Below are positions 1 through 64,000 of a DNA stretch of 64,000 nt, piece after piece (positions within the stretch are counted from its first letter, which is position 1; each line of letters begins with the position of its first letter). The DNA is from Alphaproteobacteria bacterium (lineage in GTDB: Bacteria > Pseudomonadota > Alphaproteobacteria > Ferrovibrionales > Ferrovibrionaceae): contig JAFKFH010000021.1 of assembly GCA_017307375.1 (NCBI GenBank), positions 62,001-126,000 on the forward strand, read 5' to 3'. The notes under the pieces are model-generated. The model was not told where the DNA came from. It was given only the letters and a program-made list of their open reading frames with translations, and made no database searches. Position numbers and translations under genes: made by a program.

Positions 1-128
1 TCGTCTACTCGGGCATCGCCACCTTCATCATCCTCAAGGTCATCGACATGGTCATGGGCCTGCGCGTCGACGAAGCCACCGAACGCGATGGCCTCGATCT
101 CAGCCTGCATGGCGAGACCATCCAGTAA
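1..128 (+). CDS. amt: Ammonium transporter, C-terminal fragment
   Basis: Only the last 41 codons are present; the reading frame enters at base 3 and ends at TAA 126-128. The peptide has the end of the last membrane helix, then the cytoplasmic tail GLRVDEATERDGLDLSLHGE, which closely matches the conserved tail of Amt/AmtB ammonium channels. Family proteins move ammonium/ammonia across the inner membrane, usually under GlnB/GlnK control. A strong intrinsic terminator follows at once, so this is probably the last gene of its unit. The identification rests on the tail alone. Confidence 0.85.
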   Translation, partial: VYSGIATFIILKVIDMVMGLRVDEATERDGLDLSLHGETIQ

Positions 129-149
129 TCAGGAATCCCTGAGGCGACT

Positions 150-183
150 TGGGGGGAGGGTCAAACCTCCCCCACTTTTTTTT
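150..183 (+). terminator. Intrinsic terminator after amt
   Basis: A perfect 8-bp stem (GGGGGAGG at 152-159 with CCTCCCCC at 166-173) is followed by eight T residues at 176-183. It lies 22 bases after the amt stop codon and closes rightward transcription before the convergent thioesterase gene. Confidence 0.9.
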
Positions 184-194
184 ACCGACCGCGA

Positions 195-617
195 CTATTT
201 CGGACCGGCCAGCGCGTAGGTCAGCGTCGCCTGGGCCAGCGGCTCGACCCCGCCATCCGGATAGAGCGTCACCTCCCCGAACACCAGGCTGCGCCCGCGT
301 TTGATCACCCGGGCCTCGATCAGCGTGTCGACCTTGACGGCGGCGCGAAAGAACGAGGTGTTCTGGCTGACCGTCGCCATGTCCTGGAAGCTGCCGAGGC
401 TCGAGGCCACCGCGAACACCATCGCCGTATCGGCCGCGGCCATGATCGCCTGGCCGCAGACCATGCCGCCGACCCGCGTCAGCCGCGCGTCGAAGGGCAG
501 GCGCAGGGTGACCCGGCCCGGCTCGATTGCTTCGATCCTCAGGCCCAGCTCCTGGATCCAGGGGGCGAAGTTGTCCTTGAGAACCTGCGCGGCCTGTTCG
601 ATGGTCATTCCCGTCAT
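195..617 (-). CDS. PaaI-family hotdog thioesterase
   Basis: The 140-residue protein has the length and fold pattern of single-domain PaaI/YbgC-like acyl-CoA thioesterases, which hydrolyse acyl- or aryl-CoA thioesters in the cytoplasm. The segment GGMVCGQAIMAAADTAM matches the conserved turn and central helix of the hotdog fold; a later segment ending LAQATLTYAL is the typical last strand. The frame stays open far upstream, but homology begins at MTGMTIEQ. ATG at 615-617 is used here, and the ATG three codons later is equally possible. The gene is transcribed away from the neighbouring membrane-protein gene. The substrate cannot be inferred. Confidence 0.85.
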   Translation of the reverse strand: MTGMTIEQAAQVLKDNFAPWIQELGLRIEAIEPGRVTLRLPFDARLTRVGGMVCGQAIMAAADTAMVFAVASSLGSFQDMATVSQNTSFFRAAVKVDTLIEARVIKRGRSLVFGEVTLYPDGGVEPLAQATLTYALAGPK

Positions 618-677
618 CTGGCGATTCCCCCTGTCGTTGCGTTTTCCGGGGTGGAAGAGTGAGGGCCGCAGGGGGAA

Positions 678-1262
678 ATGTCGATTACCGCCGTCATCTG
701 TGAAGTGGTCCTGGCGCTGGCCTGCGCCATCGCGATCGGGCTGTGCAGCCGGACCCGGCTGCCTTCGGGCCTGTTCTGGGCCATCGGTTTTGCCCTGATC
801 GGGATTACCGCGGGGCTCGGCGCGCTGCGGCTGGCCGGGTTCGAGGCGGTACGGCCCGCCCATCTGTTCTTCAACGGCCTCGCCGCCTCGGTCGGGGGCG
901 CGGCCCTGCTGCTCGGCGCGCTGTTCGGGGCGGTGCTGCGGCTCGGGCCGGGCCTCGGGGTGGTGGCTGCCGCGGCGGGCGGTGCCGGGCTGCTGGCGGT
1001 AGGGCTGGACCTGGTGCCCGATTTCGGGCAGCCGCCAGCCGTGCTGGCCCTGATCGGCATGGCCATCGTCGCGGCGATCGCGCTGAAGACGTCGCGGACG
1101 GCGGCCTTCTGGCTGTTTGCCGGCATCGGGCTCGCCGCCGCCGCCGAGGTCGCCCGCCAGGGCCGGCTGGGGCCGCTGCCGCTCGCGCCCTATGATCTCT
1201 ACCATCTGCTGCTGGCCGGCATGGCGGCCAGCTTCGGCATGGGGGCGAAATCGCACGGCTGA
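678..1262 (+). CDS. Hypothetical multi-pass membrane protein
   Basis: This 194-residue protein is built almost entirely of hydrophobic segments, about seven: residues ~3-23, 31-53, 60-85, 88-109, 118-135, 140-158 and 172-190. The first helix starts at the N terminus with no cleavable signal, so it should lie in the inner membrane. Single histidines sit at the start of the third helix (PAHLFFN) and in the last (YDLYHLLL), which could be ligands, but I do not recognise the family. A purine-rich AGGGGGA precedes the ATG closely. It is 60 bp from the divergent thioesterase gene and 33 bp before the molybdopterin enzyme gene. Confidence 0.65.
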   Translation: MSITAVICEVVLALACAIAIGLCSRTRLPSGLFWAIGFALIGITAGLGALRLAGFEAVRPAHLFFNGLAASVGGAALLLGALFGAVLRLGPGLGVVAAAAGGAGLLAVGLDLVPDFGQPPAVLALIGMAIVAAIALKTSRTAAFWLFAGIGLAAAAEVARQGRLGPLPLAPYDLYHLLLAGMAASFGMGAKSHG

Positions 1263-1295
1263 CGGCGCCGCGCCGGGCGGCTATGCTGCCCCGCC

Positions 1296-3392
1296 ATGAA
1301 CGCCAGCCCCAAGATCGCCCGCGCCCGGGACCAGGCCGTCGACATCGTTGCCTCGGCCTGCCCCCATGACTGCCCGTCGACCTGCGCCCTCGAGGTCGAG
1401 CGCCTGTCGCCGACCCGTATCGGCCGCGTCCGCGGGGCCGCCGACAACGACTACACCGCTGGCGTCATCTGCGCCAAGGTCGCCCGCTATGCCGAACGCG
1501 TGCACCATGCCGACCGGCTGACCAGGCCCTTGTTGCGGACCGGCCCGAAAGGGTCGGGCCAGTTCGCCGAGATCGGCTGGGCCGAGGCGCTCGACCGCGT
1601 GGCGGACGCCTTCGTCGCCGCCGAGCAGCGCCACGGCGCGGAAGCGGTCTGGCCCTATTACTACGCCGGCACCATGGGCCTGGTGCAGCGCGACGGCATC
1701 CACCGCCTGACCCACGCCAAGAAATACTCGCGCTTCTTCGGCACGATCTGCGTCAACCTCGCCTATGCCGGCTGGCTTGCCGGCACTGGGGCGCTGCGCG
1801 GGCCGGACCCGCGCGAGATCGGGCGCAGCGACCTCGTCGTCATCTGGGGCACCAACGCGGTCAACACCCAGATCAACGTGATGACGCACGCGACCCGCGC
1901 CCGCAAGGAACGCGGCGCCAAGATCGTCTGCATCGATCCCTACCGCAACGGCACGGCCGAGGCCGCCGACATCCATCTGATGCCGCGCCCCGGCACCGAC
2001 GGGGCGCTGGCCTGCGCGGTGATGCACGTGCTGTTCCGCGACGGCCACGCCGACTGGGAGTATCTGGAGCGCTACACCGACCGCCCGCGCGATCTCGAAG
2101 CGCGCGTCGCCGCCCAGACGCCGGCCTGGGCCGAGGCGATCACCGGCATCCCGGCGGCCGAGATCGAAGCCTTCGCGCGGCTGGTCGGCACGACGAAGCG
2201 GGCCTACTTCCGCCTAGGCTACGGCTTCTCGCGCAGCCGCAACGGCGCGGTCAACATGCATGCGGCCAGCTGCATCGCCGCGGTCACCGGCGCCTATCAG
2301 TACGAGGGCGGCGGTGCCTTCCACTCGAACGGCGGCATCTTCACGATGGACAAGACGCTGATCGAGGGGCTGGACCTGCGCGACCTCACGGTCCGCGACC
2401 TCGACCAGTCGCGCATCGGCCAGATCCTGACCGGCGATGCGGCCGCGCTGAAGGGCGGCCCGCCGGTGACGGCGATGCTGATCCAGAACACCAACCCCTA
2501 TGTGGTGGCGCCCGAACTCGGCCTCGTCCACCAGGGGTTCGCGCGCGACGATCTGTTCGTCTGCGTCCATGAGCAGTTCATGACCGAGACGGCAAAGATG
2601 GCCGACGTCGTGCTGCCGGCGACGATGTTCCTCGAACACGACGACATCTATCGCGGCGGCGGCAACCAGTATGTCCATTTCGGCCCGAAGGTGATCGAGG
2701 CGCCTGGCGAGGCGCGCGAGAACCACTACGTGATCTGCGAGCTGGCGAGGCGCCTGGGCGTGGCCGAGCTGCATCCGGGTTTCGGCATGACGCCGCGCGA
2801 GCTGGCCGACCAATGCCTGCGTTCGGGCGGCTATCCCGGGGCCGAGGACCTGATCGCGGCGCGCTGGCACGACGCCCAGCCGGATTTCCGCCGTGCCCAT
2901 TTTCTCGACGGCTTCAACTGGCCGGACAAGCGCTTCCGCTTCTTCCCCGACTGGAAGACCCAGGGACCGGACTGGGAAGGGATGCCCGAAGGCCCGACCC
3001 ATTGGGAATCGATCGAGGCGCCGACCGACGCGTGCCCGTTCCGCCTGGTCACCGCGCCGGCGCGCACCTTCCTCAATTCGACCTTCACCGAGACGCCGGG
3101 CAGCCTCGCCCGCGAGAAGCGCCCGACGGTAATGGTGCATCCCGACGATGCGGCGGCGCAGGGCATCGCCACCGGCGACCTCGTCCGCCTCGGCAATCGC
3201 CGCGGCAGCGTGGCTCTGCACGCCCAGCTGTTCGATGGCATGCGCCGGGGCGTGCTGATCGCCGAGGGCATCTGGCCGAACGGTGCCCATGTCGAGGGTG
3301 TCGGCATCAACCTCTTGATCGGCTCGGACCCCGCCAAGCCGAACGGCGGCGCCGCGTTCCACGATACGGCAGTGTGGCTGAGGCGGGCCTAG
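1296..3392 (+). CDS. Molybdopterin-dependent oxidoreductase (Fe4S4, bis-MGD type)
   Basis: The 698-residue protein is a DMSO-reductase-superfamily catalytic subunit. Cys22, Cys26, Cys30 and Cys59 form the CX3CX3CX28C motif for an N-terminal [4Fe-4S] cluster. Residues ~60-560 match the bis-MGD binding core, including MADVVLPATMFLEHDD, and the C terminus is the molydopterin dinucleotide-binding barrel (HPDDAAAQGIATGDLVRLG). There is no Tat signal, so it is probably cytoplasmic. No electron-transfer subunit is adjacent, so its partner and substrate are unknown; relatives include formate-dehydrogenase-like and assimilatory nitrate-reductase-like enzymes. Its end overlaps the convergent cysQ-like gene by 4 bp. 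Confidence 0.85.
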   Translation: MNASPKIARARDQAVDIVASACPHDCPSTCALEVERLSPTRIGRVRGAADNDYTAGVICAKVARYAERVHHADRLTRPLLRTGPKGSGQFAEIGWAEALDRVADAFVAAEQRHGAEAVWPYYYAGTMGLVQRDGIHRLTHAKKYSRFFGTICVNLAYAGWLAGTGALRGPDPREIGRSDLVVIWGTNAVNTQINVMTHATRARKERGAKIVCIDPYRNGTAEAADIHLMPRPGTDGALACAVMHVLFRDGHADWEYLERYTDRPRDLEARVAAQTPAWAEAITGIPAAEIEAFARLVGTTKRAYFRLGYGFSRSRNGAVNMHAASCIAAVTGAYQYEGGGAFHSNGGIFTMDKTLIEGLDLRDLTVRDLDQSRIGQILTGDAAALKGGPPVTAMLIQNTNPYVVAPELGLVHQGFARDDLFVCVHEQFMTETAKMADVVLPATMFLEHDDIYRGGGNQYVHFGPKVIEAPGEARENHYVICELARRLGVAELHPGFGMTPRELADQCLRSGGYPGAEDLIAARWHDAQPDFRRAHFLDGFNWPDKRFRFFPDWKTQGPDWEGMPEGPTHWESIEAPTDACPFRLVTAPARTFLNSTFTETPGSLAREKRPTVMVHPDDAAAQGIATGDLVRLGNRRGSVALHAQLFDGMRRGVLIAEGIWPNGAHVEGVGINLLIGSDPAKPNGGAAFHDTAVWLRRA

Positions 3393-4174
3393 GCCGCCTC
3401 GGCCAGCAGGTCGAGCACCTGGCCGTGCACCCCCGGCCCTGAGGTGATCACGTTCGGGTGCACCGGGCGGGGCTGGTTGTAGCGGAAGGCCGCGCCGGTC
3501 GCGGTCGTCGCGCGGGCACCGGCCTCGCGCACGATCAGGTCGGCGGCGGCGATGTCCCAGTCGGATTTCGGGGTCAGCGAGATCGCCGTCTCGAAGCGGC
3601 CGGCGGCGACCAGCACCATGCGGTAGGCGATCGAGTTGCGGTAGGAGAAGCTGGCGCCCGGTGCCGCTTCCTGCCAGGCCGGCGAGGAGAAATGCCGGCT
3701 TTTCGAGGCAAGCAGGCGGGCGGCGTTGAGGTCGTCGCGGCCGCTGGCATGGATCGGCCGGCCGTTCAGCGTGGCGCCCTGGCCCCTGACCGCGGCGAAG
3801 AACTCGTCGGTGGCCGGGTTGAACACGGCGGCCAGCACCGGCTCGCCCTGTTCGACCAGCGCGGCGCAGACGCAGAATTCCGGCCGGCGGGCGACGAAGG
3901 CGCGGGTGCCGTCGATCGGGTCGACGACCCAGACCCGGGCGCAGTCGAGCCGCCGCGGATCGTCGACGCTTTCCTCAGACAGCCAGCCATAGTCGGACCG
4001 CGCACCCTGCAGCCGCTCGTGCAGCAGCCGGTCGACCGCGAGGTCGGCTTCCGAGACCGGATCGTCCGGCTTCTTGTCCCACGGGGTCACGCCGGCCTTG
4101 AAATGGTCGAGCGCCAGCGCGCCGCCCTCGCGCGTCGCCGCCATCAGGAGGTCGAGATCGGCCGAAACGCTCAT
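3389..4174 (-). CDS. cysQ: Inositol monophosphatase family / 3'(2'),5'-bisphosphate nucleotidase (CysQ-like)
   Basis: The 261-residue protein has the lithium-sensitive Mg2+-phosphatase signatures: a metal-binding EES in WLSEESVDD, the loop VVDPIDGTRAF, and the second motif SDWDIAAADLIVREAGA. CysQ members remove 3'-phosphate from PAP/PAPS during sulfate assimilation, and close paralogs dephosphorylate inositol phosphates, so the substrate is inferred from overall likeness to alphaproteobacterial CysQ. The start codon overlaps the pmbA stop by 4 bp, implying translational coupling. The sequence is intact and of normal length. Confidence 0.8.
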   Translation of the reverse strand: MSVSADLDLLMAATREGGALALDHFKAGVTPWDKKPDDPVSEADLAVDRLLHERLQGARSDYGWLSEESVDDPRRLDCARVWVVDPIDGTRAFVARRPEFCVCAALVEQGEPVLAAVFNPATDEFFAAVRGQGATLNGRPIHASGRDDLNAARLLASKSRHFSSPAWQEAAPGASFSYRNSIAYRMVLVAAGRFETAISLTPKSDWDIAAADLIVREAGARATTATGAAFRYNQPRPVHPNVITSGPGVHGQVLDLLAEAA

Positions 4175-5529
4175 GTCCCGGCGATCATCATGTCGTCGAT
4201 GCGGATGGTCGGCGCGTCGGTACCGTAGCGGAAAGTGAGGTCGCTGGCCGGGATCAGCCGGGCGAACATGTCCTTCAGGTTGCCGGCGACCGTCAGTTCG
4301 GACACCGGATAGGCGATCTTGCCGTTCTCGATCCAGAAGCCCGACGCGCCGCGGCTGTAATCGCCGGTGACGCCGTTCACGCCCATGCCGATCAGTTCGG
4401 TGATGTAGAGGCCCGACGTGATGTCGGCGATCAGGTCGTCGGGCGAGACCTGGCCCGCTTCCATGTAGAAGTTGGTGACGCTGGGGCCCGGCGGCCCGCC
4501 GGCACCGCGCGAGGCGTTGCCCTGCGTCGCCAGGCCGAGCTGGCGGGCGGTTCCGGTATCGAGCAGCCAGCCGTCGAGCGTGCCGTCGGCCACCAGCACC
4601 CGGCGCCGGGTGGCGACCCCCTCGCCGTCGAACGGGCGCGAACGGGTGCCGCGGATACGCAAGGGGTCGTCGACGATGTTGATGCCGGGGCGAAAGATCC
4701 GCTCGCCCAGGCGATCCTTCAGGAATGAGGTGCCGCGGGCCACCGACTGGCCGTTGATCGCGCCCGAGAGATGCCCGACCAGCGAGCCCGCCACCCGCGG
4801 GCTGAACACCACCGTCGCCGTCTGGCTGGGCACCTTGCGCGGGTTCAGCCGTTTCAGCGCCTTGTCGGCCGCGGTGCGGCCGATCGCCTCGGGCGCATTG
4901 AGCTCGGCCCGGAAGCGCTTGGAGGAAAAGTCGTAGTCGCGCTCCATCCCGGTGCCTTCGCCGGCGATGACGCTGATCGAGCGGCCGTAGTTCGTGCCGA
5001 AATAGGCGCCGGCAAAGCCGTCCGAGGTCGCGAGGGCGACCAGACCGGAACCGGCCGAGGCGCCGCCGCCTTCCGAGTTGGTGATGCCGGGTACCGCCAG
5101 CGCGGCTTCCTCCATCGCCCGCGCCTCCTCGATCAGCGTCTCGATCGGGGGCGGCGGCTCGGGGTCGGCGAGGTCGAGATCGGGCCAGGACCCGGCCAGG
5201 GTCGCCGGGTCGGCAAGGCCGCAGAACTTGTCCTCCGGGGCCAGCTTGGCCATGGCCACCGCCCGTTCGACCACCTTGTCCAGCGCGTCGCGCCGCCGGT
5301 CGGTGCCGGCGACGAACGCTTGCCGCTTGCCGATCAGCACCCGCAGGCCGAGATCGACCGTCTCCGACCGCTCGATATCCTCGGGCTTGCCCATGCGGTA
5401 GGACGCCCCGTAGGAAACGCTTTCGAAGGCGATTGCGTCGGCCTGATCGGCGCCGGCGGCGCGGGCCCGGCCGATCAGGTCGGTCAGGAGGTCGAGGGTG
5501 GCGGCGGCGCGGGACTTGTTATCGGTCAT
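4171..5529 (-). CDS. pmbA: Metalloprotease regulator PmbA (TldE)
   Basis: This 452-residue protein aligns over its length with PmbA/TldE, the subunit that pairs with the metalloprotease TldD to process small peptides such as microcin B17 and other modified peptides. The C-terminal part is conserved (NFYMEAGQVSPDDLI, then GMGVNGVTGDYSRGASGFW). It lacks the HExxxH-type zinc site of TldD, as expected. No tldD is adjacent, so the partner must be encoded elsewhere. It lies 54 bp after the epimerase gene on the same strand and overlaps the cysQ-like gene. Confidence 0.9.
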   Translation of the reverse strand: MTDNKSRAAATLDLLTDLIGRARAAGADQADAIAFESVSYGASYRMGKPEDIERSETVDLGLRVLIGKRQAFVAGTDRRRDALDKVVERAVAMAKLAPEDKFCGLADPATLAGSWPDLDLADPEPPPPIETLIEEARAMEEAALAVPGITNSEGGGASAGSGLVALATSDGFAGAYFGTNYGRSISVIAGEGTGMERDYDFSSKRFRAELNAPEAIGRTAADKALKRLNPRKVPSQTATVVFSPRVAGSLVGHLSGAINGQSVARGTSFLKDRLGERIFRPGINIVDDPLRIRGTRSRPFDGEGVATRRRVLVADGTLDGWLLDTGTARQLGLATQGNASRGAGGPPGPSVTNFYMEAGQVSPDDLIADITSGLYITELIGMGVNGVTGDYSRGASGFWIENGKIAYPVSELTVAGNLKDMFARLIPASDLTFRYGTDAPTIRIDDMMIAGT

Positions 5530-5583
5530 GACGTCTCGTGGCTTACCGGGGACTGTAGCCCAGGATATGGGGCGTAGGCGGGG

Positions 5584-6579
5584 TCAGCGCAACAGCCCGG
5601 CGGTTTTCAGCCAGGTGTGGCAGTCCGCCAGCATGTAGTAGAGCGGCGCCGGGCGATAGCCCAGTTCGTCGATCGCCCGGGTCGAAGCGATGCGGGTCCG
5701 GTGGCAGACCATCTCGGCGCCCTCGGGGGTCAGTTCGGGCCTTTCGCCGGTGAATCGGGCTTTCAGCGCCTGCAGCCGGGCGGCGGCGCGCAGCGCCGCG
5801 GCCGGCAGCACCCGGGACGGCACCTTGGCCCCCAGGCGGAAGCCGATCTCGGCAATCACCTCGTGGAAACTGTGGTCGGCACCGCCCAGCAGGTAGTTCT
5901 GTCCCCGCCGGCCCCTGTCGCCGGCCGCGATGATCGCCGACGCCACGGCCGCCGCATGCGCAAAGCTGCCCGAACCCGGCGGAATGCCGGGCAGGCGCCC
6001 CTGGTCGACCATCAGGAACATCCGCGACCAGGTGCCGGGATCGTAACGGCCCAGGATATGCGCCGGATTGACGATCACGGCGTCGAGGCCGCGTTCGGCC
6101 GCGGTCTTCACCGCCTGTTCGGCCTGCCACTTGGTGCGGACATAGCCGATCCAGGAACTGCCGCCGGTCTGCGGCGTAGCCTCGTCGATCTCGGGCCGGT
6201 GCAGGTCGTAGACGCTCCAGGTCGAGACATGGACGAGGCGGCGGGCTCGCCGCGTCAGCGCGGCGGCCAGCAGGTTGCGCGTGCCCTCGACATTGATCCG
6301 CCGCTGGACTTCGGCTTCGCGCGCCCAGATCGAGGTGTTGGCGGCGACATGGAAGACGCGGTCGACCTCCATCGGGATCGCGGCGGCAAGACTCGCCTGG
6401 TCCTGCAGCGAGCCTTCGACCCAGGTGATCACCCGTTCGCCGTAGAACGAGCGGTCGCTGTCGCGGCGATGCAGCGCGGTGACCTGCCAGCCCTGGTCCA
6501 GCAGCTGTTCGACGAGATGCTTGCCGAGGAAGCCGGTCGCCCCGGTGACGAAGGCCCGGCGGGGTCGCCCCTCGCTCAT
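5584..6579 (-). CDS. NAD(P)-dependent epimerase/dehydratase (extended SDR)
   Basis: The Rossmann motif TGATGFLG is near the N terminus, followed by a conserved DRVFHVAANTS segment and the catalytic YxxxK as YVRTK. The ~331-residue length fits extended short-chain dehydrogenases of the dihydroflavonol-reductase/3-beta-HSD-like group, which oxidise or reduce hydroxy or keto groups on bulky substrates. The ATG at 6577-6579 overlaps the stop codon of the upstream cyclase gene (ATGA), which decides the start over an ATG five codons earlier. Tight linkage to ubiD and a cyclase suggests one transcript. The substrate is unknown. Confidence 0.8.
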   Translation of the reverse strand: MSEGRPRRAFVTGATGFLGKHLVEQLLDQGWQVTALHRRDSDRSFYGERVITWVEGSLQDQASLAAAIPMEVDRVFHVAANTSIWAREAEVQRRINVEGTRNLLAAALTRRARRLVHVSTWSVYDLHRPEIDEATPQTGGSSWIGYVRTKWQAEQAVKTAAERGLDAVIVNPAHILGRYDPGTWSRMFLMVDQGRLPGIPPGSGSFAHAAAVASAIIAAGDRGRRGQNYLLGGADHSFHEVIAEIGFRLGAKVPSRVLPAAALRAAARLQALKARFTGERPELTPEGAEMVCHRTRIASTRAIDELGYRPAPLYYMLADCHTWLKTAGLLR

Positions 6580-7907
6580 CGCGCGATCTGCCACAGGCCG
6601 AGCGGGGCATCCAGGCCGCGGATCGTCTGGTCGGGCAGGCGCACCAGGCCCGTAGCGGTCAGGTCGTGGACCTGGGCTTCGGCGCTCAGGCGCCGGACGA
6701 AGGCGTCCGAGGCGATCAGCGCGGCGTGATGCTCGCGTGTCAGTTTTTCCAGGCGGCTGGCAACGTTCACCGTCTCGCCCACCACCGTATACTCGATGCG
6801 GTTCTCGTCGCCGATGTTGCCGAGGGTGACCGGGCCGAAATGCAGCCCGATCGACAACAGGATCGGGGCCTCGCCCCGCCGCTCGCGATCCTGGTTGAGG
6901 CTGGCCATCGCGACCAGCATGCTGCGCGCCGCGGCCAGCGCGTCGGTCGCCTCGTGGCCGGTGGGGCGCGGCGTACCGAAGCTCGCCATCAGCCCGTCGC
7001 CCAGGAACTTGTCGAGGGTGCCGCCACAGGCGAAGACGGCGCGGGCAAGGCCCCGCTGCACCTCGCGCACCAGGGTGATGACCTGGTGCGGATCGTGGCC
7101 GGCGGTGGCGCGGGTGAAGCCGACTAGGTCGGCGAACAGCACCGCGACGCTGAGCTGGCGGGCCTCGCCGAACGGATCGTCCATGCCGGAGAGATCCTCG
7201 ACCACGGTCGGCGAGAAATAGCGCGACAGGTTCAGGCGGGCCCGGTCGGCCTCGGCCTGGCGGCGCACCATGCGGCGGGCCCGATAGGCCGCGGTCGCGG
7301 TGATCGCGGTGATCAGCAGCAGGCCTTCGATCTGGCGCAGCGGCACCGGCGGCAGCACCATCCAGGGATTGGTCAGTGCCGCGATGATCTCGTCTCGCGA
7401 TACCAGCTGCTGGCTATGCGGCATGGCGCCGATGACGACACCGGGTTGCAGGCCGACCCAGATCCAGCCGGCCAGCCAGCAGGCCGACATCGTCACGCCG
7501 CTCCAGATCACCACGGCCGGTGCATTGCCGAGCGACGACAGGGCGATGAACCCGGCCAGGAACAGCACGGTGTCGAAGCCGAGCCGCATCGGCGGGGGCA
7601 GCGCAATCGTATCGAAATGCCCGGCGGCAAGCACGCCGCCGACGATCACCGCGCCATCGACGGCGGCAAACAGCGCGGCAAGCCAGGCCTGGTCGCGCTC
7701 GGGCGTGCGCAGGGCAAGCTGGACGAGGCCCAACGCCATCAGCACCAACAGCATGGTCAGGATCGGGACCGCCCGGGCGAAACCGATTTCCCAGACGAGA
7801 TAGCCGGTGATGACGACGCAGGCGAGCGCCCGCAGGACCACGGCGAGCTGCAGGCCCTTGTAGGCCTCGGCCCTCAGCGCGCGGTCGACGTGTTCCTGTC
7901 GGCGCAT
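6576..7907 (-). CDS. Membrane-anchored class III adenylate/guanylate cyclase
   Basis: About 443 residues. The N-terminal half has five to six hydrophobic segments that form a membrane region, followed by a basic cytoplasmic linker. The C-terminal half is a class III nucleotidyl cyclase domain: AVLFADLVGFTR with the first metal aspartate, GTLDKFLGDGLMASFG with the second, and a late segment ending YTVVGETVNVASRLE. Such enzymes make cAMP or cGMP in response to membrane cues. The ATG at 7905-7907 lies 4 bp after the ubiD stop, and the gene overlaps the epimerase gene. Adenylate is the usual substrate in such proteins, but this is not proven here. Confidence 0.85.
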   Translation of the reverse strand: MRRQEHVDRALRAEAYKGLQLAVVLRALACVVITGYLVWEIGFARAVPILTMLLVLMALGLVQLALRTPERDQAWLAALFAAVDGAVIVGGVLAAGHFDTIALPPPMRLGFDTVLFLAGFIALSSLGNAPAVVIWSGVTMSACWLAGWIWVGLQPGVVIGAMPHSQQLVSRDEIIAALTNPWMVLPPVPLRQIEGLLLITAITATAAYRARRMVRRQAEADRARLNLSRYFSPTVVEDLSGMDDPFGEARQLSVAVLFADLVGFTRATAGHDPHQVITLVREVQRGLARAVFACGGTLDKFLGDGLMASFGTPRPTGHEATDALAAARSMLVAMASLNQDRERRGEAPILLSIGLHFGPVTLGNIGDENRIEYTVVGETVNVASRLEKLTREHHAALIASDAFVRRLSAEAQVHDLTATGLVRLPDQTIRGLDAPLGLWQIAR

Positions 7908-7911
7908 CGCG

Positions 7912-9420
7912 TCACCGCCAGATCGGCTTGCCCGAACCGGGCAGGCCGAGACGGCTCCATTTCTCGCTGACCGCGTCGATGACATCGTCGGTCATCCGGA
8001 TCTTCTCGCCCCATTCGCGCTTGGTTTCGGGCGGCCACTTGTTGGTGGCGTCCAGTCCGATCTTCGAGCCGAGGCCGGATTCGGGCGAGGCGAAATCGAG
8101 ATAGTCGATCGGCGTCCCCTCGATCACCGTGATGTCGCGCGCCGGGTCCATCCGGGTCGACATCGCCCACATCACGTCCTTCCAGTCGCGGGCATCGATG
8201 TCGTCATCCACGACGATCACCCATTTCGTGTACATGAACTGGCGCAGATAGGACCATACGCCGAGCATCACGCGCTTGGCGTGGCCGGGATAGGCCTTCT
8301 TCATCGACACGACCGCGATGCGGTAGGAACACCCCTCCGGCGGCAGCCAGAAATCGACGATTTCGGGGAACTGCTGGCGGAACAGCGGGATGAAGACCTC
8401 ATTCAGCGCCTCGCCCAGCACGCTCGGTTCGTCCGGCGGGCGGCCGGTGAAGGTCGACAGGTAGATCGGCTTGCGCCGCATCGTCACCGCGGTGACGGTG
8501 AAGACCGGGAATTTCTCGACCGCGTTGTAATAGCCGGTATGGTCGCCATAGGGGCCTTCGTCGGCGTAGTCGTCCAGGCTGACCAGGCCTTCCAGCACGA
8601 TCTCGGCCTCGGCCGGCACCTTCAGCGGCTGGCTGACGCAATCGACCAGCTCTGCCTTCTTGCCGCGCAGCAGTCCGGCGAACTGGTATTCCGACAGCGT
8701 GTCGGGCACCGGGGTGACGGCGGCCAGGATCGTGCCGGGATCGGCGCCGATCACGGCCGCGGCGGGCAGCGGCTCGCGCTTGGCCTCGCCCCAGCGGCGA
8801 TGATGCTGGGCGCCGCCGCGATGGCGCAGCCAGCGCATGATGCAGCGATTGCGGTCCAGCAGCTGCATCCGGTAGATGCCCAGGTTGAAGGCATCCTCGC
8901 GTGCCCGGCTCGGTCCGCGGGTGACGACCAGCGGCCAGGTGATCAGCGGCGCCGGCTCGCCCGGCCAGCAGGACTGGATCGGCAATCTGGTCAGGTCGAT
9001 CTCGTCGCCGCGCCAGACCACCTCCTGGGCCGGCGCATGGCCGACGGTCTTCGGCGGCATCGACAGCACCGTCTTGACCAGCGGCAGCATGGCGATCGCC
9101 TCGCGGAACCCCGATGGCGGCTCGGGCTGGCGCAGGAAGGCCAGCGTCTCGCCGACCTCGCGCAGCTGATGGGGTTCGCGGTCCATGCCCCAGGCCACGC
9201 GCTCGACCGTGCCAAACAGGTTGACCAGGACCGGGATGTCGGAAATCCGGCCGTCGGCCATCACCGGCCGCTCGAACAGCACGGCCGGACCCTGCTCGGC
9301 CAGCAGCCGGGTCTGGATCTCGGTCATTTCGAGGACGGTGGAAACCGGTTCGGATACGCGCACTAGGCGACCGGTCTGTTCCAGCCGCGTAATGAATTCG
9401 CGCAGAGACGCATAGGGCAT
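7912..9420 (-). CDS. ubiD: UbiD family prenylated-FMN decarboxylase
   Basis: The 502-residue protein matches UbiD, which removes the carboxyl group of 3-polyprenyl-4-hydroxybenzoate in ubiquinone synthesis using the prenylated FMN made by UbiX. Conserved stretches include the N-terminal [57 protein letters not shown] and [20 protein letters not shown]. The frame is open far upstream, but homology starts at ATG 9418-9420. ubiA lies 11 kb away in this window and no ubiX is adjacent. It is the first gene of a run with the cyclase and epimerase genes. Confidence 0.9.
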
Positions 9421-9607
9421 GATCTGGATACGACAACTTGAGGACGATTGCGCGATCTTACGTCCTTTGCCGCGATTTGTGCCACACTTGCCATCGGCGC
9501 GCGGGCACGTCATACAGGCCCGTCGGCCGGCGTCGCAGGGTTGCGCACGAAGAACGGACAGGGTCCCGTCAGGGTGGGCCCGACCAGCCGATATACGAGG
9601 AATGACA

Positions 9608-10606
9608 GTGGCTGCGGACGTTTCCATCGAAGACCTGATCGGCCCGGGAGGCAGCGGCAATCCCGGCCAGGCGACGCATTTCGTGTTCGACAACAAGATG
9701 TTCAACGTGCCCGGCGCGGTCTTTGCGATGTCCAAGGACACCAAGGAGCCGGCGTTCTACTTCCCCATGGGCGCCAACATGGGCTGCGTGCCGCTGAACG
9801 TTTTGCGCCGCGAATTCAACCTGCAGCAATTCCCGGGCGACGCCAAGCTGGTCAACCTGGTCGAGCAGAGCCTGAAATACGTCAAGGAGATCCGGCCAAA
9901 CGATTCGATCCCCAAGGAAATCCTCGACGGATCGGCGTCTTGGTCGGTGTCGGATACCAACCGGCTGGTGTCGGAAGCCAAGCTCTATGCCCGCCTGGTA
10001 TCCTGGATCACCGGCAGGCTGATACCGCTCGACGATATCGGCGCGCTGCTCAAGCTGATCGAGCAGGGCAATATCGAAGAACAGGCCCGCGCCGCCGCCA
10101 TCCGGATCGCCGACGACCTGGAGATCAAGTCGAACCAGCAATCCGAGGTGATGAACCGCGTCAAGAACATCGCCCGCGAGCTTGCCTACATCGAGGCGCT
10201 GAAGGAATTCTTCGAGACGATGCTGTCGATCCAGAAAAAGATCGACGAGTTCGTCAAGCTGCACAAGCGCGACTCGTTCGTGGTCGAGGAACTCCTGCGC
10301 ATGCAGATGCTGATCAAGGCGCCGATCAACGATATCCACACGGCGTTCAAGAGCCTGGACATGCGCCAGACCGATATCATCACGCTGCTGCGCGAGCCGC
10401 GGAACACCATCGACCTGATCCGCCACATCCGCGACGGCGTCCATCGCCGCCTGCTCGAATGGGACGAGATGATCAAGGCGTGGAAGCCGGTCCAGGTCGT
10501 GCGCAAGGACCAGAACATCAAGCTGTTCAAGGAAACCTACCGCTTCCTGGCCCAGAACTATGCCGAGGGCGTGCGCACCCCGATCAGCCGCGGCTTCGGC
10601 TACTGA
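9608..10606 (+). CDS. Conserved-looking helical protein of unknown function
   Basis: I do not recognise this 332-residue protein. The N-terminal ~95 residues look globular ([19 protein letters not shown]). From about residue 110 it is long amphipathic helix with many charged residues, including [20 protein letters not shown], suggesting a coiled-coil or scaffold-like body. There is no signal peptide or membrane segment. The start is inferred as GTG 9608, because GAGGA ends six bases before it; an in-frame ATG at 9602 abuts GAGGA directly and has no usable spacing. It diverges from ubiD across 187 bp and its end overlaps the lysR-type gene by 7 bp. Confidence 0.7.
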
Positions 10607-11625
10607 TCCGCCGCCTTTCGCACGAAGCCGTTCGAAGGCTTAGTTCCGCTCAGCCGAGCTGACGATCTTCTCGTTTGTCGGGGCTTCGGGGCCGCGTCAC
10701 CATCGCGGCCATGGTCCAGGCGCTCGACAATCACGGCATTGGTTACCGCGGCTTCGTCTCGTATCCACGAGGCGAAGCGCGCGACGGCCGGATCGCTGCC
10801 GCCAGGGCGGCACAGCAGCCGGTAGGCCAGGCTGTGGTCGCGCAGCACGATCGGAAAGGGCGCGACGAGGCGCCCCGCGACGATATCGTCGATGACGAAC
10901 GGCCCGATGCCCAGCGCGACGCCCTGGCCGGCAAGCGCACCCTCGATCGTCAGGCTGCCGGCCGAGAAGCGCGGACCCCGCTGCCCGTCGACGCGTCCGG
11001 CCAGCCCCGCCAGTGCCAGCCATTCCGGCCAGCCGGGCATCACGACCTGCCGGGGCGTATCATGCAGCAGGACCATGGCGGCCAGATCCTCCGGCCGCTT
11101 CAGCCGGCCGGCCAGCGCCGGCGTGCAGACCGGCGTCAAGATCAGCGGGAACAGGATTTGATCGTCGAGGCCCGGATAGGGCCCGGCACCGAAGCGGATC
11201 GCCACCGCGGCATCCCGCGAGCCGGGGGCGCTCAATGCCTCGGTCGCGGTGACCGTGACGGCAACGGCAGGTTCGCGGGCGGTAAAGCGGTCGAGCCGCG
11301 GGACCAGCCATTTGGCCGCCAGGCTCGGCACCACGTTGAGGGCCAGCGCCTGCGACCGCCCGCGGCATTCGTCGACGCCGGCCCGGATCCGGGCGAAGCC
11401 GTCGCCGAGCGCGGCGGCCAGCGCGCGCCCTTCCGGGGTCAGGCGCACCGCCCGGTTCAGCCGTTCGAACAGCATCCGGCCCAACTGACGTTCGAGATCC
11501 CTGACGCGGTGGCTGACGGCGGCCGCGGTGACGCCGAGTTCGGCGGCGGCGCGCGCGAAGCTTGCATGCCGCGCGGCGGCTTCGAAAGCCTGCAGTGCAC
11601 CGAGATTGGGCAATCGCGTCGTCAT
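10600..11625 (-). CDS. LysR-family transcriptional regulator (GcvA-like)
   Basis: The N-terminal winged helix-turn-helix is clear (LGALQAFEAAARHASFARAA, then TAAAVSHRVRDLERQLG), followed by a LysR-type effector-binding domain to about residue 305. The order and wording resemble the GcvA/AmpR branch. A ~30-residue basic tail follows. The gene diverges from the EamA transporter gene with only 17 bp between start codons, so autoregulation and control of the transporter are likely but inferred. No clear ribosome site precedes its ATG, so the message may be leaderless. The effector is unknown. Confidence 0.88.
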   Translation of the reverse strand: MTTRLPNLGALQAFEAAARHASFARAAAELGVTAAAVSHRVRDLERQLGRMLFERLNRAVRLTPEGRALAAALGDGFARIRAGVDECRGRSQALALNVVPSLAAKWLVPRLDRFTAREPAVAVTVTATEALSAPGSRDAAVAIRFGAGPYPGLDDQILFPLILTPVCTPALAGRLKRPEDLAAMVLLHDTPRQVVMPGWPEWLALAGLAGRVDGQRGPRFSAGSLTIEGALAGQGVALGIGPFVIDDIVAGRLVAPFPIVLRDHSLAYRLLCRPGGSDPAVARFASWIRDEAAVTNAVIVERLDHGRDGDAAPKPRQTRRSSARLSGTKPSNGFVRKAADQ

Positions 11626-11642
11626 CGCGGGGAGGGTTCGTC

Positions 11643-12521
11643 GTGAAGCCGGTTCATGTCTTGGCCGCCATTCTGGTGACGGCGGTCTGGGGCTTCAATT
11701 TTGTCGTCATCCGCGTCGGGCTCAACCACTTTCCGCCGCTGCTGCTGACCGTGCTGCGCTTTGCCGTGGCGGCCTTGCCGGTGTTGTTCGTGCCGCGTCC
11801 GAACGTCGGTGCCGGGCGGCTTGCGGCGATCGGGCTGTTCCTGTTCGTCGGCCAGTTCGTCTTCCTGTTCAGCGGCATGGCCGCCGGACTGCCGGCAGGC
11901 CTGGCCTCGATCGCGATCCAGTCGCAGGCTTTCTTTACCCTGATCTTTGCGGCCGTCGCACTGCGCGAGCGGCCCACCCGGCGCCATCTGGGCGGCATGG
12001 CGGTGGCGGGTGCCGGGCTCGGATTGATCGGGCTGTCGATCGGCGGCGATCTGACGGCGCTGGGCCTGGGCCTCGTGCTGGCCGCGGCGGCCAGCTGGGC
12101 CGTCGGCAACGTGCTGCTGCGCGGGGCGGGGCAAGTCGACATGTTCCGCATGGTCGTCTGGATGAGCCTGGTGCCGCTGGCGCCGGTGCTGGCCTTGTCG
12201 CTATGGCTGGAAGGGCCCGCGGCCATCGCGGCCTCGTTCCAGGCGGCGGGCTGGCAGGCGGCCGGGGCCGTGCTCTATCTCGGCGTGCCGACCACCCTGT
12301 TCGGCTTCTATGTCTGGGGACAGCTGCTGAAGCGCTATCCGGCGGCGACGGTTGCGCCATTCTCGCTGCTGGCGCCGGTCTTCGGCACGGTTTCGGCCCA
12401 TCTGGTGCTGGGCGAGACCTTCGGGCCGCTACGGCTCGGCGGCATGATGCTGATCCTGGCGGGGCTGGCGGTCCTGGTGCTGCCCCGGCCGCGATGGAGG
12501 CGCCGGCCGGCCGTCAGTTGA
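11643..12521 (+). CDS. EamA/DMT-superfamily transporter
   Basis: The 292-residue protein has ten predicted membrane helices in two tandem EamA repeats. The first begins LAAILVTAVWGFNFVVIRVG and the second GLGLVLAAAASWAVGNVLLR. This length and layout are typical of drug/metabolite exporters, often of amino acids or other small metabolites. The start is GTG 11643, preceded by GGGAGGG with six bases of spacing; an earlier in-frame start would run into the divergent LysR gene. Divergent pairing suggests LysR-controlled expression. The substrate cannot be stated. Confidence 0.85.
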   Translation: MKPVHVLAAILVTAVWGFNFVVIRVGLNHFPPLLLTVLRFAVAALPVLFVPRPNVGAGRLAAIGLFLFVGQFVFLFSGMAAGLPAGLASIAIQSQAFFTLIFAAVALRERPTRRHLGGMAVAGAGLGLIGLSIGGDLTALGLGLVLAAAASWAVGNVLLRGAGQVDMFRMVVWMSLVPLAPVLALSLWLEGPAAIAASFQAAGWQAAGAVLYLGVPTTLFGFYVWGQLLKRYPAATVAPFSLLAPVFGTVSAHLVLGETFGPLRLGGMMLILAGLAVLVLPRPRWRRRPAVS

Positions 12522-14166
12522 TGCGGTAGGCTAGGCCGAAACGGTCCGAGGCAGGGGCGAGCGCCGGGCCGGCGAGATAGGCGGGGCCTGCGCGCCTGAC
12601 GGCGACGGCGATGTCGGGATCGTCGGCGCCCAGGAACATCACCCGCCGCCAGCTCGGATACCCCGCCTTGACCAGCGCCTCGATCAGCCGCATCTCGGCG
12701 CCGCCCGAGCCCCCCAAGCTTTCGGCATCCACCACCAGCAGCGGGATCTTCGAACCCTGCAGGCGGTCGAAATCCTTGAACCGCCCGGGCACGCGGATCG
12801 CATAGCCGAGGATGCTTTTGGCCGCCGGTGACAGGATCTGGTACAGCCGGTTCTGCGGCACGCCGTCCGGCATGTCGGCGAGATAGAGCACCAGCCGGCG
12901 GCGGGCCGAGCGCGGCAGCCGGGTGACCGCCTCGAGATAGCGCTGGCGGAAGGTCTTGGAGGCCAGCGTCTCGTAGTGCAGCGGCACCACGGCGATCGCC
13001 TTGTCGCCCATGCCGCCGGCTTCCTGCAGGCGGACGGTGACGAGTTCCAGCAGATAGCGGTCGAGTTCGGCGTCCAGCAGGCCCGGCTGCGCCTCCTTGG
13101 TCCCCGGGGCGCGCGGCGTCGACGGCACCAGCTCGGCCAGATAAAGCGAGACGAGCTTCTTGCGCAATTGCGTCACGGGCCAGAATTGCAGCGTGTCGGC
13201 GTCGGTCTTGGCGACGATCTCGGCGGCCTCGGCCTTGGCCTGCGTCTCGACCTTGGCGGCCGCCTCGTCGACGATGGCGATCAGTCCCGACAGGTCGAAC
13301 AGCTTGGCGCCGTGGGCGACCGGGTCGATCGGCGCGGTGATCGCCGAGACGTTGATCTCGATCTCCTTGGGTACCAGCGCCGACAGCAGGTTCTCGATTT
13401 CCTTCGAGATCGTGCGGGCCTGCGCCTCGGCCTCGTGCTTCAGCGACGAGCCGAACAGCAGGATCACCCGCTCCTCGTCGAGGCGCAGGTAGAGATCGAG
13501 GTCGGTCAGGTTGTTCTCGATGACGTCGTCGACGATCGACAGGATGTCGGCCTTCATCCTGGGCCAGTCGTCGCCGACCTGCGCCTTGACCTGACCCAGG
13601 CCGAGCACCTGCAGCGAGCCGGCGAACAACGTGTCGCCCAGGAGCTTGGTGCGGGCCACGAACTTGTTGACGGTATCGCGAAAGCCGGCGGGATCGGCCA
13701 TGTCGAGGCGGCGCGGCGGGCTCGATATCGGCGTCAGCTTGCCGGCCGCGGCGAGGCGGCCGAGCTGTTGCAGGGCGGTCTCGCGCTCGGCGGCCGACAT
13801 CAGCTTGACCAGCAGGTCGCCCAGTTCGTTCGATTTCGTCCGTGCCTTGCCGGGTGGAAAGCGCGCGTTGGCGTGGGCCAGCCAGACATAGGCACGGACC
13901 AGATCGCGCGGCACGCCGGCACCGAAGGTATAGGCGATGGCCAGCCGCAACTGCGCCACTGCATGGCCCTGGGCCGCGGCCTTGCCGTACCAGTAGGCCG
14001 CCTTGGTATCGTCGACCGGCGTGCCGAGGCCCTTGGCATAGATCACCGCCAGGCTCTTCTGCGCGACCATGTGGCCGGCATCGGCCAATTCCTTCCACAC
14101 CGCGGTCGCCGTGGCGTAGTCGCGGGCCTCGAAGGCGCGGGCACCGATCTGGTAGTCTGCGGCCAT
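12514..14166 (-). CDS. Sel1-repeat protein with degenerate GGDEF- and EAL-like regions
   Basis: The 550-residue protein starts with about three Sel1-type repeats (residues ~4-105; for example GHMVAQKSLAVIYAKGLG). Residues ~165-265 read like the degenerate GGDEF partner seen in alphaproteobacterial proteins, with the strand LYLRLDEERVILLFG where a cyclase would have its active loop; no GGDEF motif is present. The C-terminal ~170 residues (FRQRYLEAVTRLPRSARRRL, later DMPDGVPQNRL) resemble an EAL fold without the EAL motif. I infer a non-catalytic protein-protein or c-di-GMP-related adaptor. It starts 5 bp after the YkgJ-like gene, implying co-transcription. Confidence 0.75.
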   Translation of the reverse strand: MAADYQIGARAFEARDYATATAVWKELADAGHMVAQKSLAVIYAKGLGTPVDDTKAAYWYGKAAAQGHAVAQLRLAIAYTFGAGVPRDLVRAYVWLAHANARFPPGKARTKSNELGDLLVKLMSAAERETALQQLGRLAAAGKLTPISSPPRRLDMADPAGFRDTVNKFVARTKLLGDTLFAGSLQVLGLGQVKAQVGDDWPRMKADILSIVDDVIENNLTDLDLYLRLDEERVILLFGSSLKHEAEAQARTISKEIENLLSALVPKEIEINVSAITAPIDPVAHGAKLFDLSGLIAIVDEAAAKVETQAKAEAAEIVAKTDADTLQFWPVTQLRKKLVSLYLAELVPSTPRAPGTKEAQPGLLDAELDRYLLELVTVRLQEAGGMGDKAIAVVPLHYETLASKTFRQRYLEAVTRLPRSARRRLVLYLADMPDGVPQNRLYQILSPAAKSILGYAIRVPGRFKDFDRLQGSKIPLLVVDAESLGGSGGAEMRLIEALVKAGYPSWRRVMFLGADDPDIAVAVRRAGPAYLAGPALAPASDRFGLAYRIN

Positions 14167-14171
14167 GGCCG

Positions 14172-14909
14172 TCAGATATCGATCTCGGCCGGCGGTTCAT
14201 AACCCCAGTGGCGGCAGGCGTCGGCATAGGCGCGCTTGCTGCGGAAGGTCGGATAGGGTTTGAACCGGGCGATATCGGCGGGATGCAAGGTCGGATCGCC
14301 GGGCTTGACCAGGAAGAAGCCGCCGTCGCGTCCGATCACGGGAAAGGGGATGCCCATGCGGGTGTGCCGCCGCCGTGCGGTGGCCGAATGCCTGCTCATC
14401 ACCGCGAATTCGTCGTCGTCGTGCTCGAAGACGTATTCGAAGGCCGCGACGAATTCGGTGACGAATTCCGGCGTCACCAGTTCGGGATGCGAGACCATCC
14501 AGCAGCGGTCCTCGAAGTTCCAGTAGTGGCCGAGGCCGACGAAACGCTTCTCGCGGGTTATGTAGGGAAAGAACGGGAAAGCCCGACAGGCGATGGTGCG
14601 GTTGTCACGCTCGCAGAACCGTGCCCCCTTGCATTCGATCGCGGCGCAGGCCGGCGACATTTCGCGGACGATCTGACGGGTTGCCGCATCGTAAGGCTTG
14701 AACTTGGACCACAGGTCGGTGCGGCTGCGCAGCAGGTCCCATTCCGGGCGATGGACCACCGGCACGGCATTTTTGGTGGAACAGCAGACCGGCTCGCCGC
14801 CGTTTAGAGGAGCACAGCGCCGTCCGCAGTCATAGCGCGTGATAGGCGCGGTGAAACTGTCGTAGATGTGTCGGATATCGGCGACGGAGAGCTTTGCGCG
14901 GCTGACCAT
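14172..14909 (-). CDS. Cysteine-rich YkgJ-like metal-cluster protein
   Basis: The 245-residue protein has eight cysteines in its first 110 residues: Cys28, 32, 42, 43, then 88, 93, 99 and 108. The C-x3-C...CC arrangement followed by C...C...CRAFPFFPY is the pattern of the YkgJ/CxxCxxCC family, thought to bind zinc or an Fe-S centre. The C-terminal half is His/Arg-rich with no recognised domain. There is no signal sequence. The start is ATG 14907-14909, although the frame stays open upstream. It precedes the Sel1 protein gene by 5 bp, so the two probably work together. The molecular function is unknown. Confidence 0.75.
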   Translation of the reverse strand: MVSRAKLSVADIRHIYDSFTAPITRYDCGRRCAPLNGGEPVCCSTKNAVPVVHRPEWDLLRSRTDLWSKFKPYDAATRQIVREMSPACAAIECKGARFCERDNRTIACRAFPFFPYITREKRFVGLGHYWNFEDRCWMVSHPELVTPEFVTEFVAAFEYVFEHDDDEFAVMSRHSATARRRHTRMGIPFPVIGRDGGFFLVKPGDPTLHPADIARFKPYPTFRSKRAYADACRHWGYEPPAEIDI

Positions 14910-14960
14910 CCGCTCACTATAGTGGGGCCGGCTGCGCCTGCAACCAGGAGACCGCGTGAC

Positions 14961-16094
14961 GTGACGACGAATTCCCGCCCGGCAATCGACATTCCGCAAT
15001 GGACGATCGATGCCCTGGCCGGGGCGCTGGAGCGCGCCCTGCCCGGCGGGTATTGCGTGACCGATTCCGATGGCCTGTTCGTCGCGGTCTCGCCCGGCTA
15101 TTGCCGGCTGCTGGCTCTCGACGAGGCCGCGCTGGTCGGCCGGCCGGTGACTGCCGTCCTGCCCCCGGCGGCGCGCGAGGCGGGCCTGCGTGTCTATCGC
15201 GGGCGCCTTGCCGCCGGTGGTGCTGCGACACCCGAGGAATGGACGCTGCAGGCCGGCGATGGTCGCCTGATCGCGGTCGAATGGACCTCGGCGCTGTTCG
15301 AGGCGCTCGACGGGACTGCGCTGCTGCTCAGCGTCATCGGCGACATGTCGGCGCGCAAGGCGGCGGAGGCCGCCGCCTCGGCCGGCCGGGCCGAGCTGGC
15401 GCGGCTGAACCGCCACAAGGATGAACTGATCGAGATCATCGGCCATGACCTGCGCGGGCTGCTCAATCCCGTCGGTGCCTTTGCCGATCTGGTGGCGCTG
15501 GAACGCGGGCGGCTCGATCCCGGCGAACTGATCGCCCAGGCGGAATCGCTGCGCGAGGCGGCGGTGCAGGGCGAGGCGCTGCTGGCCAACCTGCTCGACT
15601 GGGCGCGATCGGAGGATGCCGCCGCCGTGCCGGTCGCGATCGATCTGCAGGCCTTCATCGCTGCAGCGATTCGGCCGCACGAGGCGGCGGCCCGCCGCAA
15701 GCGGGTCCTGCTGCTGGCCGAGCCTGCCGTCGGCTCGGTTCGGGCCGATCGCCTGATGCTCGAAACCGTGCTGCGCAACCTGATCGCCAATGCCCTGAAA
15801 TTCACGCCGCCCGGCGGCCGCGTCACCGTCTCGGCCGCCCATGAGGCCGAAACCGTCGTTCTGGCCGTCAGGGATTCGGGCGTGGGGATCGATCCGACAC
15901 TCGCCGACCGGCTGATGTCCGGCGATGGCACGGTCTCGCCGCAGCGTGGCACGCACGGGGAAAGCGGGGCCGGTTTCGGTTTCCGGCTGGTGCGGCGCCT
16001 GCTCGTCCGGCTCGGAGGCCGGCTCGAGATCGACGGGCGGTCCGGCCAGGGCACCGTCGTCAGGGTGGTGCTGCCGGCACCGGTTTTGGGCTAG
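14961..16094 (+). CDS. Soluble PAS-domain sensor histidine kinase
   Basis: The 377-residue protein has a PAS domain (residues ~15-135, with YCVTDSDGLFVAVSPGY), an atypical H-box GHDLRGLLNPVGAFADLV, and a HATPase domain with N-box LIANALKFTPPGG, G1 box VRDSGVGID and a G2 region GAGFGFRLVRRLL. There are no membrane segments, so it should sense an intracellular signal. The H-box has DLRGLL where HELRTPL is usual, a common variant in HWE/HPK4-like kinases. GTG 14961 is chosen because AGGAG lies ten bases upstream. No response-regulator gene directly follows. It diverges from the YkgJ-like gene. Confidence 0.85.
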   Translation: MTTNSRPAIDIPQWTIDALAGALERALPGGYCVTDSDGLFVAVSPGYCRLLALDEAALVGRPVTAVLPPAAREAGLRVYRGRLAAGGAATPEEWTLQAGDGRLIAVEWTSALFEALDGTALLLSVIGDMSARKAAEAAASAGRAELARLNRHKDELIEIIGHDLRGLLNPVGAFADLVALERGRLDPGELIAQAESLREAAVQGEALLANLLDWARSEDAAAVPVAIDLQAFIAAAIRPHEAAARRKRVLLLAEPAVGSVRADRLMLETVLRNLIANALKFTPPGGRVTVSAAHEAETVVLAVRDSGVGIDPTLADRLMSGDGTVSPQRGTHGESGAGFGFRLVRRLLVRLGGRLEIDGRSGQGTVVRVVLPAPVLG

Positions 16095-16132
16095 TGTCGC
16101 CCTTGTCGGTCACGATGGGTCGAGAGGGCATG

Positions 16133-17170
16133 ATGCGCACAGGAAAATGGCAGGCGGCGGTGGCAGCGATACTGGCCTGGGGCCTCGTCCACGGCACGGC
16201 CCTGGCGCAGACGGCCCCGACCGTGCCGTTCGCCGAACGCCAGATCGTCCTGGCTAATGGTGTGATCGGCAACGCGCTGAAGGTGCCGAGTGCGCGGCCG
16301 GCGACCTACGAGGACATCATCGCCGGTCGTCCCGGCCAGGTCGTGACGCTCGATGCCAAGCTGTTCCTGCCGGCCGGCACGCCGCGCTTCCCGGTCGTGG
16401 TGATCGTGCCGGGATCCGGCGGGGTCAACGCCCAGCAGGTCCGGCATGCGCAATACCTGACCTCGGCGGGCATCGGCGCCCTGCTGCTCGACCCGTTCGG
16501 CGGCCGCGGCATCCGCGACACCATCGCCGACCAGGGCCAGATGACCTTTGCCGAAAGCGCCTATGACGTGCTGGCGGCGGCCAAGGCCCTTGCCGTGCTG
16601 CCCGAGATCGAGCCGTCGCGCATCGGCGCGATCGGCTACAGCCGCGGCGGCCACGCCGTGGCGATGGCGGCAATGGCCCCGGTCGCGGCGGCAGTGCTGG
16701 GTCCGGGCGGGCATCTCGCGGCGGTCATGCCGGCCTATCCCTGGTGCGGCTACCAATTCCTGAAACCGCAATCGGGTCTGACCGCGGTCCGTTTCCTCGT
16801 TGCCGCCAACGACGACTGGGTCTCGCCGATCCAGTGCCAGGCCCAGGCCGTCGCGATGATGCAGGGCTCCGAACGCGTCTCGATCCGGCTGTTCGCCGGC
16901 GCCTATCACGGTTTCGACCAGGAGGGACGTCCGGTGCAGACGCTGCCGGACGCGATCAAGGCGCTGGATGCCCCGATCGCCTACATGGACGAGAAAGGCG
17001 TGTTCTGGGATTTCTACGTCGACCAGAAGGTGCCGGGTGCCAACGATGCCTATTGGCAGCGGGCGGCGGCGCCGTTCCTGGGCCGCGGGGCGAAGGTCGG
17101 GTCCGGCGGCGACCAGCCCCAGCAGTTCGCCGCCGACATGGTCGGATTCTTCACCCGCTGGCTCAAGTGA
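16133..17170 (+). CDS. Secreted dienelactone-hydrolase-family alpha/beta hydrolase
   Basis: The 345-residue protein begins with a Sec signal peptide (hydrophobic AAVAAILAWGLVHGTALA, likely cleaved after Ala-Gln-Ala-type residues), so it acts in the periplasm. The alpha/beta hydrolase core has the nucleophile elbow GYSRGG with serine rather than the cysteine of classical dienelactone hydrolases, an acid-loop candidate in AANDDW, and the histidine in AYHGFDQEG. ATG 16133 has the better spacing from GAGAGG than ATG 16130. The gene starts 38 bp after the kinase gene and may be co-transcribed with it. The substrate is unknown. It converges with the response regulator with 8 bp overlap. Confidence 0.8.
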   Translation: MRTGKWQAAVAAILAWGLVHGTALAQTAPTVPFAERQIVLANGVIGNALKVPSARPATYEDIIAGRPGQVVTLDAKLFLPAGTPRFPVVVIVPGSGGVNAQQVRHAQYLTSAGIGALLLDPFGGRGIRDTIADQGQMTFAESAYDVLAAAKALAVLPEIEPSRIGAIGYSRGGHAVAMAAMAPVAAAVLGPGGHLAAVMPAYPWCGYQFLKPQSGLTAVRFLVAANDDWVSPIQCQAQAVAMMQGSERVSIRLFAGAYHGFDQEGRPVQTLPDAIKALDAPIAYMDEKGVFWDFYVDQKVPGANDAYWQRAAAPFLGRGAKVGSGGDQPQQFAADMVGFFTRWLK

Positions 17171-17561
17171 TGCCGAGGACCTTGTCCAGCCGCTGCTTGA
17201 GCATCGCCAGGCTGACCGGCTTGACGATATAGCCGTTGATCTGCGAATCGCGGGCGGCCTCGACGGTCTCGCGCTGGGCGTCCGCGGTCAGCATGATCAC
17301 GGGGATCTTGGCGATCGCCGGCACGGCGAAATGGCGCAGGTTGAAGACGAAGGTCAGGCCGTCGACCGGCTCCATGTGAATGTCGCAAAGTACCGCCGAC
17401 GGCCGGCTGCGGATCACTTCCTTCAGGCCGACGCCGCCATCGGCCGCCTCGACGATCGAGCGCACGCCGAGCTGCCGCAGCAGGCCGCGGATGATCGCGC
17501 GCGTATGGCTCTCGTCTTCGATGACGGCAATGGTGTGGCGGCTGTAGCGGGCATCCATCAT
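17163..17561 (-). CDS. Single-domain response regulator (CheY-like)
   Basis: The 132-residue protein is one receiver domain with no output domain. The acidic pocket is Glu15/Asp16, the phosphoacceptor Asp60 lies in [10 protein letters not shown], the conserved Thr92 in IMLTAD, and Lys114 in YIVKPVS. The start codon overlaps the stop of the hybrid kinase gene by 4 bp (ATGA), strong evidence that the kinase phosphorelay ends on or is tuned by this protein. It should act by protein-protein contact in the cytoplasm, for example on motility or a further kinase. Confidence 0.9.
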
Positions 17562-20500
17562 GATGGCCGCGATCCTGACAGAATGCCGATGGCTGCCGCA
17601 AGCTCGTCGGCCGTTTCGGGCAGCATGCCGGCCAGCAGGTCGGCGGTGTCGCCGTCACCGGCATCTAGGCAGTCCTGGATGTCGGAGGCAAGCTGGCCCA
17701 GCCGGCCCGCGCCGCTTGACCGGGCCGCACCCTTCAGCGCATGGGCGGTATGGCGCGCCTCGGCCAGGTCGCGGGCGGCGCAAGGCGCCTGGACCTCGGC
17801 GACCATGCGGGCGAGGTCGGCGGCGAAACCGGTCAGGAACGCGATGGCGTCGGCGTTGACGCCGCCGAAGGTCTCGGCGATCTGGTCGACATCGAGTACC
17901 GCGGGATCGATGTCGTAGGCGGGGGCGGCGGGTGCCACCGGTTCCTCGACCCACGGGCGGCGCAGGCCGGCTGCCTGGGGCAGCAATTGTTCGAGCAGCG
18001 CGGTCAGCGCCTTCAGTTCGACCGGCTTGGTCAGATAGCCGTCCATCCCGGCGTCGCGGCAGCGCTGTGCCGTGCCCGGCAGCGCATCGGCGGTAAGGGC
18101 GACGATCGGCAGCCGGAAACCGTCCTCGGTCTCGCCCCCGCGGATCGCGGCGGTCAGCTCGAAGCCATCCATGTTGGGCATATGGAAATCGGTCAGCAGC
18201 ATGCCGTAGCCACCACGGCGATACATCTCGAGCGCGATGGCGCCGTCGTCGCCCATTTCATGGGCATAGCCGAGGCGGTCGAGAATCCGGCCGATGACGA
18301 TCTGGTTTGTCTTGTTGTCCTCGGCGATCAGGATCAGCGCGCCCGCGTCCCGCGCCTCCTCGATCGGCGGCGGCATGAAGCGCTCGCTGCCTTCGGTGAC
18401 GCGTGCCTCGGGCGCAGCCCTTCCGGCGGCGACCGCGATCGCCCGCCACAGGCGCTGGCGCTGGGCCGGCGTCGTCAGCGTTGCCGCCGCCCCGCGGCGC
18501 AGCGCGTTGTCGAGCGACGAGACGGCAAGCCGCGAGGCGATCAGCACCATGCGGATGCCGCCCCGCACGACCAGGGCCTCGGCCGCGATCAGCCCGGCCG
18601 TCTCGTCGGCCAGCACGACCACGCAGGTGCGTTCGTCGATGACCTCGGGGATCTCCCCCGGGGTCGCCCAGGTGACGTCGGCGATACCGGCGGCATGCAG
18701 ATGATTGGCAAGGCTTGCGCGTGCCGCGCGATCGTCGGTCGCCACCGCCAGCACCGGCAGGTCGGCGATGTCGACGAAGGGTTCGACCGGCGCCGGGTCT
18801 GCCACCGGCAGCGGCAGGGTCGCCCAGAAGGTCGAGCCTTCGCCGGCGACCGAATCGGCCCCGACCTCGCCGCCCATCAGTTCGGCCAGCCGGCGGCAGA
18901 TCGAGAGGCCGAGGCCGGTGCCGCCGAACTTGCGCGAGGTCGACGAGTCGGCCTGCGCGAAAGGCTGGAACAGCCTGTCCTTCTGTTCCGGGGTCAGGCC
19001 GATGCCGGTATCGGCGATGGCGAATTTCAGCCGCGGCGCCGCCTTGTCGCGGAACGAGGTGACGCTGATGCGGACATGGCCCTTCTCGGTGAACTTCACC
19101 GCGTTGCCGGCGAGGTTGAGCAGGATCTGGCGCAGCCGCGTCGGATCGCCGACGCGCTGGTCGGCCAGGTCCGGGTCGATGTCGACGATCAGCTTGATGC
19201 CCTTCTCGTCGGCTCGCGGCGCGATCAGTTCCGCCGCGCCTTCGACCAGTTCGGTCAGGGCGAAGGGGACGGCCTCGATGTCGAGCTTGCCGGCCTCGAT
19301 CTTGGAGAAGTCGAGAATGTCGTTGATGATCGTCAGCAGCGCGGCGGCCGACTGGGTGATGATCCGGGTCATGCCGCGCTGTTCCTCGGTCAGCGCGGTC
19401 TGGTCGAGCAGTTCGGCCATGCCCATGACGCCGTTCATCGGCGTGCGGATCTCGTGGCTCATCATCGCCAGGAACGACGACTTGGCCTGGGTCGCGGCGT
19501 CGGCCCGGGCCCGCTCGGCCTCCAGTTCCTCGTTGGCCAGTTCGAGCCATTGCGACGACAGTTCGGCCTGCCGCCGCGCTTCCTCGACGCGGGCGCGCTC
19601 GGCCTCCAGTTCCTCGTTGGCGAGTTCGAGCCAGTTCGACGACAGTTCGGCCTGGCGCCGCGATTCCTCGACCCGGGCCCGCTCGTCCTCGAGCTCCTGG
19701 TTGGCAAGCTCCAGCCAGTCCGACGACAGCTCGGCCTGGCGTCGGGCTTCCTCGACGCGGGCACGCTCGTCCTCCAGTTCCTGGTTGGCCAGCTCGAGCC
19801 ATTGCGACGACAGCTCGGCCTCGCGCCGTGTCGCCTCGGCGGCGGTCTTGGCGCGGACCAGTTCGACGGCGGTGTTCTGGAACACCGCAAGGGCGCGCGC
19901 CATCTCGCCGATCTCGTCGCGGCGGTCGAGTCCCGGGACCGGTGCGTCGAGGTCGCCGGCGACCAGGCCGCGCATCGCCGCCGTCAGCCGCCCCAGCGGC
20001 CGCCCGATCGACAGATGCGACAGCAGGATGACGGCGCCCGCGGCCACGAGACCGACAAGCAACGCGGCGAGATAGGCGACGGATTGTCGACCGAAGTCGC
20101 GTTCGAGCCGTGCCTGACCGCTTTCGACCGCGGCGATGTGGTAGCCGACAAGGCGGTCGAGGTCGGCCAGCACCGGGTCGATCGTCGCATGCAACCGGGC
20201 CTCGACGAACAGCTTCAGCGTCGGAACCGCATCGTCGCCGACCTGCAGCGCGTCGAGCAGGTCGCCGACCAGCGCGTCGGCTTCGACGCGCCGCCCTTCG
20301 AACGTCGCTGCCAGCGCCCGCTCCGCCGGATCCCGGATGGCCGCGAGATAGGCCGGCCAGATCCCCGCGACGTCGCGCCGCGCCTCGGCCAGTTGCCTGG
20401 CGGCGTCGGCGGCCTCGACCACCCGCGATGCGGCCATGCCGGCGATGCCGACCACCTTGATCGCATAGAAATCCGACAGCCGTTTCAGCGCCAGCAGGGG

Positions 20501-20677
20501 GCGGAGATTTTGCTCATAGCGCGCGCGCGCCTGTTCGACCGCCGACTGGCTGACGATCCAGGCGCCGGCGGCCAGCGCGACGATCAGGGTGCCGAGGACG
20601 AGGGTGCCGGCGATCAGGCGCCGTTCGAGGCGCCCGAAGCGTGGACGGGCGTCAAGGTCGGGCCCTGTCGATGTCAT
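17558..20677 (-). CDS. Hybrid sensor histidine kinase with HPt domain
   Basis: About 1039 residues carrying a full phosphorelay. Order: TM1 (~21-43), a helical periplasmic region, TM2, HAMP, a coiled coil of four 28-residue repeats, HisKA with [15 protein letters not shown], HATPase ([21 protein letters not shown]), a degenerate receiver ([20 protein letters not shown]), an intact receiver ([14 protein letters not shown], then [15 protein letters not shown]), and a C-terminal HPt domain ([14 protein letters not shown]). ATG 20675-20677 is chosen because the first helix follows with a normal basic leader. The first receiver seems unable to be phosphorylated, so His-Asp-His flow probably uses the second receiver and the HPt. 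It overlaps the CheY-like gene. Confidence 0.9.
19481..19816 (-). repeat. Four tandem 84-bp repeats encoding a 28-residue coiled-coil unit
   Basis: Within the hybrid kinase, the unit ELSSxWLELANxELExERAR plus eight linker residues occurs four times in a row. Units start at 19816, 19732, 19648 and 19564 on the minus strand; the last is shortened where it runs into the HisKA domain. Copies differ at a few codons, so the array has drifted somewhat. Twenty-eight residues equal four heptads, which keeps helix register between HAMP and the kinase core. Confidence 0.9.
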
Positions 20678-20727
20678 GAATTGCCACCCCGTTGTCCCCC
20701 GCATTGAACCTTGGGGCGGGCAACAAT

Positions 20728-21651
20728 TCAACCGATCAGGCGGGCCACGACGAATCCGGCAAGGATTACAAGCCCGACATCGCGATGCGCGCGAAACGCG
20801 ACGAGGCAGGCGGCGCCGTCGTCGAAGTCGAGCGTGGCGTTCTGGCGATAGAGCATCAGTGCCGCGACGGTAAGTCCGATGTAATAGGGCCAGGCCAGCG
20901 CGGCCAGCGGGCCGACGGCCAGCATCAGCACCATCATGCCGGCATAGAAGCGGAAGAGGACGACGCGGCTGCGCGTGCCGAACAGCCGCGCGGTCGACTT
21001 GACGCCGATCAGCGCGTCGTCTTCCTTGTCCTGGTGGGCATAGACGGTGTCATAACCCAGTGTCCACAGGATGCCGGCCAGATACAGGGCGATCGCCGCG
21101 GCGCTTACCCGGCCGGCAACGGCGGCCTCGCCCATCAGCGCCCCCCAGTTGAAGGCGAGGCCGAGGAAGAATTGCGGCCACCAGGTGACCCGCTTCATGA
21201 ACGGATAGATTGCAATCAGCCCGAGCGAGGCGACCCCGAGCAGGATGGCAAGCGATCCCATCTGCAGCAGCACCGCAAGGCCGATCAAGGCCTGGACCAC
21301 CAGCCAGATCCTGGCCTGTCCGGGGGTGACTTGCCCCGAGGGCAGCGGGCGCGACCGTGTGCGTTCGACCCGGCCGTCGAAGTCGCGATCGACCAGATCG
21401 TTGAAGGTGCAGCCCGCGCCCCGCATCGCCAGCGCGCCGATGCCGAACAGCAGCATCATCCACAGGTCCGGGGCGCTTCCCGCCGGGGCCGCCATGGCGA
21501 TCGACCACCAGCCCGGCAGCAGCAGCAGCCAGGTGCCGATCGGCCGGTCCGCGCGCGACAGCCGCAGATAGGGCCGGGTCCAGGCCGGGGCATAGGCGTC
21601 GACCCAGTTGCCCTTCCGGGCATCGGCGACGGTGCTGTCGGGTGGCGTCAT
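20728..21651 (-). CDS. ubiA: 4-hydroxybenzoate polyprenyltransferase
   Basis: The 307-residue integral membrane protein has about eight helices and both aspartate motifs of Ubi[21 protein letters not shown] and [20 protein letters not shown]. It transfers the polyprenyl tail to 4-hydroxybenzoate in the inner membrane, an early step of ubiquinone synthesis that produces the substrate class decarboxylated by UbiD (also in this window). Length and motifs are normal. It diverges from rsmE with 45 bp between starts. No strong ribosome site is visible before the ATG. Confidence 0.93.
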
Positions 21652-21696
21652 GGGCTAAGCTCTTAGCCTCTCGATTCGCAAGCTGCAACCGACACC

Positions 21697-22452
21697 ATGG
21701 CCGAAGACGATCCGATCCCTGCCAAGCGCCTGTTCGTGCCCGATGCCCTGGCCCCCGCCGCCGAGGTCGAGCCCGACGACGGCCAGGCCCATTACCTGCT
21801 CAACGTGCTGCGCCTGGGCCAGGACGACGAGGTCGCGCTGTTCAACGGCCGCGACGGCGAATGGCGTGCCCGGGTCCAGGCGGTCTCGCGCAAGAAATGC
21901 CGGCTGGTCGTGACCGACCGGCTGCGGCCGCAGACCGCCGAGCCCGATCTGTGGCTGTGTTTTGCCCCGATCAAGCGGGCGCGCATCGATTTTGTCGCCG
22001 AAAAGGCGACCGAGCTGGGCGTGGCCGTCATCCAGCCGGTCCTGACCCGCCGTACCATCGTCGCCCGGGTCAATGGCGAGCGGCTGGCAGCAAATGCGCG
22101 GGAAGCCGCCGAACAATGCGATCGCCTGGCCGTGCCCGAGGTGCGCGAGGCCGTGACGCTCGAGCGGCTGCTCGACCGCTGGCCGGCCGGCCGGCGGCTG
22201 ATGTTCTGCGACGAGAGCCGGGCGGCCCCACCCGCCGCCGCGGCGCTTTCCGCGACCGGCGCGGCCGGCCAGCCCTGGGCCGTGCTGGTGGGGCCGGAGG
22301 GCGGCTTCGCACCCGAGGAAATGTCGCGCCTGCGCGCCCATCCCGGGGTGCTGGCGGTGGGGCTGGGGCCGCGGCTGCTGAGGGCCGATACCGCGGCGGT
22401 GGCGGCCTTGAGCCTTTTCCAGGGGATCCTGGGCGACTGGCGATCGCACTAG
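21697..22452 (+). CDS. rsmE: 16S rRNA m3U1498 methyltransferase RsmE
   Basis: The 251-residue protein is a SPOUT-class methyltransferase that methylates N3 of U1498 in 16S rRNA. The N-terminal PUA-like segment has HYLLNVLRLGQDDEVALFNG. The trefoil-knot motifs are present: EKATELGVAVIQPVLTRRTI, VLVGPEGGFAPEE and VGLGPRLLRADTA. Length is typical. It is followed by a 131-bp gap and gshA, a pairing that recurs in alphaproteobacteria and suggests shared expression. Confidence 0.95.
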   Translation: MAEDDPIPAKRLFVPDALAPAAEVEPDDGQAHYLLNVLRLGQDDEVALFNGRDGEWRARVQAVSRKKCRLVVTDRLRPQTAEPDLWLCFAPIKRARIDFVAEKATELGVAVIQPVLTRRTIVARVNGERLAANAREAAEQCDRLAVPEVREAVTLERLLDRWPAGRRLMFCDESRAAPPAAAALSATGAAGQPWAVLVGPEGGFAPEEMSRLRAHPGVLAVGLGPRLLRADTAAVAALSLFQGILGDWRSH

Positions 22453-22583
22453 CTTTAGGGGGAGTGCCTCCTATATAGCCATTACCAAATTCGACCGGTC
22501 CGGCCCGGGGGCAATCCTCCGGGGGGTGGCAGCGAACCGGTTGTTCCTTGTTTGACAAGGCCTTAGCGCCTTTGGGGGGTAGC

Positions 22584-23948
22584 ATGTCGGGTCCCGCGTC
22601 CGCGCCCGCGACGCCGATTACCGAGCGTCGCCAGCTTGTCGAGTATCTGTCGCGGGGGGCCCGTCCGCCCGGCGAATGGCGGGTCGGCACCGAACATGAG
22701 AAGTTCGCCTACACGCTCGACGACCTGCGGCCGCTGCCCTACGAAGGCCCCCGTGGCATCGAGGCGGTGCTGACCGCGCTGCAGCGCTATGGCTGGCAGC
22801 CCTATCTCGAGAACGACAAGCTGATCGCCCTGACGCTGGACGGCCAGTCCGTCAGCCTGGAGCCGGGCGGCCAGCTCGAACTGTCCGGCGCCCCGCTCGA
22901 GACCATCCACCAGACCTGCGACGAGGTGAACACCCATCTGCGCCAGGTCAAGGAGATCGGCCAGGAACTGGGCATCGGCGTGCTCGGCGTCGGCTTCAAT
23001 CCGAAATGGCGGCGGGAAGACATCCCGGTGATGCCCAAGGGTCGCTACGCCATCATGAAGGCCTATATGCCGAAGGTCGGCACGCTCGGCCTGGACATGA
23101 TGTTCCGCACCTGCACGGTGCAGGCCAATCTGGATTTCGGGTCCGAGGCCGACATGGTGCGCAAGTTCCGCGTCAGCCTGGCGCTGCAGCCGATCGCCAC
23201 CGCGCTGTTCGCCCGCTCGCCGTTCACCGAGGGCAAGCCCAACGGCTATCTGAGCTATCGCAGCCAGATCTGGACCGATACCGACAACCAGCGCTCGGGC
23301 GTGCCGGCCTTCGCCTTCGAGGACGGCTTCGGTTTCGAGCGCTATGTCGACTACCTGCTCGACGTGCCGATGTATTTCGTCCACCGCGAGGGGCGTTATA
23401 TCGACGCCTCGGGCCAGTCGTTCCGCGATTTCCTCGATGGCCGCCTGCCGGCGTTGCCGGGCGCGGTGCCGACGATCAAGGACTGGGCCGACCATGTGAC
23501 CACGGCCTTCCCCGAGGTGCGGCTGAAATCCTATCTGGAGATGCGCGGCGCCGACACCGGCGGCTGGGCCGGGCTTTGCGCACTGCCCGCCCTTTGGGTC
23601 GGCCTCCTGTACGACCAGGGCGCGCTCGATGCCGCCTGGGATCTGGTCAAGGACTGGCGCCACGACGAGGTGCTGGCCCTGCGCAACGCGGTGCCGCGCG
23701 AAGGCTTGAAGGCGCGGCTGCGCGACACCGATGTGCGCACCCTGGCCGGACAGGTGCTCGACATCGCGTCGGCCGGGCTTGCCGCCCGCGACCGGCGCAA
23801 TTCGTCGGGCGACAACGAGACCCTGTTCCTGCGGCGTCTGCGCCAGGTGGTCGAGACCGGCAAGACCCCGGCCGAAGACCTGCTCGATCGCTATCACAAC
23901 GAATGGGGCGGCGAGATCGACCCGATCTTCACCGAATGCGCCTATTGA
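22584..23948 (+). CDS. gshA: Glutamate-cysteine ligase, plant/alphaproteobacterial type
   Basis: The 454-residue protein makes gamma-glutamylcysteine, the first step of glutathione synthesis. Early RVGTEHEKFAYTLDDLRPLP and the later segments LELSGAPLETIHQTCDE and KGRYAIMKAYMPKVGTLG are characteristic of the plant-type family, which is distinct from enterobacterial GshA. ATG 22584 is chosen because GGGGGGT precedes it at good spacing; an upstream in-frame ATG at 22548 lacks that. The riboswitch-controlled glyA follows 185 bp downstream. Confidence 0.93.
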   Translation: MSGPASAPATPITERRQLVEYLSRGARPPGEWRVGTEHEKFAYTLDDLRPLPYEGPRGIEAVLTALQRYGWQPYLENDKLIALTLDGQSVSLEPGGQLELSGAPLETIHQTCDEVNTHLRQVKEIGQELGIGVLGVGFNPKWRREDIPVMPKGRYAIMKAYMPKVGTLGLDMMFRTCTVQANLDFGSEADMVRKFRVSLALQPIATALFARSPFTEGKPNGYLSYRSQIWTDTDNQRSGVPAFAFEDGFGFERYVDYLLDVPMYFVHREGRYIDASGQSFRDFLDGRLPALPGAVPTIKDWADHVTTAFPEVRLKSYLEMRGADTGGWAGLCALPALWVGLLYDQGALDAAWDLVKDWRHDEVLALRNAVPREGLKARLRDTDVRTLAGQVLDIASAGLAARDRRNSSGDNETLFLRRLRQVVETGKTPAEDLLDRYHNEWGGEIDPIFTECAY

Positions 23949-24016
23949 AGAAAGGCGACATTCCGGTTTACCGTAGGCGACACATAGCCCCGCGCTGCGA
24001 GCCATCGTAGTGCGGG

Positions 24017-24092
24017 GACCCCCGCCGGACTGGCGATTTCGAGTGGACAACCACGAGGGACGGCGGGGTATCTGACGCCGATCGCCTGGGCA
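24017..24092 (+). promoter_or_regulatory. ZTP (pfl-motif) riboswitch before glyA
   Basis: The conserved parts of the ZTP/ZMP-sensing aptamer occur in order. P1 pairs CCCCGCC (24020-24026) with GGCGGGG (24062-24068). The junction is GACTGGCGA (24028-24036), P2 pairs GTGG (24043-24046) with CCAC (24051-24054), then GAGGGA, and the 3' domain contains ATCGCCTGGGCA (24081-24092). GGCG at 24032-24035 can form the known pseudoknot with CGCC at 24083-24086. These RNAs turn on folate/one-carbon and purine genes when the purine intermediate ZMP/ZTP accumulates through 10-formyl-THF shortage; glyA is a classic target. The expression platform is discussed under findings. Confidence 0.9.
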
Positions 24093-24133
24093 GCCGACAT
24101 CAGTCGGCCCATCTGTTGACGATGGAGTGCCCA

Positions 24134-25396
24134 ATGGACAGCTACCGCAGCCAGCTTGCCGCCTACGACCCCGCGATCTTCTCGGCGATCGCGGGCGAGG
24201 AGGAACGCCAGCGCGACGGCGTCGAGATGATTCCTTCCGAAAACTACACCTATCCCGAGGTGCTGATGGCGCTGGGCTCGGTGCTGACCAACAAATATGC
24301 CGAGGGCTATCCGGGCCGGCGCTACTATGGCGGCCAGGAATACACCGACGAGATCGAGGAACTGGCGCGCAGCCGCGCCTGCGCGCTGTTCGGGGCCGAG
24401 CATGCCAACGTCCAGCCGTTGTCGGGCTCGCCGATGAACCAGGCGGCCTATTTCGCCTTCCTGAGGCCTGGCGACACCATCCTGGCGATGGACCTCTCGC
24501 ATGGCGGCCACCTGACCCATGGCGCACCGGTCTCGCATATGGGCCGCGTGTTCAATTTCGTCCGCTACAAGACCTCGGCCAACCGGCAGGGCGCGATCGA
24601 TTTCGACCAGTTGCGCGACACCGCGTTGGAAACCCGGCCCAGGATCCTGCTCTGCGGCTATTCTTCCTATCCGCGCGACTACGACTACGCAGCCTTCAAG
24701 GCCATCGCCGACGAGGTCGGCGCGATGACCATGGCCGACATCGCCCATATCGGCGGGCTGGTCGCCGGCGGCGTGATGCGCAACCCGATCGATGCCGGCT
24801 TCGACATCGTCACCACGACGACGCACAAGACGCTGCGCGGCCCGCGCGGCGGGCTGATCCTCTGCCGCAAGGACCACGCCAGGGCGATCGACGCCTCGGT
24901 CTTTCCCGGGCTGCAGGGCGGGCCGCACATGAACAATGTGGCGGGCGCCGCGATCACCTTCCGCAAGGCGGCCGAGCCGGAATTCCGGACCTACGCCGCC
25001 CAGGTGCTGGCCAATGCCCGCACGCTTGCCGACAGCCTGATCGCCGCCGACGTCGCCCTGGTCACCGGCGGCACCGACAATCACCTGCTGGTCATCGATA
25101 CGGTCCTCAGCTTCGGCCTCGACGGGCGCGAGGCGGAACGCGTGCTCGACCGTATCGGCATCACCGCCAATAAGCAGGTCATTCCCGACGATCCGCGGCC
25201 TCCGCTGGCGCCGTCGGGCGTGCGGCTGGGCACGCCGGCCTGCACGACCCGCGGCATGGGCGAGGCCGAGATGCGCCGGATCGCCGGCTGGATCGTCGAG
25301 GCACTACGCCACGCCCGCGACGAAGACACCCTTGACCGCCTGGCCGGCGATGTCCGCGCGCTATGCCGACGCTATCCGGTACCCGGCATCGGCTGA
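24134..25396 (+). CDS. glyA: Serine hydroxymethyltransferase
   Basis: The 420-residue PLP enzyme interconverts serine and glycine with transfer of a one-carbon unit to tetrahydrofolate. Signatures include MIPSENYTYPEVLMALGS, NKYAEGYPGRRYYGG, and the lysine-containing loop TTTTHKTLRGPRGG. ATG 24134 is chosen because GGAG at 24124-24127 lies six bases upstream; an ATG at 24122 lies inside this ribosome site. Control by the upstream ZTP riboswitch ties expression to folate one-carbon status. The sequence diverges somewhat from the commonest alphaproteobacterial GlyA, so a second copy elsewhere is possible. Confidence 0.93.
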   Translation: MDSYRSQLAAYDPAIFSAIAGEEERQRDGVEMIPSENYTYPEVLMALGSVLTNKYAEGYPGRRYYGGQEYTDEIEELARSRACALFGAEHANVQPLSGSPMNQAAYFAFLRPGDTILAMDLSHGGHLTHGAPVSHMGRVFNFVRYKTSANRQGAIDFDQLRDTALETRPRILLCGYSSYPRDYDYAAFKAIADEVGAMTMADIAHIGGLVAGGVMRNPIDAGFDIVTTTTHKTLRGPRGGLILCRKDHARAIDASVFPGLQGGPHMNNVAGAAITFRKAAEPEFRTYAAQVLANARTLADSLIAADVALVTGGTDNHLLVIDTVLSFGLDGREAERVLDRIGITANKQVIPDDPRPPLAPSGVRLGTPACTTRGMGEAEMRRIAGWIVEALRHARDEDTLDRLAGDVRALCRRYPVPGIG

Positions 25397-25408
25397 TCGG
25401 TCGATCGA

Positions 25409-25431
25409 CCCTCCGGGCCATGCCCGGAGGG
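25409..25431. terminator. Hairpin between convergent glyA and araC-type genes
   Basis: A perfect 10-bp stem (CCCTCCGGGC 25409-25418, GCCCGGAGGG 25422-25431) has a three-base loop and sits in the 48-bp gap between two convergent genes. There is no T-run on either side, so it may terminate weakly or stabilise 3' ends. Confidence 0.5.
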
Positions 25432-25444
25432 CCGAGCCTGTGCC

Positions 25445-26500
25445 TCAGCCCTGGCGCGACGATGGAGCGCGGCGGGATCCCGCCGTGCCGTATCCCGCGG
25501 CCTGGAGTTCCTGCCACCGGCGAGGCGTCATGCCCTCCCATTCGCGAAAGGCGCGATAAAACGAGCTGGTGTTCTGATAGCCGAGCAGGCGGGAGACGGC
25601 GTCGATATCGGCCAGCGGATCCTTCAGCAACTGTCTGCAGAGCTCCTGGCGCGCCTCCACGAGCAGTTCGCGGAATGTCGCGCCTTCCCTGGTGATGCGC
25701 CGCTGCAAGGTGCGCTCGCTCATGCCGAGGTCCTGGGCCACGTCCGACAGGTCCTGGCGGCCGGAGGCCAGCCTCCGCTTGATCGCCAGCTTGACCTCGG
25801 CCCGGATCGTCCGGCCAGCCTTGATATCGTTCAGTTCCGATACGAGGACCGGCCACAGGATATCGAGAAGATCCGGATTGCGGCCCGGAAACGGCAGATC
25901 GAGATCGCTCGCGGCGAAGACCAGCCTGTCCTGGCTGGCGCCATAGTGGATTCCGCAGCCGAAGAATGCCTGGTGCGCGCAGCTTCCGGTGTCGGGCCTG
26001 GCAAGGTCGATGCGCGCCGGCACGATCCGCCGGCAACTGCCGCGACGGCCGAGCACGACGAGAGAGGCAAGATCCATGTCCACGGCGATCGCCGGAGGCT
26101 GGCCGCTCGCATACAGCCAGTCGATCGTGATGACGCATTTGGCGGCGTCCTCCCGGATGATGAATTTCTTGGGCGATGCCAGACTCTGAAACCGTGCCCG
26201 CATCAGCAGCGCGTCGCGAAAGTTCCTGGCGTGGAAGGTGGCCAGGCTGAAGGGGGGATGGGCCGCCGTTTCGGTTTCGTCGATCAGCCGCATGCCGACG
26301 CCGGGTTGTCCGGCCAGTTCCTCGACCGCCGACAGCAGAGCGAAGACTTGTGCGGTCGTGAAGAAGCAGTGGTCGATGACGTGGCTGGTCGCGGGAAGTC
26401 GACTCTTCCGCAGGACGGCCGTCGGATGCAACCCGATCCGTTCCAGCGCCGACCAGAAGGCGCGCGGTACTTTGCACTTGTCGGCCGACATTCCGCTCAT
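25445..26500 (-). CDS. AraC-family transcriptional regulator
   Basis: The 351-residue protein has an N-terminal arabinose-binding-like domain of the OruR/ArgR-type AraC group (HFF..TAQVFALLSAVEELAG through ~residue 220) and a C-terminal pair of helix-turn-helices: DLSDVAQDLGMSERTLQRRI, then DIDAVSRLLGYQNTSSFYRA. ATG 26498-26500 is used, and an ATG three codons later is possible. The next gene upstream, across 609 bp, is a divergent chemoreceptor. No metabolic gene adjoins, so its target is unknown. Confidence 0.85.
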   Translation of the reverse strand: MSGMSADKCKVPRAFWSALERIGLHPTAVLRKSRLPATSHVIDHCFFTTAQVFALLSAVEELAGQPGVGMRLIDETETAAHPPFSLATFHARNFRDALLMRARFQSLASPKKFIIREDAAKCVITIDWLYASGQPPAIAVDMDLASLVVLGRRGSCRRIVPARIDLARPDTGSCAHQAFFGCGIHYGASQDRLVFAASDLDLPFPGRNPDLLDILWPVLVSELNDIKAGRTIRAEVKLAIKRRLASGRQDLSDVAQDLGMSERTLQRRITREGATFRELLVEARQELCRQLLKDPLADIDAVSRLLGYQNTSSFYRAFREWEGMTPRRWQELQAAGYGTAGSRRAPSSRQG

Positions 26501-27109
26501 GGTTGGACCGTCTAGCCCGTCGCTTTGCAAGGAATTGCCGGTGGGATCTATACGTCCGGCAACGCGGCGCGAAATATCTTCAAGAAGATTGCCATGCGCA
26601 ACACCTCTGCGGCGGATCAAAGGTCTCGGCGGGCGAGACGATGAGTCACGCGTTCCCCGATGGCGTGGAGCGAAACAATAAGAATTTAATCACAAATAAT
26701 TCAAAAGGAGTAGATGTCGATCTGCTCGAGCCGCGAGCGAAATCGGTGTGGTGGCGGCGAAAGTCGATCGATCTCCCGCGATGGTCAAGGTGAGCCGCCG
26801 AAAGCGTGATCGCAATCGCCAATCACGCCACTATTCTTGCGTGACGCGCCAATCGAACAGATGTACCGGAGTGGCGCGGACTTGCCTGTTCTAGGCCTGA
26901 ATTAATTCCGTTATATGTAATCTCAAACCCGGCCATCGCCTTGACACGGCGCGGACGAGGGCGTCGGATGCCGGCGAAATCCCTGCATCGAGCCACGCAC
27001 ACCGCAGTCGAAAGACCGCGGCGGTGTGAGGCGTTTCGGCCGGTCATGCCTGTCGTGCCATGGGCGCCGGCAGTAAGCGGAGCGATAATGGAAAGGACAT
27101 TGCGCAGTC
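26501..27109. other. Long intergenic region between araC-type and chemoreceptor genes
   Basis: This 609-bp gap holds no recognised gene. A stretch at about 26681-26715 is strikingly A+T-rich for this genome. An inverted repeat GCGTGAT-N11-ATCACGC lies at 26804-26828, with a further GCGTGA at 26840-26845, and CGCCAATC is directly repeated at 26817 and 26847. A TTGACA at 26941-26946 could be a -35 box, but the matching -10 (TCGGAT, 17-bp spacing) is weak. Divergent promoters must lie here. Confidence 0.6.
26714..26809 (+). CDS. Possible 31-residue small ORF
   Basis: An AAAGGAG ends three bases before ATG 26714, and the frame runs 31 codons to TGA 26807-26809. The peptide is Arg/Ser/Gly-rich with no hydrophobic segment and resembles nothing I know. 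The stop codon lies inside the GCGTGAT inverted-repeat arm. The good ribosome site in an A+T-rich island is the only evidence; it could be a leader peptide or chance. Confidence 0.2.
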   Translation: MSICSSRERNRCGGGESRSISRDGQGEPPKA

Positions 27110-28960
27110 ATGATCAAGGCGCTGCAGAACATCCGAATCTTTCTGAAACTGGTTATCTCGTTCGTGATCTTGGTGGCGGTCGTCGTTTCGTCCGGCTTGA
27201 TCGTGCGGGACGAGGTCGACGCGATGGAGGAGGCTGCGTCTTTCCGTTCGTTCACCTATACGGTGCTGAATGCCGTCGATGACAGCCTGACAGCCCTGAT
27301 CGACCAGCAATCGTCACTCAGAGGATATCTGCTCAGTGGTCGAGAAACCTACGCCGAGGCCTATCGCAAGTTCGGCGGCGACTACGGCGAGGCGATTGCC
27401 CGCGCCAGGCGCCTCACCCGCGATCCGACGTCGCAGCGGATGCTGGCAGAGTTCGACGCGCTGGCCACGGCCTGGCGCACGGGTTCGGCCGACAAGATGC
27501 TCGAGCTGATGAAGGTCGATCCCGACCAGGCACGCAGCCTGGCCGTCGCGGAGTCCGGACGGCTGACTGCGCTGCGGCAGAAGCAGGAGGAGATCATCCG
27601 AATTCAGGAGGGATTGCTGGAAGCCCGGCGTCTGGCTGCCGATACCGCCGCGGCGCGCGCACGCCAGACCATTCTTGCCAGCAGTGCGATCACGCTGCTT
27701 CTCGCCGTGCTGCTCGGCTGGACCTTGACCCGCCTGATCGCCAGACCGATGTCGACCATGTCGGACCTGATGGGACGGCTGGCCGAGGGCGACAAGTCGA
27801 TCGTGGTCGCGGGCATCGCGCGGGGCGACGAGGTCGGCGATCTTGCGCGCGCGCTGGAAGTATTCAAGACGAACGCGATCGAGGCCGAAAGACTGGCTGC
27901 CGAAGCCGAGGACAATCGCCGCCGCGAAGCCGAGCGGCAGAAGGCCGAGGAAGCACGAGAGGCCGCGGCGGCGGCCGAGGCGCGCCAGCGGGCCGAGGAG
28001 CAGCGGCTGGCGGCCGAACGGCGCCGGCGGGAGGAGGAGGAGGCCGCCCGCGTCCTGGAGGCCGAGCGGCGCGAGGCGCAGGAGATGGCGCGTATCGAAA
28101 GCGACCGGCAGCGGCGGGCGGCGTTGCAGGAAATGGCCCGCAAGTTCGAGACCGCGGTCGGCGCCGTCGTCGAGGCGGTCGCCACGGCCGCGACCGAGAT
28201 GCACGCGACCGCCGGCGCAATGCAGGGGATCGCGGGGCAGACGGCGCGGCAGTCGCTGTCGGCTTCGTCGGCGACCGAGCAGGCGGCCGCCAATGTCCAG
28301 ACCGTCGCCTCCGCTTCCGACGAACTGGCGGCCTCGATCCGGGAAATTTCCAGCCAGGTTTCGACGGCGAGCCGGATCGCCCACGGAGCGGTGAACCAGG
28401 CCCAGGAAACCGACCGGATCGTCCAGGGGTTGGCGCAAGCGGCCGACAGGATCGGCGAGGTGGTCGGCCTGATCAGCCAGATTGCCGGCCAGACGAACCT
28501 GCTGGCGCTCAACGCGACCATCGAGGCGGCGCGGGCCGGCGAGGCGGGCAAGGGCTTCGCCGTCGTTGCCTCGGAGGTCAAGTCACTGGCCAATCAGACG
28601 ACCCGGGCCACCCAGGAGATCGGCGGCCAGATCGCCGAGGTGCAGGCGGCGACCCAGGCGGCGGTCGCGGCCATCCGCGGCATCGGATCGACCATCGCCA
28701 GCATCAACGAGATATCCGGCTCGATCGCGTCCGCGGTCGAGGAGCAGGGCGCCGCGACGCAGGAGATCGCGCGCAACGTCGAGGAGGCGGCGGCCGGCAC
28801 GCAGCAGGCATCGGCCGACGTGGTCGAGGTCAACCGCTCGGCCGGCGAGGCGGGGAAGGCCGCAAGCGAGGTGCTCGACGCGTCGGCGACGCTGTCGGAA
28901 CTCGCCGTCAAGCTGCGGGGCGAGGTCGACGGCTTCCTGGCGGGGGTGCGCGCGGCATAG
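27110..28960 (+). CDS. Methyl-accepting chemotaxis protein
   Basis: The 616-residue receptor has TM1 (~12-32), a helical CHASE3-like periplasmic domain ([20 protein letters not shown]), TM2 (~186-206), HAMP, then an unusually long Glu/Arg/Ala-rich helix (~258-340) before the signalling domain. The conserved hairpin tip is [18 protein letters not shown]. Such receptors steer CheA and hence flagella. No che genes are near, so it is an orphan receptor. AAAGGAC precedes the ATG. CHASE3 ligands are unknown. A large RNA hairpin follows the gene. Confidence 0.9.
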
Positions 28961-28991
28961 CCATTGCCGGTCGGTGTCGGGTTCCCCTCGA

Positions 28992-29040
28992 CCTCGGGGC
29001 ACGGCCCGGGCATTGTTGTCGCCCGGGTTCGTGCCCGAGG
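28992..29040 (+). other. Large imperfect hairpin ending at a ribosome site
   Basis: The outer arms CCTCGGGGCACG (28992-29003) and CGTGCCCGAGG (29030-29040) pair with one bulge, and the inner arms GCCCGGGC and GCCCGGG pair inside them. The hairpin ends just before GAGGAAAGCC and the start codon of the oxidoreductase gene. There is no T-run. It may end or process the chemoreceptor message, or shape translation of the next gene. Confidence 0.6.
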
Positions 29041-29050
29041 GAGGAAAGCC

Positions 29051-30058
29051 ATGACCAAGCCGGTTGCCTGGGGCGTGCTCGGCGTTGCCAGGATTGCGTC
29101 GGCCAAGGTGATCCCGGCGATGCAGCGCGGGGCGCTTTCGCAAATTGTGGCCATCGCCTCGCGCGATGCCGCCCGTGCGGCCGATGCGGCGGCCGCGCTG
29201 GGCCTTGCGAAATCCTATGGCAGCTACGAAGAGCTGCTGGCCGATCCGGAAATCGAGGCGGTCTACAACCCGCTGCCCAATCACCTGCACGTACCCTGGA
29301 CGATCAGGGCGATGGAGGCGGGCAAGCACGTTCTGTGCGAGAAGCCCGTGGCCTTGACGGCCGACGAAGCCCGGCAGCTGATCGCCGTGCGCGATCGCAC
29401 CGGGCTGCAGGTGGCCGAAGCCTTCATGGTGCGCCATCATCCGCAATGGCTGCGCGCCCGCGCCCTGGTCAGGGCGGGGCGGATCGGCGAGATCAGGGCG
29501 ATCCAGACGTTCTTCTCCTATTACAACGACGATGCCGGCAACATCCGCAACCAGGCCGATATCGGCGGCGGCGCGCTCTATGACATCGGCTGCTACGCGC
29601 TGGTGACGGCCCGCTTCCTGTTCGAGGCCGACCCGCTCAGGCTGATCGCGACGATGGATCGGGACCCGGCCATGCAGGTCGACCGGCTGACCTCGGCCCT
29701 CGTCGAGTTTCCGGGGGGACGGCATCTCACCTTCACCTGCTCGACCCAGGCCAGTCCCCATCAGCGCGTCACCGTCGTCGGAACTATGGGACGCATCGAA
29801 ATCGACATTCCGTTCAACGCCGATCCGCTGGCGCGGTCGCGCATCCGCATCGACGATGGCCGCGACCTGGCGGGCGGCGGGCTGGTGGTCGAGGACCTCG
29901 AACTCTGCGATCAGTATACCCTGCAGGGCGACGCCTTCTCGCGCGCGGTCCGCGGCGAGGCATCGCTCGATTTCCCCATCGAGGATGCCGTCATGAACCT
30001 GCGGTTGATCGATTGCCTGTTCCGTTCGACCGTGAGCGGACGGTGGGAGGCGCCCTGA
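29051..30058 (+). CDS. Gfo/Idh/MocA-family oxidoreductase
   Basis: The 335-residue protein has an N-terminal Rossmann domain (WGVLGVARIASAKVIPAM) and the family signature lysine in LCEKPVAL, followed by the C-terminal alpha/beta domain (GGGALYDIGCYALVTARFLF). Members oxidise or reduce sugars and inositols with NAD(P). ATG 29051 is preceded by GGGAGGAAAG; the frame is open upstream but homology starts here. It lies 82 bp ahead of the IorA-type gene on the same strand. No sugar-pathway gene is near, so the substrate is unknown. Confidence 0.88.
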   Translation: MTKPVAWGVLGVARIASAKVIPAMQRGALSQIVAIASRDAARAADAAAALGLAKSYGSYEELLADPEIEAVYNPLPNHLHVPWTIRAMEAGKHVLCEKPVALTADEARQLIAVRDRTGLQVAEAFMVRHHPQWLRARALVRAGRIGEIRAIQTFFSYYNDDAGNIRNQADIGGGALYDIGCYALVTARFLFEADPLRLIATMDRDPAMQVDRLTSALVEFPGGRHLTFTCSTQASPHQRVTVVGTMGRIEIDIPFNADPLARSRIRIDDGRDLAGGGLVVEDLELCDQYTLQGDAFSRAVRGEASLDFPIEDAVMNLRLIDCLFRSTVSGRWEAP

Positions 30059-30140
30059 CCGGATTGTGATCCCGGCCAGGGCGGGGCCGCCCCTATGATC
30101 GCCGAAGCTTGAATGCCGTACCCGGCCGAGGGAGCGCGAC

Positions 30141-30605
30141 ATGGCGACACTCAACATCAACGGCAAGGCGGTGACGATAGAGGGCGAGGATGATACCCCG
30201 CTGCTCTGGGCGATCCGCGACCATGTCGGGCTGACCGGCACGAAATACGGCTGCGGCATCGCCCAATGCGGGGCCTGTACCGTGCATGTCGACGGCGTCG
30301 CGACGCGCTCCTGCGTGGTCACGGTCGGGGCGCTCGGCGAGGAGCAGAAGATCGTCACCATCGAAGGGCTGGGGGCGGAGCGGCCGCATCCGGTGCAGGA
30401 AGCGTGGGCCGAGCTCGACGTCGCGCAATGCGGCTACTGCCAGGTCGGCATGATGATGGCGTCGGCGGCCCTGCTTGCCCGGAACCCGAACCCGTCCGAC
30501 GACGAGATCAGGGCCGAGATCACCAATATCTGCCGTTGCGGGACCTATCAGCGCGTGCTGGCTGGCGTGAAACTCGCCGCCGCCCGCATGCCGAACCGCG
30601 GTTGA
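30141..30605 (+). CDS. iorA: (2Fe-2S)-binding subunit of molybdenum hydroxylase (IorA-like)
   Basis: The 154-residue protein is the small electron-transfer subunit of xanthine-dehydrogenase-family enzymes. The plant-ferredoxin-type cluster cysteines are in YGCGIAQCGACTVHVDG with a fourth downstream (ATRSC), and the second cluster is in QCGYCQVGMMM and CRCGTYQR. It passes electrons from the molybdenum site to a cytochrome or other acceptor. No FAD subunit is present, as in isoquinoline 1-oxidoreductase and aldehyde-oxidising relatives. It is 11 bp before the large-subunit gene. Confidence 0.92.
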   Translation: MATLNINGKAVTIEGEDDTPLLWAIRDHVGLTGTKYGCGIAQCGACTVHVDGVATRSCVVTVGALGEEQKIVTIEGLGAERPHPVQEAWAELDVAQCGYCQVGMMMASAALLARNPNPSDDEIRAEITNICRCGTYQRVLAGVKLAAARMPNRG

Positions 30606-30616
30606 GGGAGGAGGCC

Positions 30617-32773
30617 ATGACCAAGTTCTCCCGCCGCGGCTTCCTCGCCGGCACTTCCGTGGTCGCCGGTGCCTTCACGTTCGGCTTCTCGTTCCCGCTT
30701 GCCCGCGCCCAGGGCATCGCCGGATCGGAAGTCACGGCCTGGGTCGTCATCCAGCCGGACGAGGCCGTGATCATCCGCATTGCCCGTGCGGAAATGGGCC
30801 AGGGGTCGTTGACCGGCCTCGCCCAGCTCGTCGCCGAGGAACTCGATTGCGACTGGGACAAGGTGCGCTTCGAGCTGGTCAAGCCGGGTGAGAACCGGCG
30901 GCGCCGACGCGTCTGGCGCGACATGGCGACCGGCGGATCGCGCGCCATCCGCGGATCGCAGGAATACCTGCGCCAGGGCGGCGCCACCGCCCGCGCGATG
31001 CTGGTCCGGGCCGCGGCCGAAGGCTGGGGCGTCGATCCGGCGCAACTGACTGTCGCGAAAGGCGTGATCACCGATGCGGCGAGCGGGCGAACCACGACCT
31101 ATGGTGCGGTCGCTGCGGCGGCGATGCAGGTTGCCGCCCCGGCCACCGTCACGCTCAAGGATCCCAGGGACTGGAAGATTGCCGGCAGGCCGCTGAAGCG
31201 GCTCGACACCCGCGACAAGCTCGACGGGACGCTGGTCTACGGCGTCGACCTCAAGCTGCCGGGCATGCTGGTGGCGGTGCCCAGGGCCTGTCCGGTCCAC
31301 GGCGGCAAGCTGGTCTCCTTCAACGCCGACGCGGTCAGGGCGATGCCCGGCGTGCGCCACGTGCTGAAGGTCGACGACGAGACCGTCGCGATCGTCGCCG
31401 ACAATTTCTGGCGGGCAAAGACCGCGCTCGACGAACTGCCGGTGGTCTGGGACGAGGGGCCGGGCGCCAAGGCATCGAGCGCGACGATCGCGGCGATGCT
31501 GAAGGAAGGTCTGTCGGCCGAGACGCCCTTCGTCGGCAATCGCGCCGGCGATGCCATGGCAGTGCTGGCCAAGGCCACGAAGGTGATCGAGGCGGAATAC
31601 TCGTACCCCTATCAGAACCACGCACCGATGGAGGTGCTGGCGGCGACCGCGCGCTGGACGCCGGAGCGTTGCGACGTCTGGGCCCCGACCCAGGTGGCCG
31701 AGGCGGCGCTGGAAGCGGTGGTCGCGGCATCGGGCCTGGCGCCTGAAGCCTGCGAAGTCAACGTGATGCGCATCGGCGGCAGTTTCGGCCGGCGGCTTGC
31801 CACCGACTACGTCACGATGGCGGTGCGGATCGCCAGGCAGGTCCCCGGCGTACCGGTCAAGATGATGTGGACGCGCGAGGAAGACATGGCACAGGGCCGG
31901 TTCCATCCGGTCACCCGCTGCCGCCTGCGCGCCAGCGTCGGCGCAGACGGTACGATCGAGGCGCTGCACATGCGCATCGCCGGCCAGTCGATCGGTGCCT
32001 ATGCCCGGCCGGAGGCCGTGGCCAAGAGCGGCGATCCCGCCGTGTTCCAGGGCCTGAACCAGGGCGGGGCGGAAGGCGCGTTCGGCTATGCCGTGCCCAA
32101 CCTGCTGATCGATTTCGCGATGCGCAACCCGCATGTTCGGCCGGGTTACTGGCGCGGCGTCAACCTGAACCACAACGCCATCTACGTCGAATGCTTCATC
32201 GACGAACTCGCCCATGCCGCCGGTGCGGACCCGCTGGCCTTCCGGCGCAAGCTGCTGGCGGGCAGCCCCAGGCATCTCGCGGTGTTCGATGCGGTCGGGC
32301 AGGGTATCGGCTGGGACAAGCCCGCCGCTACCGGTGTCCATCGCGGCATCGCCCAGATCATGGGTTTCGGCAGCTATGTCGCTGCCGCGGCCGAGGTTTC
32401 GGTGACGGGCGGCAAGCTCAGGATCCATCGCATCGTCGCCGCGACCGACCCGGGCCATGTCGTCAACCCCCAGCAGGTCGAAGCGCAGATCGTCGGTTCG
32501 TTCGTCTATGGCCTTTCGGCGGCGCTGCATGGCGAATGCACGGTCAGGGATGGACGCATCGAGCAGCAGAACTTCGATACCTACGAAGTCATGCGGCTCG
32601 ACGAGATGCCGGTCGTCGAGGTGATCCTCAAGCCGTCCGGCGGCTTCTGGGGCGGGGTTGGCGAGCCGACCATAGCGGTCGCCGCGCCCGCCGTGCTGAA
32701 CGCCGTCTTCGCCGCCAGGGGCAAGCGCGTCCGCGACCTGCCACTGAAGAACATCAGCCTCGGTACCGCCTAG
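30617..32773 (+). CDS. iorB: Molybdopterin-binding subunit of molybdenum hydroxylase (IorB-like)
   Basis: The 718-residue catalytic subunit starts with a twin-arginine signal (SRRGFLAGTSVVAGAF), so the complex should be exported folded to the periplasm with its small subunit. Molybdenum-cofactor motifs include MGQGSLTGLAQLVAEELDCD, RIGGSFGRRL, and the C-terminal GGVGEPTIAVAAPAV with the catalytic glutamate. ATG 30617 follows GGGAGGAGG. Relatives oxidise N-heterocycles (isoquinoline) or aldehydes; the actual substrate cannot be told from sequence. The next gene, an NTF2-like protein, is 59 bp downstream. Confidence 0.9.
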   Translation: MTKFSRRGFLAGTSVVAGAFTFGFSFPLARAQGIAGSEVTAWVVIQPDEAVIIRIARAEMGQGSLTGLAQLVAEELDCDWDKVRFELVKPGENRRRRRVWRDMATGGSRAIRGSQEYLRQGGATARAMLVRAAAEGWGVDPAQLTVAKGVITDAASGRTTTYGAVAAAAMQVAAPATVTLKDPRDWKIAGRPLKRLDTRDKLDGTLVYGVDLKLPGMLVAVPRACPVHGGKLVSFNADAVRAMPGVRHVLKVDDETVAIVADNFWRAKTALDELPVVWDEGPGAKASSATIAAMLKEGLSAETPFVGNRAGDAMAVLAKATKVIEAEYSYPYQNHAPMEVLAATARWTPERCDVWAPTQVAEAALEAVVAASGLAPEACEVNVMRIGGSFGRRLATDYVTMAVRIARQVPGVPVKMMWTREEDMAQGRFHPVTRCRLRASVGADGTIEALHMRIAGQSIGAYARPEAVAKSGDPAVFQGLNQGGAEGAFGYAVPNLLIDFAMRNPHVRPGYWRGVNLNHNAIYVECFIDELAHAAGADPLAFRRKLLAGSPRHLAVFDAVGQGIGWDKPAATGVHRGIAQIMGFGSYVAAAAEVSVTGGKLRIHRIVAATDPGHVVNPQQVEAQIVGSFVYGLSAALHGECTVRDGRIEQQNFDTYEVMRLDEMPVVEVILKPSGGFWGGVGEPTIAVAAPAVLNAVFAARGKRVRDLPLKNISLGTA

Positions 32774-32832
32774 ACGACGGTTGCAACGCGGTCGCTTTTC
32801 GCGCCTGATAGCGAGCAAATCAGGAGGAAACG

Positions 32833-33204
32833 ATGAGCGACATGGAAGCGGTCGAGGCGGCGGTCCAGACCTATCTCGACGGTCTTTATGAAGGCGATGC
32901 CGATAAGCTCGCCGAGGTCTTCCACCCGACCTCGGCGCTGACCCAGGTGGTCAACGGCGATCTGGTGATCACGCCGCGCGATACCTGGCTCGAGGCGGTG
33001 CGGACCCGACCCTCGCCGCGGGCCAAGGGCCTGGCGCGCGGCGACCGGATCCTGCAGATCGATATCGCCGGACCCAGCATGGCCTTCGTCAAGCTCGCCT
33101 GCCAGATCCCGCCCCGCTACTTCACCGACCAGCTTTCCTTCCTCAAGATCGACGGCCGCTGGCAGGTGGCGCAGAAGGTCTTTGCCACCGAAACGCGCGA
33201 CTAG
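32833..33204 (+). CDS. NTF2-like/SnoaL-type small protein
   Basis: The 123-residue protein has the cone-shaped NTF2-like fold pattern: two N-terminal helices (VEAAVQTYLDGLYEGDADKL), the AEVFHPTSAL segment, and strands ending FLKIDGRWQVAQKVF. It resembles the putative lumazine-binding subgroup. Members may be isomerases, ligand carriers or subunits of larger enzymes. An AGGAGGAAACG precedes the ATG at ideal spacing. It may be co-transcribed with iorAB and the ligase gene 131 bp further on. The function is unknown. Confidence 0.8.
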   Translation: MSDMEAVEAAVQTYLDGLYEGDADKLAEVFHPTSALTQVVNGDLVITPRDTWLEAVRTRPSPRAKGLARGDRILQIDIAGPSMAFVKLACQIPPRYFTDQLSFLKIDGRWQVAQKVFATETRD

Positions 33205-33335
33205 ACCGCCGGATACCGGTCGCGGCCCTTGCTGGCACTTCGACCATAATTCGACATCGCCGCAGGTCGGTGTTGATGGCGAACTGACAACATGATGCTA
33301 CGATCGGGAAAACGAACCGGGAGGAAGAGGGACCG

Positions 33336-34910
33336 ATGGGTCTGCACGACGAGATCTTCACGCTCGCCGATATTCCGCGCTATCATGGCCGCACCCGGCC
33401 GGGCGCGCCCGCGACGTTCTTCGAGGGGCGGCACGCGACCTATGCCGAACTCGATGCGGCTTCCAGCCGGGTGGCACGCGCGCTGATCGCCGCCGGGCTG
33501 AACCCGGGCGATCGCATCGCCCATCTCGGCAAGAATTCCGATCTCTATTACGAGCTGCTCTGGGGCGCGGCCAAGGCCGGCGTCGTGATGGTGCCGGTCA
33601 ACTGGCGGCTGGCGCCGCGGGAAGTGGCCTATATCGTCAGTGACGCGCAGGCCAGGCTGTTCTTCGTCGGGCCGGAATTCGTCGAGACGGTCGCGGGTTT
33701 CGTCAAGGCCGACCAGGACGGCGACATCATCGGCATGGAAACGCCCTATGCCGGCCGTCTCTACGCCACGTGGCGCGACGCCCATCCGGCCGAGGACCCG
33801 CTGCTGCCGCTCGACCAGGACGACGGGGCGGTGCAGCTCTATACCTCCGGCACCACTGGCAATCCCAAGGGGGCGGTGCTGACCCATCGCAACTTCATCG
33901 AGCTGCGCAAGCTGCAGGCCGCCGCCGATATTCCCTGGGCCCGGTGGGACGACAAGGATGTCAGCCTGGTCGCCATGCCCTGTTTCCATATCGGCGGCAC
34001 CGGCTGGGCCGTCATGGGGGCCTATTTCGGTGCGATCAACATCATCGCCCGCGAATTCGACCCGCGCCAGGTGCTGGGGTTCATCACCGAGTGGCGGATC
34101 ACCAAGATGTTCATCGTGCCGGCGGCGATGCAGATCGTGGTACGCCTGCCCGGCGCGCGCGACGTCGATTATTCCTGCCTGCGCTACATGATGTACGGCG
34201 CCTCGCCGATCCCGCTGCCGCTGCTGCGCGAATGCATGGAAGTCTTCGGCTGCGGCTTCATCCAGATGTATGGCATGACCGAGACGACCGGCACGGTGGT
34301 GGCGCTGGCGCCGGAAGATCACGACCCCGCCGGCAACGAACGGATGAAGGGCGCGGGGCAGGCTCTGCCCGGGGTCGAGATCGCGATCCTCGACGATGCC
34401 GGCAATCACCTCGGGCCGGGCGCGGTCGGCGAGATCGCGACCCGTTCGCCGGCCAACATGAAAGGCTACTGGAACCTGCCCGAGGCGACCGCGGCGACCA
34501 TCGATGCCGATGGCTGGCTACGCACCGGCGATGCCGGCTATCTCGACCGCGACGGCTATCTCTATGTCCACGACCGGGTCAAGGACATGATCATCTCGGG
34601 TGCTGAGAACGTCTATCCGGCCGAGGTCGAGAGTGTGATGTTCGGCCATCCCGACATCGCCGACGTCGCGGTGGTCGGCATCCCCTCCGAGCGCTGGGGC
34701 GAGGAGGTCAAGGCCTTCGTCGTGCTGCGCGAAGGGCGCGAGCGCGACCCCGCCGGGATCATCGCTTGGACCCGCGAACGGATCGCCGGCTACAAGACGC
34801 CCAAGAGCATCGATTTCATCGACGCCCTGCCACGCAACCCGTCGGGCAAGATCCTGCGCCGTACCCTGCGCGCGCCCTATTGGGAAGGCCGGGCGCGGCA
34901 GGTGAACTGA
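33336..34910 (+). CDS. Long-chain-type acyl-CoA synthetase (AMP-forming)
   Basis: The 524-residue protein has the adenylate-forming enzyme motifs in order: P-loop YTSGTTGNPKGAVLTH, MYGMTETTG, the hinge region DGYLYVHDRVKDMIISGAEN, and the catalytic-lysine segment NPSGKILRR. It activates a carboxylic acid as acyl-AMP and then acyl-CoA in the cytoplasm. Wording is closest to the FadD/3-methylmercaptopropionyl-type group, but the acid cannot be named. GGGAGGAAGAGGG precedes the start. A dispersed repeat follows the stop codon. Confidence 0.88.
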   Translation: MGLHDEIFTLADIPRYHGRTRPGAPATFFEGRHATYAELDAASSRVARALIAAGLNPGDRIAHLGKNSDLYYELLWGAAKAGVVMVPVNWRLAPREVAYIVSDAQARLFFVGPEFVETVAGFVKADQDGDIIGMETPYAGRLYATWRDAHPAEDPLLPLDQDDGAVQLYTSGTTGNPKGAVLTHRNFIELRKLQAAADIPWARWDDKDVSLVAMPCFHIGGTGWAVMGAYFGAINIIAREFDPRQVLGFITEWRITKMFIVPAAMQIVVRLPGARDVDYSCLRYMMYGASPIPLPLLRECMEVFGCGFIQMYGMTETTGTVVALAPEDHDPAGNERMKGAGQALPGVEIAILDDAGNHLGPGAVGEIATRSPANMKGYWNLPEATAATIDADGWLRTGDAGYLDRDGYLYVHDRVKDMIISGAENVYPAEVESVMFGHPDIADVAVVGIPSERWGEEVKAFVVLREGRERDPAGIIAWTRERIAGYKTPKSIDFIDALPRNPSGKILRRTLRAPYWEGRARQVN

Positions 34911-34950
34911 AGCCGCAGGTCGCCCGGCTGGCAAATTGCCCGGAATCCAA

Positions 34951-35035
34951 TCGTCATCCCGGCGAAAGCCGGGATCCAGGGAAAGCGCCGTACAGCTTGC
35001 GGCCTTTCCTGCCCTGAGATCCGGCCTTCGCCGAC
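34951..35035 (+). repeat. Dispersed palindromic repeat, copy 1
   Basis: The left arm contains TCATCCCGGCGAAAGCCGGG and the right arm contains GATCCGGCCTTCGCCG, with the core CAGGGAAAGCGCCGTACAGC between. This CCCGGCGAAAGCCGGG class of element is common in alphaproteobacterial intergenic DNA. A second copy in opposite orientation is at 63582-63675. Here it fills the gap between convergent genes. Confidence 0.8.
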
Positions 35036-35042
35036 TGGGCGC

Positions 35043-36290
35043 TCAGCCGCCCAGCAGTTCCATGGCCGAACGATAATACGCCCCGCCGGTCGAGCCGTTG
35101 CCGGCAGCCAGCAGGCCGGAAACGCGCCGGGCGATGCGGTCGCGGATGCCCGCCGCGTCGGGGTAGGGAGCATCGGCCCAATAGGGCTTGTCCTTGTCGA
35201 ACAAGCCGGCGGCGGCGAGCAGGGCGACCCCGAAATACTGCGCTTCCTCGAAGGAATCGTCCTCCTCGGTCAGCTTGAAGGTGCCGTCCGGGCCCAATGT
35301 CTCCTTCAGGCTCCAGTCGAGCATCTTCTTCAGCTCGGCGGCCATCGCCGCCTGGCGCGGGGCGTCGACCTTGGTCCAGCCCAGCTTGAAGATCGCCGCG
35401 ACGTCATAGAGATGATGGTTCAACGGGCCGATCGAGGCCTGCCAGCCCTGGGAATAGCGGCGGTCGCGGATGGCCAGCGTCGTGTCGACGATGCGCGGCC
35501 AGTCCGGGACGTCGCCCTGCAGGTAGCGGACGACATGGAAGGTGACGCTGAGATCGGCTGTTCGCACGATCTTGTCGCCGTCGGTGAAGCGCGCGCCCCA
35601 GTAGCCGGTGGCCGGATCGCGCAGGTCGTCGACCAGGATCTTCTTCAGGGCATCCTTCAGCCCGGGCTGCCAGTCATAGCCGAGCGGCTGGTCGCGCAGG
35701 ATCAGCCGCATGACGTCGGAGACCTCCTCGTTCAGCGCGCGGCGCTGGTTTATGCCGGTGCCCCGGATGTCGGAGGTCATCAGCGCCAGGAAGCGGGCGC
35801 GCAGCCTGGCCGCGTCGTTGTAGGCGTCGAGATAGGCCGGGCGCAGCGCCGGCGACTTGCCGGCAGCGGTCAGGGCGACGAACTTGTCGTAGTCGACCGA
35901 CAGCTTGAAGAAGTCTTCCTCGTGACAGCTTGCCCAGTGACCTTCGGGGCCTTGCTGCACGTCCGGCACGGGTGTCGGCGTCGGGCGCGCCAGTTCGGCG
36001 GCGAGGTCGTCGGTCCGCCGGGCGATGCGGGCGTAGTCGGCGGTATAGCCGACCAGCCAACGCGCTTCCTTGCCGATCTGGTCGGCGCAGGTCATCGCCT
36101 CGCCGGCCTCCTCGCGCGCGAACAGCGTTTCCAGCAGCGGTTCCATCCTGGCCAGCGCCGCGCGGCGCTGGGCGACATAACCGGGATCGAAGCGGGCAAA
36201 GGCGGCGCGGACATCGTAATAGGGCACGTCATCGGCCCTGGCCGGGCCGACCAGGGCCAGTAAGGCGGCAGCCGCAGCCAGCAGGCGCAT
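35043..36290 (-). CDS. Secreted protein of unknown function
   Basis: The 415-residue protein starts with a clear signal peptide (LLAAAAALLALVGPARA, cleavage near Ala-Asp-Asp), so it is periplasmic or outside. The mature part is mostly helical. Segments such as DPATGYWGARF and a later GPLNHHLYDVAAIFKLGW look like an alpha/alpha-toroid protein, as in prenyltransferase- or pectate-lyase-like helical barrels, but this is only a resemblance. It contains few cysteines and no known catalytic motif. It lies 4 bp after the SDR gene and is probably co-transcribed with it. Confidence 0.75.
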   Translation of the reverse strand: MRLLAAAAALLALVGPARADDVPYYDVRAAFARFDPGYVAQRRAALARMEPLLETLFAREEAGEAMTCADQIGKEARWLVGYTADYARIARRTDDLAAELARPTPTPVPDVQQGPEGHWASCHEEDFFKLSVDYDKFVALTAAGKSPALRPAYLDAYNDAARLRARFLALMTSDIRGTGINQRRALNEEVSDVMRLILRDQPLGYDWQPGLKDALKKILVDDLRDPATGYWGARFTDGDKIVRTADLSVTFHVVRYLQGDVPDWPRIVDTTLAIRDRRYSQGWQASIGPLNHHLYDVAAIFKLGWTKVDAPRQAAMAAELKKMLDWSLKETLGPDGTFKLTEEDDSFEEAQYFGVALLAAAGLFDKDKPYWADAPYPDAAGIRDRIARRVSGLLAAGNGSTGGAYYRSAMELLGG

Positions 36291-36294
36291 CGGC

Positions 36295-36999
36295 TCAGCT
36301 CAAGCCGCTGACCGGGACGATCGCGCCATGCAGCGCCCGGCCCGCATCCGATGCCAGAAAGCCGATCACCGCGGCAAGGTCGGCCGGGGCTACCCACTTC
36401 GCCGGATCGGCGGCGGGCATCGCCTGGCGATTCTCGGGCGTGTCGATGATCGAGGGCAGCACGCCGTTGACGTTGATGTTGCGGCCCTTCAGTTCGGCCG
36501 ACATCGCCTCGGTCAGGCGGATGACGGCGGCCTTGGCCGCGGTATAGGCCCCCATCTCGGCCGCGCCGGCAAGGGCTGCGCGCGCGCCGACCGTGACGAT
36601 CTTGCCGCCGCCGCCGCTGATCAGGCGGGGCACCACCGCATGCACGGTGCGCAAGAGCGTGCCGGCGTTGATGTCCATCAGGAACGACCAGGTCTTGTCG
36701 CTGAGCTCGTGCACCTGCTCGCCCATGCGGAAGCCGCCGGCGATGGCGATCAGCCCGTCGATCCGACCGAACTTGGCGGCAGCGGCCTCGATCGCCTGGT
36801 CCACCGAGGCCTGGTCGGTCAGGTCGACCTGCAGGCAGGCGCGGTTGGCGTGGTCGGGGCCGTAGGCCTGCAACAGGCGGGCCTGGTCGTGATCGAGCAG
36901 GGCGAGCCTGGCACCGCGTTCGGCGAAATGCCTGGCCACGGCCCGGCCGAGATTGCCGGCCGCGCCGGTCACCACGAAGGTCTTGTCGGCGAATTCCAT
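36295..36999 (-). CDS. Short-chain dehydrogenase/reductase lacking the catalytic serine
   Basis: The 234-residue protein has the classical SDR cofactor site TGAAGNLGRAVA and the catalytic YTAAK. Its adenine-pocket Asp in LLDHD suggests NAD preference. The catalytic serine normally 13 residues before the tyrosine is replaced by alanine (KIVTVGARAALAG...Y). The nucleotide sequence supports the reading. The protein may have a shifted or reduced activity, or use another residue. It is followed by the secreted-protein gene after 4 bp and lies opposite to no other gene. The substrate is unknown. Confidence 0.85.
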   Translation of the reverse strand: MEFADKTFVVTGAAGNLGRAVARHFAERGARLALLDHDQARLLQAYGPDHANRACLQVDLTDQASVDQAIEAAAAKFGRIDGLIAIAGGFRMGEQVHELSDKTWSFLMDINAGTLLRTVHAVVPRLISGGGGKIVTVGARAALAGAAEMGAYTAAKAAVIRLTEAMSAELKGRNINVNGVLPSIIDTPENRQAMPAADPAKWVAPADLAAVIGFLASDAGRALHGAIVPVSGLS

Positions 37000-37075
37000 C
37001 GATGTCTCCCTGCACGGGCGTGAAACGCCCCCGCGACATTGATAGACGATCGCGGCGATCCAGGGGAAGCCCCGG

Positions 37076-37108
37076 AAAAATGAAGCCCCGCCGAGATGCC
37101 GACGGGGC
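37076..37108 (-). terminator. Intrinsic terminator after gltB
   Basis: On the minus strand, GCCCCG (37108-37103) pairs with CGGGGC (37090-37085) around a GC-rich loop that adds pairs, and TTCATTTTT follows. It lies about 105 bases after the gltB stop codon. The hairpin plus T-run is the standard form. Confidence 0.8.
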
Positions 37109-37172
37109 CGTCCAGTCTGGTACAGGGAGACTAAACTTACTCAAACTCTCGAGGGACTCTGAACGCGTACTC

Positions 37173-37207
37173 CAGCCGTGGCGACGAAAGCGCCGCCGCC
37201 ACGGCTG
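37173..37207 (-). other. Perfect 11-bp inverted repeat just after gltB
   Basis: CAGCCGTGGCG (37173-37183) and CGCCACGGCTG (37197-37207) pair perfectly around a 13-base loop, six bases beyond the gltB stop. There is no T-run. It may protect the message 3' end upstream of the true terminator. Confidence 0.7.
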
Positions 37208-37212
37208 TCTGG

Positions 37213-41751
<4,539 letters not shown>

Positions 41752-41774
41752 GGCTCGGCTCCTCTCTTTCGTCG

Positions 41775-43223
41775 TCAGCTGGCGATCGCCAGCTTGTCGG
41801 CCTCGGCAGCCTTGGCCGCGAGGTAATCGGCAATCGATTCGGCAGCGACACGCCCGTCGCGCACGCCCCAGACCACGAGGCTGGCGCCGCGGACGATGTC
41901 GCCGGCGGCGAATACCCCGTCCAGCGCCGACATCTGGGTCAGCGGGTTGACCTTGATCGTGCCCCAGCGCGTCACCGGCAGCTCGGCATTGCCGAACAGC
42001 GTCGGCAGGTCTTCGGGGTCGAAGCCCATGGCCTTGATCACCAGGTCGGCCTTGATCGTCTGGTCGGATCCTTCGACGGCTTGCGGCGCCTGGCGGCCGG
42101 TGGCGTCGGCCAGGCCCAGCCGCATCTTGATGACGCGGGCGCCGGTGACGAACTCGTCCCCGAGGAAGGCGCGCGGGGCGGTGAGCCAGGCGAACTCGAC
42201 GCCTTCCTCCTCGGCGTTCTTAACCTCGCGCATCGAGCCGGGCATGTTGGCCTTGTCGCGCCGATAGAGGCACTTGACCGAGGCCGCACCCTGGCGGATC
42301 GCGGTACGCACGCAGTCCATCGCGGTGTCGCCGCCGCCGACCACCACGACATGCTTGCCCTTGGCGTCGAGTTCGCCCGAGGCGAAGGCCGGGACTTGAT
42401 CGCCGAACCCGATGCGGTTCGAGGCGGTCAGGTAGTCGAGGGCCTGGACGATGCCCTTAAGCCCCGAGCCCGGCATCGCCTCGTCGCGCGCCTTGTAGAC
42501 GCCGGTGGCGATCAGCACGGCGTCGTGGCGCTGGCGGAGCTCGGCGAAGGTGACGTCGCGCCCGACCTGATGGTTCAGGTGGAACTGGACGCCCTGGTCG
42601 CGCAACAGCTGTTCGCGCCGCGCCACCACGTCCTTTTCCAGCTTGAAGCCGGGGATGCCGTAGACCAGCAGGCCGCCGACGCGGTCGTAACGGTCGTAGA
42701 CATGGACCTGATAGCCCTTGGCGCGCAATTCCTCGGCCGCGGCAAGGCCGGCGGGCCCGGCGCCGATGATGCCGACCGACTGGCCGCGCTCGGCCCGCGG
42801 CAGGCGCGGCTTGACCCAGCCGCGCTCCCAGGCGGTGTCGTTGATGTATTTCTCGATCGCGCCGATGGTGACGGTGCCGTGGCCCGACTGCTCGATCACG
42901 CAGTTGCCCTCGCACAGCCGGTCCTGCGGGCAGATGCGGCCGCAGATCTCGGGCATGTTGTTGGTGGCCTGCGACAGCTCGTAGGCTTCGTCCAGCCGGC
43001 CTTCGGCGGTCAGCCGCAGCCAGTCGGGAATGTTGTTGTGCAGCGGGCAGTGGATATGGCAGCCCGGCACGCCGCATTGCGAGCAGCGCGCCGCCTGCTC
43101 GTTCGCCTTCTCGGCCGAGAATCGGCGATAGATTTCGTCGAAGTCCTCGCGACGCTCGGTTGCCGCCCGCTTCTCGGGCATCTGGCTGTCGACCTTGACG
43201 AACTTCAACATCTTCTCGGCCAT
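41775..43223 (-). CDS. gltD: Glutamate synthase (NADPH) small subunit
   Basis: The 482-residue flavoprotein passes electrons from NADPH through FAD and two 4Fe-4S centres to GltB. The N-terminal cysteines are in CSQCGVPGCHIHCPLHNN and CGRICPQDRLCEGNC. The FAD site is GIIGAGPAGLAAAEEL and the NADPH site VVVGGGDTAMDCVRTA; the end has GVFAAGDIVRGASLVVW. GAGGGGCGCGCC precedes the ATG. It is the first gene of the gltDB unit, and the 387-bp gap upstream should hold its promoter and operators. Confidence 0.95.
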   Translation of the reverse strand: MAEKMLKFVKVDSQMPEKRAATERREDFDEIYRRFSAEKANEQAARCSQCGVPGCHIHCPLHNNIPDWLRLTAEGRLDEAYELSQATNNMPEICGRICPQDRLCEGNCVIEQSGHGTVTIGAIEKYINDTAWERGWVKPRLPRAERGQSVGIIGAGPAGLAAAEELRAKGYQVHVYDRYDRVGGLLVYGIPGFKLEKDVVARREQLLRDQGVQFHLNHQVGRDVTFAELRQRHDAVLIATGVYKARDEAMPGSGLKGIVQALDYLTASNRIGFGDQVPAFASGELDAKGKHVVVVGGGDTAMDCVRTAIRQGAASVKCLYRRDKANMPGSMREVKNAEEEGVEFAWLTAPRAFLGDEFVTGARVIKMRLGLADATGRQAPQAVEGSDQTIKADLVIKAMGFDPEDLPTLFGNAELPVTRWGTIKVNPLTQMSALDGVFAAGDIVRGASLVVWGVRDGRVAAESIADYLAAKAAEADKLAIAS

Positions 43224-43365
43224 GGCGCGCCCCTCCTACTCGGGCGTAACGATCGACGGTCTGGCTGGCATGACACTGGCTCAACCGCGCTGCCGCGAGG
43301 GCGCCCGGCGTCAGAACGTTTCTATAAACGCTCGTTCGATGGAAGAAAAGTAGGATTCTGCAAAT

Positions 43366-43386
43366 TAGGTCAGAAAAGATGACCTA
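43366..43386. promoter_or_regulatory. Candidate operator TAGGTCA-N7-TGACCTA
   Basis: A perfect 7-bp inverted repeat with a seven-base A-rich spacer lies 143 bp upstream of gltD. Size and symmetry suit a dimeric repressor or activator. The T-N(n)-A form is compatible with LysR-type sites, though the regulator is unknown. Confidence 0.45.
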
Positions 43387-43452
43387 TTGCTTTTATTACG
43401 GTTACGCGACGGGCAGAAAGGTGGCCGGATTGCTCCATAAAAAGGCAATATT

Positions 43453-43467
43453 GGTCCGATTCGGACC
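43453..43467. promoter_or_regulatory. Candidate operator GGTCCGA-T-TCGGACC
   Basis: A perfect 7-bp inverted repeat around one base lies in the A+T-rich part of the gltD upstream region. Compact symmetry around GGTCC resembles sites of GntR/FadR-type regulators, but this is inference only. Confidence 0.45.
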
Positions 43468-43568
43468 TATATGAAAAAATCGCACTATGCGACGCCCACG
43501 TCGAGCGGTCGCGCCGCACCAGGATGCGGCGTCGCCTGGAGTTGTTCAGCGGCGGGGAAAGAAGTGGC

Positions 43569-43591
43569 CCTGCCCGATCCGGTCGGGCAGG
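43569..43591 (-). terminator. Hairpin terminator after the NDUFA9-like gene
   Basis: A perfect 9-bp stem (CCTGCCCGA 43569-43577, TCGGGCAGG 43583-43591) with a five-base loop lies 20 bases after the stop of the minus-strand gene ending at 43611. On that strand a pyrimidine-rich GCCACTTCTTTCC follows. Confidence 0.65.
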
Positions 43592-43610
43592 AGGATAGGC
43601 AGGTACCGCG

Positions 43611-44573
43611 TCAGGAGAAGCGGGCGGCGACCTTGGTGCCGCCGCGGCGGTAGCGGGCGAGGTAGGTTTCCAGAATCGCCTCGGCCGGCGTCGGGGCGAC
43701 ACCGAGGTCGGCAAGCCCGGGGGCCGCCGGATCGACGATGTTGTCGCGTTCGAGCAGCAGGACCTGGTCGCGGGTCAGCGGCGGCACCGGCAGGAAGCTC
43801 AGGACGCTGCCGAGCAGCTTCGCCGCGAAGAACGGTACCGGGACCAGTGCGCGGCGCCGGCAGGTGGTCTCCAGCACCAGCTTCATGATCTCTTCGAAGG
43901 TATAGACCTTCGGGCCGCCCAGCTCGTACGTGCGGCCGGCCGCGTCCTCGCGGGTCAGGGCGTTGAAGACGGCGCCGGCGACATCGTCGACGAACACCGG
44001 CTGGAACCGGGTCTGGCCCCCGCCGATCAGCGGCAGGAACGGCGAGAACCGCGCCATGCGGCCGAACCGGTTGAAGAAGTCGTCCTCGGCGCCGAACACG
44101 ACGGACGGGCGCAGGATCGTGGCCTTGGGGAAGGCGTCACGGACCGCCGCCTCGCCCTCGGCCTTGGCGCGGGCATAGTCGGACGGCGATTCGGCGGCGG
44201 CCCCGATCGCCGAGACATGGATCAGCCGCGCAACGCCGGCCGCGGCGGCAGCCCGGGCGATTCGCCCGGCGCCCTCGGCCTGGACCGCGTCGAAGGTCTG
44301 GCGGCTGCCTTCGTAGAGGATGCCGACCAGATTGATGACGGCATCGGCACCGGCGACGGCCCGGGCGACCGAGGCATCGTCGCGGACATTGGCCTGGACC
44401 AGGTCGATCTGCCCCACCGCGCCGAACGGCTTGAGGAACAGGCCCTCGTCCGGGCGGCGGATGGCGACGCGGACGCGATGACCGGCACGGGCAAGCCGCC
44501 GCACGACATAGCGGCCGATAAAGCCGGAGCCGCCGAACACGGTGACCAGTTGGGGGCCGAGGTCGTGAAGCAT
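43611..44573 (-). CDS. NDUFA9-like NAD(P)-binding protein (complex I accessory)
   Basis: The 320-residue protein is an atypical SDR with the Rossmann motif TVFGGSGFIGRYVVRRLA, a conserved VINLVGILYE segment, and DYARAKAEGE. It matches the alphaproteobacterial/mitochondrial NDUFA9 group, a structural NADPH-binding accessory subunit of respiratory complex I. The canonical catalytic YxxxK appears as YARAK. A single promoter-proximal position and a terminator suggest a monocistronic gene. The tRNA-Leu gene diverges 189 bp away. Confidence 0.85.
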   Translation of the reverse strand: MLHDLGPQLVTVFGGSGFIGRYVVRRLARAGHRVRVAIRRPDEGLFLKPFGAVGQIDLVQANVRDDASVARAVAGADAVINLVGILYEGSRQTFDAVQAEGAGRIARAAAAAGVARLIHVSAIGAAAESPSDYARAKAEGEAAVRDAFPKATILRPSVVFGAEDDFFNRFGRMARFSPFLPLIGGGQTRFQPVFVDDVAGAVFNALTREDAAGRTYELGGPKVYTFEEIMKLVLETTCRRRALVPVPFFAAKLLGSVLSFLPVPPLTRDQVLLLERDNIVDPAAPGLADLGVAPTPAEAILETYLARYRRGGTKVAARFS

Positions 44574-44718
44574 GGCAGGGGTCTCGATGTTATGCGGCCT
44601 AGGGATTCGCCTGCACTATATCGATCCGCGCGCCCGCGCCAAGGGCGGATCGCGGCAGTGCGAAACCGCGCCGCAGGATGTCGATGAAGTTTTTGCGTCG
44701 AAACATGTCGAAGCGGTG

Positions 44719-44747
44719 TTGACAGGCCCGCGGCCAACCCTTAAACA
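44719..44747 (+). promoter_or_regulatory. Sigma-70-type promoter of tRNA-Leu
   Basis: TTGACA (44719-44724) is separated by exactly 17 bp from TAAACA (44742-44747). The predicted transcription start is near 44754, about eight bases before the mature tRNA 5' end. The -35 is a perfect consensus match. Confidence 0.8.
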
Positions 44748-44761
44748 CCCGCCTCGCACCT

Positions 44762-44848
44762 GCCCAGGTGGCGGAATTGGTAGACGCGCTAGTTTCAGGT
44801 ACTAGTTCCCGAAAGGGAGTGGAAGTTCGAGTCTTCTCCTGGGCACCA
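44762..44848 (+). tRNA. tRNA-Leu (anticodon CAG)
   Basis: The acceptor stem pairs GCCCAGG with CCTGGGC and is followed by A and an encoded CCA. The D arm contains GGCGGAATTGGTAGACGC, typical of tRNA-Leu. The anticodon arm CTAGT-TTCAGGT-ACTAG presents CAG. A long variable arm (TTCCCGAAAGGGA) marks it as a class II tRNA, and the T loop is TTCGAGT. It reads CUG leucine codons, very common in this genome. Confidence 0.97.
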
Positions 44849-44932
44849 ATCGCTTGGCTGACGCCTAAGCGACCCCTGCGCCGCAAGTCAGCCCGCACTG
44901 ACTGAAGTTTCGGACGCAAGGCAGTTCACCCC

Positions 44933-45544
44933 ATGACCATCCATCTGCACCAGGGCGATCTGCCCGCCGACGTCTCGTTCGGCGACAGCGTCGCCATCGA
45001 TACCGAGACTCTCGGTCTCAACCCGCATCGCGACCGGCTCTGCCTCGTGCAGCTCTCGGCGGGCGACGGCGTCTGCCACCTCGTGCGCTTCCAGAAGGGG
45101 ATCTACGACGCCCCGAACCTGAAGAAGCTGCTGGCCGACCCGGGGGTCACCAAGCTGTTCCATTTCGCCCGCTTCGACGTGGCGGTGCTGCGCCATTATC
45201 TCGGCGTCGACACCGCGCCGATCTACTGCACCAAGATCGCCTCCAAGCTTGTCCGCACCTTCACCGATCGCCACGGCCTCAAGGATCTCTGCCGCGAACT
45301 GATCGGCGTCGAGATCTCGAAGCAGGAACAGTCGTCGGACTGGGGCGCGGCGCAGCTCAGCGACGCCCAGCTCAAATACGCCGCTTCGGACGTGCTGCAT
45401 CTGCACAAGCTGGCCGCCGTCCTCGATCAGATGCTGGCGCGCGAGGGGCGGGCCGATATCGCGGCGCAGTGCTTCTCCTTCCTGCCGATGCGCGCGCGCC
45501 TCGATCTCGAGGGCTGGCCAGAAATCGACATATTTGCCCATTAA
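44933..45544 (+). CDS. rnd: Ribonuclease D-like 3'-5' exonuclease
   Basis: The 203-residue protein is a DEDD exonuclease: motif I AIDTETLG (Asp23, Glu25), motif II FHFARFDVAVL, and motif III YAASDVLHLHKL. It trims 3' ends of tRNAs and other small RNAs. It is about half the length of E. coli RNase D because it lacks the HRDC domains, a form usual in alphaproteobacteria. It lies 84 bp after tRNA-Leu, a fitting but probably fortuitous neighbour. The kdsD-lpt block starts downstream. Confidence 0.9.
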   Translation: MTIHLHQGDLPADVSFGDSVAIDTETLGLNPHRDRLCLVQLSAGDGVCHLVRFQKGIYDAPNLKKLLADPGVTKLFHFARFDVAVLRHYLGVDTAPIYCTKIASKLVRTFTDRHGLKDLCRELIGVEISKQEQSSDWGAAQLSDAQLKYAASDVLHLHKLAAVLDQMLAREGRADIAAQCFSFLPMRARLDLEGWPEIDIFAH

Positions 45545-45715
45545 GGGTCGCGAGCCGCACGGGCTTGCGCGATGGGGGCTCGGGCACCATCTACCGGATG
45601 GTCCGGGCCCTTTTCGGTTTTCACGAATCTTTGCATTCGCGCGACCGATGACGGATACTGCCCGCGGTTGGCATGAATCTTGTTTGTATACAGTCTTTGG
45701 CCCGGAAGCAGCGCG

Positions 45716-46720
45716 ATGCAGCAGACCATGGTTGATCAGTGTGACGGGCTGCCGTCTGCCGGCGCGGCCCGCGACATCGCCGCCGGCCAGCGCGTCCTGA
45801 ACCTCGAGGCCGAGGCGCTCAAGGCCCTGTCGGCGGCGCTCGATGCCCGGTTTGCCGCGGCCGTCGACCTCTTGTCGCGCGTTGCCGGGCGGATCGTCGT
45901 GTCCGGCATGGGCAAGTCGGGCCATATCGCCAAGAAGATCGCGGCGACACTCGCCTCGACCGGCGCGCCGGCGACGTTCGTCCACCCCGGCGAGGCCAGC
46001 CACGGCGACCTCGGCATGATCGTCGCCGGCGATGCGGTGCTCTGCCTGTCGAATTCCGGTGAAACGCCTGAACTGGCCGATCTCATCGCCCATGCCAAGC
46101 GCTTTGCGATCCCGCTGATCGGCATCACCTCGCGCCCGGGCTCGACCCTCGATCAGGCGGCCGATATCGGCCTGATCCTGCCGCCCGCGCCGGAAGCCTG
46201 CCCGCTCGGCCTCGCTCCGACCACGTCGACCACGCTGATGCTCGGCCTGGGCGATGCGCTGGCCGTGGCCCTGCTGGAGCGTCGCGGCTTCACCGCCGAG
46301 GATTTCCAGGTGCTGCATCCCGGTGGCAAGCTCGGTTCCCGCCTCAAACGGGTGGCCGAGCTGATGCACGACGGTGACGCGCTGCCGCTGATCGGCGAAG
46401 GGGCGACGATGCAGGATGCGATCCTGGTGATGTCCGCCAAGGGTTACGGTACCGTAGGTGTCGTGACCGACGATGGCCGGCTTGCCGGCGTCATCACCGA
46501 CGGCGACCTGCGCCGCCACATGAACCCCGGGCTACTGGCCGAGCCGGTCGCACGGGTGATGACGCGCGGACCCCGCACCATCCGGCCGCGGGCGCTGGCC
46601 TCCGAAGCGCTCGGCCTGATGAATGCCAAGTCGATCACCGCGTTGTTCGTCCTCGACGATTCGGGGCGTCCGGTCGGGCTGATCCATATCCACGACTGCC
46701 TGCGGGCTGGGGTGGCCTGA
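45716..46720 (+). CDS. kdsD: Arabinose-5-phosphate isomerase (KdsD/KpsF family)
   Basis: The 334-residue enzyme converts ribulose-5-phosphate to arabinose-5-phosphate, the precursor of Kdo in lipopolysaccharide. The SIS domain has RIVVSGMGKSGHIAKKIAAT and VLCLSNSGETPELADL, and the C-terminal part has two CBS domains (MQDAILVMSAKGYGTVGVV; ALGLMNAKSITALFVLDDSG). ATG 45716 follows GGAAGCAG; a second ATG at 45728 is possible. It leads the LPS-export block, with lptC starting 2 bp after its stop. Confidence 0.92.
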   Translation: MQQTMVDQCDGLPSAGAARDIAAGQRVLNLEAEALKALSAALDARFAAAVDLLSRVAGRIVVSGMGKSGHIAKKIAATLASTGAPATFVHPGEASHGDLGMIVAGDAVLCLSNSGETPELADLIAHAKRFAIPLIGITSRPGSTLDQAADIGLILPPAPEACPLGLAPTTSTTLMLGLGDALAVALLERRGFTAEDFQVLHPGGKLGSRLKRVAELMHDGDALPLIGEGATMQDAILVMSAKGYGTVGVVTDDGRLAGVITDGDLRRHMNPGLLAEPVARVMTRGPRTIRPRALASEALGLMNAKSITALFVLDDSGRPVGLIHIHDCLRAGVA

Positions 46721-46722
46721 AC

Positions 46723-47442
46723 GTGATGGCGGCACCGCTCGACGAGCCGCCGCCGTTGCTGCCGGGCCTCGATCCGGCCGGGGACGCGCATGACGACGCG
46801 GCCCGCCGACGGCGCGAGATCGCCGGTCGGCGCACCGGCCCGGCAGCGGCCGTACGGGCACGGAAAAGCCGCTTCGTCCGGCTGATGCGGATCATGCTGC
46901 CATTGCTGGCGCTGATCCTGACCACCGTCGTGCTGGTCTGGCCGCAGATGAACAAGCCGGAAGGCTTTCGCCTGTCCTTCGCCGATGTCGGCACGTCGGA
47001 CGACCAGCTCGTGATGCGCAATGCGCGATTCCGCGGGACCGATTCCGAGAACCGGCCGTTCCTGGTCACCGCCGACAATGCGATGCAGGACCCGGCCCAC
47101 CAGGATCAGGTCATCCTGGATGCGCTGAACGCCGACATCACGCTCGAGGACGGCACCTGGCTGACCCTGCGCGCCGATACCGGCGTCTATTTCCAGAACG
47201 AGCGCAAGCTGGCGCTGCACGGCAACGTCGCCGTCTATTCCGATCTCGGCTACGAATTTCATGCCGACGAGGCCGAGGCGGATCTCGCAAAGGGTACGGT
47301 CGAGAGCGACTCCAAGGTCTGGGGCCATGGGCCGATGGGCCGGATCAAGGCAAACGGGCTGCGCGTTTACGAGCGCGGTGCGGTGGTGCGCTTCATCAAC
47401 GGGGTCGAGACCACCCTTTACAAGGATAAAGGTGCAGGGTGA
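46723..47442 (+). CDS. lptC: LPS export periplasmic-bridge protein LptC
   Basis: The 239-residue protein has a ~50-residue cytoplasmic N terminus, one membrane anchor (~57-76, IMLPLLALILTTVVLVW), and a periplasmic beta-jellyroll. It receives lipopolysaccharide from LptBFG and hands it to LptA. The long proline/arginine-rich N terminus is typical of alphaproteobacterial LptC. The start may be GTG 46723 or ATG 46726. Its stop overlaps the lptA start by one base (TGATG), implying translational coupling. Confidence 0.88.
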   Translation: MMAAPLDEPPPLLPGLDPAGDAHDDAARRRREIAGRRTGPAAAVRARKSRFVRLMRIMLPLLALILTTVVLVWPQMNKPEGFRLSFADVGTSDDQLVMRNARFRGTDSENRPFLVTADNAMQDPAHQDQVILDALNADITLEDGTWLTLRADTGVYFQNERKLALHGNVAVYSDLGYEFHADEAEADLAKGTVESDSKVWGHGPMGRIKANGLRVYERGAVVRFINGVETTLYKDKGAG

Positions 47443-48116
47443 TGTCGAGGTTTGGTTTCCTGCCGATGATGGTCTGTGCGCTGGCGATCGGGGCGGCCCC
47501 GGTCGCGGCCCAGCAGCCGTCGAAGTCCGCGCCCAAGCCGGCGCCGGCACAGAGCGAGGCGGCGCCGGGCGGCAATGCCAATCCGACCGGCATCTTCGGC
47601 GGTGGCCGCGCCGCCTCGACCGACCAGCCGATCGATATCTCGTCGAACGCGCTCGAGGTGCAGCAGGCCAAGCAGGTCGCGATCTTCACCGGCCAGGTCG
47701 AGGCGATCCAGGGTGACTTGCGGCTGAAGGCCGACACGCTGAAGGTTCACTATCGGCAGAAATCGGCTTCGCCCACCCCCGGCGCCAAGCCGGCGGCGAA
47801 GACCCCGCCCGCCGCGCAGGCCCCGGCCCAGGACGATTCGATGGGCACGATCTCGCGCATCGAGGCGATCGGCAATGTCTTCGTCTCATCGCCGACCGAG
47901 ACCGCGCAGGGCGAGACCGGCGATTACGACGTCGACAAGAAGGTCGTGGTGCTGGTCGGCAACGTCGTCATCACCCGCGGCCAGAGCGTGCTGCGCGGCA
48001 ACAAGGCAACGGTCGACATGGTCACCGGGCGGTCGACGATGGAGGTCCAGCCGGGCCAGCGCGTGCGCGGCCTGTTCGTCCCCGAGCGCAACAACCAGCA
48101 GGGCCAGAAACCATGA
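47442..48116 (+). CDS. lptA: LPS-transport protein LptA
   Basis: The 224-residue protein has a signal peptide (FLPMMVCALAIGAAPVAA) and an OstA-like jellyroll repeated around TDQPIDISSNALEVQQAKQV and RIEAIGNVFVSSPTETAQGE. It forms the periplasmic bridge that carries lipopolysaccharide to the outer membrane. The Pro/Ala-rich insert at residues ~108-128 separates two strand groups and is longer than in E. coli. ATG 47442 overlaps the lptC stop, and the end overlaps lptB by 4 bp. Confidence 0.88.
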   Translation: MSRFGFLPMMVCALAIGAAPVAAQQPSKSAPKPAPAQSEAAPGGNANPTGIFGGGRAASTDQPIDISSNALEVQQAKQVAIFTGQVEAIQGDLRLKADTLKVHYRQKSASPTPGAKPAAKTPPAAQAPAQDDSMGTISRIEAIGNVFVSSPTETAQGETGDYDVDKKVVVLVGNVVITRGQSVLRGNKATVDMVTGRSTMEVQPGQRVRGLFVPERNNQQGQKP

Positions 48117-48886
48117 CCGCAGCCGAGACGGCGCCGGACCAGGGGCCGCGGCTGGTGGCCGACAATCCGGGCCTCGCAGCCTTCAACCTGGGCAAGCGCT
48201 ACAAGGGGCGGCCCGTGGTGCGCGATGTCTCGGTCAAGGTGCAGCGCGGCGAAGCCGTCGGCCTGCTCGGACCGAACGGCGCGGGCAAGACCACCTGCTT
48301 CTACATCATCACCGGGCTGATCCAGGCGGATTACGGCCGCGTCATGCTCGACGGCAACGAGATCACCGCGCTGCCGATGTATCGGCGGGCACGGCTGGGC
48401 CTCGGCTACCTGCCGCAGGAAGCCTCGATCTTTCGCGGGCTCACCGTCGAACAGAATATCCGCGCCGTGCTCGAGGCGGCCGAAAGCGAGGCCGACCGGC
48501 GCGAACAGATGCTCGACGACCTGCTGGCCGAATTCTCGATCAGCCACCTGCGGCGCACGCCGTCGATCGCGCTGTCCGGCGGCGAACGCCGGCGCGTCGA
48601 GATCGCGCGCGCCCTGGCATCGCAGCCCTCGTTCATGCTGCTCGACGAACCGCTGGCCGGCATCGACCCGATCGCGGTCGGCGAAATCCGCGACCTCGTG
48701 CTGCAGCTGAAGGATCGCGGCCTCGGCGTGCTGATCACCGACCACAATGTGCGCGAGACGCTCGACCTGATCGATCGCGCCTACATCCTGCACGACGGCC
48801 AGGTGCTGATGGAAGGCGCACCCGACGAAATCGTCGCGCACGAAGGGGTGCGCCGGGTCTATCTCGGCGAACGCTTCTCCTGGTAG
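48113..48886 (+). CDS. lptB: LPS export ABC-transporter ATPase LptB
   Basis: The 257-residue ATPase powers extraction of lipopolysaccharide from the inner membrane by LptBFGC. Walker A is GPNGAGKTTCFY, the Q-loop is YLPQEASIFRGLTVEQNI, the signature is LSGGERRRVEIARAL, Walker B is FMLLDEPLAGIDP, and the switch histidine is in LITDHNVRET. This sequence is diagnostic of LptB among ABC ATPases. An extra ~20 residues at the N terminus are unusual but mild. rpoN follows after 12 bp. Confidence 0.96.
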   Translation: MTAAETAPDQGPRLVADNPGLAAFNLGKRYKGRPVVRDVSVKVQRGEAVGLLGPNGAGKTTCFYIITGLIQADYGRVMLDGNEITALPMYRRARLGLGYLPQEASIFRGLTVEQNIRAVLEAAESEADRREQMLDDLLAEFSISHLRRTPSIALSGGERRRVEIARALASQPSFMLLDEPLAGIDPIAVGEIRDLVLQLKDRGLGVLITDHNVRETLDLIDRAYILHDGQVLMEGAPDEIVAHEGVRRVYLGERFSW

Positions 48887-48898
48887 GGTGACGCGGCG

Positions 48899-50413
48899 AT
48901 GGTGATGGCGCCGCGGTTGGAGTTGCGCCAGGGCCAGGCCCTGGTGATGACCCCGCAATTGCAGCAGGCGATCAAGCTGCTGCAACTCTCCAATCTCGAA
49001 CTCGTCGCCTATGTCGAACAGGAACTGGAGCGCAACCCGCTGCTGGAGCGCGTCGATGCGGACGGTGGCGGCGACTTCGACGGCGCCGACGGCGATGCGC
49101 CGGAGGCGGTACCGGAGGCGACGCAGGGCTTGTCTGCCCTGGAGCTCGATCCCGACAAGCCGCGCCAGGCCGATGCCGACACGGCGATAGATGCCGAGAT
49201 CGACAACACCTTCACCAACGACGGCCCGTCCGATCAGGGATATAATTCCTATGAAGGCCTGATCGAGGGGCGCGGCGGATCTGCGACCTTCGACGACGAT
49301 CGGACCGATTTCACCGAGCTGATGTCCGAGCGCCCGACCTTGCGCGAGCATCTGGCGGATCAGGTCAGCCTGGAATTCACCGACCCGGTCGAACGCGCCA
49401 TCGCCATGCATCTGGTGGGGCTGGTCGACGAGGCGGGCTATCTGCGCGAGCCGGTCGCCGACATCGCGGAACGCCTGGGCGCGCCGGCGGCGCAGGTCGA
49501 GGCCGTACTGGTCCGCTGCCAGGGTTTCGACCCCACCGGCGTGATGGCCCGGGATCTTGCCGAATGCCTCAGGCTGCAACTGGTCGAGCGTGATCGCTGC
49601 GACCCGGTGATGGCCAAGCTGCTCGAGCATCTCGACCTTCTCGCCGCGCGCGACACCGCGGCGCTGATGCGCGTCTGCGGCGTCGATGCCGAGGATGTGG
49701 CCGACATGATCCGCGAGATCAGGGCCCTCAATCCCCGCCCCGGTGCCGCGTTCGAGCATGAGACGGCGCAGACCCTGATCCCCGACGTGCTGGTCCGCCG
49801 CGCGCCGGAAGGCGGCTGGACCGTGGAATTGAACGGCGAGACGCTGCCGCGTCTGCTCGTCAACCAGCGCTATCTCGCCACCGTCGGCAGCCATAACAAG
49901 GCGACCAAGTCCTATCTGTCGGACTGCCTGTCGTCCGCCAACTGGCTGCTGCGCTCGCTCGACCAGCGGGCGACGACGATCCTCAAGGTCGCCTCCGAGA
50001 TCGTGCGCCAGCAGGACAGTTTTCTGGTGCGCGGCGTGGCCCATCTGCGCCCGTTGAACCTGCGGACCATCGCCGATGCCATCGGCATGCACGAAAGCAC
50101 GGTCAGCCGCGTCACCTCGAACAAATACATGGCGACGCCCCGCGGCATCTTCGAGCTGAAATACTTCTTCACCGCCGCCATCGCCTCGACCGACGGCGGC
50201 GCGGCTCATTCGGCCGAGGCGGTGCGTCACCGCATCAAGTCGCTGATCGACGGCGAGGGCAAAGCCGTCCTCTCGGATGATCGGCTGGTCGAGCTGCTGA
50301 AGGAAGACGGCATCGACATCGCCCGGCGCACGGTGGCGAAGTACCGGGAGGCGCTGAACATCCCGTCATCGGTGCAGCGGCGTCGCCAGAAGGACCTGGC
50401 CGAGAAGGGCTAA
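48899..50413 (+). CDS. rpoN: RNA polymerase sigma-54 factor
   Basis: The 504-residue protein has the Gln/Leu-rich activator-contact region I (RQGQALVMTPQLQQAIKLLQ), an acidic region II (~55-115), the core-binding domain, the helix-turn-helix (LRTIADAIGMHESTVSRVTS) and the RpoN box ARRTVAKYREALNIPSS. It directs polymerase to -24/-12 promoters such as the one before acoA in this window. Position next to lptB, hpf and ptsN is conserved across proteobacteria. GTG/ATG alternatives at the start differ by two codons. Confidence 0.97.
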   Translation: MVMAPRLELRQGQALVMTPQLQQAIKLLQLSNLELVAYVEQELERNPLLERVDADGGGDFDGADGDAPEAVPEATQGLSALELDPDKPRQADADTAIDAEIDNTFTNDGPSDQGYNSYEGLIEGRGGSATFDDDRTDFTELMSERPTLREHLADQVSLEFTDPVERAIAMHLVGLVDEAGYLREPVADIAERLGAPAAQVEAVLVRCQGFDPTGVMARDLAECLRLQLVERDRCDPVMAKLLEHLDLLAARDTAALMRVCGVDAEDVADMIREIRALNPRPGAAFEHETAQTLIPDVLVRRAPEGGWTVELNGETLPRLLVNQRYLATVGSHNKATKSYLSDCLSSANWLLRSLDQRATTILKVASEIVRQQDSFLVRGVAHLRPLNLRTIADAIGMHESTVSRVTSNKYMATPRGIFELKYFFTAAIASTDGGAAHSAEAVRHRIKSLIDGEGKAVLSDDRLVELLKEDGIDIARRTVAKYREALNIPSSVQRRRQKDLAEKG

Positions 50414-50455
50414 ATCGTTGGAACGCCACGGAATATCGGGCGTTTTCCGGTCGGA

Positions 50456-50484
50456 TTGACAGTCCTTTACCTAATCCCTATGGT
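50456..50484 (+). promoter_or_regulatory. Sigma-70-type promoter before hpf
   Basis: TTGACA (50456-50461), 17 bp, then TATGGT (50479-50484) form a near-consensus promoter 43 bases after the rpoN stop. It gives hpf and ptsN a start independent of rpoN, with a ~130-base leader that contains a CCCAC...GTGGG stem near 50560-50585. Confidence 0.75.
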
Positions 50485-50623
50485 CCGGCCCCGCGTAGCC
50501 GTGATAGGCTTCTCCCAGGCCGCTTTCGACGAGGCCATCGATGCTTCGGCAGCGGTCACTCCCACACGGGAATCCCTGGGTGGGCGACACGGTCACCGGA
50601 CCCAACAGCACGGGTTTCGAAGC

Positions 50624-50953
50624 ATGAACATCAATATCTCCGGCAAGCAGATCGACCTCGGCGACGCGCTCCGCCACCATATCAGCGAGCGTCTTCAGGC
50701 CAAGGTCGCGAAGTATTTCGACCATGCCATCGATGCCAACGTCGTCCTCCGACGCGAGGGCGCGATGTTCCAATGCGAATGCAAGGTCCATGTCGGTTCC
50801 GGCATCACTGCCGTTGCCGAGGGCCAGGCGAACGAAATCTACCCCGCAGCCGATGCCGCGATCGAGCGACTGGAGAAGCAACTCCGTCGCGACAAGCGCG
50901 AGCGGCGCAACCATCATGCCAGCGTGCCGCCCCGCGCGGCCGATCTAGGCTAA
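50624..50953 (+). CDS. hpf: Ribosome hibernation promoting factor, short form
   Basis: The 109-residue protein matches the N-terminal HPF/YfiA domain (MNINISGKQIDLGDALRHHI; AADAAIERLEKQLRRDKRER), which binds the decoding centre of idle ribosomes. Alphaproteobacterial HPF is normally ~190 residues with a C-terminal dimerisation domain that makes 100S ribosomes. That domain is missing: only 54 bp separate the stop codon from ptsN. The frame is otherwise clean. The start ATG 50624 gives the expected N terminus. Confidence 0.9.
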   Translation: MNINISGKQIDLGDALRHHISERLQAKVAKYFDHAIDANVVLRREGAMFQCECKVHVGSGITAVAEGQANEIYPAADAAIERLEKQLRRDKRERRNHHASVPPRAADLG

Positions 50954-51007
50954 ACGCGCGGCCTCGCCCCAGGTCGTTGCGTCCGCGCGATCTGGGAGCG
51001 CGCGCGC

Positions 51008-51472
51008 ATGGAGATAGCTCAAGTGTTGACAGCGAACGGCGTGGTCGCCTCACTCAAGGCAACCAGCAAGAAGCAGGCTTTGCAGGACCTGGCCACGCGT
51101 GCTGCGCGGCTGACCGGCCTGCACGAGCGGCAGATCTTCGAGACCCTGCTCGAGCGCGAGCGGCTGGGTTCGACCGGCGTCGGCCATGGGGTGGCGATAC
51201 CCCATGGCCGGATCCCGGGCCTTGACCGGCTGCATGGCCTGTTCGCCCGGCTGGACACGCCGATCGATTTCGATGCGATCGACAATTTGCCGGTCGACCT
51301 GATCTTCGTGCTGCTCGCACCCGAAACTGCCGGCGCCGATCACCTGAAGGCACTGGCCCGGGTCTCGCGCCTGCTGCGCGACAAGTCGATGTGCGAAAAG
51401 CTGCGCGGGACCGACAACCCCGACGCCCTCTATGCGCTGCTGACCGAGGCACCGGCGACCAACGCCGCCTGA
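51008..51472 (+). CDS. ptsN: PTS IIA-like nitrogen regulatory protein
   Basis: The 154-residue EIIA-Ntr protein has the phosphorylatable His66 in GVGHGVAIPHGRIPG and the conserved VDLIFVLLAPETAGADHLKA. In the nitrogen PTS it takes phosphate from PtsP/NPr and regulates potassium transport, PHB and nitrogen responses. Position after rpoN and hpf is conserved. An 11-residue N-terminal run (MEIAQVLTANG) fits the family start. Confidence 0.93.
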   Translation: MEIAQVLTANGVVASLKATSKKQALQDLATRAARLTGLHERQIFETLLERERLGSTGVGHGVAIPHGRIPGLDRLHGLFARLDTPIDFDAIDNLPVDLIFVLLAPETAGADHLKALARVSRLLRDKSMCEKLRGTDNPDALYALLTEAPATNAA

Positions 51473-51481
51473 ATTGGCATC

Positions 51482-51505
51482 GCGCCGGCCCTGATCGGCC
51501 GGCGC
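51482..51505 (+). terminator. Hairpin after ptsN
   Basis: GCGCCGGCC (51482-51490) and GGCCGGCGC (51497-51505) form a perfect 9-bp stem ten bases after the ptsN stop. There is no T-run directly after, so termination may be weak. It is the only candidate end for the lpt-rpoN-ptsN unit. Confidence 0.5.
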
Positions 51506-51561
51506 AACCAATCGATCGGCCGGGGCGTTTTCCGGGGTAATCCCCGCGAAAAGGTCCCGAC

Positions 51562-52671
51562 GTGTCGACATCGAACGATCATTCCGGCTTCGCGCACGGC
51601 GCGCTGACGCTGCCGGACGTCACCATCACCAGCTACAACCTGGAACTGCGCGACGACGAAGGCTTCGTCGGCGACCGGGCATCGGGGCGGGCTTTCCGCG
51701 CCATTCTCGACGAGCTTCGTGCCAAGGTGGGCGAGGTCGCCGACGATCCATTCGGCGCGGTGCCCAGCCGCGACCTGAAGAAAAAGACGCTCGACAAGAT
51801 GCTGGCGGAAGGCGATCCGATCGCCGCCGGCATCATCCACGGTGCGATCGAGGAATTCGCCGGCGCCCTCGCCGCGGTGGTGCGCCGATTCCTACGGCTG
51901 AAGGCCTGGTCGACGGTGACGCGCGTGGTGGTCGGTGGTGGCCTGCGCCATTCGCGGATCGGCGAACTGGCGATCGGCCGGGCCGACGTCATCCTCAAGG
52001 CCGAGCGCATCGCCGTCGACCTGGTGCCGCTGACCCGCCATCCCGATCACGCCGGGCTGATCGGCTGCACCCGCATCATGCCGTCATGGCTGCTGGAAGG
52101 GTTCGACGCCATGCTGGCCGTCGATGTCGGCGGCACGAACATCCGCTGCGGCGTGGTGCGGCTGAATACCGACAAGGCCGCCGATCTGTCGGCGGCCGAG
52201 ATCGGCCAGTTCGAGCTGTGGACCCATGCCGACGACAAACCCGGCCGCGAACAGGCGATCGACCGCCTGGCCGACATGCTGCGCGACCTGCAGGCAAAGG
52301 TGGAGAAGAAGGATATGCGGTTGGCGCCGCTGATCGGGGTCGGCTGCCCCGGGCTGATCGATCCCGACGGGTCGATCGAGCGGGGCGCACAGAACCTGCC
52401 GGGCAACTGGTCCAGCCAGCGCTTCAACCTGCCGGCGGCGCTGAGCCGCCGAATCCCGGCGATCGGCGATCACGACACCGTGGTGGTGATGCACAACGAC
52501 GCGGTGGTCCAGGGCCTGAGCGAGGTCCCGACGATGAACGAGGCCGGGGACTGGGGTGTGCTGACCATCGGCACCGGGCTCGGCAATGCCAGCTTCTCGA
52601 ACCGTACCGCCGAGGAACCGCCGAGGAAGCAGGCCCGCGCCAAGCCGAAGGCCAAGCCAAGGAAGAAATAG
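51562..52671 (+). CDS. ROK-family-like protein with circularly permuted motif order
   Basis: All ROK sugar-kinase/repressor landmarks occur in the 369 residues but in rotated order. The normally C-terminal VVVGGGL (122-128) and DHAGLIG (162-168) come first, followed by the normally N-terminal ATP phosphate loop AVDVGGTNIRCGVV (186-199), GCPGLIDPDG (261-270), HNDAV (311-315) and GTGLG (337-341), after which the protein ends in a Lys/Arg tail. The zinc motif CxCGxxGC is absent. ASGRAF (40-45) resembles the segment that normally follows the zinc site. I infer a circularly permuted actin-like ATPase-fold kinase or ligand sensor. It follows ptsN by 89 bp. Confidence 0.8.
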   Translation: MSTSNDHSGFAHGALTLPDVTITSYNLELRDDEGFVGDRASGRAFRAILDELRAKVGEVADDPFGAVPSRDLKKKTLDKMLAEGDPIAAGIIHGAIEEFAGALAAVVRRFLRLKAWSTVTRVVVGGGLRHSRIGELAIGRADVILKAERIAVDLVPLTRHPDHAGLIGCTRIMPSWLLEGFDAMLAVDVGGTNIRCGVVRLNTDKAADLSAAEIGQFELWTHADDKPGREQAIDRLADMLRDLQAKVEKKDMRLAPLIGVGCPGLIDPDGSIERGAQNLPGNWSSQRFNLPAALSRRIPAIGDHDTVVVMHNDAVVQGLSEVPTMNEAGDWGVLTIGTGLGNASFSNRTAEEPPRKQARAKPKAKPRKK

Positions 52672-52680
52672 CAGTCAGGG

Positions 52681-52709
52681 AAAAACCGGCAGCCCCGCAG
52701 GGCTGCCGG
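52681..52709 (-). terminator. Intrinsic terminator after the DUF1150 gene
   Basis: A perfect 10-bp stem (CCGGCAGCCC 52686-52695, GGGCTGCCGG 52700-52709) with a four-base loop is followed on the minus strand by TTTTT. It also lies nine bases beyond the ROK-like gene stop and may help end that transcript. Confidence 0.88.
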
Positions 52710-52724
52710 CGGTCGCGACGGACG

Positions 52725-52946
52725 TCAGTGGACGCTGACCGGGTCCAGCTCGTTCTGGCGGGCCACGATGAAGGCGTGCTCGCGCTCGGTGAAGGTGCCG
52801 ATCTGCTGGCCGTTCACGGCGAACAGGCCAAAGGCCGGCCCCTCCTCGGTTGCCACCGCGCGCACGTAAGCAATGGTCGGCGCACCCATCATGGCGAAGG
52901 CTTCCGGCGTCATGTGACGCAAGGATTCGGTGACATGGTTCTGCAT
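52725..52946 (-). CDS. DUF1150 family protein
   Basis: This 73-residue protein matches the small DUF1150 family of alphaproteobacteria (HMTPEAFAMMGAPTIAYVRA; GLFAVNGQQIGTFTERE). The function is unknown, but it is repeatedly encoded right after a small heat-shock gene, as here with a 28-bp gap, so it probably takes part in the same stress response. It has no membrane segment. A terminator follows directly. Confidence 0.85.
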   Translation of the reverse strand: MQNHVTESLRHMTPEAFAMMGAPTIAYVRAVATEEGPAFGLFAVNGQQIGTFTEREHAFIVARQNELDPVSVH

Positions 52947-52974
52947 AACGACCTCCTATCCACGGGGCGCTTGT

Positions 52975-53433
52975 TCAGGCGCCATCGTCCACTGCCATCC
53001 GCCGCCCGCCAGGCTTGGCCGGGGTGTTGATGGCGATACGCTTGACCTCGGTACCGGCACGCGGCCGGACGAGGTCGATGTGAAGCAGTCCGGAGTCCAA
53101 CTCCGCTCCGGTGATCTCGATCCCTTCCGCCAGCACGAAAGCGCGCTGGAACTGCCGGGCCGCGATACCCCGGTAGAGGAAGACGCGGTCGGGGGCGGCC
53201 ACCTCGCTCTGCCGCCCGCGGATCACCAGCTGGTTTTCCTGCAGGGTGATGGCGAGGTCGTCGGCGGCGAAACCTGCCACGGCGAGCGTGATGCGCAGGC
53301 GATCGTCGCCGATCTGCTCGATGTTGTACGGGGGGTAGCCGTCATTGCCCGACTTGGCCACCCGGTCGAGCACGCGTTCGACATGGTCGAATCCGAGCAG
53401 CAACGGGCTGTTGAACAACGGCACTCTCGTCAT
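52975..53433 (-). CDS. Small heat-shock protein Hsp20 family
   Basis: The 152-residue protein has an alpha-crystallin domain (residues ~37-130) with PPYNIEQIGDDRLRITLAVA, the conserved ENQLVIRGRQ and the GELDSGLLHIDL-like ending as GAELDSGLLHIDLVRP. Such IbpA-type chaperones hold unfolding proteins for refolding. The final IxI tail motif appears as RIAINTP. ATG 53431-53433 is chosen over the adjacent TTG because AGGAG lies eight bases upstream. A heat-shock-type promoter precedes it. Confidence 0.92.
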   Translation of the reverse strand: MTRVPLFNSPLLLGFDHVERVLDRVAKSGNDGYPPYNIEQIGDDRLRITLAVAGFAADDLAITLQENQLVIRGRQSEVAAPDRVFLYRGIAARQFQRAFVLAEGIEITGAELDSGLLHIDLVRPRAGTEVKRIAINTPAKPGGRRMAVDDGA

Positions 53434-53500
53434 CAAGTCTACTCCTCGTCCCGAGCGAGCGACGGCGGCAGCCCGGGGATCGGCACTGCCTGTAGCATCA

Positions 53501-53529
53501 ATGTAGGAACGCTTGTTCCCCTCATCAAG
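53501..53529 (-). promoter_or_regulatory. RpoH (sigma-32)-type heat-shock promoter of hsp20
   Basis: On the minus strand, CTTG (53529-53526) is followed after 18 bp by CCTACAT (53507-53501), close to the alphaproteobacterial heat-shock consensus CTTG-N17/18-CYTATNT. It is about 65 bp upstream of the hsp20 start. The spacer contains GGAAC-GCTT-GTTCC, an inverted repeat. Confidence 0.7.
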
Positions 53530-53605
53530 GTTGCCTCGAACTATCTCCTCCCCCAGTATTCGGCCGGCTTGATTAAGGCAGGTTTAATTCCAGCGAGGGC
53601 GGCAG

Positions 53606-55132
53606 ATGGGCGCTATTTCTTCGATCGCGGTGGTTGGCGTGGGCGCCATGGGGCGGGGCATTGCGCAGGTGGCGGCCCAGGGCGGGCTGGACGTCCTGCT
53701 CTACGACGCCCAGCCCGGTGCCGCGGCCAAGGGCCGCGACCTCCTGGCCGCCCAGTTCGACGCGCTGGTCGCCAAGAACCGGCTGACCGCGGCGGACGCC
53801 GCGGCAGCGGTCGCACGCCTCAGGCCCGTCGCCGCGCTGGCCGAACTGGCGACGGCGGGGCTGGTCGTCGAGGCGATCGTCGAGGATCTCGGCATCAAGC
53901 GCGCGCTGTTCCGCGAATTGGAGGGGATCGTGGGGCCGGATGCGATCCTGGCGTCCAACACGTCGTCGATTCGCCTTGCCTCGATCGCCGCCGCCTGCGA
54001 CCGCCGCCAGCGCATCGCGGGCCTGCATTTCTTCAATCCGGTGCCGCTGATGAAGCTGGTCGAGGTCATTGCGGCACCAGATACCTCGGCGGAAGTGATC
54101 GACCAGCTGGTCGCGGTCGGCCGGGTGATGGGGCGCGAGCCGGTGGTGGTCAAGGACGGGCCGGGTTTCCTGGTCAATCTGGGCGGCCGGCCGTTCACCC
54201 AGGAGGCGCTGCGGCTGCATCACGAAGGCGCGGCGACGCCCGCCCAGATCGACGCGATCATGCGCGATGCCTGCGGCTTCCGCATGGGTCCGTTCGAGCT
54301 GATGGACCTGACCGGCATCGACGTGAACTTCCCGGTATCGCAGATCATCCACGACGGCTTCATGGGCGATCGCCGGCTGGCGACCGCGCCGGCGCATCAG
54401 GCGCTGCGCGAGGCCGGGCGGCTGGGCCGCAAGACCGGCCAGGGCTTCTTCGCCTATGACGGCAAGGGCGCCAAGCTGCCCGGCCAGGACGACGGCGTCG
54501 ACCTGCTGCCGGCGGCCGCCGCCGCGGCCCGCGTCGTGGCGATCGAGCATGACGATGGCGACCGGCAGCGCTGGGAGGCGCTGGCCCGGCTGTTCCAATC
54601 GGCCGGGGCCGAGGTGGTCGCCGCCGACGATGGCGTCTCGCCGCTGGTCTGCGCGCCGCTGGGCGAGGATGCGACCGCGCTGGCCGCGCGCCATGGCCTG
54701 GACCATCGCCGGCTGGTCGCGGTCGACCTGTCGACCGACCTGGTCCGCCGCATCACCATCATGACGCCGCCGGGCGCCGACCTCGCCATTCGCGACGCGG
54801 TGGCCGCCCGGCTGATCGAAACCGGGGCCAAGGTTACCGCGATCCACGATTCGGCCGGGTTCGTCGCCCAGCGCATCCGCGCGATGATCGCCAATCTCGG
54901 CTGCGAGATGGCCCAGACCGGCGTCGCCGCGATCGAGGACATCGACAAGGGCATGACGCTCGGCCTGAACTATCCGCAGGGCCCGCTGGCCCTGGCCGAC
55001 CTGATGGGGCCGCGGGCAGTCCTGGAAATCCTGATCCGCCTGCAGGCGATCACCGGCGACGACCGTTATCGGCCCAGCCAATGGCTGCGGCGCCGCGCGC
55101 TGCTCGGGCTGTCCGCCAAGACGCCCGACTGA
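53606..55132 (+). CDS. paaH: 3-hydroxyacyl-CoA dehydrogenase (PaaH/PaaC type)
   Basis: The 508-residue protein has an N-terminal NAD domain (AVVGVGAMGRGIAQVAAQGG), the HFFNPVPLMKLVEVI motif with catalytic His, and two C-terminal dehydrogenase domains. The second one is complete (PPGADLAIRDAVAARLIETG; GLNYPQGPLALADLMGP). This duplicated C-terminal form is typical of PaaH, which oxidises 3-hydroxyadipyl-CoA in phenylacetate breakdown, but it also acts on other acyl-CoAs. No paa genes adjoin, so the pathway is inferred. A strong terminator overlaps its stop codon. Confidence 0.85.
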   Translation: MGAISSIAVVGVGAMGRGIAQVAAQGGLDVLLYDAQPGAAAKGRDLLAAQFDALVAKNRLTAADAAAAVARLRPVAALAELATAGLVVEAIVEDLGIKRALFRELEGIVGPDAILASNTSSIRLASIAAACDRRQRIAGLHFFNPVPLMKLVEVIAAPDTSAEVIDQLVAVGRVMGREPVVVKDGPGFLVNLGGRPFTQEALRLHHEGAATPAQIDAIMRDACGFRMGPFELMDLTGIDVNFPVSQIIHDGFMGDRRLATAPAHQALREAGRLGRKTGQGFFAYDGKGAKLPGQDDGVDLLPAAAAAARVVAIEHDDGDRQRWEALARLFQSAGAEVVAADDGVSPLVCAPLGEDATALAARHGLDHRRLVAVDLSTDLVRRITIMTPPGADLAIRDAVAARLIETGAKVTAIHDSAGFVAQRIRAMIANLGCEMAQTGVAAIEDIDKGMTLGLNYPQGPLALADLMGPRAVLEILIRLQAITGDDRYRPSQWLRRRALLGLSAKTPD

Positions 55133-55163
55133 AGCGGCGTGACGCCGCTTCAGTCGGCCTTTT
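55126..55163 (+). terminator. Terminator overlapping two convergent stop codons
   Basis: A perfect 14-bp stem (CGACTGAAGCGGCG 55126-55139, CGCCGCTTCAGTCG 55143-55156) with loop TGA is followed by GCCTTTT. The left arm includes the paaH-type stop codon and the right arm includes the stop of the convergent ligase gene, so one palindrome ends both coding regions. Confidence 0.85.
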
Positions 55164-55836
55164 CGCCGAAGGCGGCGGCCAGTTCCGTCGCCAGCGTTTC
55201 GGGGCCGAAGCCTGGCAGGTCGAACAGCCGCAGGTGCAGCGCGGGGTTCACCCGGCGGTCGAGGCCGCAGGCGGCATAGAGCCGGTTGGCTGCGGCGGCC
55301 GGGGCGTCGAGATCGCCGGCGCAGATGATCGCGGCATGGGCCAGGATGGTGGTGCGGCCATCGCGCCCGCGGCGCCAGCGCTGGGCGGTGCCTGCGAGCT
55401 TGCCGCTGCCCACTGCGATGTTGTGGGCGCCGTCGCAGAAGGCCCCGGGGACCGGGCCGCGGCGCGCCGCGACGCCGTGCCGCGCAAGCAGTGCCTCGAT
55501 CGGCCGGCACAGCGCATCGTAGGCTTCCGCGATCGACAACTGCGCGGCGGCGGGCGTGGCGAAGACCAGGGTGACGTTGACGATGCCGGGGCCCTGGGGC
55601 ATCAGGTCGCCACCGGTATCGCGCTCATGCACCCGCATGCCATCGGCCGCCAGCAGCGCCGCCGCCGCGGCGAAACCCGGCCGCACCGTCAGGTTGCGCG
55701 GGGCGACCAGGCACGCCTCGGTCGTCCAGAACGACAGGGCCCGGTCGGCCGCGCCGCCGGCGACGCGGTCGAGCAAGGCGCGTTCATGGTCGATGGCCGC
55801 GGCGAAGGGGAAGTCTGCGAAACCGATCATCGCCAT
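55150..55836 (-). CDS. Lipoate-protein ligase A-like protein
   Basis: The 228-residue protein matches the LplA/BPL catalytic fold: the RDTGGDLMPQGPGIVNVTLV segment (RxTGG lipoyl-binding loop) and the lysine loop VGSGKLAGTAQRWR. It activates lipoate or octanoate as an adenylate and attaches it to a lysine. It is shorter than E. coli LplA (338 residues), lacking the C-terminal domain. It lies 6 bp after the E2 gene at the end of the aco-type cluster, so it probably modifies Lys43 of the small lipoyl protein encoded there. Confidence 0.82.
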   Translation of the reverse strand: MAMIGFADFPFAAAIDHERALLDRVAGGAADRALSFWTTEACLVAPRNLTVRPGFAAAAALLAADGMRVHERDTGGDLMPQGPGIVNVTLVFATPAAAQLSIAEAYDALCRPIEALLARHGVAARRGPVPGAFCDGAHNIAVGSGKLAGTAQRWRRGRDGRTTILAHAAIICAGDLDAPAAAANRLYAACGLDRRVNPALHLRLFDLPGFGPETLATELAAAFGEKAD

Positions 55837-55842
55837 ATCGTA

Positions 55843-56520
55843 TCATGCCGCGGCCTCTATCAGGTCGCACAGCGTGGTCAGGAAGGCCGCGGCCGGCGCG
55901 CCGTCGACCGCGCGGTGGTCGAAGGTCAGCGACAGGCTCATGACCGGACGCATGGCAATGCCGCCGCCCGGCGCGGCCAGGGCCCGGTCGACGGTGCCGC
56001 CGATGCCGAGGATGGCGATCTGCGGCGCGTTCAGGATCGGCGTGAAGAACCCGACGCGCGAGCGGCCGAGGTTGGACAGCGTGAAACTGCCGCCGGTCAT
56101 CTCGGTGACGGTGAGGCGCCCGGCGCGGGCCCGGGCGACCAGATCGCGCCGGGCCGCCGCGCGCTCGGCCAGGCTCATGGCGCCCGCGTCGAGGATCGCG
56201 GGCGCGACGAGCAGGTCGCCGGGCAGCGCGATGGCCACACCGAGATGGATACCGCCAGCCAGGCGGATCTCACGCCCTTCGACGATGCCGTTCATGCCGG
56301 GGTGCCGCGCCAGCGCCGCGACCAGCCGGTCGATCAGCAGGTCCTCGATCGAGACGATCTCGCCGGCCTCGGCCAGCCGCGCCTTCCAGGCGATCAGCGC
56401 GCCGGCCTCGCATTCGGCGTGATGGGTCAATTGCGCGGCCTCCTGCAGGCTGCGCAGCATCTTGTCGGCGATCATGCCCCGCATGCCCCTCAGCGGGATC
56501 GCCCGGTCTTCCATGGTCAT
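55843..56520 (-). CDS. 2-oxoacid/acetoin dehydrogenase E2 catalytic domain only
   Basis: The 225-residue protein is an E2 acyltransferase core with neither lipoyl nor peripheral-subunit-binding domain. It begins MEDRAIPLRGMRGMIADKML and has GGSFTLSNLGRSRVGFFTPI and the active site FDHRAVDG near the C terminus. It should take an acetyl group from a lipoyl arm to CoA. ATG 56518-56520 has its own ribosome site (GGAAGGA five bases upstream), so it is a real separate gene and not a frameshifted remnant of the lipoyl gene just upstream. Confidence 0.88.
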   Translation of the reverse strand: MTMEDRAIPLRGMRGMIADKMLRSLQEAAQLTHHAECEAGALIAWKARLAEAGEIVSIEDLLIDRLVAALARHPGMNGIVEGREIRLAGGIHLGVAIALPGDLLVAPAILDAGAMSLAERAAARRDLVARARAGRLTVTEMTGGSFTLSNLGRSRVGFFTPILNAPQIAILGIGGTVDRALAAPGGGIAMRPVMSLSLTFDHRAVDGAPAAAFLTTLCDLIEAAA

Positions 56521-56575
56521 TGCAATCCTTCCGCGACGGAAGGCCGGCACCGGCGGGACCGGTGCCGGCCCAGGG

Positions 56576-56806
56576 TCAGCCGATCCGGCCGATGGCATCG
56601 CCCTTGCGGACGATGTCGTCGGCCTGGCGCAGGATGGTCAGGCGACCAGTGGCCGGCGCCCGGATCTCGTGCTGCACCTTCTCGACCATGATCTCGGCCA
56701 GCAGGTCGCCTTCGCGGACCTCCGCGCCGTCACGGGCGAGCCAGGCGGTGACGACCGCCTCGCGGTCCTCCGCCCACAGGTCGATCGGAATAATGATGTC
56801 GGTCAT
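56576..56806 (-). CDS. Stand-alone lipoyl-domain protein of the complex
   Basis: The 76-residue protein is a complete lipoyl domain: IIIPIDLWAEDREAVVTAWL and GDLLAEIMVEKVQHEIRAPA with the lipoylated Lys43, ending GDAIGRIG. In usual complexes this domain is the N terminus of E2. Here it is separate and lies between the E1beta gene (6-bp gap) and the E2 core gene (55-bp gap). It would shuttle acyl groups as a free carrier, like GcvH or the MDC carrier. Lipoate attachment by the neighbouring ligase is inferred. Confidence 0.9.
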   Translation of the reverse strand: MTDIIIPIDLWAEDREAVVTAWLARDGAEVREGDLLAEIMVEKVQHEIRAPATGRLTILRQADDIVRKGDAIGRIG

Positions 56807-56812
56807 CGCGGG

Positions 56813-57841
56813 TCAGGCCTGCGCCATCCGGTCGAAGGCCTGCACGATCTTGGCCGGATTGGGCAGGCAGAACTGTTCCATCGGCCGCGAGAACGGAATC
56901 GGCACGTCGGGATAGGCGACACGCTGCGGCGGCGCCTTCAGCCCGCGCAGGTCATGCTCGACGACGCTGGCGATGATCTCGCCGGAAACGCCGAAGGAGT
57001 GGTAATCCTCGTCCACCACGATCAGCCGGCCGGTCTTGGCGACCGAGCGGCGGATGGTGTCGCGATCGAGCGGCACCAGCGTGCGCAGGTCGATCACCTC
57101 GGCCGACACGCCGCGCCGGGCAAGGTCGTCGGCCGCCTTCAGCGCATTGTGCACCCCCATCGCCAGCCCGACGATGGTGACGTCGCGTCCCTCGCGCACC
57201 ACGGCCGCCTGGCCGAAGGGCAGGGTGTAGCTTGTCTCCGGCACGTCGACCGTCGCCCCCGGCTCGGTGCCGAGCCAGCCCATGCCCTGCAGGCCCTTGT
57301 GGAACATGTAGACCACCGGGCTGTCGTCGCGCAGTGCCGCCGTCATCAGTCCCTTGGCGTCATAGGCGTTGCTGGGCGCCACGACCTTCATGCCCGGCAG
57401 GTGGGCGAAGGTCGCATAGAGGCACTGGCTGTGCTGGCCCGCGTCGGAATAGCCGCCGCCGGTCGAGGTCATCAGCACCATCGGCACCTTGATGCCGCCG
57501 CCGGAAAAATAGATGTTCTTGGCCATCAGGTTGTAGATCGCGTCCATGCAGACGCCGAAGAAATCGACGAACATCAGCTCGACCACCGGCCGCATGCCGT
57601 CGGCGGCGGCGCCGACCGCGGCGCCGATGAAGGCGGTCTCCGAGATCGGCGTGTCGCGAACCCGTTCAGGACCGAATTCCTCGACCAGTCCGCGGGTATT
57701 CCCGAAAACGCCGCCCAGCGTTGCGATGTCTTCCCCCATCAGGAAGACCCGCGGATCGATCCGCATTTCCTGGGCCACGGCCTCGGCCATGGCGCGGGCG
57801 ATGGTCAGGCGCCGTTCGTTGCGCCCCGTCTGTTCCGTCAT
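56813..57841 (-). CDS. acoB: Acetoin-dehydrogenase-type E1 component beta subunit
   Basis: The 342-residue protein is the beta chain of a thiamine-diphosphate E1: MGEDIATLGGVFGNTRGL, RDTPISETAFIGAAVGAAA, and the C-terminal transketolase-like domain (VIDLRTLVPLDRDTI). With the alpha chain it decarboxylates a 2-oxoacid or cleaves acetoin and reductively acylates the lipoyl carrier. AAAGGACAGCAC precedes the ATG. It lies 27 bp after the alpha gene and 6 bp before the lipoyl gene. The acetoin assignment comes from the AcoR-type regulator gene. Confidence 0.88.
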   Translation of the reverse strand: MTEQTGRNERRLTIARAMAEAVAQEMRIDPRVFLMGEDIATLGGVFGNTRGLVEEFGPERVRDTPISETAFIGAAVGAAADGMRPVVELMFVDFFGVCMDAIYNLMAKNIYFSGGGIKVPMVLMTSTGGGYSDAGQHSQCLYATFAHLPGMKVVAPSNAYDAKGLMTAALRDDSPVVYMFHKGLQGMGWLGTEPGATVDVPETSYTLPFGQAAVVREGRDVTIVGLAMGVHNALKAADDLARRGVSAEVIDLRTLVPLDRDTIRRSVAKTGRLIVVDEDYHSFGVSGEIIASVVEHDLRGLKAPPQRVAYPDVPIPFSRPMEQFCLPNPAKIVQAFDRMAQA

Positions 57842-57868
57842 GTGCTGTCCTTTCTCGGCAAGGGGGCG

Positions 57869-58855
57869 TCAGGCGAAGACCCGCTCGAGCGCGGTTTCCG
57901 GGGCCGGATAGTCGGCCGCGCGCGCGAAGGCGATGGCTTCGTCGACCGTCGCCTGCGCGGCGGCCTCGATCGCATCGGCCTCGGCTTCATCCAGGCTGCC
58001 ATCCTCGATCAGGCGGCGGCGCAGGGCCGGAATCGGATCGCGGGCGAACAGCGCGTCCTTCTCGCCGGCCGGGCGATAGCCTTCGGCGTCGCCCATGAAA
58101 TGGCCGGCCAGCCGGTAGGTCTCGATCTCGATCAGGGTCGGTCCCGCGCCGCCGCGGGCTCGCTCGATCGCCTCGCCGGCCGCGGCAAACACCGCCAGCG
58201 GGTCGTTGCCGGGCACGTATGTCCCGGGCATGCCATAGGCGGCCGCGCGGACATCGTTGCGTGGAACCGCGGTCGATTGCCGCTTCGACACCGAGATGCC
58301 CCAGGCATTGTCCTCGACGACGAAGACGACCGGCAGCTGCCACAGGGCGGCGAGGTTGAGGGTTTCGTGGAAGGCGCCCTGGTTGACCGCGCCTTCGCCC
58401 AGGAAGGCGACGGCGACCCCCGGCTTGCCCTGCAGCTTGCGCGACAGCGCCGCCCCGACGGCCGGGCCCATCCCCTGCGCGATGATGCCCGAGCAGGAAA
58501 AATTCACCGCCGGATCGAAGATGTGCATGTGCCCGCCGCGCCCGCCGGACAGGCCGGCGGCCTTGCCGAAGATCTCGGCCGCCATCCGCTTCAGGTCGAC
58601 GCCCTTGGCGACCGCCACGTGATGGGGGCGGTGGGTCGAGGTGACGACGTCGCCGGCATCGAGATGGGCGCAGACGCCGACCGCGCAGGGTTCCTGGCCG
58701 TTCGACAGGTGCATCTCGCCTGGGATCGGCCCGTTGGCCATGTTGAAGGCCGGTGTCTTGCCTTCGAAATAGATGCGCTCGATCGCCTCCTCGAAACGGC
58801 GGCTGATCAGCATGTGACGGTACATCCAGCGCTTTTGCGCAATTGTCGGTGCCAT
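57869..58855 (-). CDS. acoA: Acetoin-dehydrogenase-type E1 component alpha subunit
   Basis: The 328-residue protein is the thiamine-diphosphate-binding alpha chain: GPIPGEMHLSNGQEPCAVGV, GGRGGHMHIFDPAVNF, and the cofactor motif FLGEGAVNQGAFHETLNL. The length and wording match AcoA/PDH-E1alpha of acetoin and related 2-oxoacid complexes. ATG 58853-58855 follows GGGAGGACCAGG. A -24/-12 promoter and a palindromic activator site lie upstream, and the regulator gene precedes them on the same strand. The substrate could be acetoin or another 2-oxoacid. Confidence 0.88.
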   Translation of the reverse strand: MAPTIAQKRWMYRHMLISRRFEEAIERIYFEGKTPAFNMANGPIPGEMHLSNGQEPCAVGVCAHLDAGDVVTSTHRPHHVAVAKGVDLKRMAAEIFGKAAGLSGGRGGHMHIFDPAVNFSCSGIIAQGMGPAVGAALSRKLQGKPGVAVAFLGEGAVNQGAFHETLNLAALWQLPVVFVVEDNAWGISVSKRQSTAVPRNDVRAAAYGMPGTYVPGNDPLAVFAAAGEAIERARGGAGPTLIEIETYRLAGHFMGDAEGYRPAGEKDALFARDPIPALRRRLIEDGSLDEAEADAIEAAAQATVDEAIAFARAADYPAPETALERVFA

Positions 58856-58893
58856 CCTGGTCCTCCCGGATTTTCTTGGGCGGACCAGGCCTT

Positions 58894-58909
58894 TCAAGTG
58901 CCGGGCCAG
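58894..58909 (-). promoter_or_regulatory. Sigma-54 (-24/-12) promoter of the aco-type cluster
   Basis: On the minus strand, CTGGCCCGGCACTTGA matches YTGGCACG-N4-TTGC with correct spacing; only the last C of -12 is A. Start would be near 58882, about 27 bases before the acoA start codon. RpoN is encoded in this window. Confidence 0.75.
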
Positions 58910-58948
58910 TGTCGGAAAGCGCGGGAAACGGCGGAGGCCGAATACCTG

Positions 58949-58970
58949 CCTGTCGCAGTCCTGCGACAGG
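58949..58970. promoter_or_regulatory. Palindromic activator site (likely AcoR-type UAS)
   Basis: CCTGTCGCAG-TC-CTGCGACAGG is a perfect 10-bp inverted repeat centred about 77 bp upstream of the predicted sigma-54 transcription start. A further half-site TGTCGCA follows at 58971-58977. Location and symmetry fit an enhancer for the adjacent AcoR-like activator. Confidence 0.65.
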
Positions 58971-58993
58971 TGTCGCACGCCGGGCGTCGCAGG

Positions 58994-60859
<1,866 letters not shown>

Positions 60860-60935
60860 GGCGCATCCTCCCTGACCGGGCAGGATATGGCCTTCGCGCC
60901 CCGCCGACAACCGGCACGCGGCCGGCCGGGGCGGG

Positions 60936-61777
<842 letters not shown>

Positions 61778-61781
<4 letters not shown>

Positions 61782-62212
61782 GCCAGGATACCGCGCTTCA
61801 TTTCGGTCACCTGCACCTGCGACGGCAGGAAGGCGCGGCGCAGCACCGGCAGCGAGCGGTGCGGGTTGCAGTCGCCGCAGACGAAGACGTCGAGGGCGGC
61901 GTAACCCTTCTCGGGCCACGAATGGATCGACATGTGGCTTTCGGCCAGCACGGCGACGCCCGAGATGCCGCCGTTCGGCTCGAAATGATGCAGGTCGATA
62001 TTGAGCAGCGTGGCCCCGATCGCGGCTACGGAATCACGCAGCGCGTCCTCGACGATCTTGAGGTTGTCGAGGTTCTGACAGCCCCACAGGTCGATGATCA
62101 GATGCTGGCCGGCATAGCGCACGCCGTCGCGATGGATGAAATGATCGTCGGCGACATCGGTCGCGTCGGAGACAGGAATGGCATGAAGCTTTGCGGCGCT
62201 GTTCGTCGTCAT
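61778..62212 (-). CDS. speD: S-adenosylmethionine decarboxylase proenzyme, class 1B-like
   Basis: The 144-residue proenzyme self-cleaves between Glu91 and Ser92 in LAESHMSIHSWPE to create a pyruvoyl cofactor. The conserved catalytic cysteine segment is DVFVCGDCNPHRSL. It makes the aminopropyl donor for SpeE, with which it overlaps. It is ~20 residues longer at the N terminus than the Thermotoga-type enzyme. A promoter-like sequence lies 68-96 bp upstream. Confidence 0.93.
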
Positions 62213-62279
62213 CGGACGAGACCCTCCACCCGGCTAAAAGTGTGAGACCCGTGCGCAACAGCGCCCGGCTGAGCGCTGC

Positions 62280-62308
62280 GATATGGGGCTAAACCCCCCG
62301 GAAAGCAA
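62280..62308 (-). promoter_or_regulatory. Possible promoter of speDE
   Basis: On the minus strand TTGCTT (62308-62303), 17 bp, then CATATC (62285-62280) form a moderate sigma-70-like pair in the gap after the TPR gene. A CAGCGC...GCGCTG stem follows in the leader. Support is moderate because both boxes deviate from consensus. Confidence 0.4.
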
Positions 62309-62316
62309 GTCTTATT

Positions 62317-63156
62317 TTATGACAGCGCGCCGAGGCGGCGGGTCCAGGCCGGATGCGGCTTGATCGCCACCGCATGGGCCAGCGCCCGGCGCGCGGTCGC
62401 GGGATCGCCGGCTTCGCCCGCCAGGGTGGCGCGGTTGGCCCAGCCTTCCGCCCATTCCGGCTGCAGCGCCAGGGCGCGCCGCGCGGCGTGGTCGGCCTCG
62501 TCGCGCCGGCCGCAATCGTGCGCCATGTTGGCCGACAGCAGATGGGCGGCGGCCGATTGCGGGTCGGTCGCGACCGCCCGGCCCAGCGCATGGAACCCGG
62601 CTTCCGGCGAGCCCGCCTCGGCCCGGGCCGCGCCCAGGTCGGTCCAGGCCTCGGCATAGGCCGGGGCGTAGATCAGCGCCAGCAGGTAGCCGCGCTGGGC
62701 GCCGCGATTGTCGCCGATCTGGCGCAGCAGGTTGGCGTGGTCGAGGCGCACTTCGGTGAGGTCGGGCCGCAGCGTCGCGGCCCGCGCCAGCAGCCGGGTG
62801 GCGACCGCGCCGTCGCCGCGCTTGACGGCGAGGCCCGCCAGTTCGGCAAAGCCGTCGCTGGCCGGATCGCAGATCAGCGCGGCGCGGAACGCCGCCAGCG
62901 CCGCCCGGGTCTGGCCGGTCTCGAGGAACCACTGGCCGAGCGCATGATGCAGCACCGCGGCGTCGGGAAAACGCAGCAGCGCCTGCTGGTAGGCCGCGGC
63001 GGCGGTTTCGCGCCGCCCGCCCTCGCGGGCGATCACGCCCTGCATCAGGTAGAGGTCGAGACGGTCGGGCTCGGCATGGATCAGCTTGCGCACCTCGGCC
63101 TCGGCGCGGCGGAAATCGCCGGCGGCGAGATGTTCGAGCAGCAGTTCCTCGCTCAT
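62317..63156 (-). CDS. TPR-repeat protein
   Basis: The 279-residue protein is made of tetratricopeptide-like helix pairs from residue ~5 to the end, with the classic A-x3-Y/A-x3-A spacing (YAEAWTDLGAARAEAGSPEA; WAEGWANRATLAGEAGDPAT). There is no signal peptide, so it is likely a cytoplasmic scaffold for protein interactions. The ATG at 63154-63156 overlaps the DUF423 stop (ATGA), implying coupled translation. The partner is unknown. The frame remains open far upstream but homology is limited to this part. Confidence 0.8.
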   Translation of the reverse strand: MSEELLLEHLAAGDFRRAEAEVRKLIHAEPDRLDLYLMQGVIAREGGRRETAAAAYQQALLRFPDAAVLHHALGQWFLETGQTRAALAAFRAALICDPASDGFAELAGLAVKRGDGAVATRLLARAATLRPDLTEVRLDHANLLRQIGDNRGAQRGYLLALIYAPAYAEAWTDLGAARAEAGSPEAGFHALGRAVATDPQSAAAHLLSANMAHDCGRRDEADHAARRALALQPEWAEGWANRATLAGEAGDPATARRALAHAVAIKPHPAWTRRLGALS

Positions 63157-63551
63157 CGGCGGGTCCCCCAGGCGGCAAGGCCCGCGATGGCCAGCACCAG
63201 CCAGCCGAAGATCAGCATCGTGCCGCCGGTCGGGGCGAGCGTCGCGGGCCGGCCGAACAGCGCGGTGGCATAGACGGCGTAGGCAAACAGCGTCAGGCCG
63301 ATGGCGAAGGCGAGCATCGCGATCTGGCCGAGGCGGCGCGACACCTTGCCCGGCCAGCGCGGCGCCAGGGCGGCGAGCGCGACGATTGCCAGCGCATGGA
63401 ACAGTTGCTGCAGGCTGGCGGTGACGACCTGGCCCTGGGCATGCGGATCGGCGACACCATGGGTGGCATAGGCCGCCGCGGCGACAGCCACCGCCCCGTT
63501 CAGCCCCGCATAGGCGACGGCCAGCGCCGCCCACCTGCCGATATGTGTCAT
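63153..63551 (-). CDS. DUF423 (YgdD/TMEM256-like) membrane protein
   Basis: The 132-residue protein has four hydrophobic helices and family-typical segments: GLNGAVAVAAAAYATHGV, QLFHALAIVALAAL and LFAYAVYATALFG. Homologs occur across bacteria and eukaryotes with unknown function. ATG 63549-63551 gives the normal length; an earlier in-frame ATG adds six unlikely residues. It is coupled to the TPR gene by a 4-bp overlap. Confidence 0.85.
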   Translation of the reverse strand: MTHIGRWAALAVAYAGLNGAVAVAAAAYATHGVADPHAQGQVVTASLQQLFHALAIVALAALAPRWPGKVSRRLGQIAMLAFAIGLTLFAYAVYATALFGRPATLAPTGGTMLIFGWLVLAIAGLAAWGTRR

Positions 63552-63581
63552 GACCCTGTCTCCGCCCACTATGGCCCAACG

Positions 63582-63675
63582 GCGCCAGCCCGGCGAAAGC
63601 CGGGCTCCAGGGCACGGGGCGTCGCAAACTGCACCGCGCTTTCCCTGGGCCCCGGCCTTCGCCGGGGCGACGATT
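63582..63675 (-). repeat. Dispersed palindromic repeat, copy 2
   Basis: Read on the minus strand, it aligns with the element at 34951-35035. Both begin with TCGTC then a CCGGCGAA-type stem, continue with a shared core CAGGGAAAGCGC followed by a Gln-like CAG-Y-TTGCG stretch, and end with a second CCGGC-TTCGCCGG stem. It lies between the DUF423 gene start and the ABC-transporter gene end. Confidence 0.8.
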
Positions 63676-63725
63676 GGTTGGGGACTTAGACCACGCGGGC
63701 CGCAGTGGCAAGCGGGCAGCCTGCC

Positions 63726-64000
63726 TCAGTCCGCCCCGCCCAGCACCGTCTCGGCGTGGTGGCAGGCGACGGCGCGGCCCTCGACCTGGCGCAGTTCCGG
63801 CCGGTCGCGCTTGCACAGCTCGGTCGCGAAGGTGCAGCGCTGGTGGAAGGCGCAGCCCGGCGGCGGGCGCAGCGGCGAGGGCAGTTCGCCCGACAGCGTC
63901 TTGCGCGGAATCTTGTTCGCGCCGGTCTGGATGCGCGGCCGGCTGCCCAGCAGCGCGCGGGTATAGGGATGGGCCGGGCGGTCGAACAACAGGCCGGTCT
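63726..64000 (-). CDS. Oligo/dipeptide ABC-transporter ATPase, C-terminal part
   Basis: Ninety-one codons are present; the gene runs off the right edge. The fragment has the OppD/DppD-F C-terminal extension: FDRPAHPYTRALLGSRPRIQ, then GCAFHQRCTFATELCKRDRP with the cysteine-rich pattern of that extension. The full protein would bind ATP and drive uptake of peptides, nickel or similar substrates. Whether it is the D or F subunit cannot be decided from this end. Confidence 0.9.
   Translation of the reverse strand, partial: TGLLFDRPAHPYTRALLGSRPRIQTGANKIPRKTLSGELPSPLRPPPGCAFHQRCTFATELCKRDRPELRQVEGRAVACHHAETVLGGAD

Follow-up and report, generated by a model that had tools for sequence, protein, structure and literature searches.

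A family of ROK-type proteins with rotated motif order, predicted to be circularly permuted kinases and linked to EcfG-type promoter candidates

Introduction

In ordinary ROK proteins the sequence motifs run in the order DxGGT, ND, GTGxG and GGG, with DIGGT at the N terminus and the GGG and DAGLIG segments at the C terminus. Some accepted members of the family do without the zinc motif. A second described system that bears on this work is the general stress response of Alphaproteobacteria, for which the accessible sections of PMC3892343 give the R. etli-type EcfG promoter consensus as GGAAC-N16-CGTT.

Here we analyse a gene in a 64,000-nucleotide stretch of an alphaproteobacterial genome (the window), whose product carries ROK motifs in a rotated order. 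Where its relatives have a name in databases, it is “ROK family protein” or “hypothetical protein”. Because the ROK match comes from one half of the protein, the rotation has been overlooked, including on pSymB of Sinorhizobium meliloti. The literature searched, in which subscription papers are thinly covered, yielded no description of a permuted ROK protein or of a permuted actin-like ATPase. The string “permut” occurs 0 times in the accessible main text of PMC12696579, and the accessible part of PMC1079889 has permutation only as a general grouping rule; the portions available of PMC7824862 and PMC10326533 are unrelated to permuted ROK proteins, and those of PMC11387232 and PMC8092242 do not mention the permuted gene.

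Results

A ROK-type gene with rotated motif order

The gene and the parts of its product are located in the window as follows.

51562..52671, + strand: permuted ROK gene, 369 amino acids with a GTG start (from the open reading frame and homologues)
51595..52089, + strand: residues 12-176, counterpart of the ROK second half, with the rest of lobe II, helices, the adenosine motif GGG (125-127) and DHAGLIG (162-168) (from hhalign and the N-half model on 3vgk_B)
52081..52116, + strand: residues 174-185, putative joint linking the former C and N termini (from the model and hhalign)
52111..52605, + strand: residues 184-348, counterpart of the ROK first half, with DVGGT (188-192), GCPG (261-264), HND (311-313) and GTGLG (337-341) (from Pfam PF00480 and the model on 3vgk_B)
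52606..52668, + strand: residues 349-369, basic tail, with pLDDT < 50 at residues 351-361

Direct reading of the protein places VVVGGG at residues 122-127, ND at 312-313 and the remaining motifs as listed. All six motif positions quoted in the sequence-only reading were confirmed, and their numbering matches invariant columns of the alignment. Alignment A1 holds 20 rows that are 51-65% identical to the window protein, and invariant positions in it include D188, G190, G191, N312, D313, G337-G341 and G125-G127. Across all 48 aligned homologues, H12, F35, G37, D38, W220, Q277, L279 and P280 do not vary.

The ROK features DxGGT, the catalytic ND, GTGxG and GGG are all present in the family, and their linear order is not the ROK one. 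GGG comes first, followed by DxGGT, ND and GTGxG, in 47 of the 48 homologues that are complete and distinct; the remaining one, L034, has no readable GTGxG. Two partial sequences (L036 and L017) and one duplicate (L027) had been dropped before this count. The rotated order is thus more than chance. Neither E.GH nor C.C.{4}GC was found in any of the 51 extracted homologue sequences, partial ones counted, which bears out the earlier claim that the zinc motif is lost. Since the order, ExGH and the zinc motif all fail, we file the family as a permuted ROK variant and not as an ordinary member.

Beyond the last strand, the tail is 0 to 36 residues long across 48 homologues. Lys or Arg make up 9 of the last 21 residues of the window protein (52606-52668).

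Profile comparison of the two halves

PF00480 (ROK) matched the window protein with 31.9 bits, exceeding the curated cutoff of 22.9, over residues 185-348 only, equivalent to profile positions 2-142 of 294. NCBIfam gave only weak matches, to the same half (residues 184-348), and the first 176 residues by themselves matched no Pfam or NCBIfam family over cutoff. It had been expected that a tandem copy of the sequence would give a full-length match to the ROK family across the join. Pfam gave none: in the tandem copy of the window protein the C-half alone was recognised, and two rotated sequences (P0001, which is the window protein, and L007) did not cover the whole profile, their best stretch being again the C-half. 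As Pfam left the second half undetected in tandem and rotated sequences, a profile-profile comparison was needed.

The comparison set for hhalign consisted of 25 canonical ROK proteins from genomes of the window's class, including the window's own genome. In native order, the permuted profile gave two out-of-order matches, of residues 184-344 to canonical positions 6-142 (score 49.6) and of residues 72-175 to canonical positions 206-302 (score 46.0). Rotated at residue 180, it gave a single match of 4-345 to 6-302 with a score of 79.2. This was the best of 35 cut points spaced 10 residues apart, none of which scored above 50 outside 130-250. When the N-half columns were shuffled, the rotated score had a mean of 49.9 and a maximum of 56.9 (150 shuffles), and with the N-half reversed it was 49.5. 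The N-half alone scored 45.5 against the 25 canonical proteins, its own shuffles reaching at most 25.3 (150 shuffles). Another hhalign option gave the same picture at lower scores, 72.9 for the rotated profile and 27.5 for the N-half alone, with one match spanning the join of a tandem canonical profile.

Predicted structures and the position of the cut

The AlphaFold2 model of the whole protein, built from 18 rows, had a pLDDT of 85.6 and a pTM of 0.85, with pLDDT < 50 in segments 1-8 and 351-361. VIA-align 2 matched model residues 180-348 to the first halves of ROK chains: the C-half aligned to 2yhy (ManNAc kinase) with Z 11.5 (147 aligned, rmsd 2.2), and residues 182-348 aligned to 3vgk_B 2-142 with Z 9.2 (138 aligned, rmsd 2.3). 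The N-half folded alone (residues 9-182) reached a pLDDT of 70.9, a middling confidence. Its top 11 Foldseek matches were ROK proteins, the best with an E value of 3.8e-3 and none below 0.001. With VIA-align, N-half residues 28-168 were laid on 3vgk_B 154-306 (130 aligned, rmsd 3.4) with Z 9.2, a value little above the range of 7-8 that the alignment tool terms common; pantothenate kinases, which are unrelated actin-like kinases, gave Z about 7 with the same model. With 182-348 on 2-142 and 28-168 on 154-306, the two halves thus match swapped halves of 3vgk_B. The whole model also aligned in sequence order, over about residues 17-329, to CoaX, Hsp70 and actin with Z about 9, matches that are likely to reflect the resemblance between the two lobes of the superfamily.

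In the model the first strand spans residues 20-25, and the last two are 330-336, which ends at GTGLG, and 340-347. Since the strand following this hairpin carries ExGH in ordinary ROK proteins, we place the cut in the hairpin, inside lobe II, and infer that it lies a few residues past GTGLG, before the ExGH-type strand. The cut proposed from the motifs, after GTGLG, would shift by these few residues.

Both halves of the ROK fold were therefore recognised, by hhalign and in the predicted models, and the circular permutation proposed from the sequence is backed by the profile-profile alignment with its shuffle controls and by structure prediction for the full-length protein and for the N-half by itself. 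The N-half resembles the ROK second half, not an unrelated fold. Homologues in the form of a fusion of two incomplete ROK genes were not seen, the complete ones being single open reading frames in rotated order. These comparisons support the view that the protein is a ROK fold, as modelled, cut within the second lobe and with its halves in swapped order.

Distribution of the family

Many bacteria that live in soil or associate with plants carry relatives with the same rotation. When 84,980 species, each represented by one genome, were scanned with six exact peptide patterns, which gives a lower bound, 18 loci with 52-67% identity were found, 17 near full length and 1 cut by a contig end. In a plasmid collection 206 records matched, 204 of them covering at least 80% of the query. 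By profile search the family is present in 11 of 241 genomes of the window's class and in 22 of 398 genomes of its phylum, all 22 with a match over nearly the whole model; 5 of these 22 carriers belong to another class. Near-complete matches in G605, G444 and G281 have one stop codon counted inside. Two genomes, G437 and G453 (L075 and L076), hold two full copies of the permuted gene each, and G250 (L038) has a full copy and a fragment of about 98 residues elsewhere. A quick tree of 88 rows has a branch (SH-aLRT 84) that sets the permuted proteins apart on one side, but it also brings long branches together, and its rotated rows were joined artificially; the family may have a single origin, with which this tree is compatible.

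Relatives in ordinary order

The C-half profile (A4) had matches in 6 of 115 genomes at E 0.001, among them L098, described below. Short zinc-less ROK proteins match NF045942, the polyphosphate glucokinase type, best; of three scanned, L170 alone passes the cutoff of 250 bits, with 404 bits for L170, 121 for L135 and 54 for L166. Against the same cutoff the permuted proteins P0001 and L003 scored 21.5 and 28.2, and L007 had no match at 0.001. Some proteobacteria carry such short, zinc-less, polyphosphate-glucokinase-like ROK proteins (L135-L137, L166 and L171): the genes of L166 and L171 lie directly after annotated gnd and zwf, and those of L135-L137 stand, by eye, beside sugar-phosphate or trehalose genes.

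A 373-residue ROK-like protein with ordinary motif order and no zinc motif, P0002 (L098:754-1872, - strand), scored 18.6 bits against PF00480, under the cutoff. It was rejected as the nearest canonical relative, its scores of 57.3 with the permuted family and 52.1 with canonical ROK proteins failing to discriminate. Relatives of P0002 were found in 0 of 349 genomes at 1e-5, and there was no plasmid match.

Upstream region and genomic neighbourhood

The surroundings of the gene in the window include the following features.

51504..51529, + strand: EcfG-type promoter candidate GCAAC-N17-CGTT, which matches 8 of 9 bases with a spacer of 17 and whose end is 32 bases ahead of the GTG
51008-51472: ptsN, directly upstream of the permuted ROK gene
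48899-50413: rpoN, three genes up from the permuted ROK gene, before hpf
52975-53436, - strand: HSP20 small heat-shock gene, downstream, on the opposite strand

We scanned the 150 bases upstream of the gene at 50 distinct loci for GGAAC-N16/17-CGTT. Matches of 8-9 of 9 bases occur at 33 of the 50 loci, 9 of them perfect, and 17 of the 50 score 7 or less, counts that include related loci (for example L010 and L017) and are not independent. In controls, 8-9 of 9 was reached by 3.9% of 10,000 windows drawn at random from these loci and by 2 of 25 canonical ROK genes. Of the 33 sites, 28 begin 91-134 bases before the H12 codon; those of L023-L026 and L032 are further off and may lie in the preceding gene. 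L089, L090 and L091, which come from another class, score 7, 5 and 6. The window genome has two NepR genes, with matches over cutoff. Because the upstream genes differ between loci, the promoter site stays while its surroundings change. This EcfG-type promoter candidate, clear at many loci and marginal in the window, suggests a role in the general stress response.

A perfect 9-bp inverted repeat with a 6-base loop, seen by eye, follows ptsN at 51482-51505. It shares two bases with the promoter candidate, and no T run follows it.

The gene had been described as lying next to rpoN-ptsN; ptsN is indeed directly upstream, but rpoN is three genes up and does not adjoin it. No match to the window's ptsN, hpf, rpoN or hsp20 was found at the other loci, many of which extend about 1.5 kb per side, and a PTS link via rpoN-ptsN was dropped as unsupported, this neighbourhood not being found elsewhere. 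ORF clustering of 20 loci found a neighbour family shared by at least 3 loci only among L008, L009 and L018, one such family occurring also in L012, and of ten neighbours taken from eight loci, no two were of one kind. Across the compared loci there was no conserved neighbour hinting at a substrate.

Two individual neighbours are recorded here for their annotation. In a metagenome-assembled genome titled Myxococcales, the permuted ROK gene is followed at L013:6269-7351 (+ strand) by a gene whose product contains a CHAD domain (137.7 bits), a domain that binds polyphosphate. On Sinorhizobium meliloti pSymB (L020:4624-5781, - strand) the permuted gene and an M42 peptidase gene, assigned by its annotation to the NAGGN osmoprotectant system, are divergently oriented; in strain 1021 the permuted gene occupies NC_003078 477065-478135 on the minus strand.

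Predicted activity

The earlier reading had left open whether the protein is a kinase or a sensor. As phosphate-binding and catalytic residues are kept, a kinase is the likelier of the two, and the protein is most likely a stress-induced small-molecule kinase, as predicted from its conserved residues and upstream region. The family lacks ExGH and the zinc motif and instead keeps other residues invariant (H12, G37, D38, W220 and Q277-P280), for which reason the substrate or the phosphate donor probably differs from that of ordinary glucokinase; polyphosphate is a possible donor. Our guess, from the D/E-L-A-H of L135-L137, is that H12 stands for the ExGH histidine.

In the arrangement that we propose, the old N and C termini would be joined through a short linker at about residues 174-185, and new termini would be opened in lobe II, in the hairpin that separates the GTGLG strand pair from the ExGH-type strand. 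The chain would then pass from the rest of lobe II through the adenosine motif GGG and the joint into lobe I with the phosphate-1 motif DVGGT, continue to the catalytic HND, and end after the phosphate-2 motif GTGLG. Such a protein would fold as a two-lobed clamp and act as a small-molecule kinase, its substrate probably being a sugar or polyol and D313 its putative base. The EcfG-type promoter candidate suggests its use in the alphaproteobacterial general stress response.

Discussion

Taken as a whole, the explanation that we favour, and think fairly probable, is that of a natural, circularly permuted ROK-type (actin-like, ASKHA) kinase with a small-molecule substrate and a link to EcfG. A more detailed version, in which a permutation splitting the phosphate-2 lobe became fixed in proteobacteria and produced a stress-induced kinase that uses polyphosphate or a new substrate via a rebuilt sugar site, is put forward tentatively, and we would not expect it to hold in every part.

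It is highly improbable that nothing is permuted and that the first 180 residues form a domain of other origin ahead of half a ROK domain. Such an arrangement would fit the confinement of the Pfam and NCBIfam matches to residues 184-348, but hhalign aligns the N-half to the ROK second half, with shuffle controls, the N-half model aligns to the second halves of ROK structures, and its 11 best Foldseek matches are ROK proteins, although none falls below E 0.001. A different question is raised by the affinities of the two halves. The C-half scored 87.2 against seven polyphosphate-type proteins (thirteen loci entered, seven through the motif filter) and 49.6 against the 25 other ROK proteins, and the N-half 22.9 and 45.5, so the halves point to different relatives. 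This split could stem from the polyphosphate type having a short second half, or from a fusion of the second half of one ROK gene to the first half of another, which would give the same fold. We consider the fusion unlikely: seven polyphosphate-type proteins were compared, and their second half is shorter, while the complete homologues carry both halves together, so that any fusion would be as old as the family.

A permuted fold could also serve as a non-catalytic ATP or sugar sensor or regulator, like Mlc/NagC-type ROK proteins. The absence of ExGH and the zinc motif from all 51 sequences would suit such a role, as would the presence of the ROK repressors 5f7p (Z 11.4) and 1z05 (Z 10.9) among the closest structures to the C-half. 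We nevertheless find it doubtful, given that all 20 rows of A1 retain N312, D313 and the phosphate motifs without change and that the N-half matches no Pfam or NCBIfam family over cutoff, hence no recognised DNA-binding domain. A permuted kinase of this kind would be a natural experiment, in which an actin-like clamp has tolerated cutting and rejoining. The family is also a candidate for membership in the general stress response of Alphaproteobacteria, and a laboratory strain is available in which to test this.

With the ROK sugar kinases (PF00480; for example 3vgk, the S. griseus glucokinase, and 2yhy, ManNAc kinase) the family has in common both halves of the fold, as well as DxGGT, the HND/END-type catalytic pair, GTGxG and a GGG that is C-terminal in those kinases; it differs in the rotated order, in the lack of ExGH and CxCGxxGC, and in matching half of the Pfam profile. 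Polyphosphate glucokinase-type ROK proteins (NF045942; L170 and short relatives such as L135) give the best C-half profile score and share the absence of the zinc motif and the NDAxxQGL segment, and the YVGDR of L135 resembles, by eye, the FVGDR of the permuted family. They are unlike it in having the ordinary order and a length of about 230-260 amino acids, and the permuted N-half matches them poorly. Other ASKHA proteins (CoaX, Hsp70 and actin) have two RNase-H-like lobes in common with it, but the alignments to them (about 17-329) omit the last strands, would lay lobe II on lobe I, and involve a different motif order. Finally, the EcfG general stress regulon of Alphaproteobacteria is matched by R. 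etli-type promoter candidates at many permuted-ROK loci, the site in the window differing from the EcfG consensus by one mismatch and a spacer of 17.
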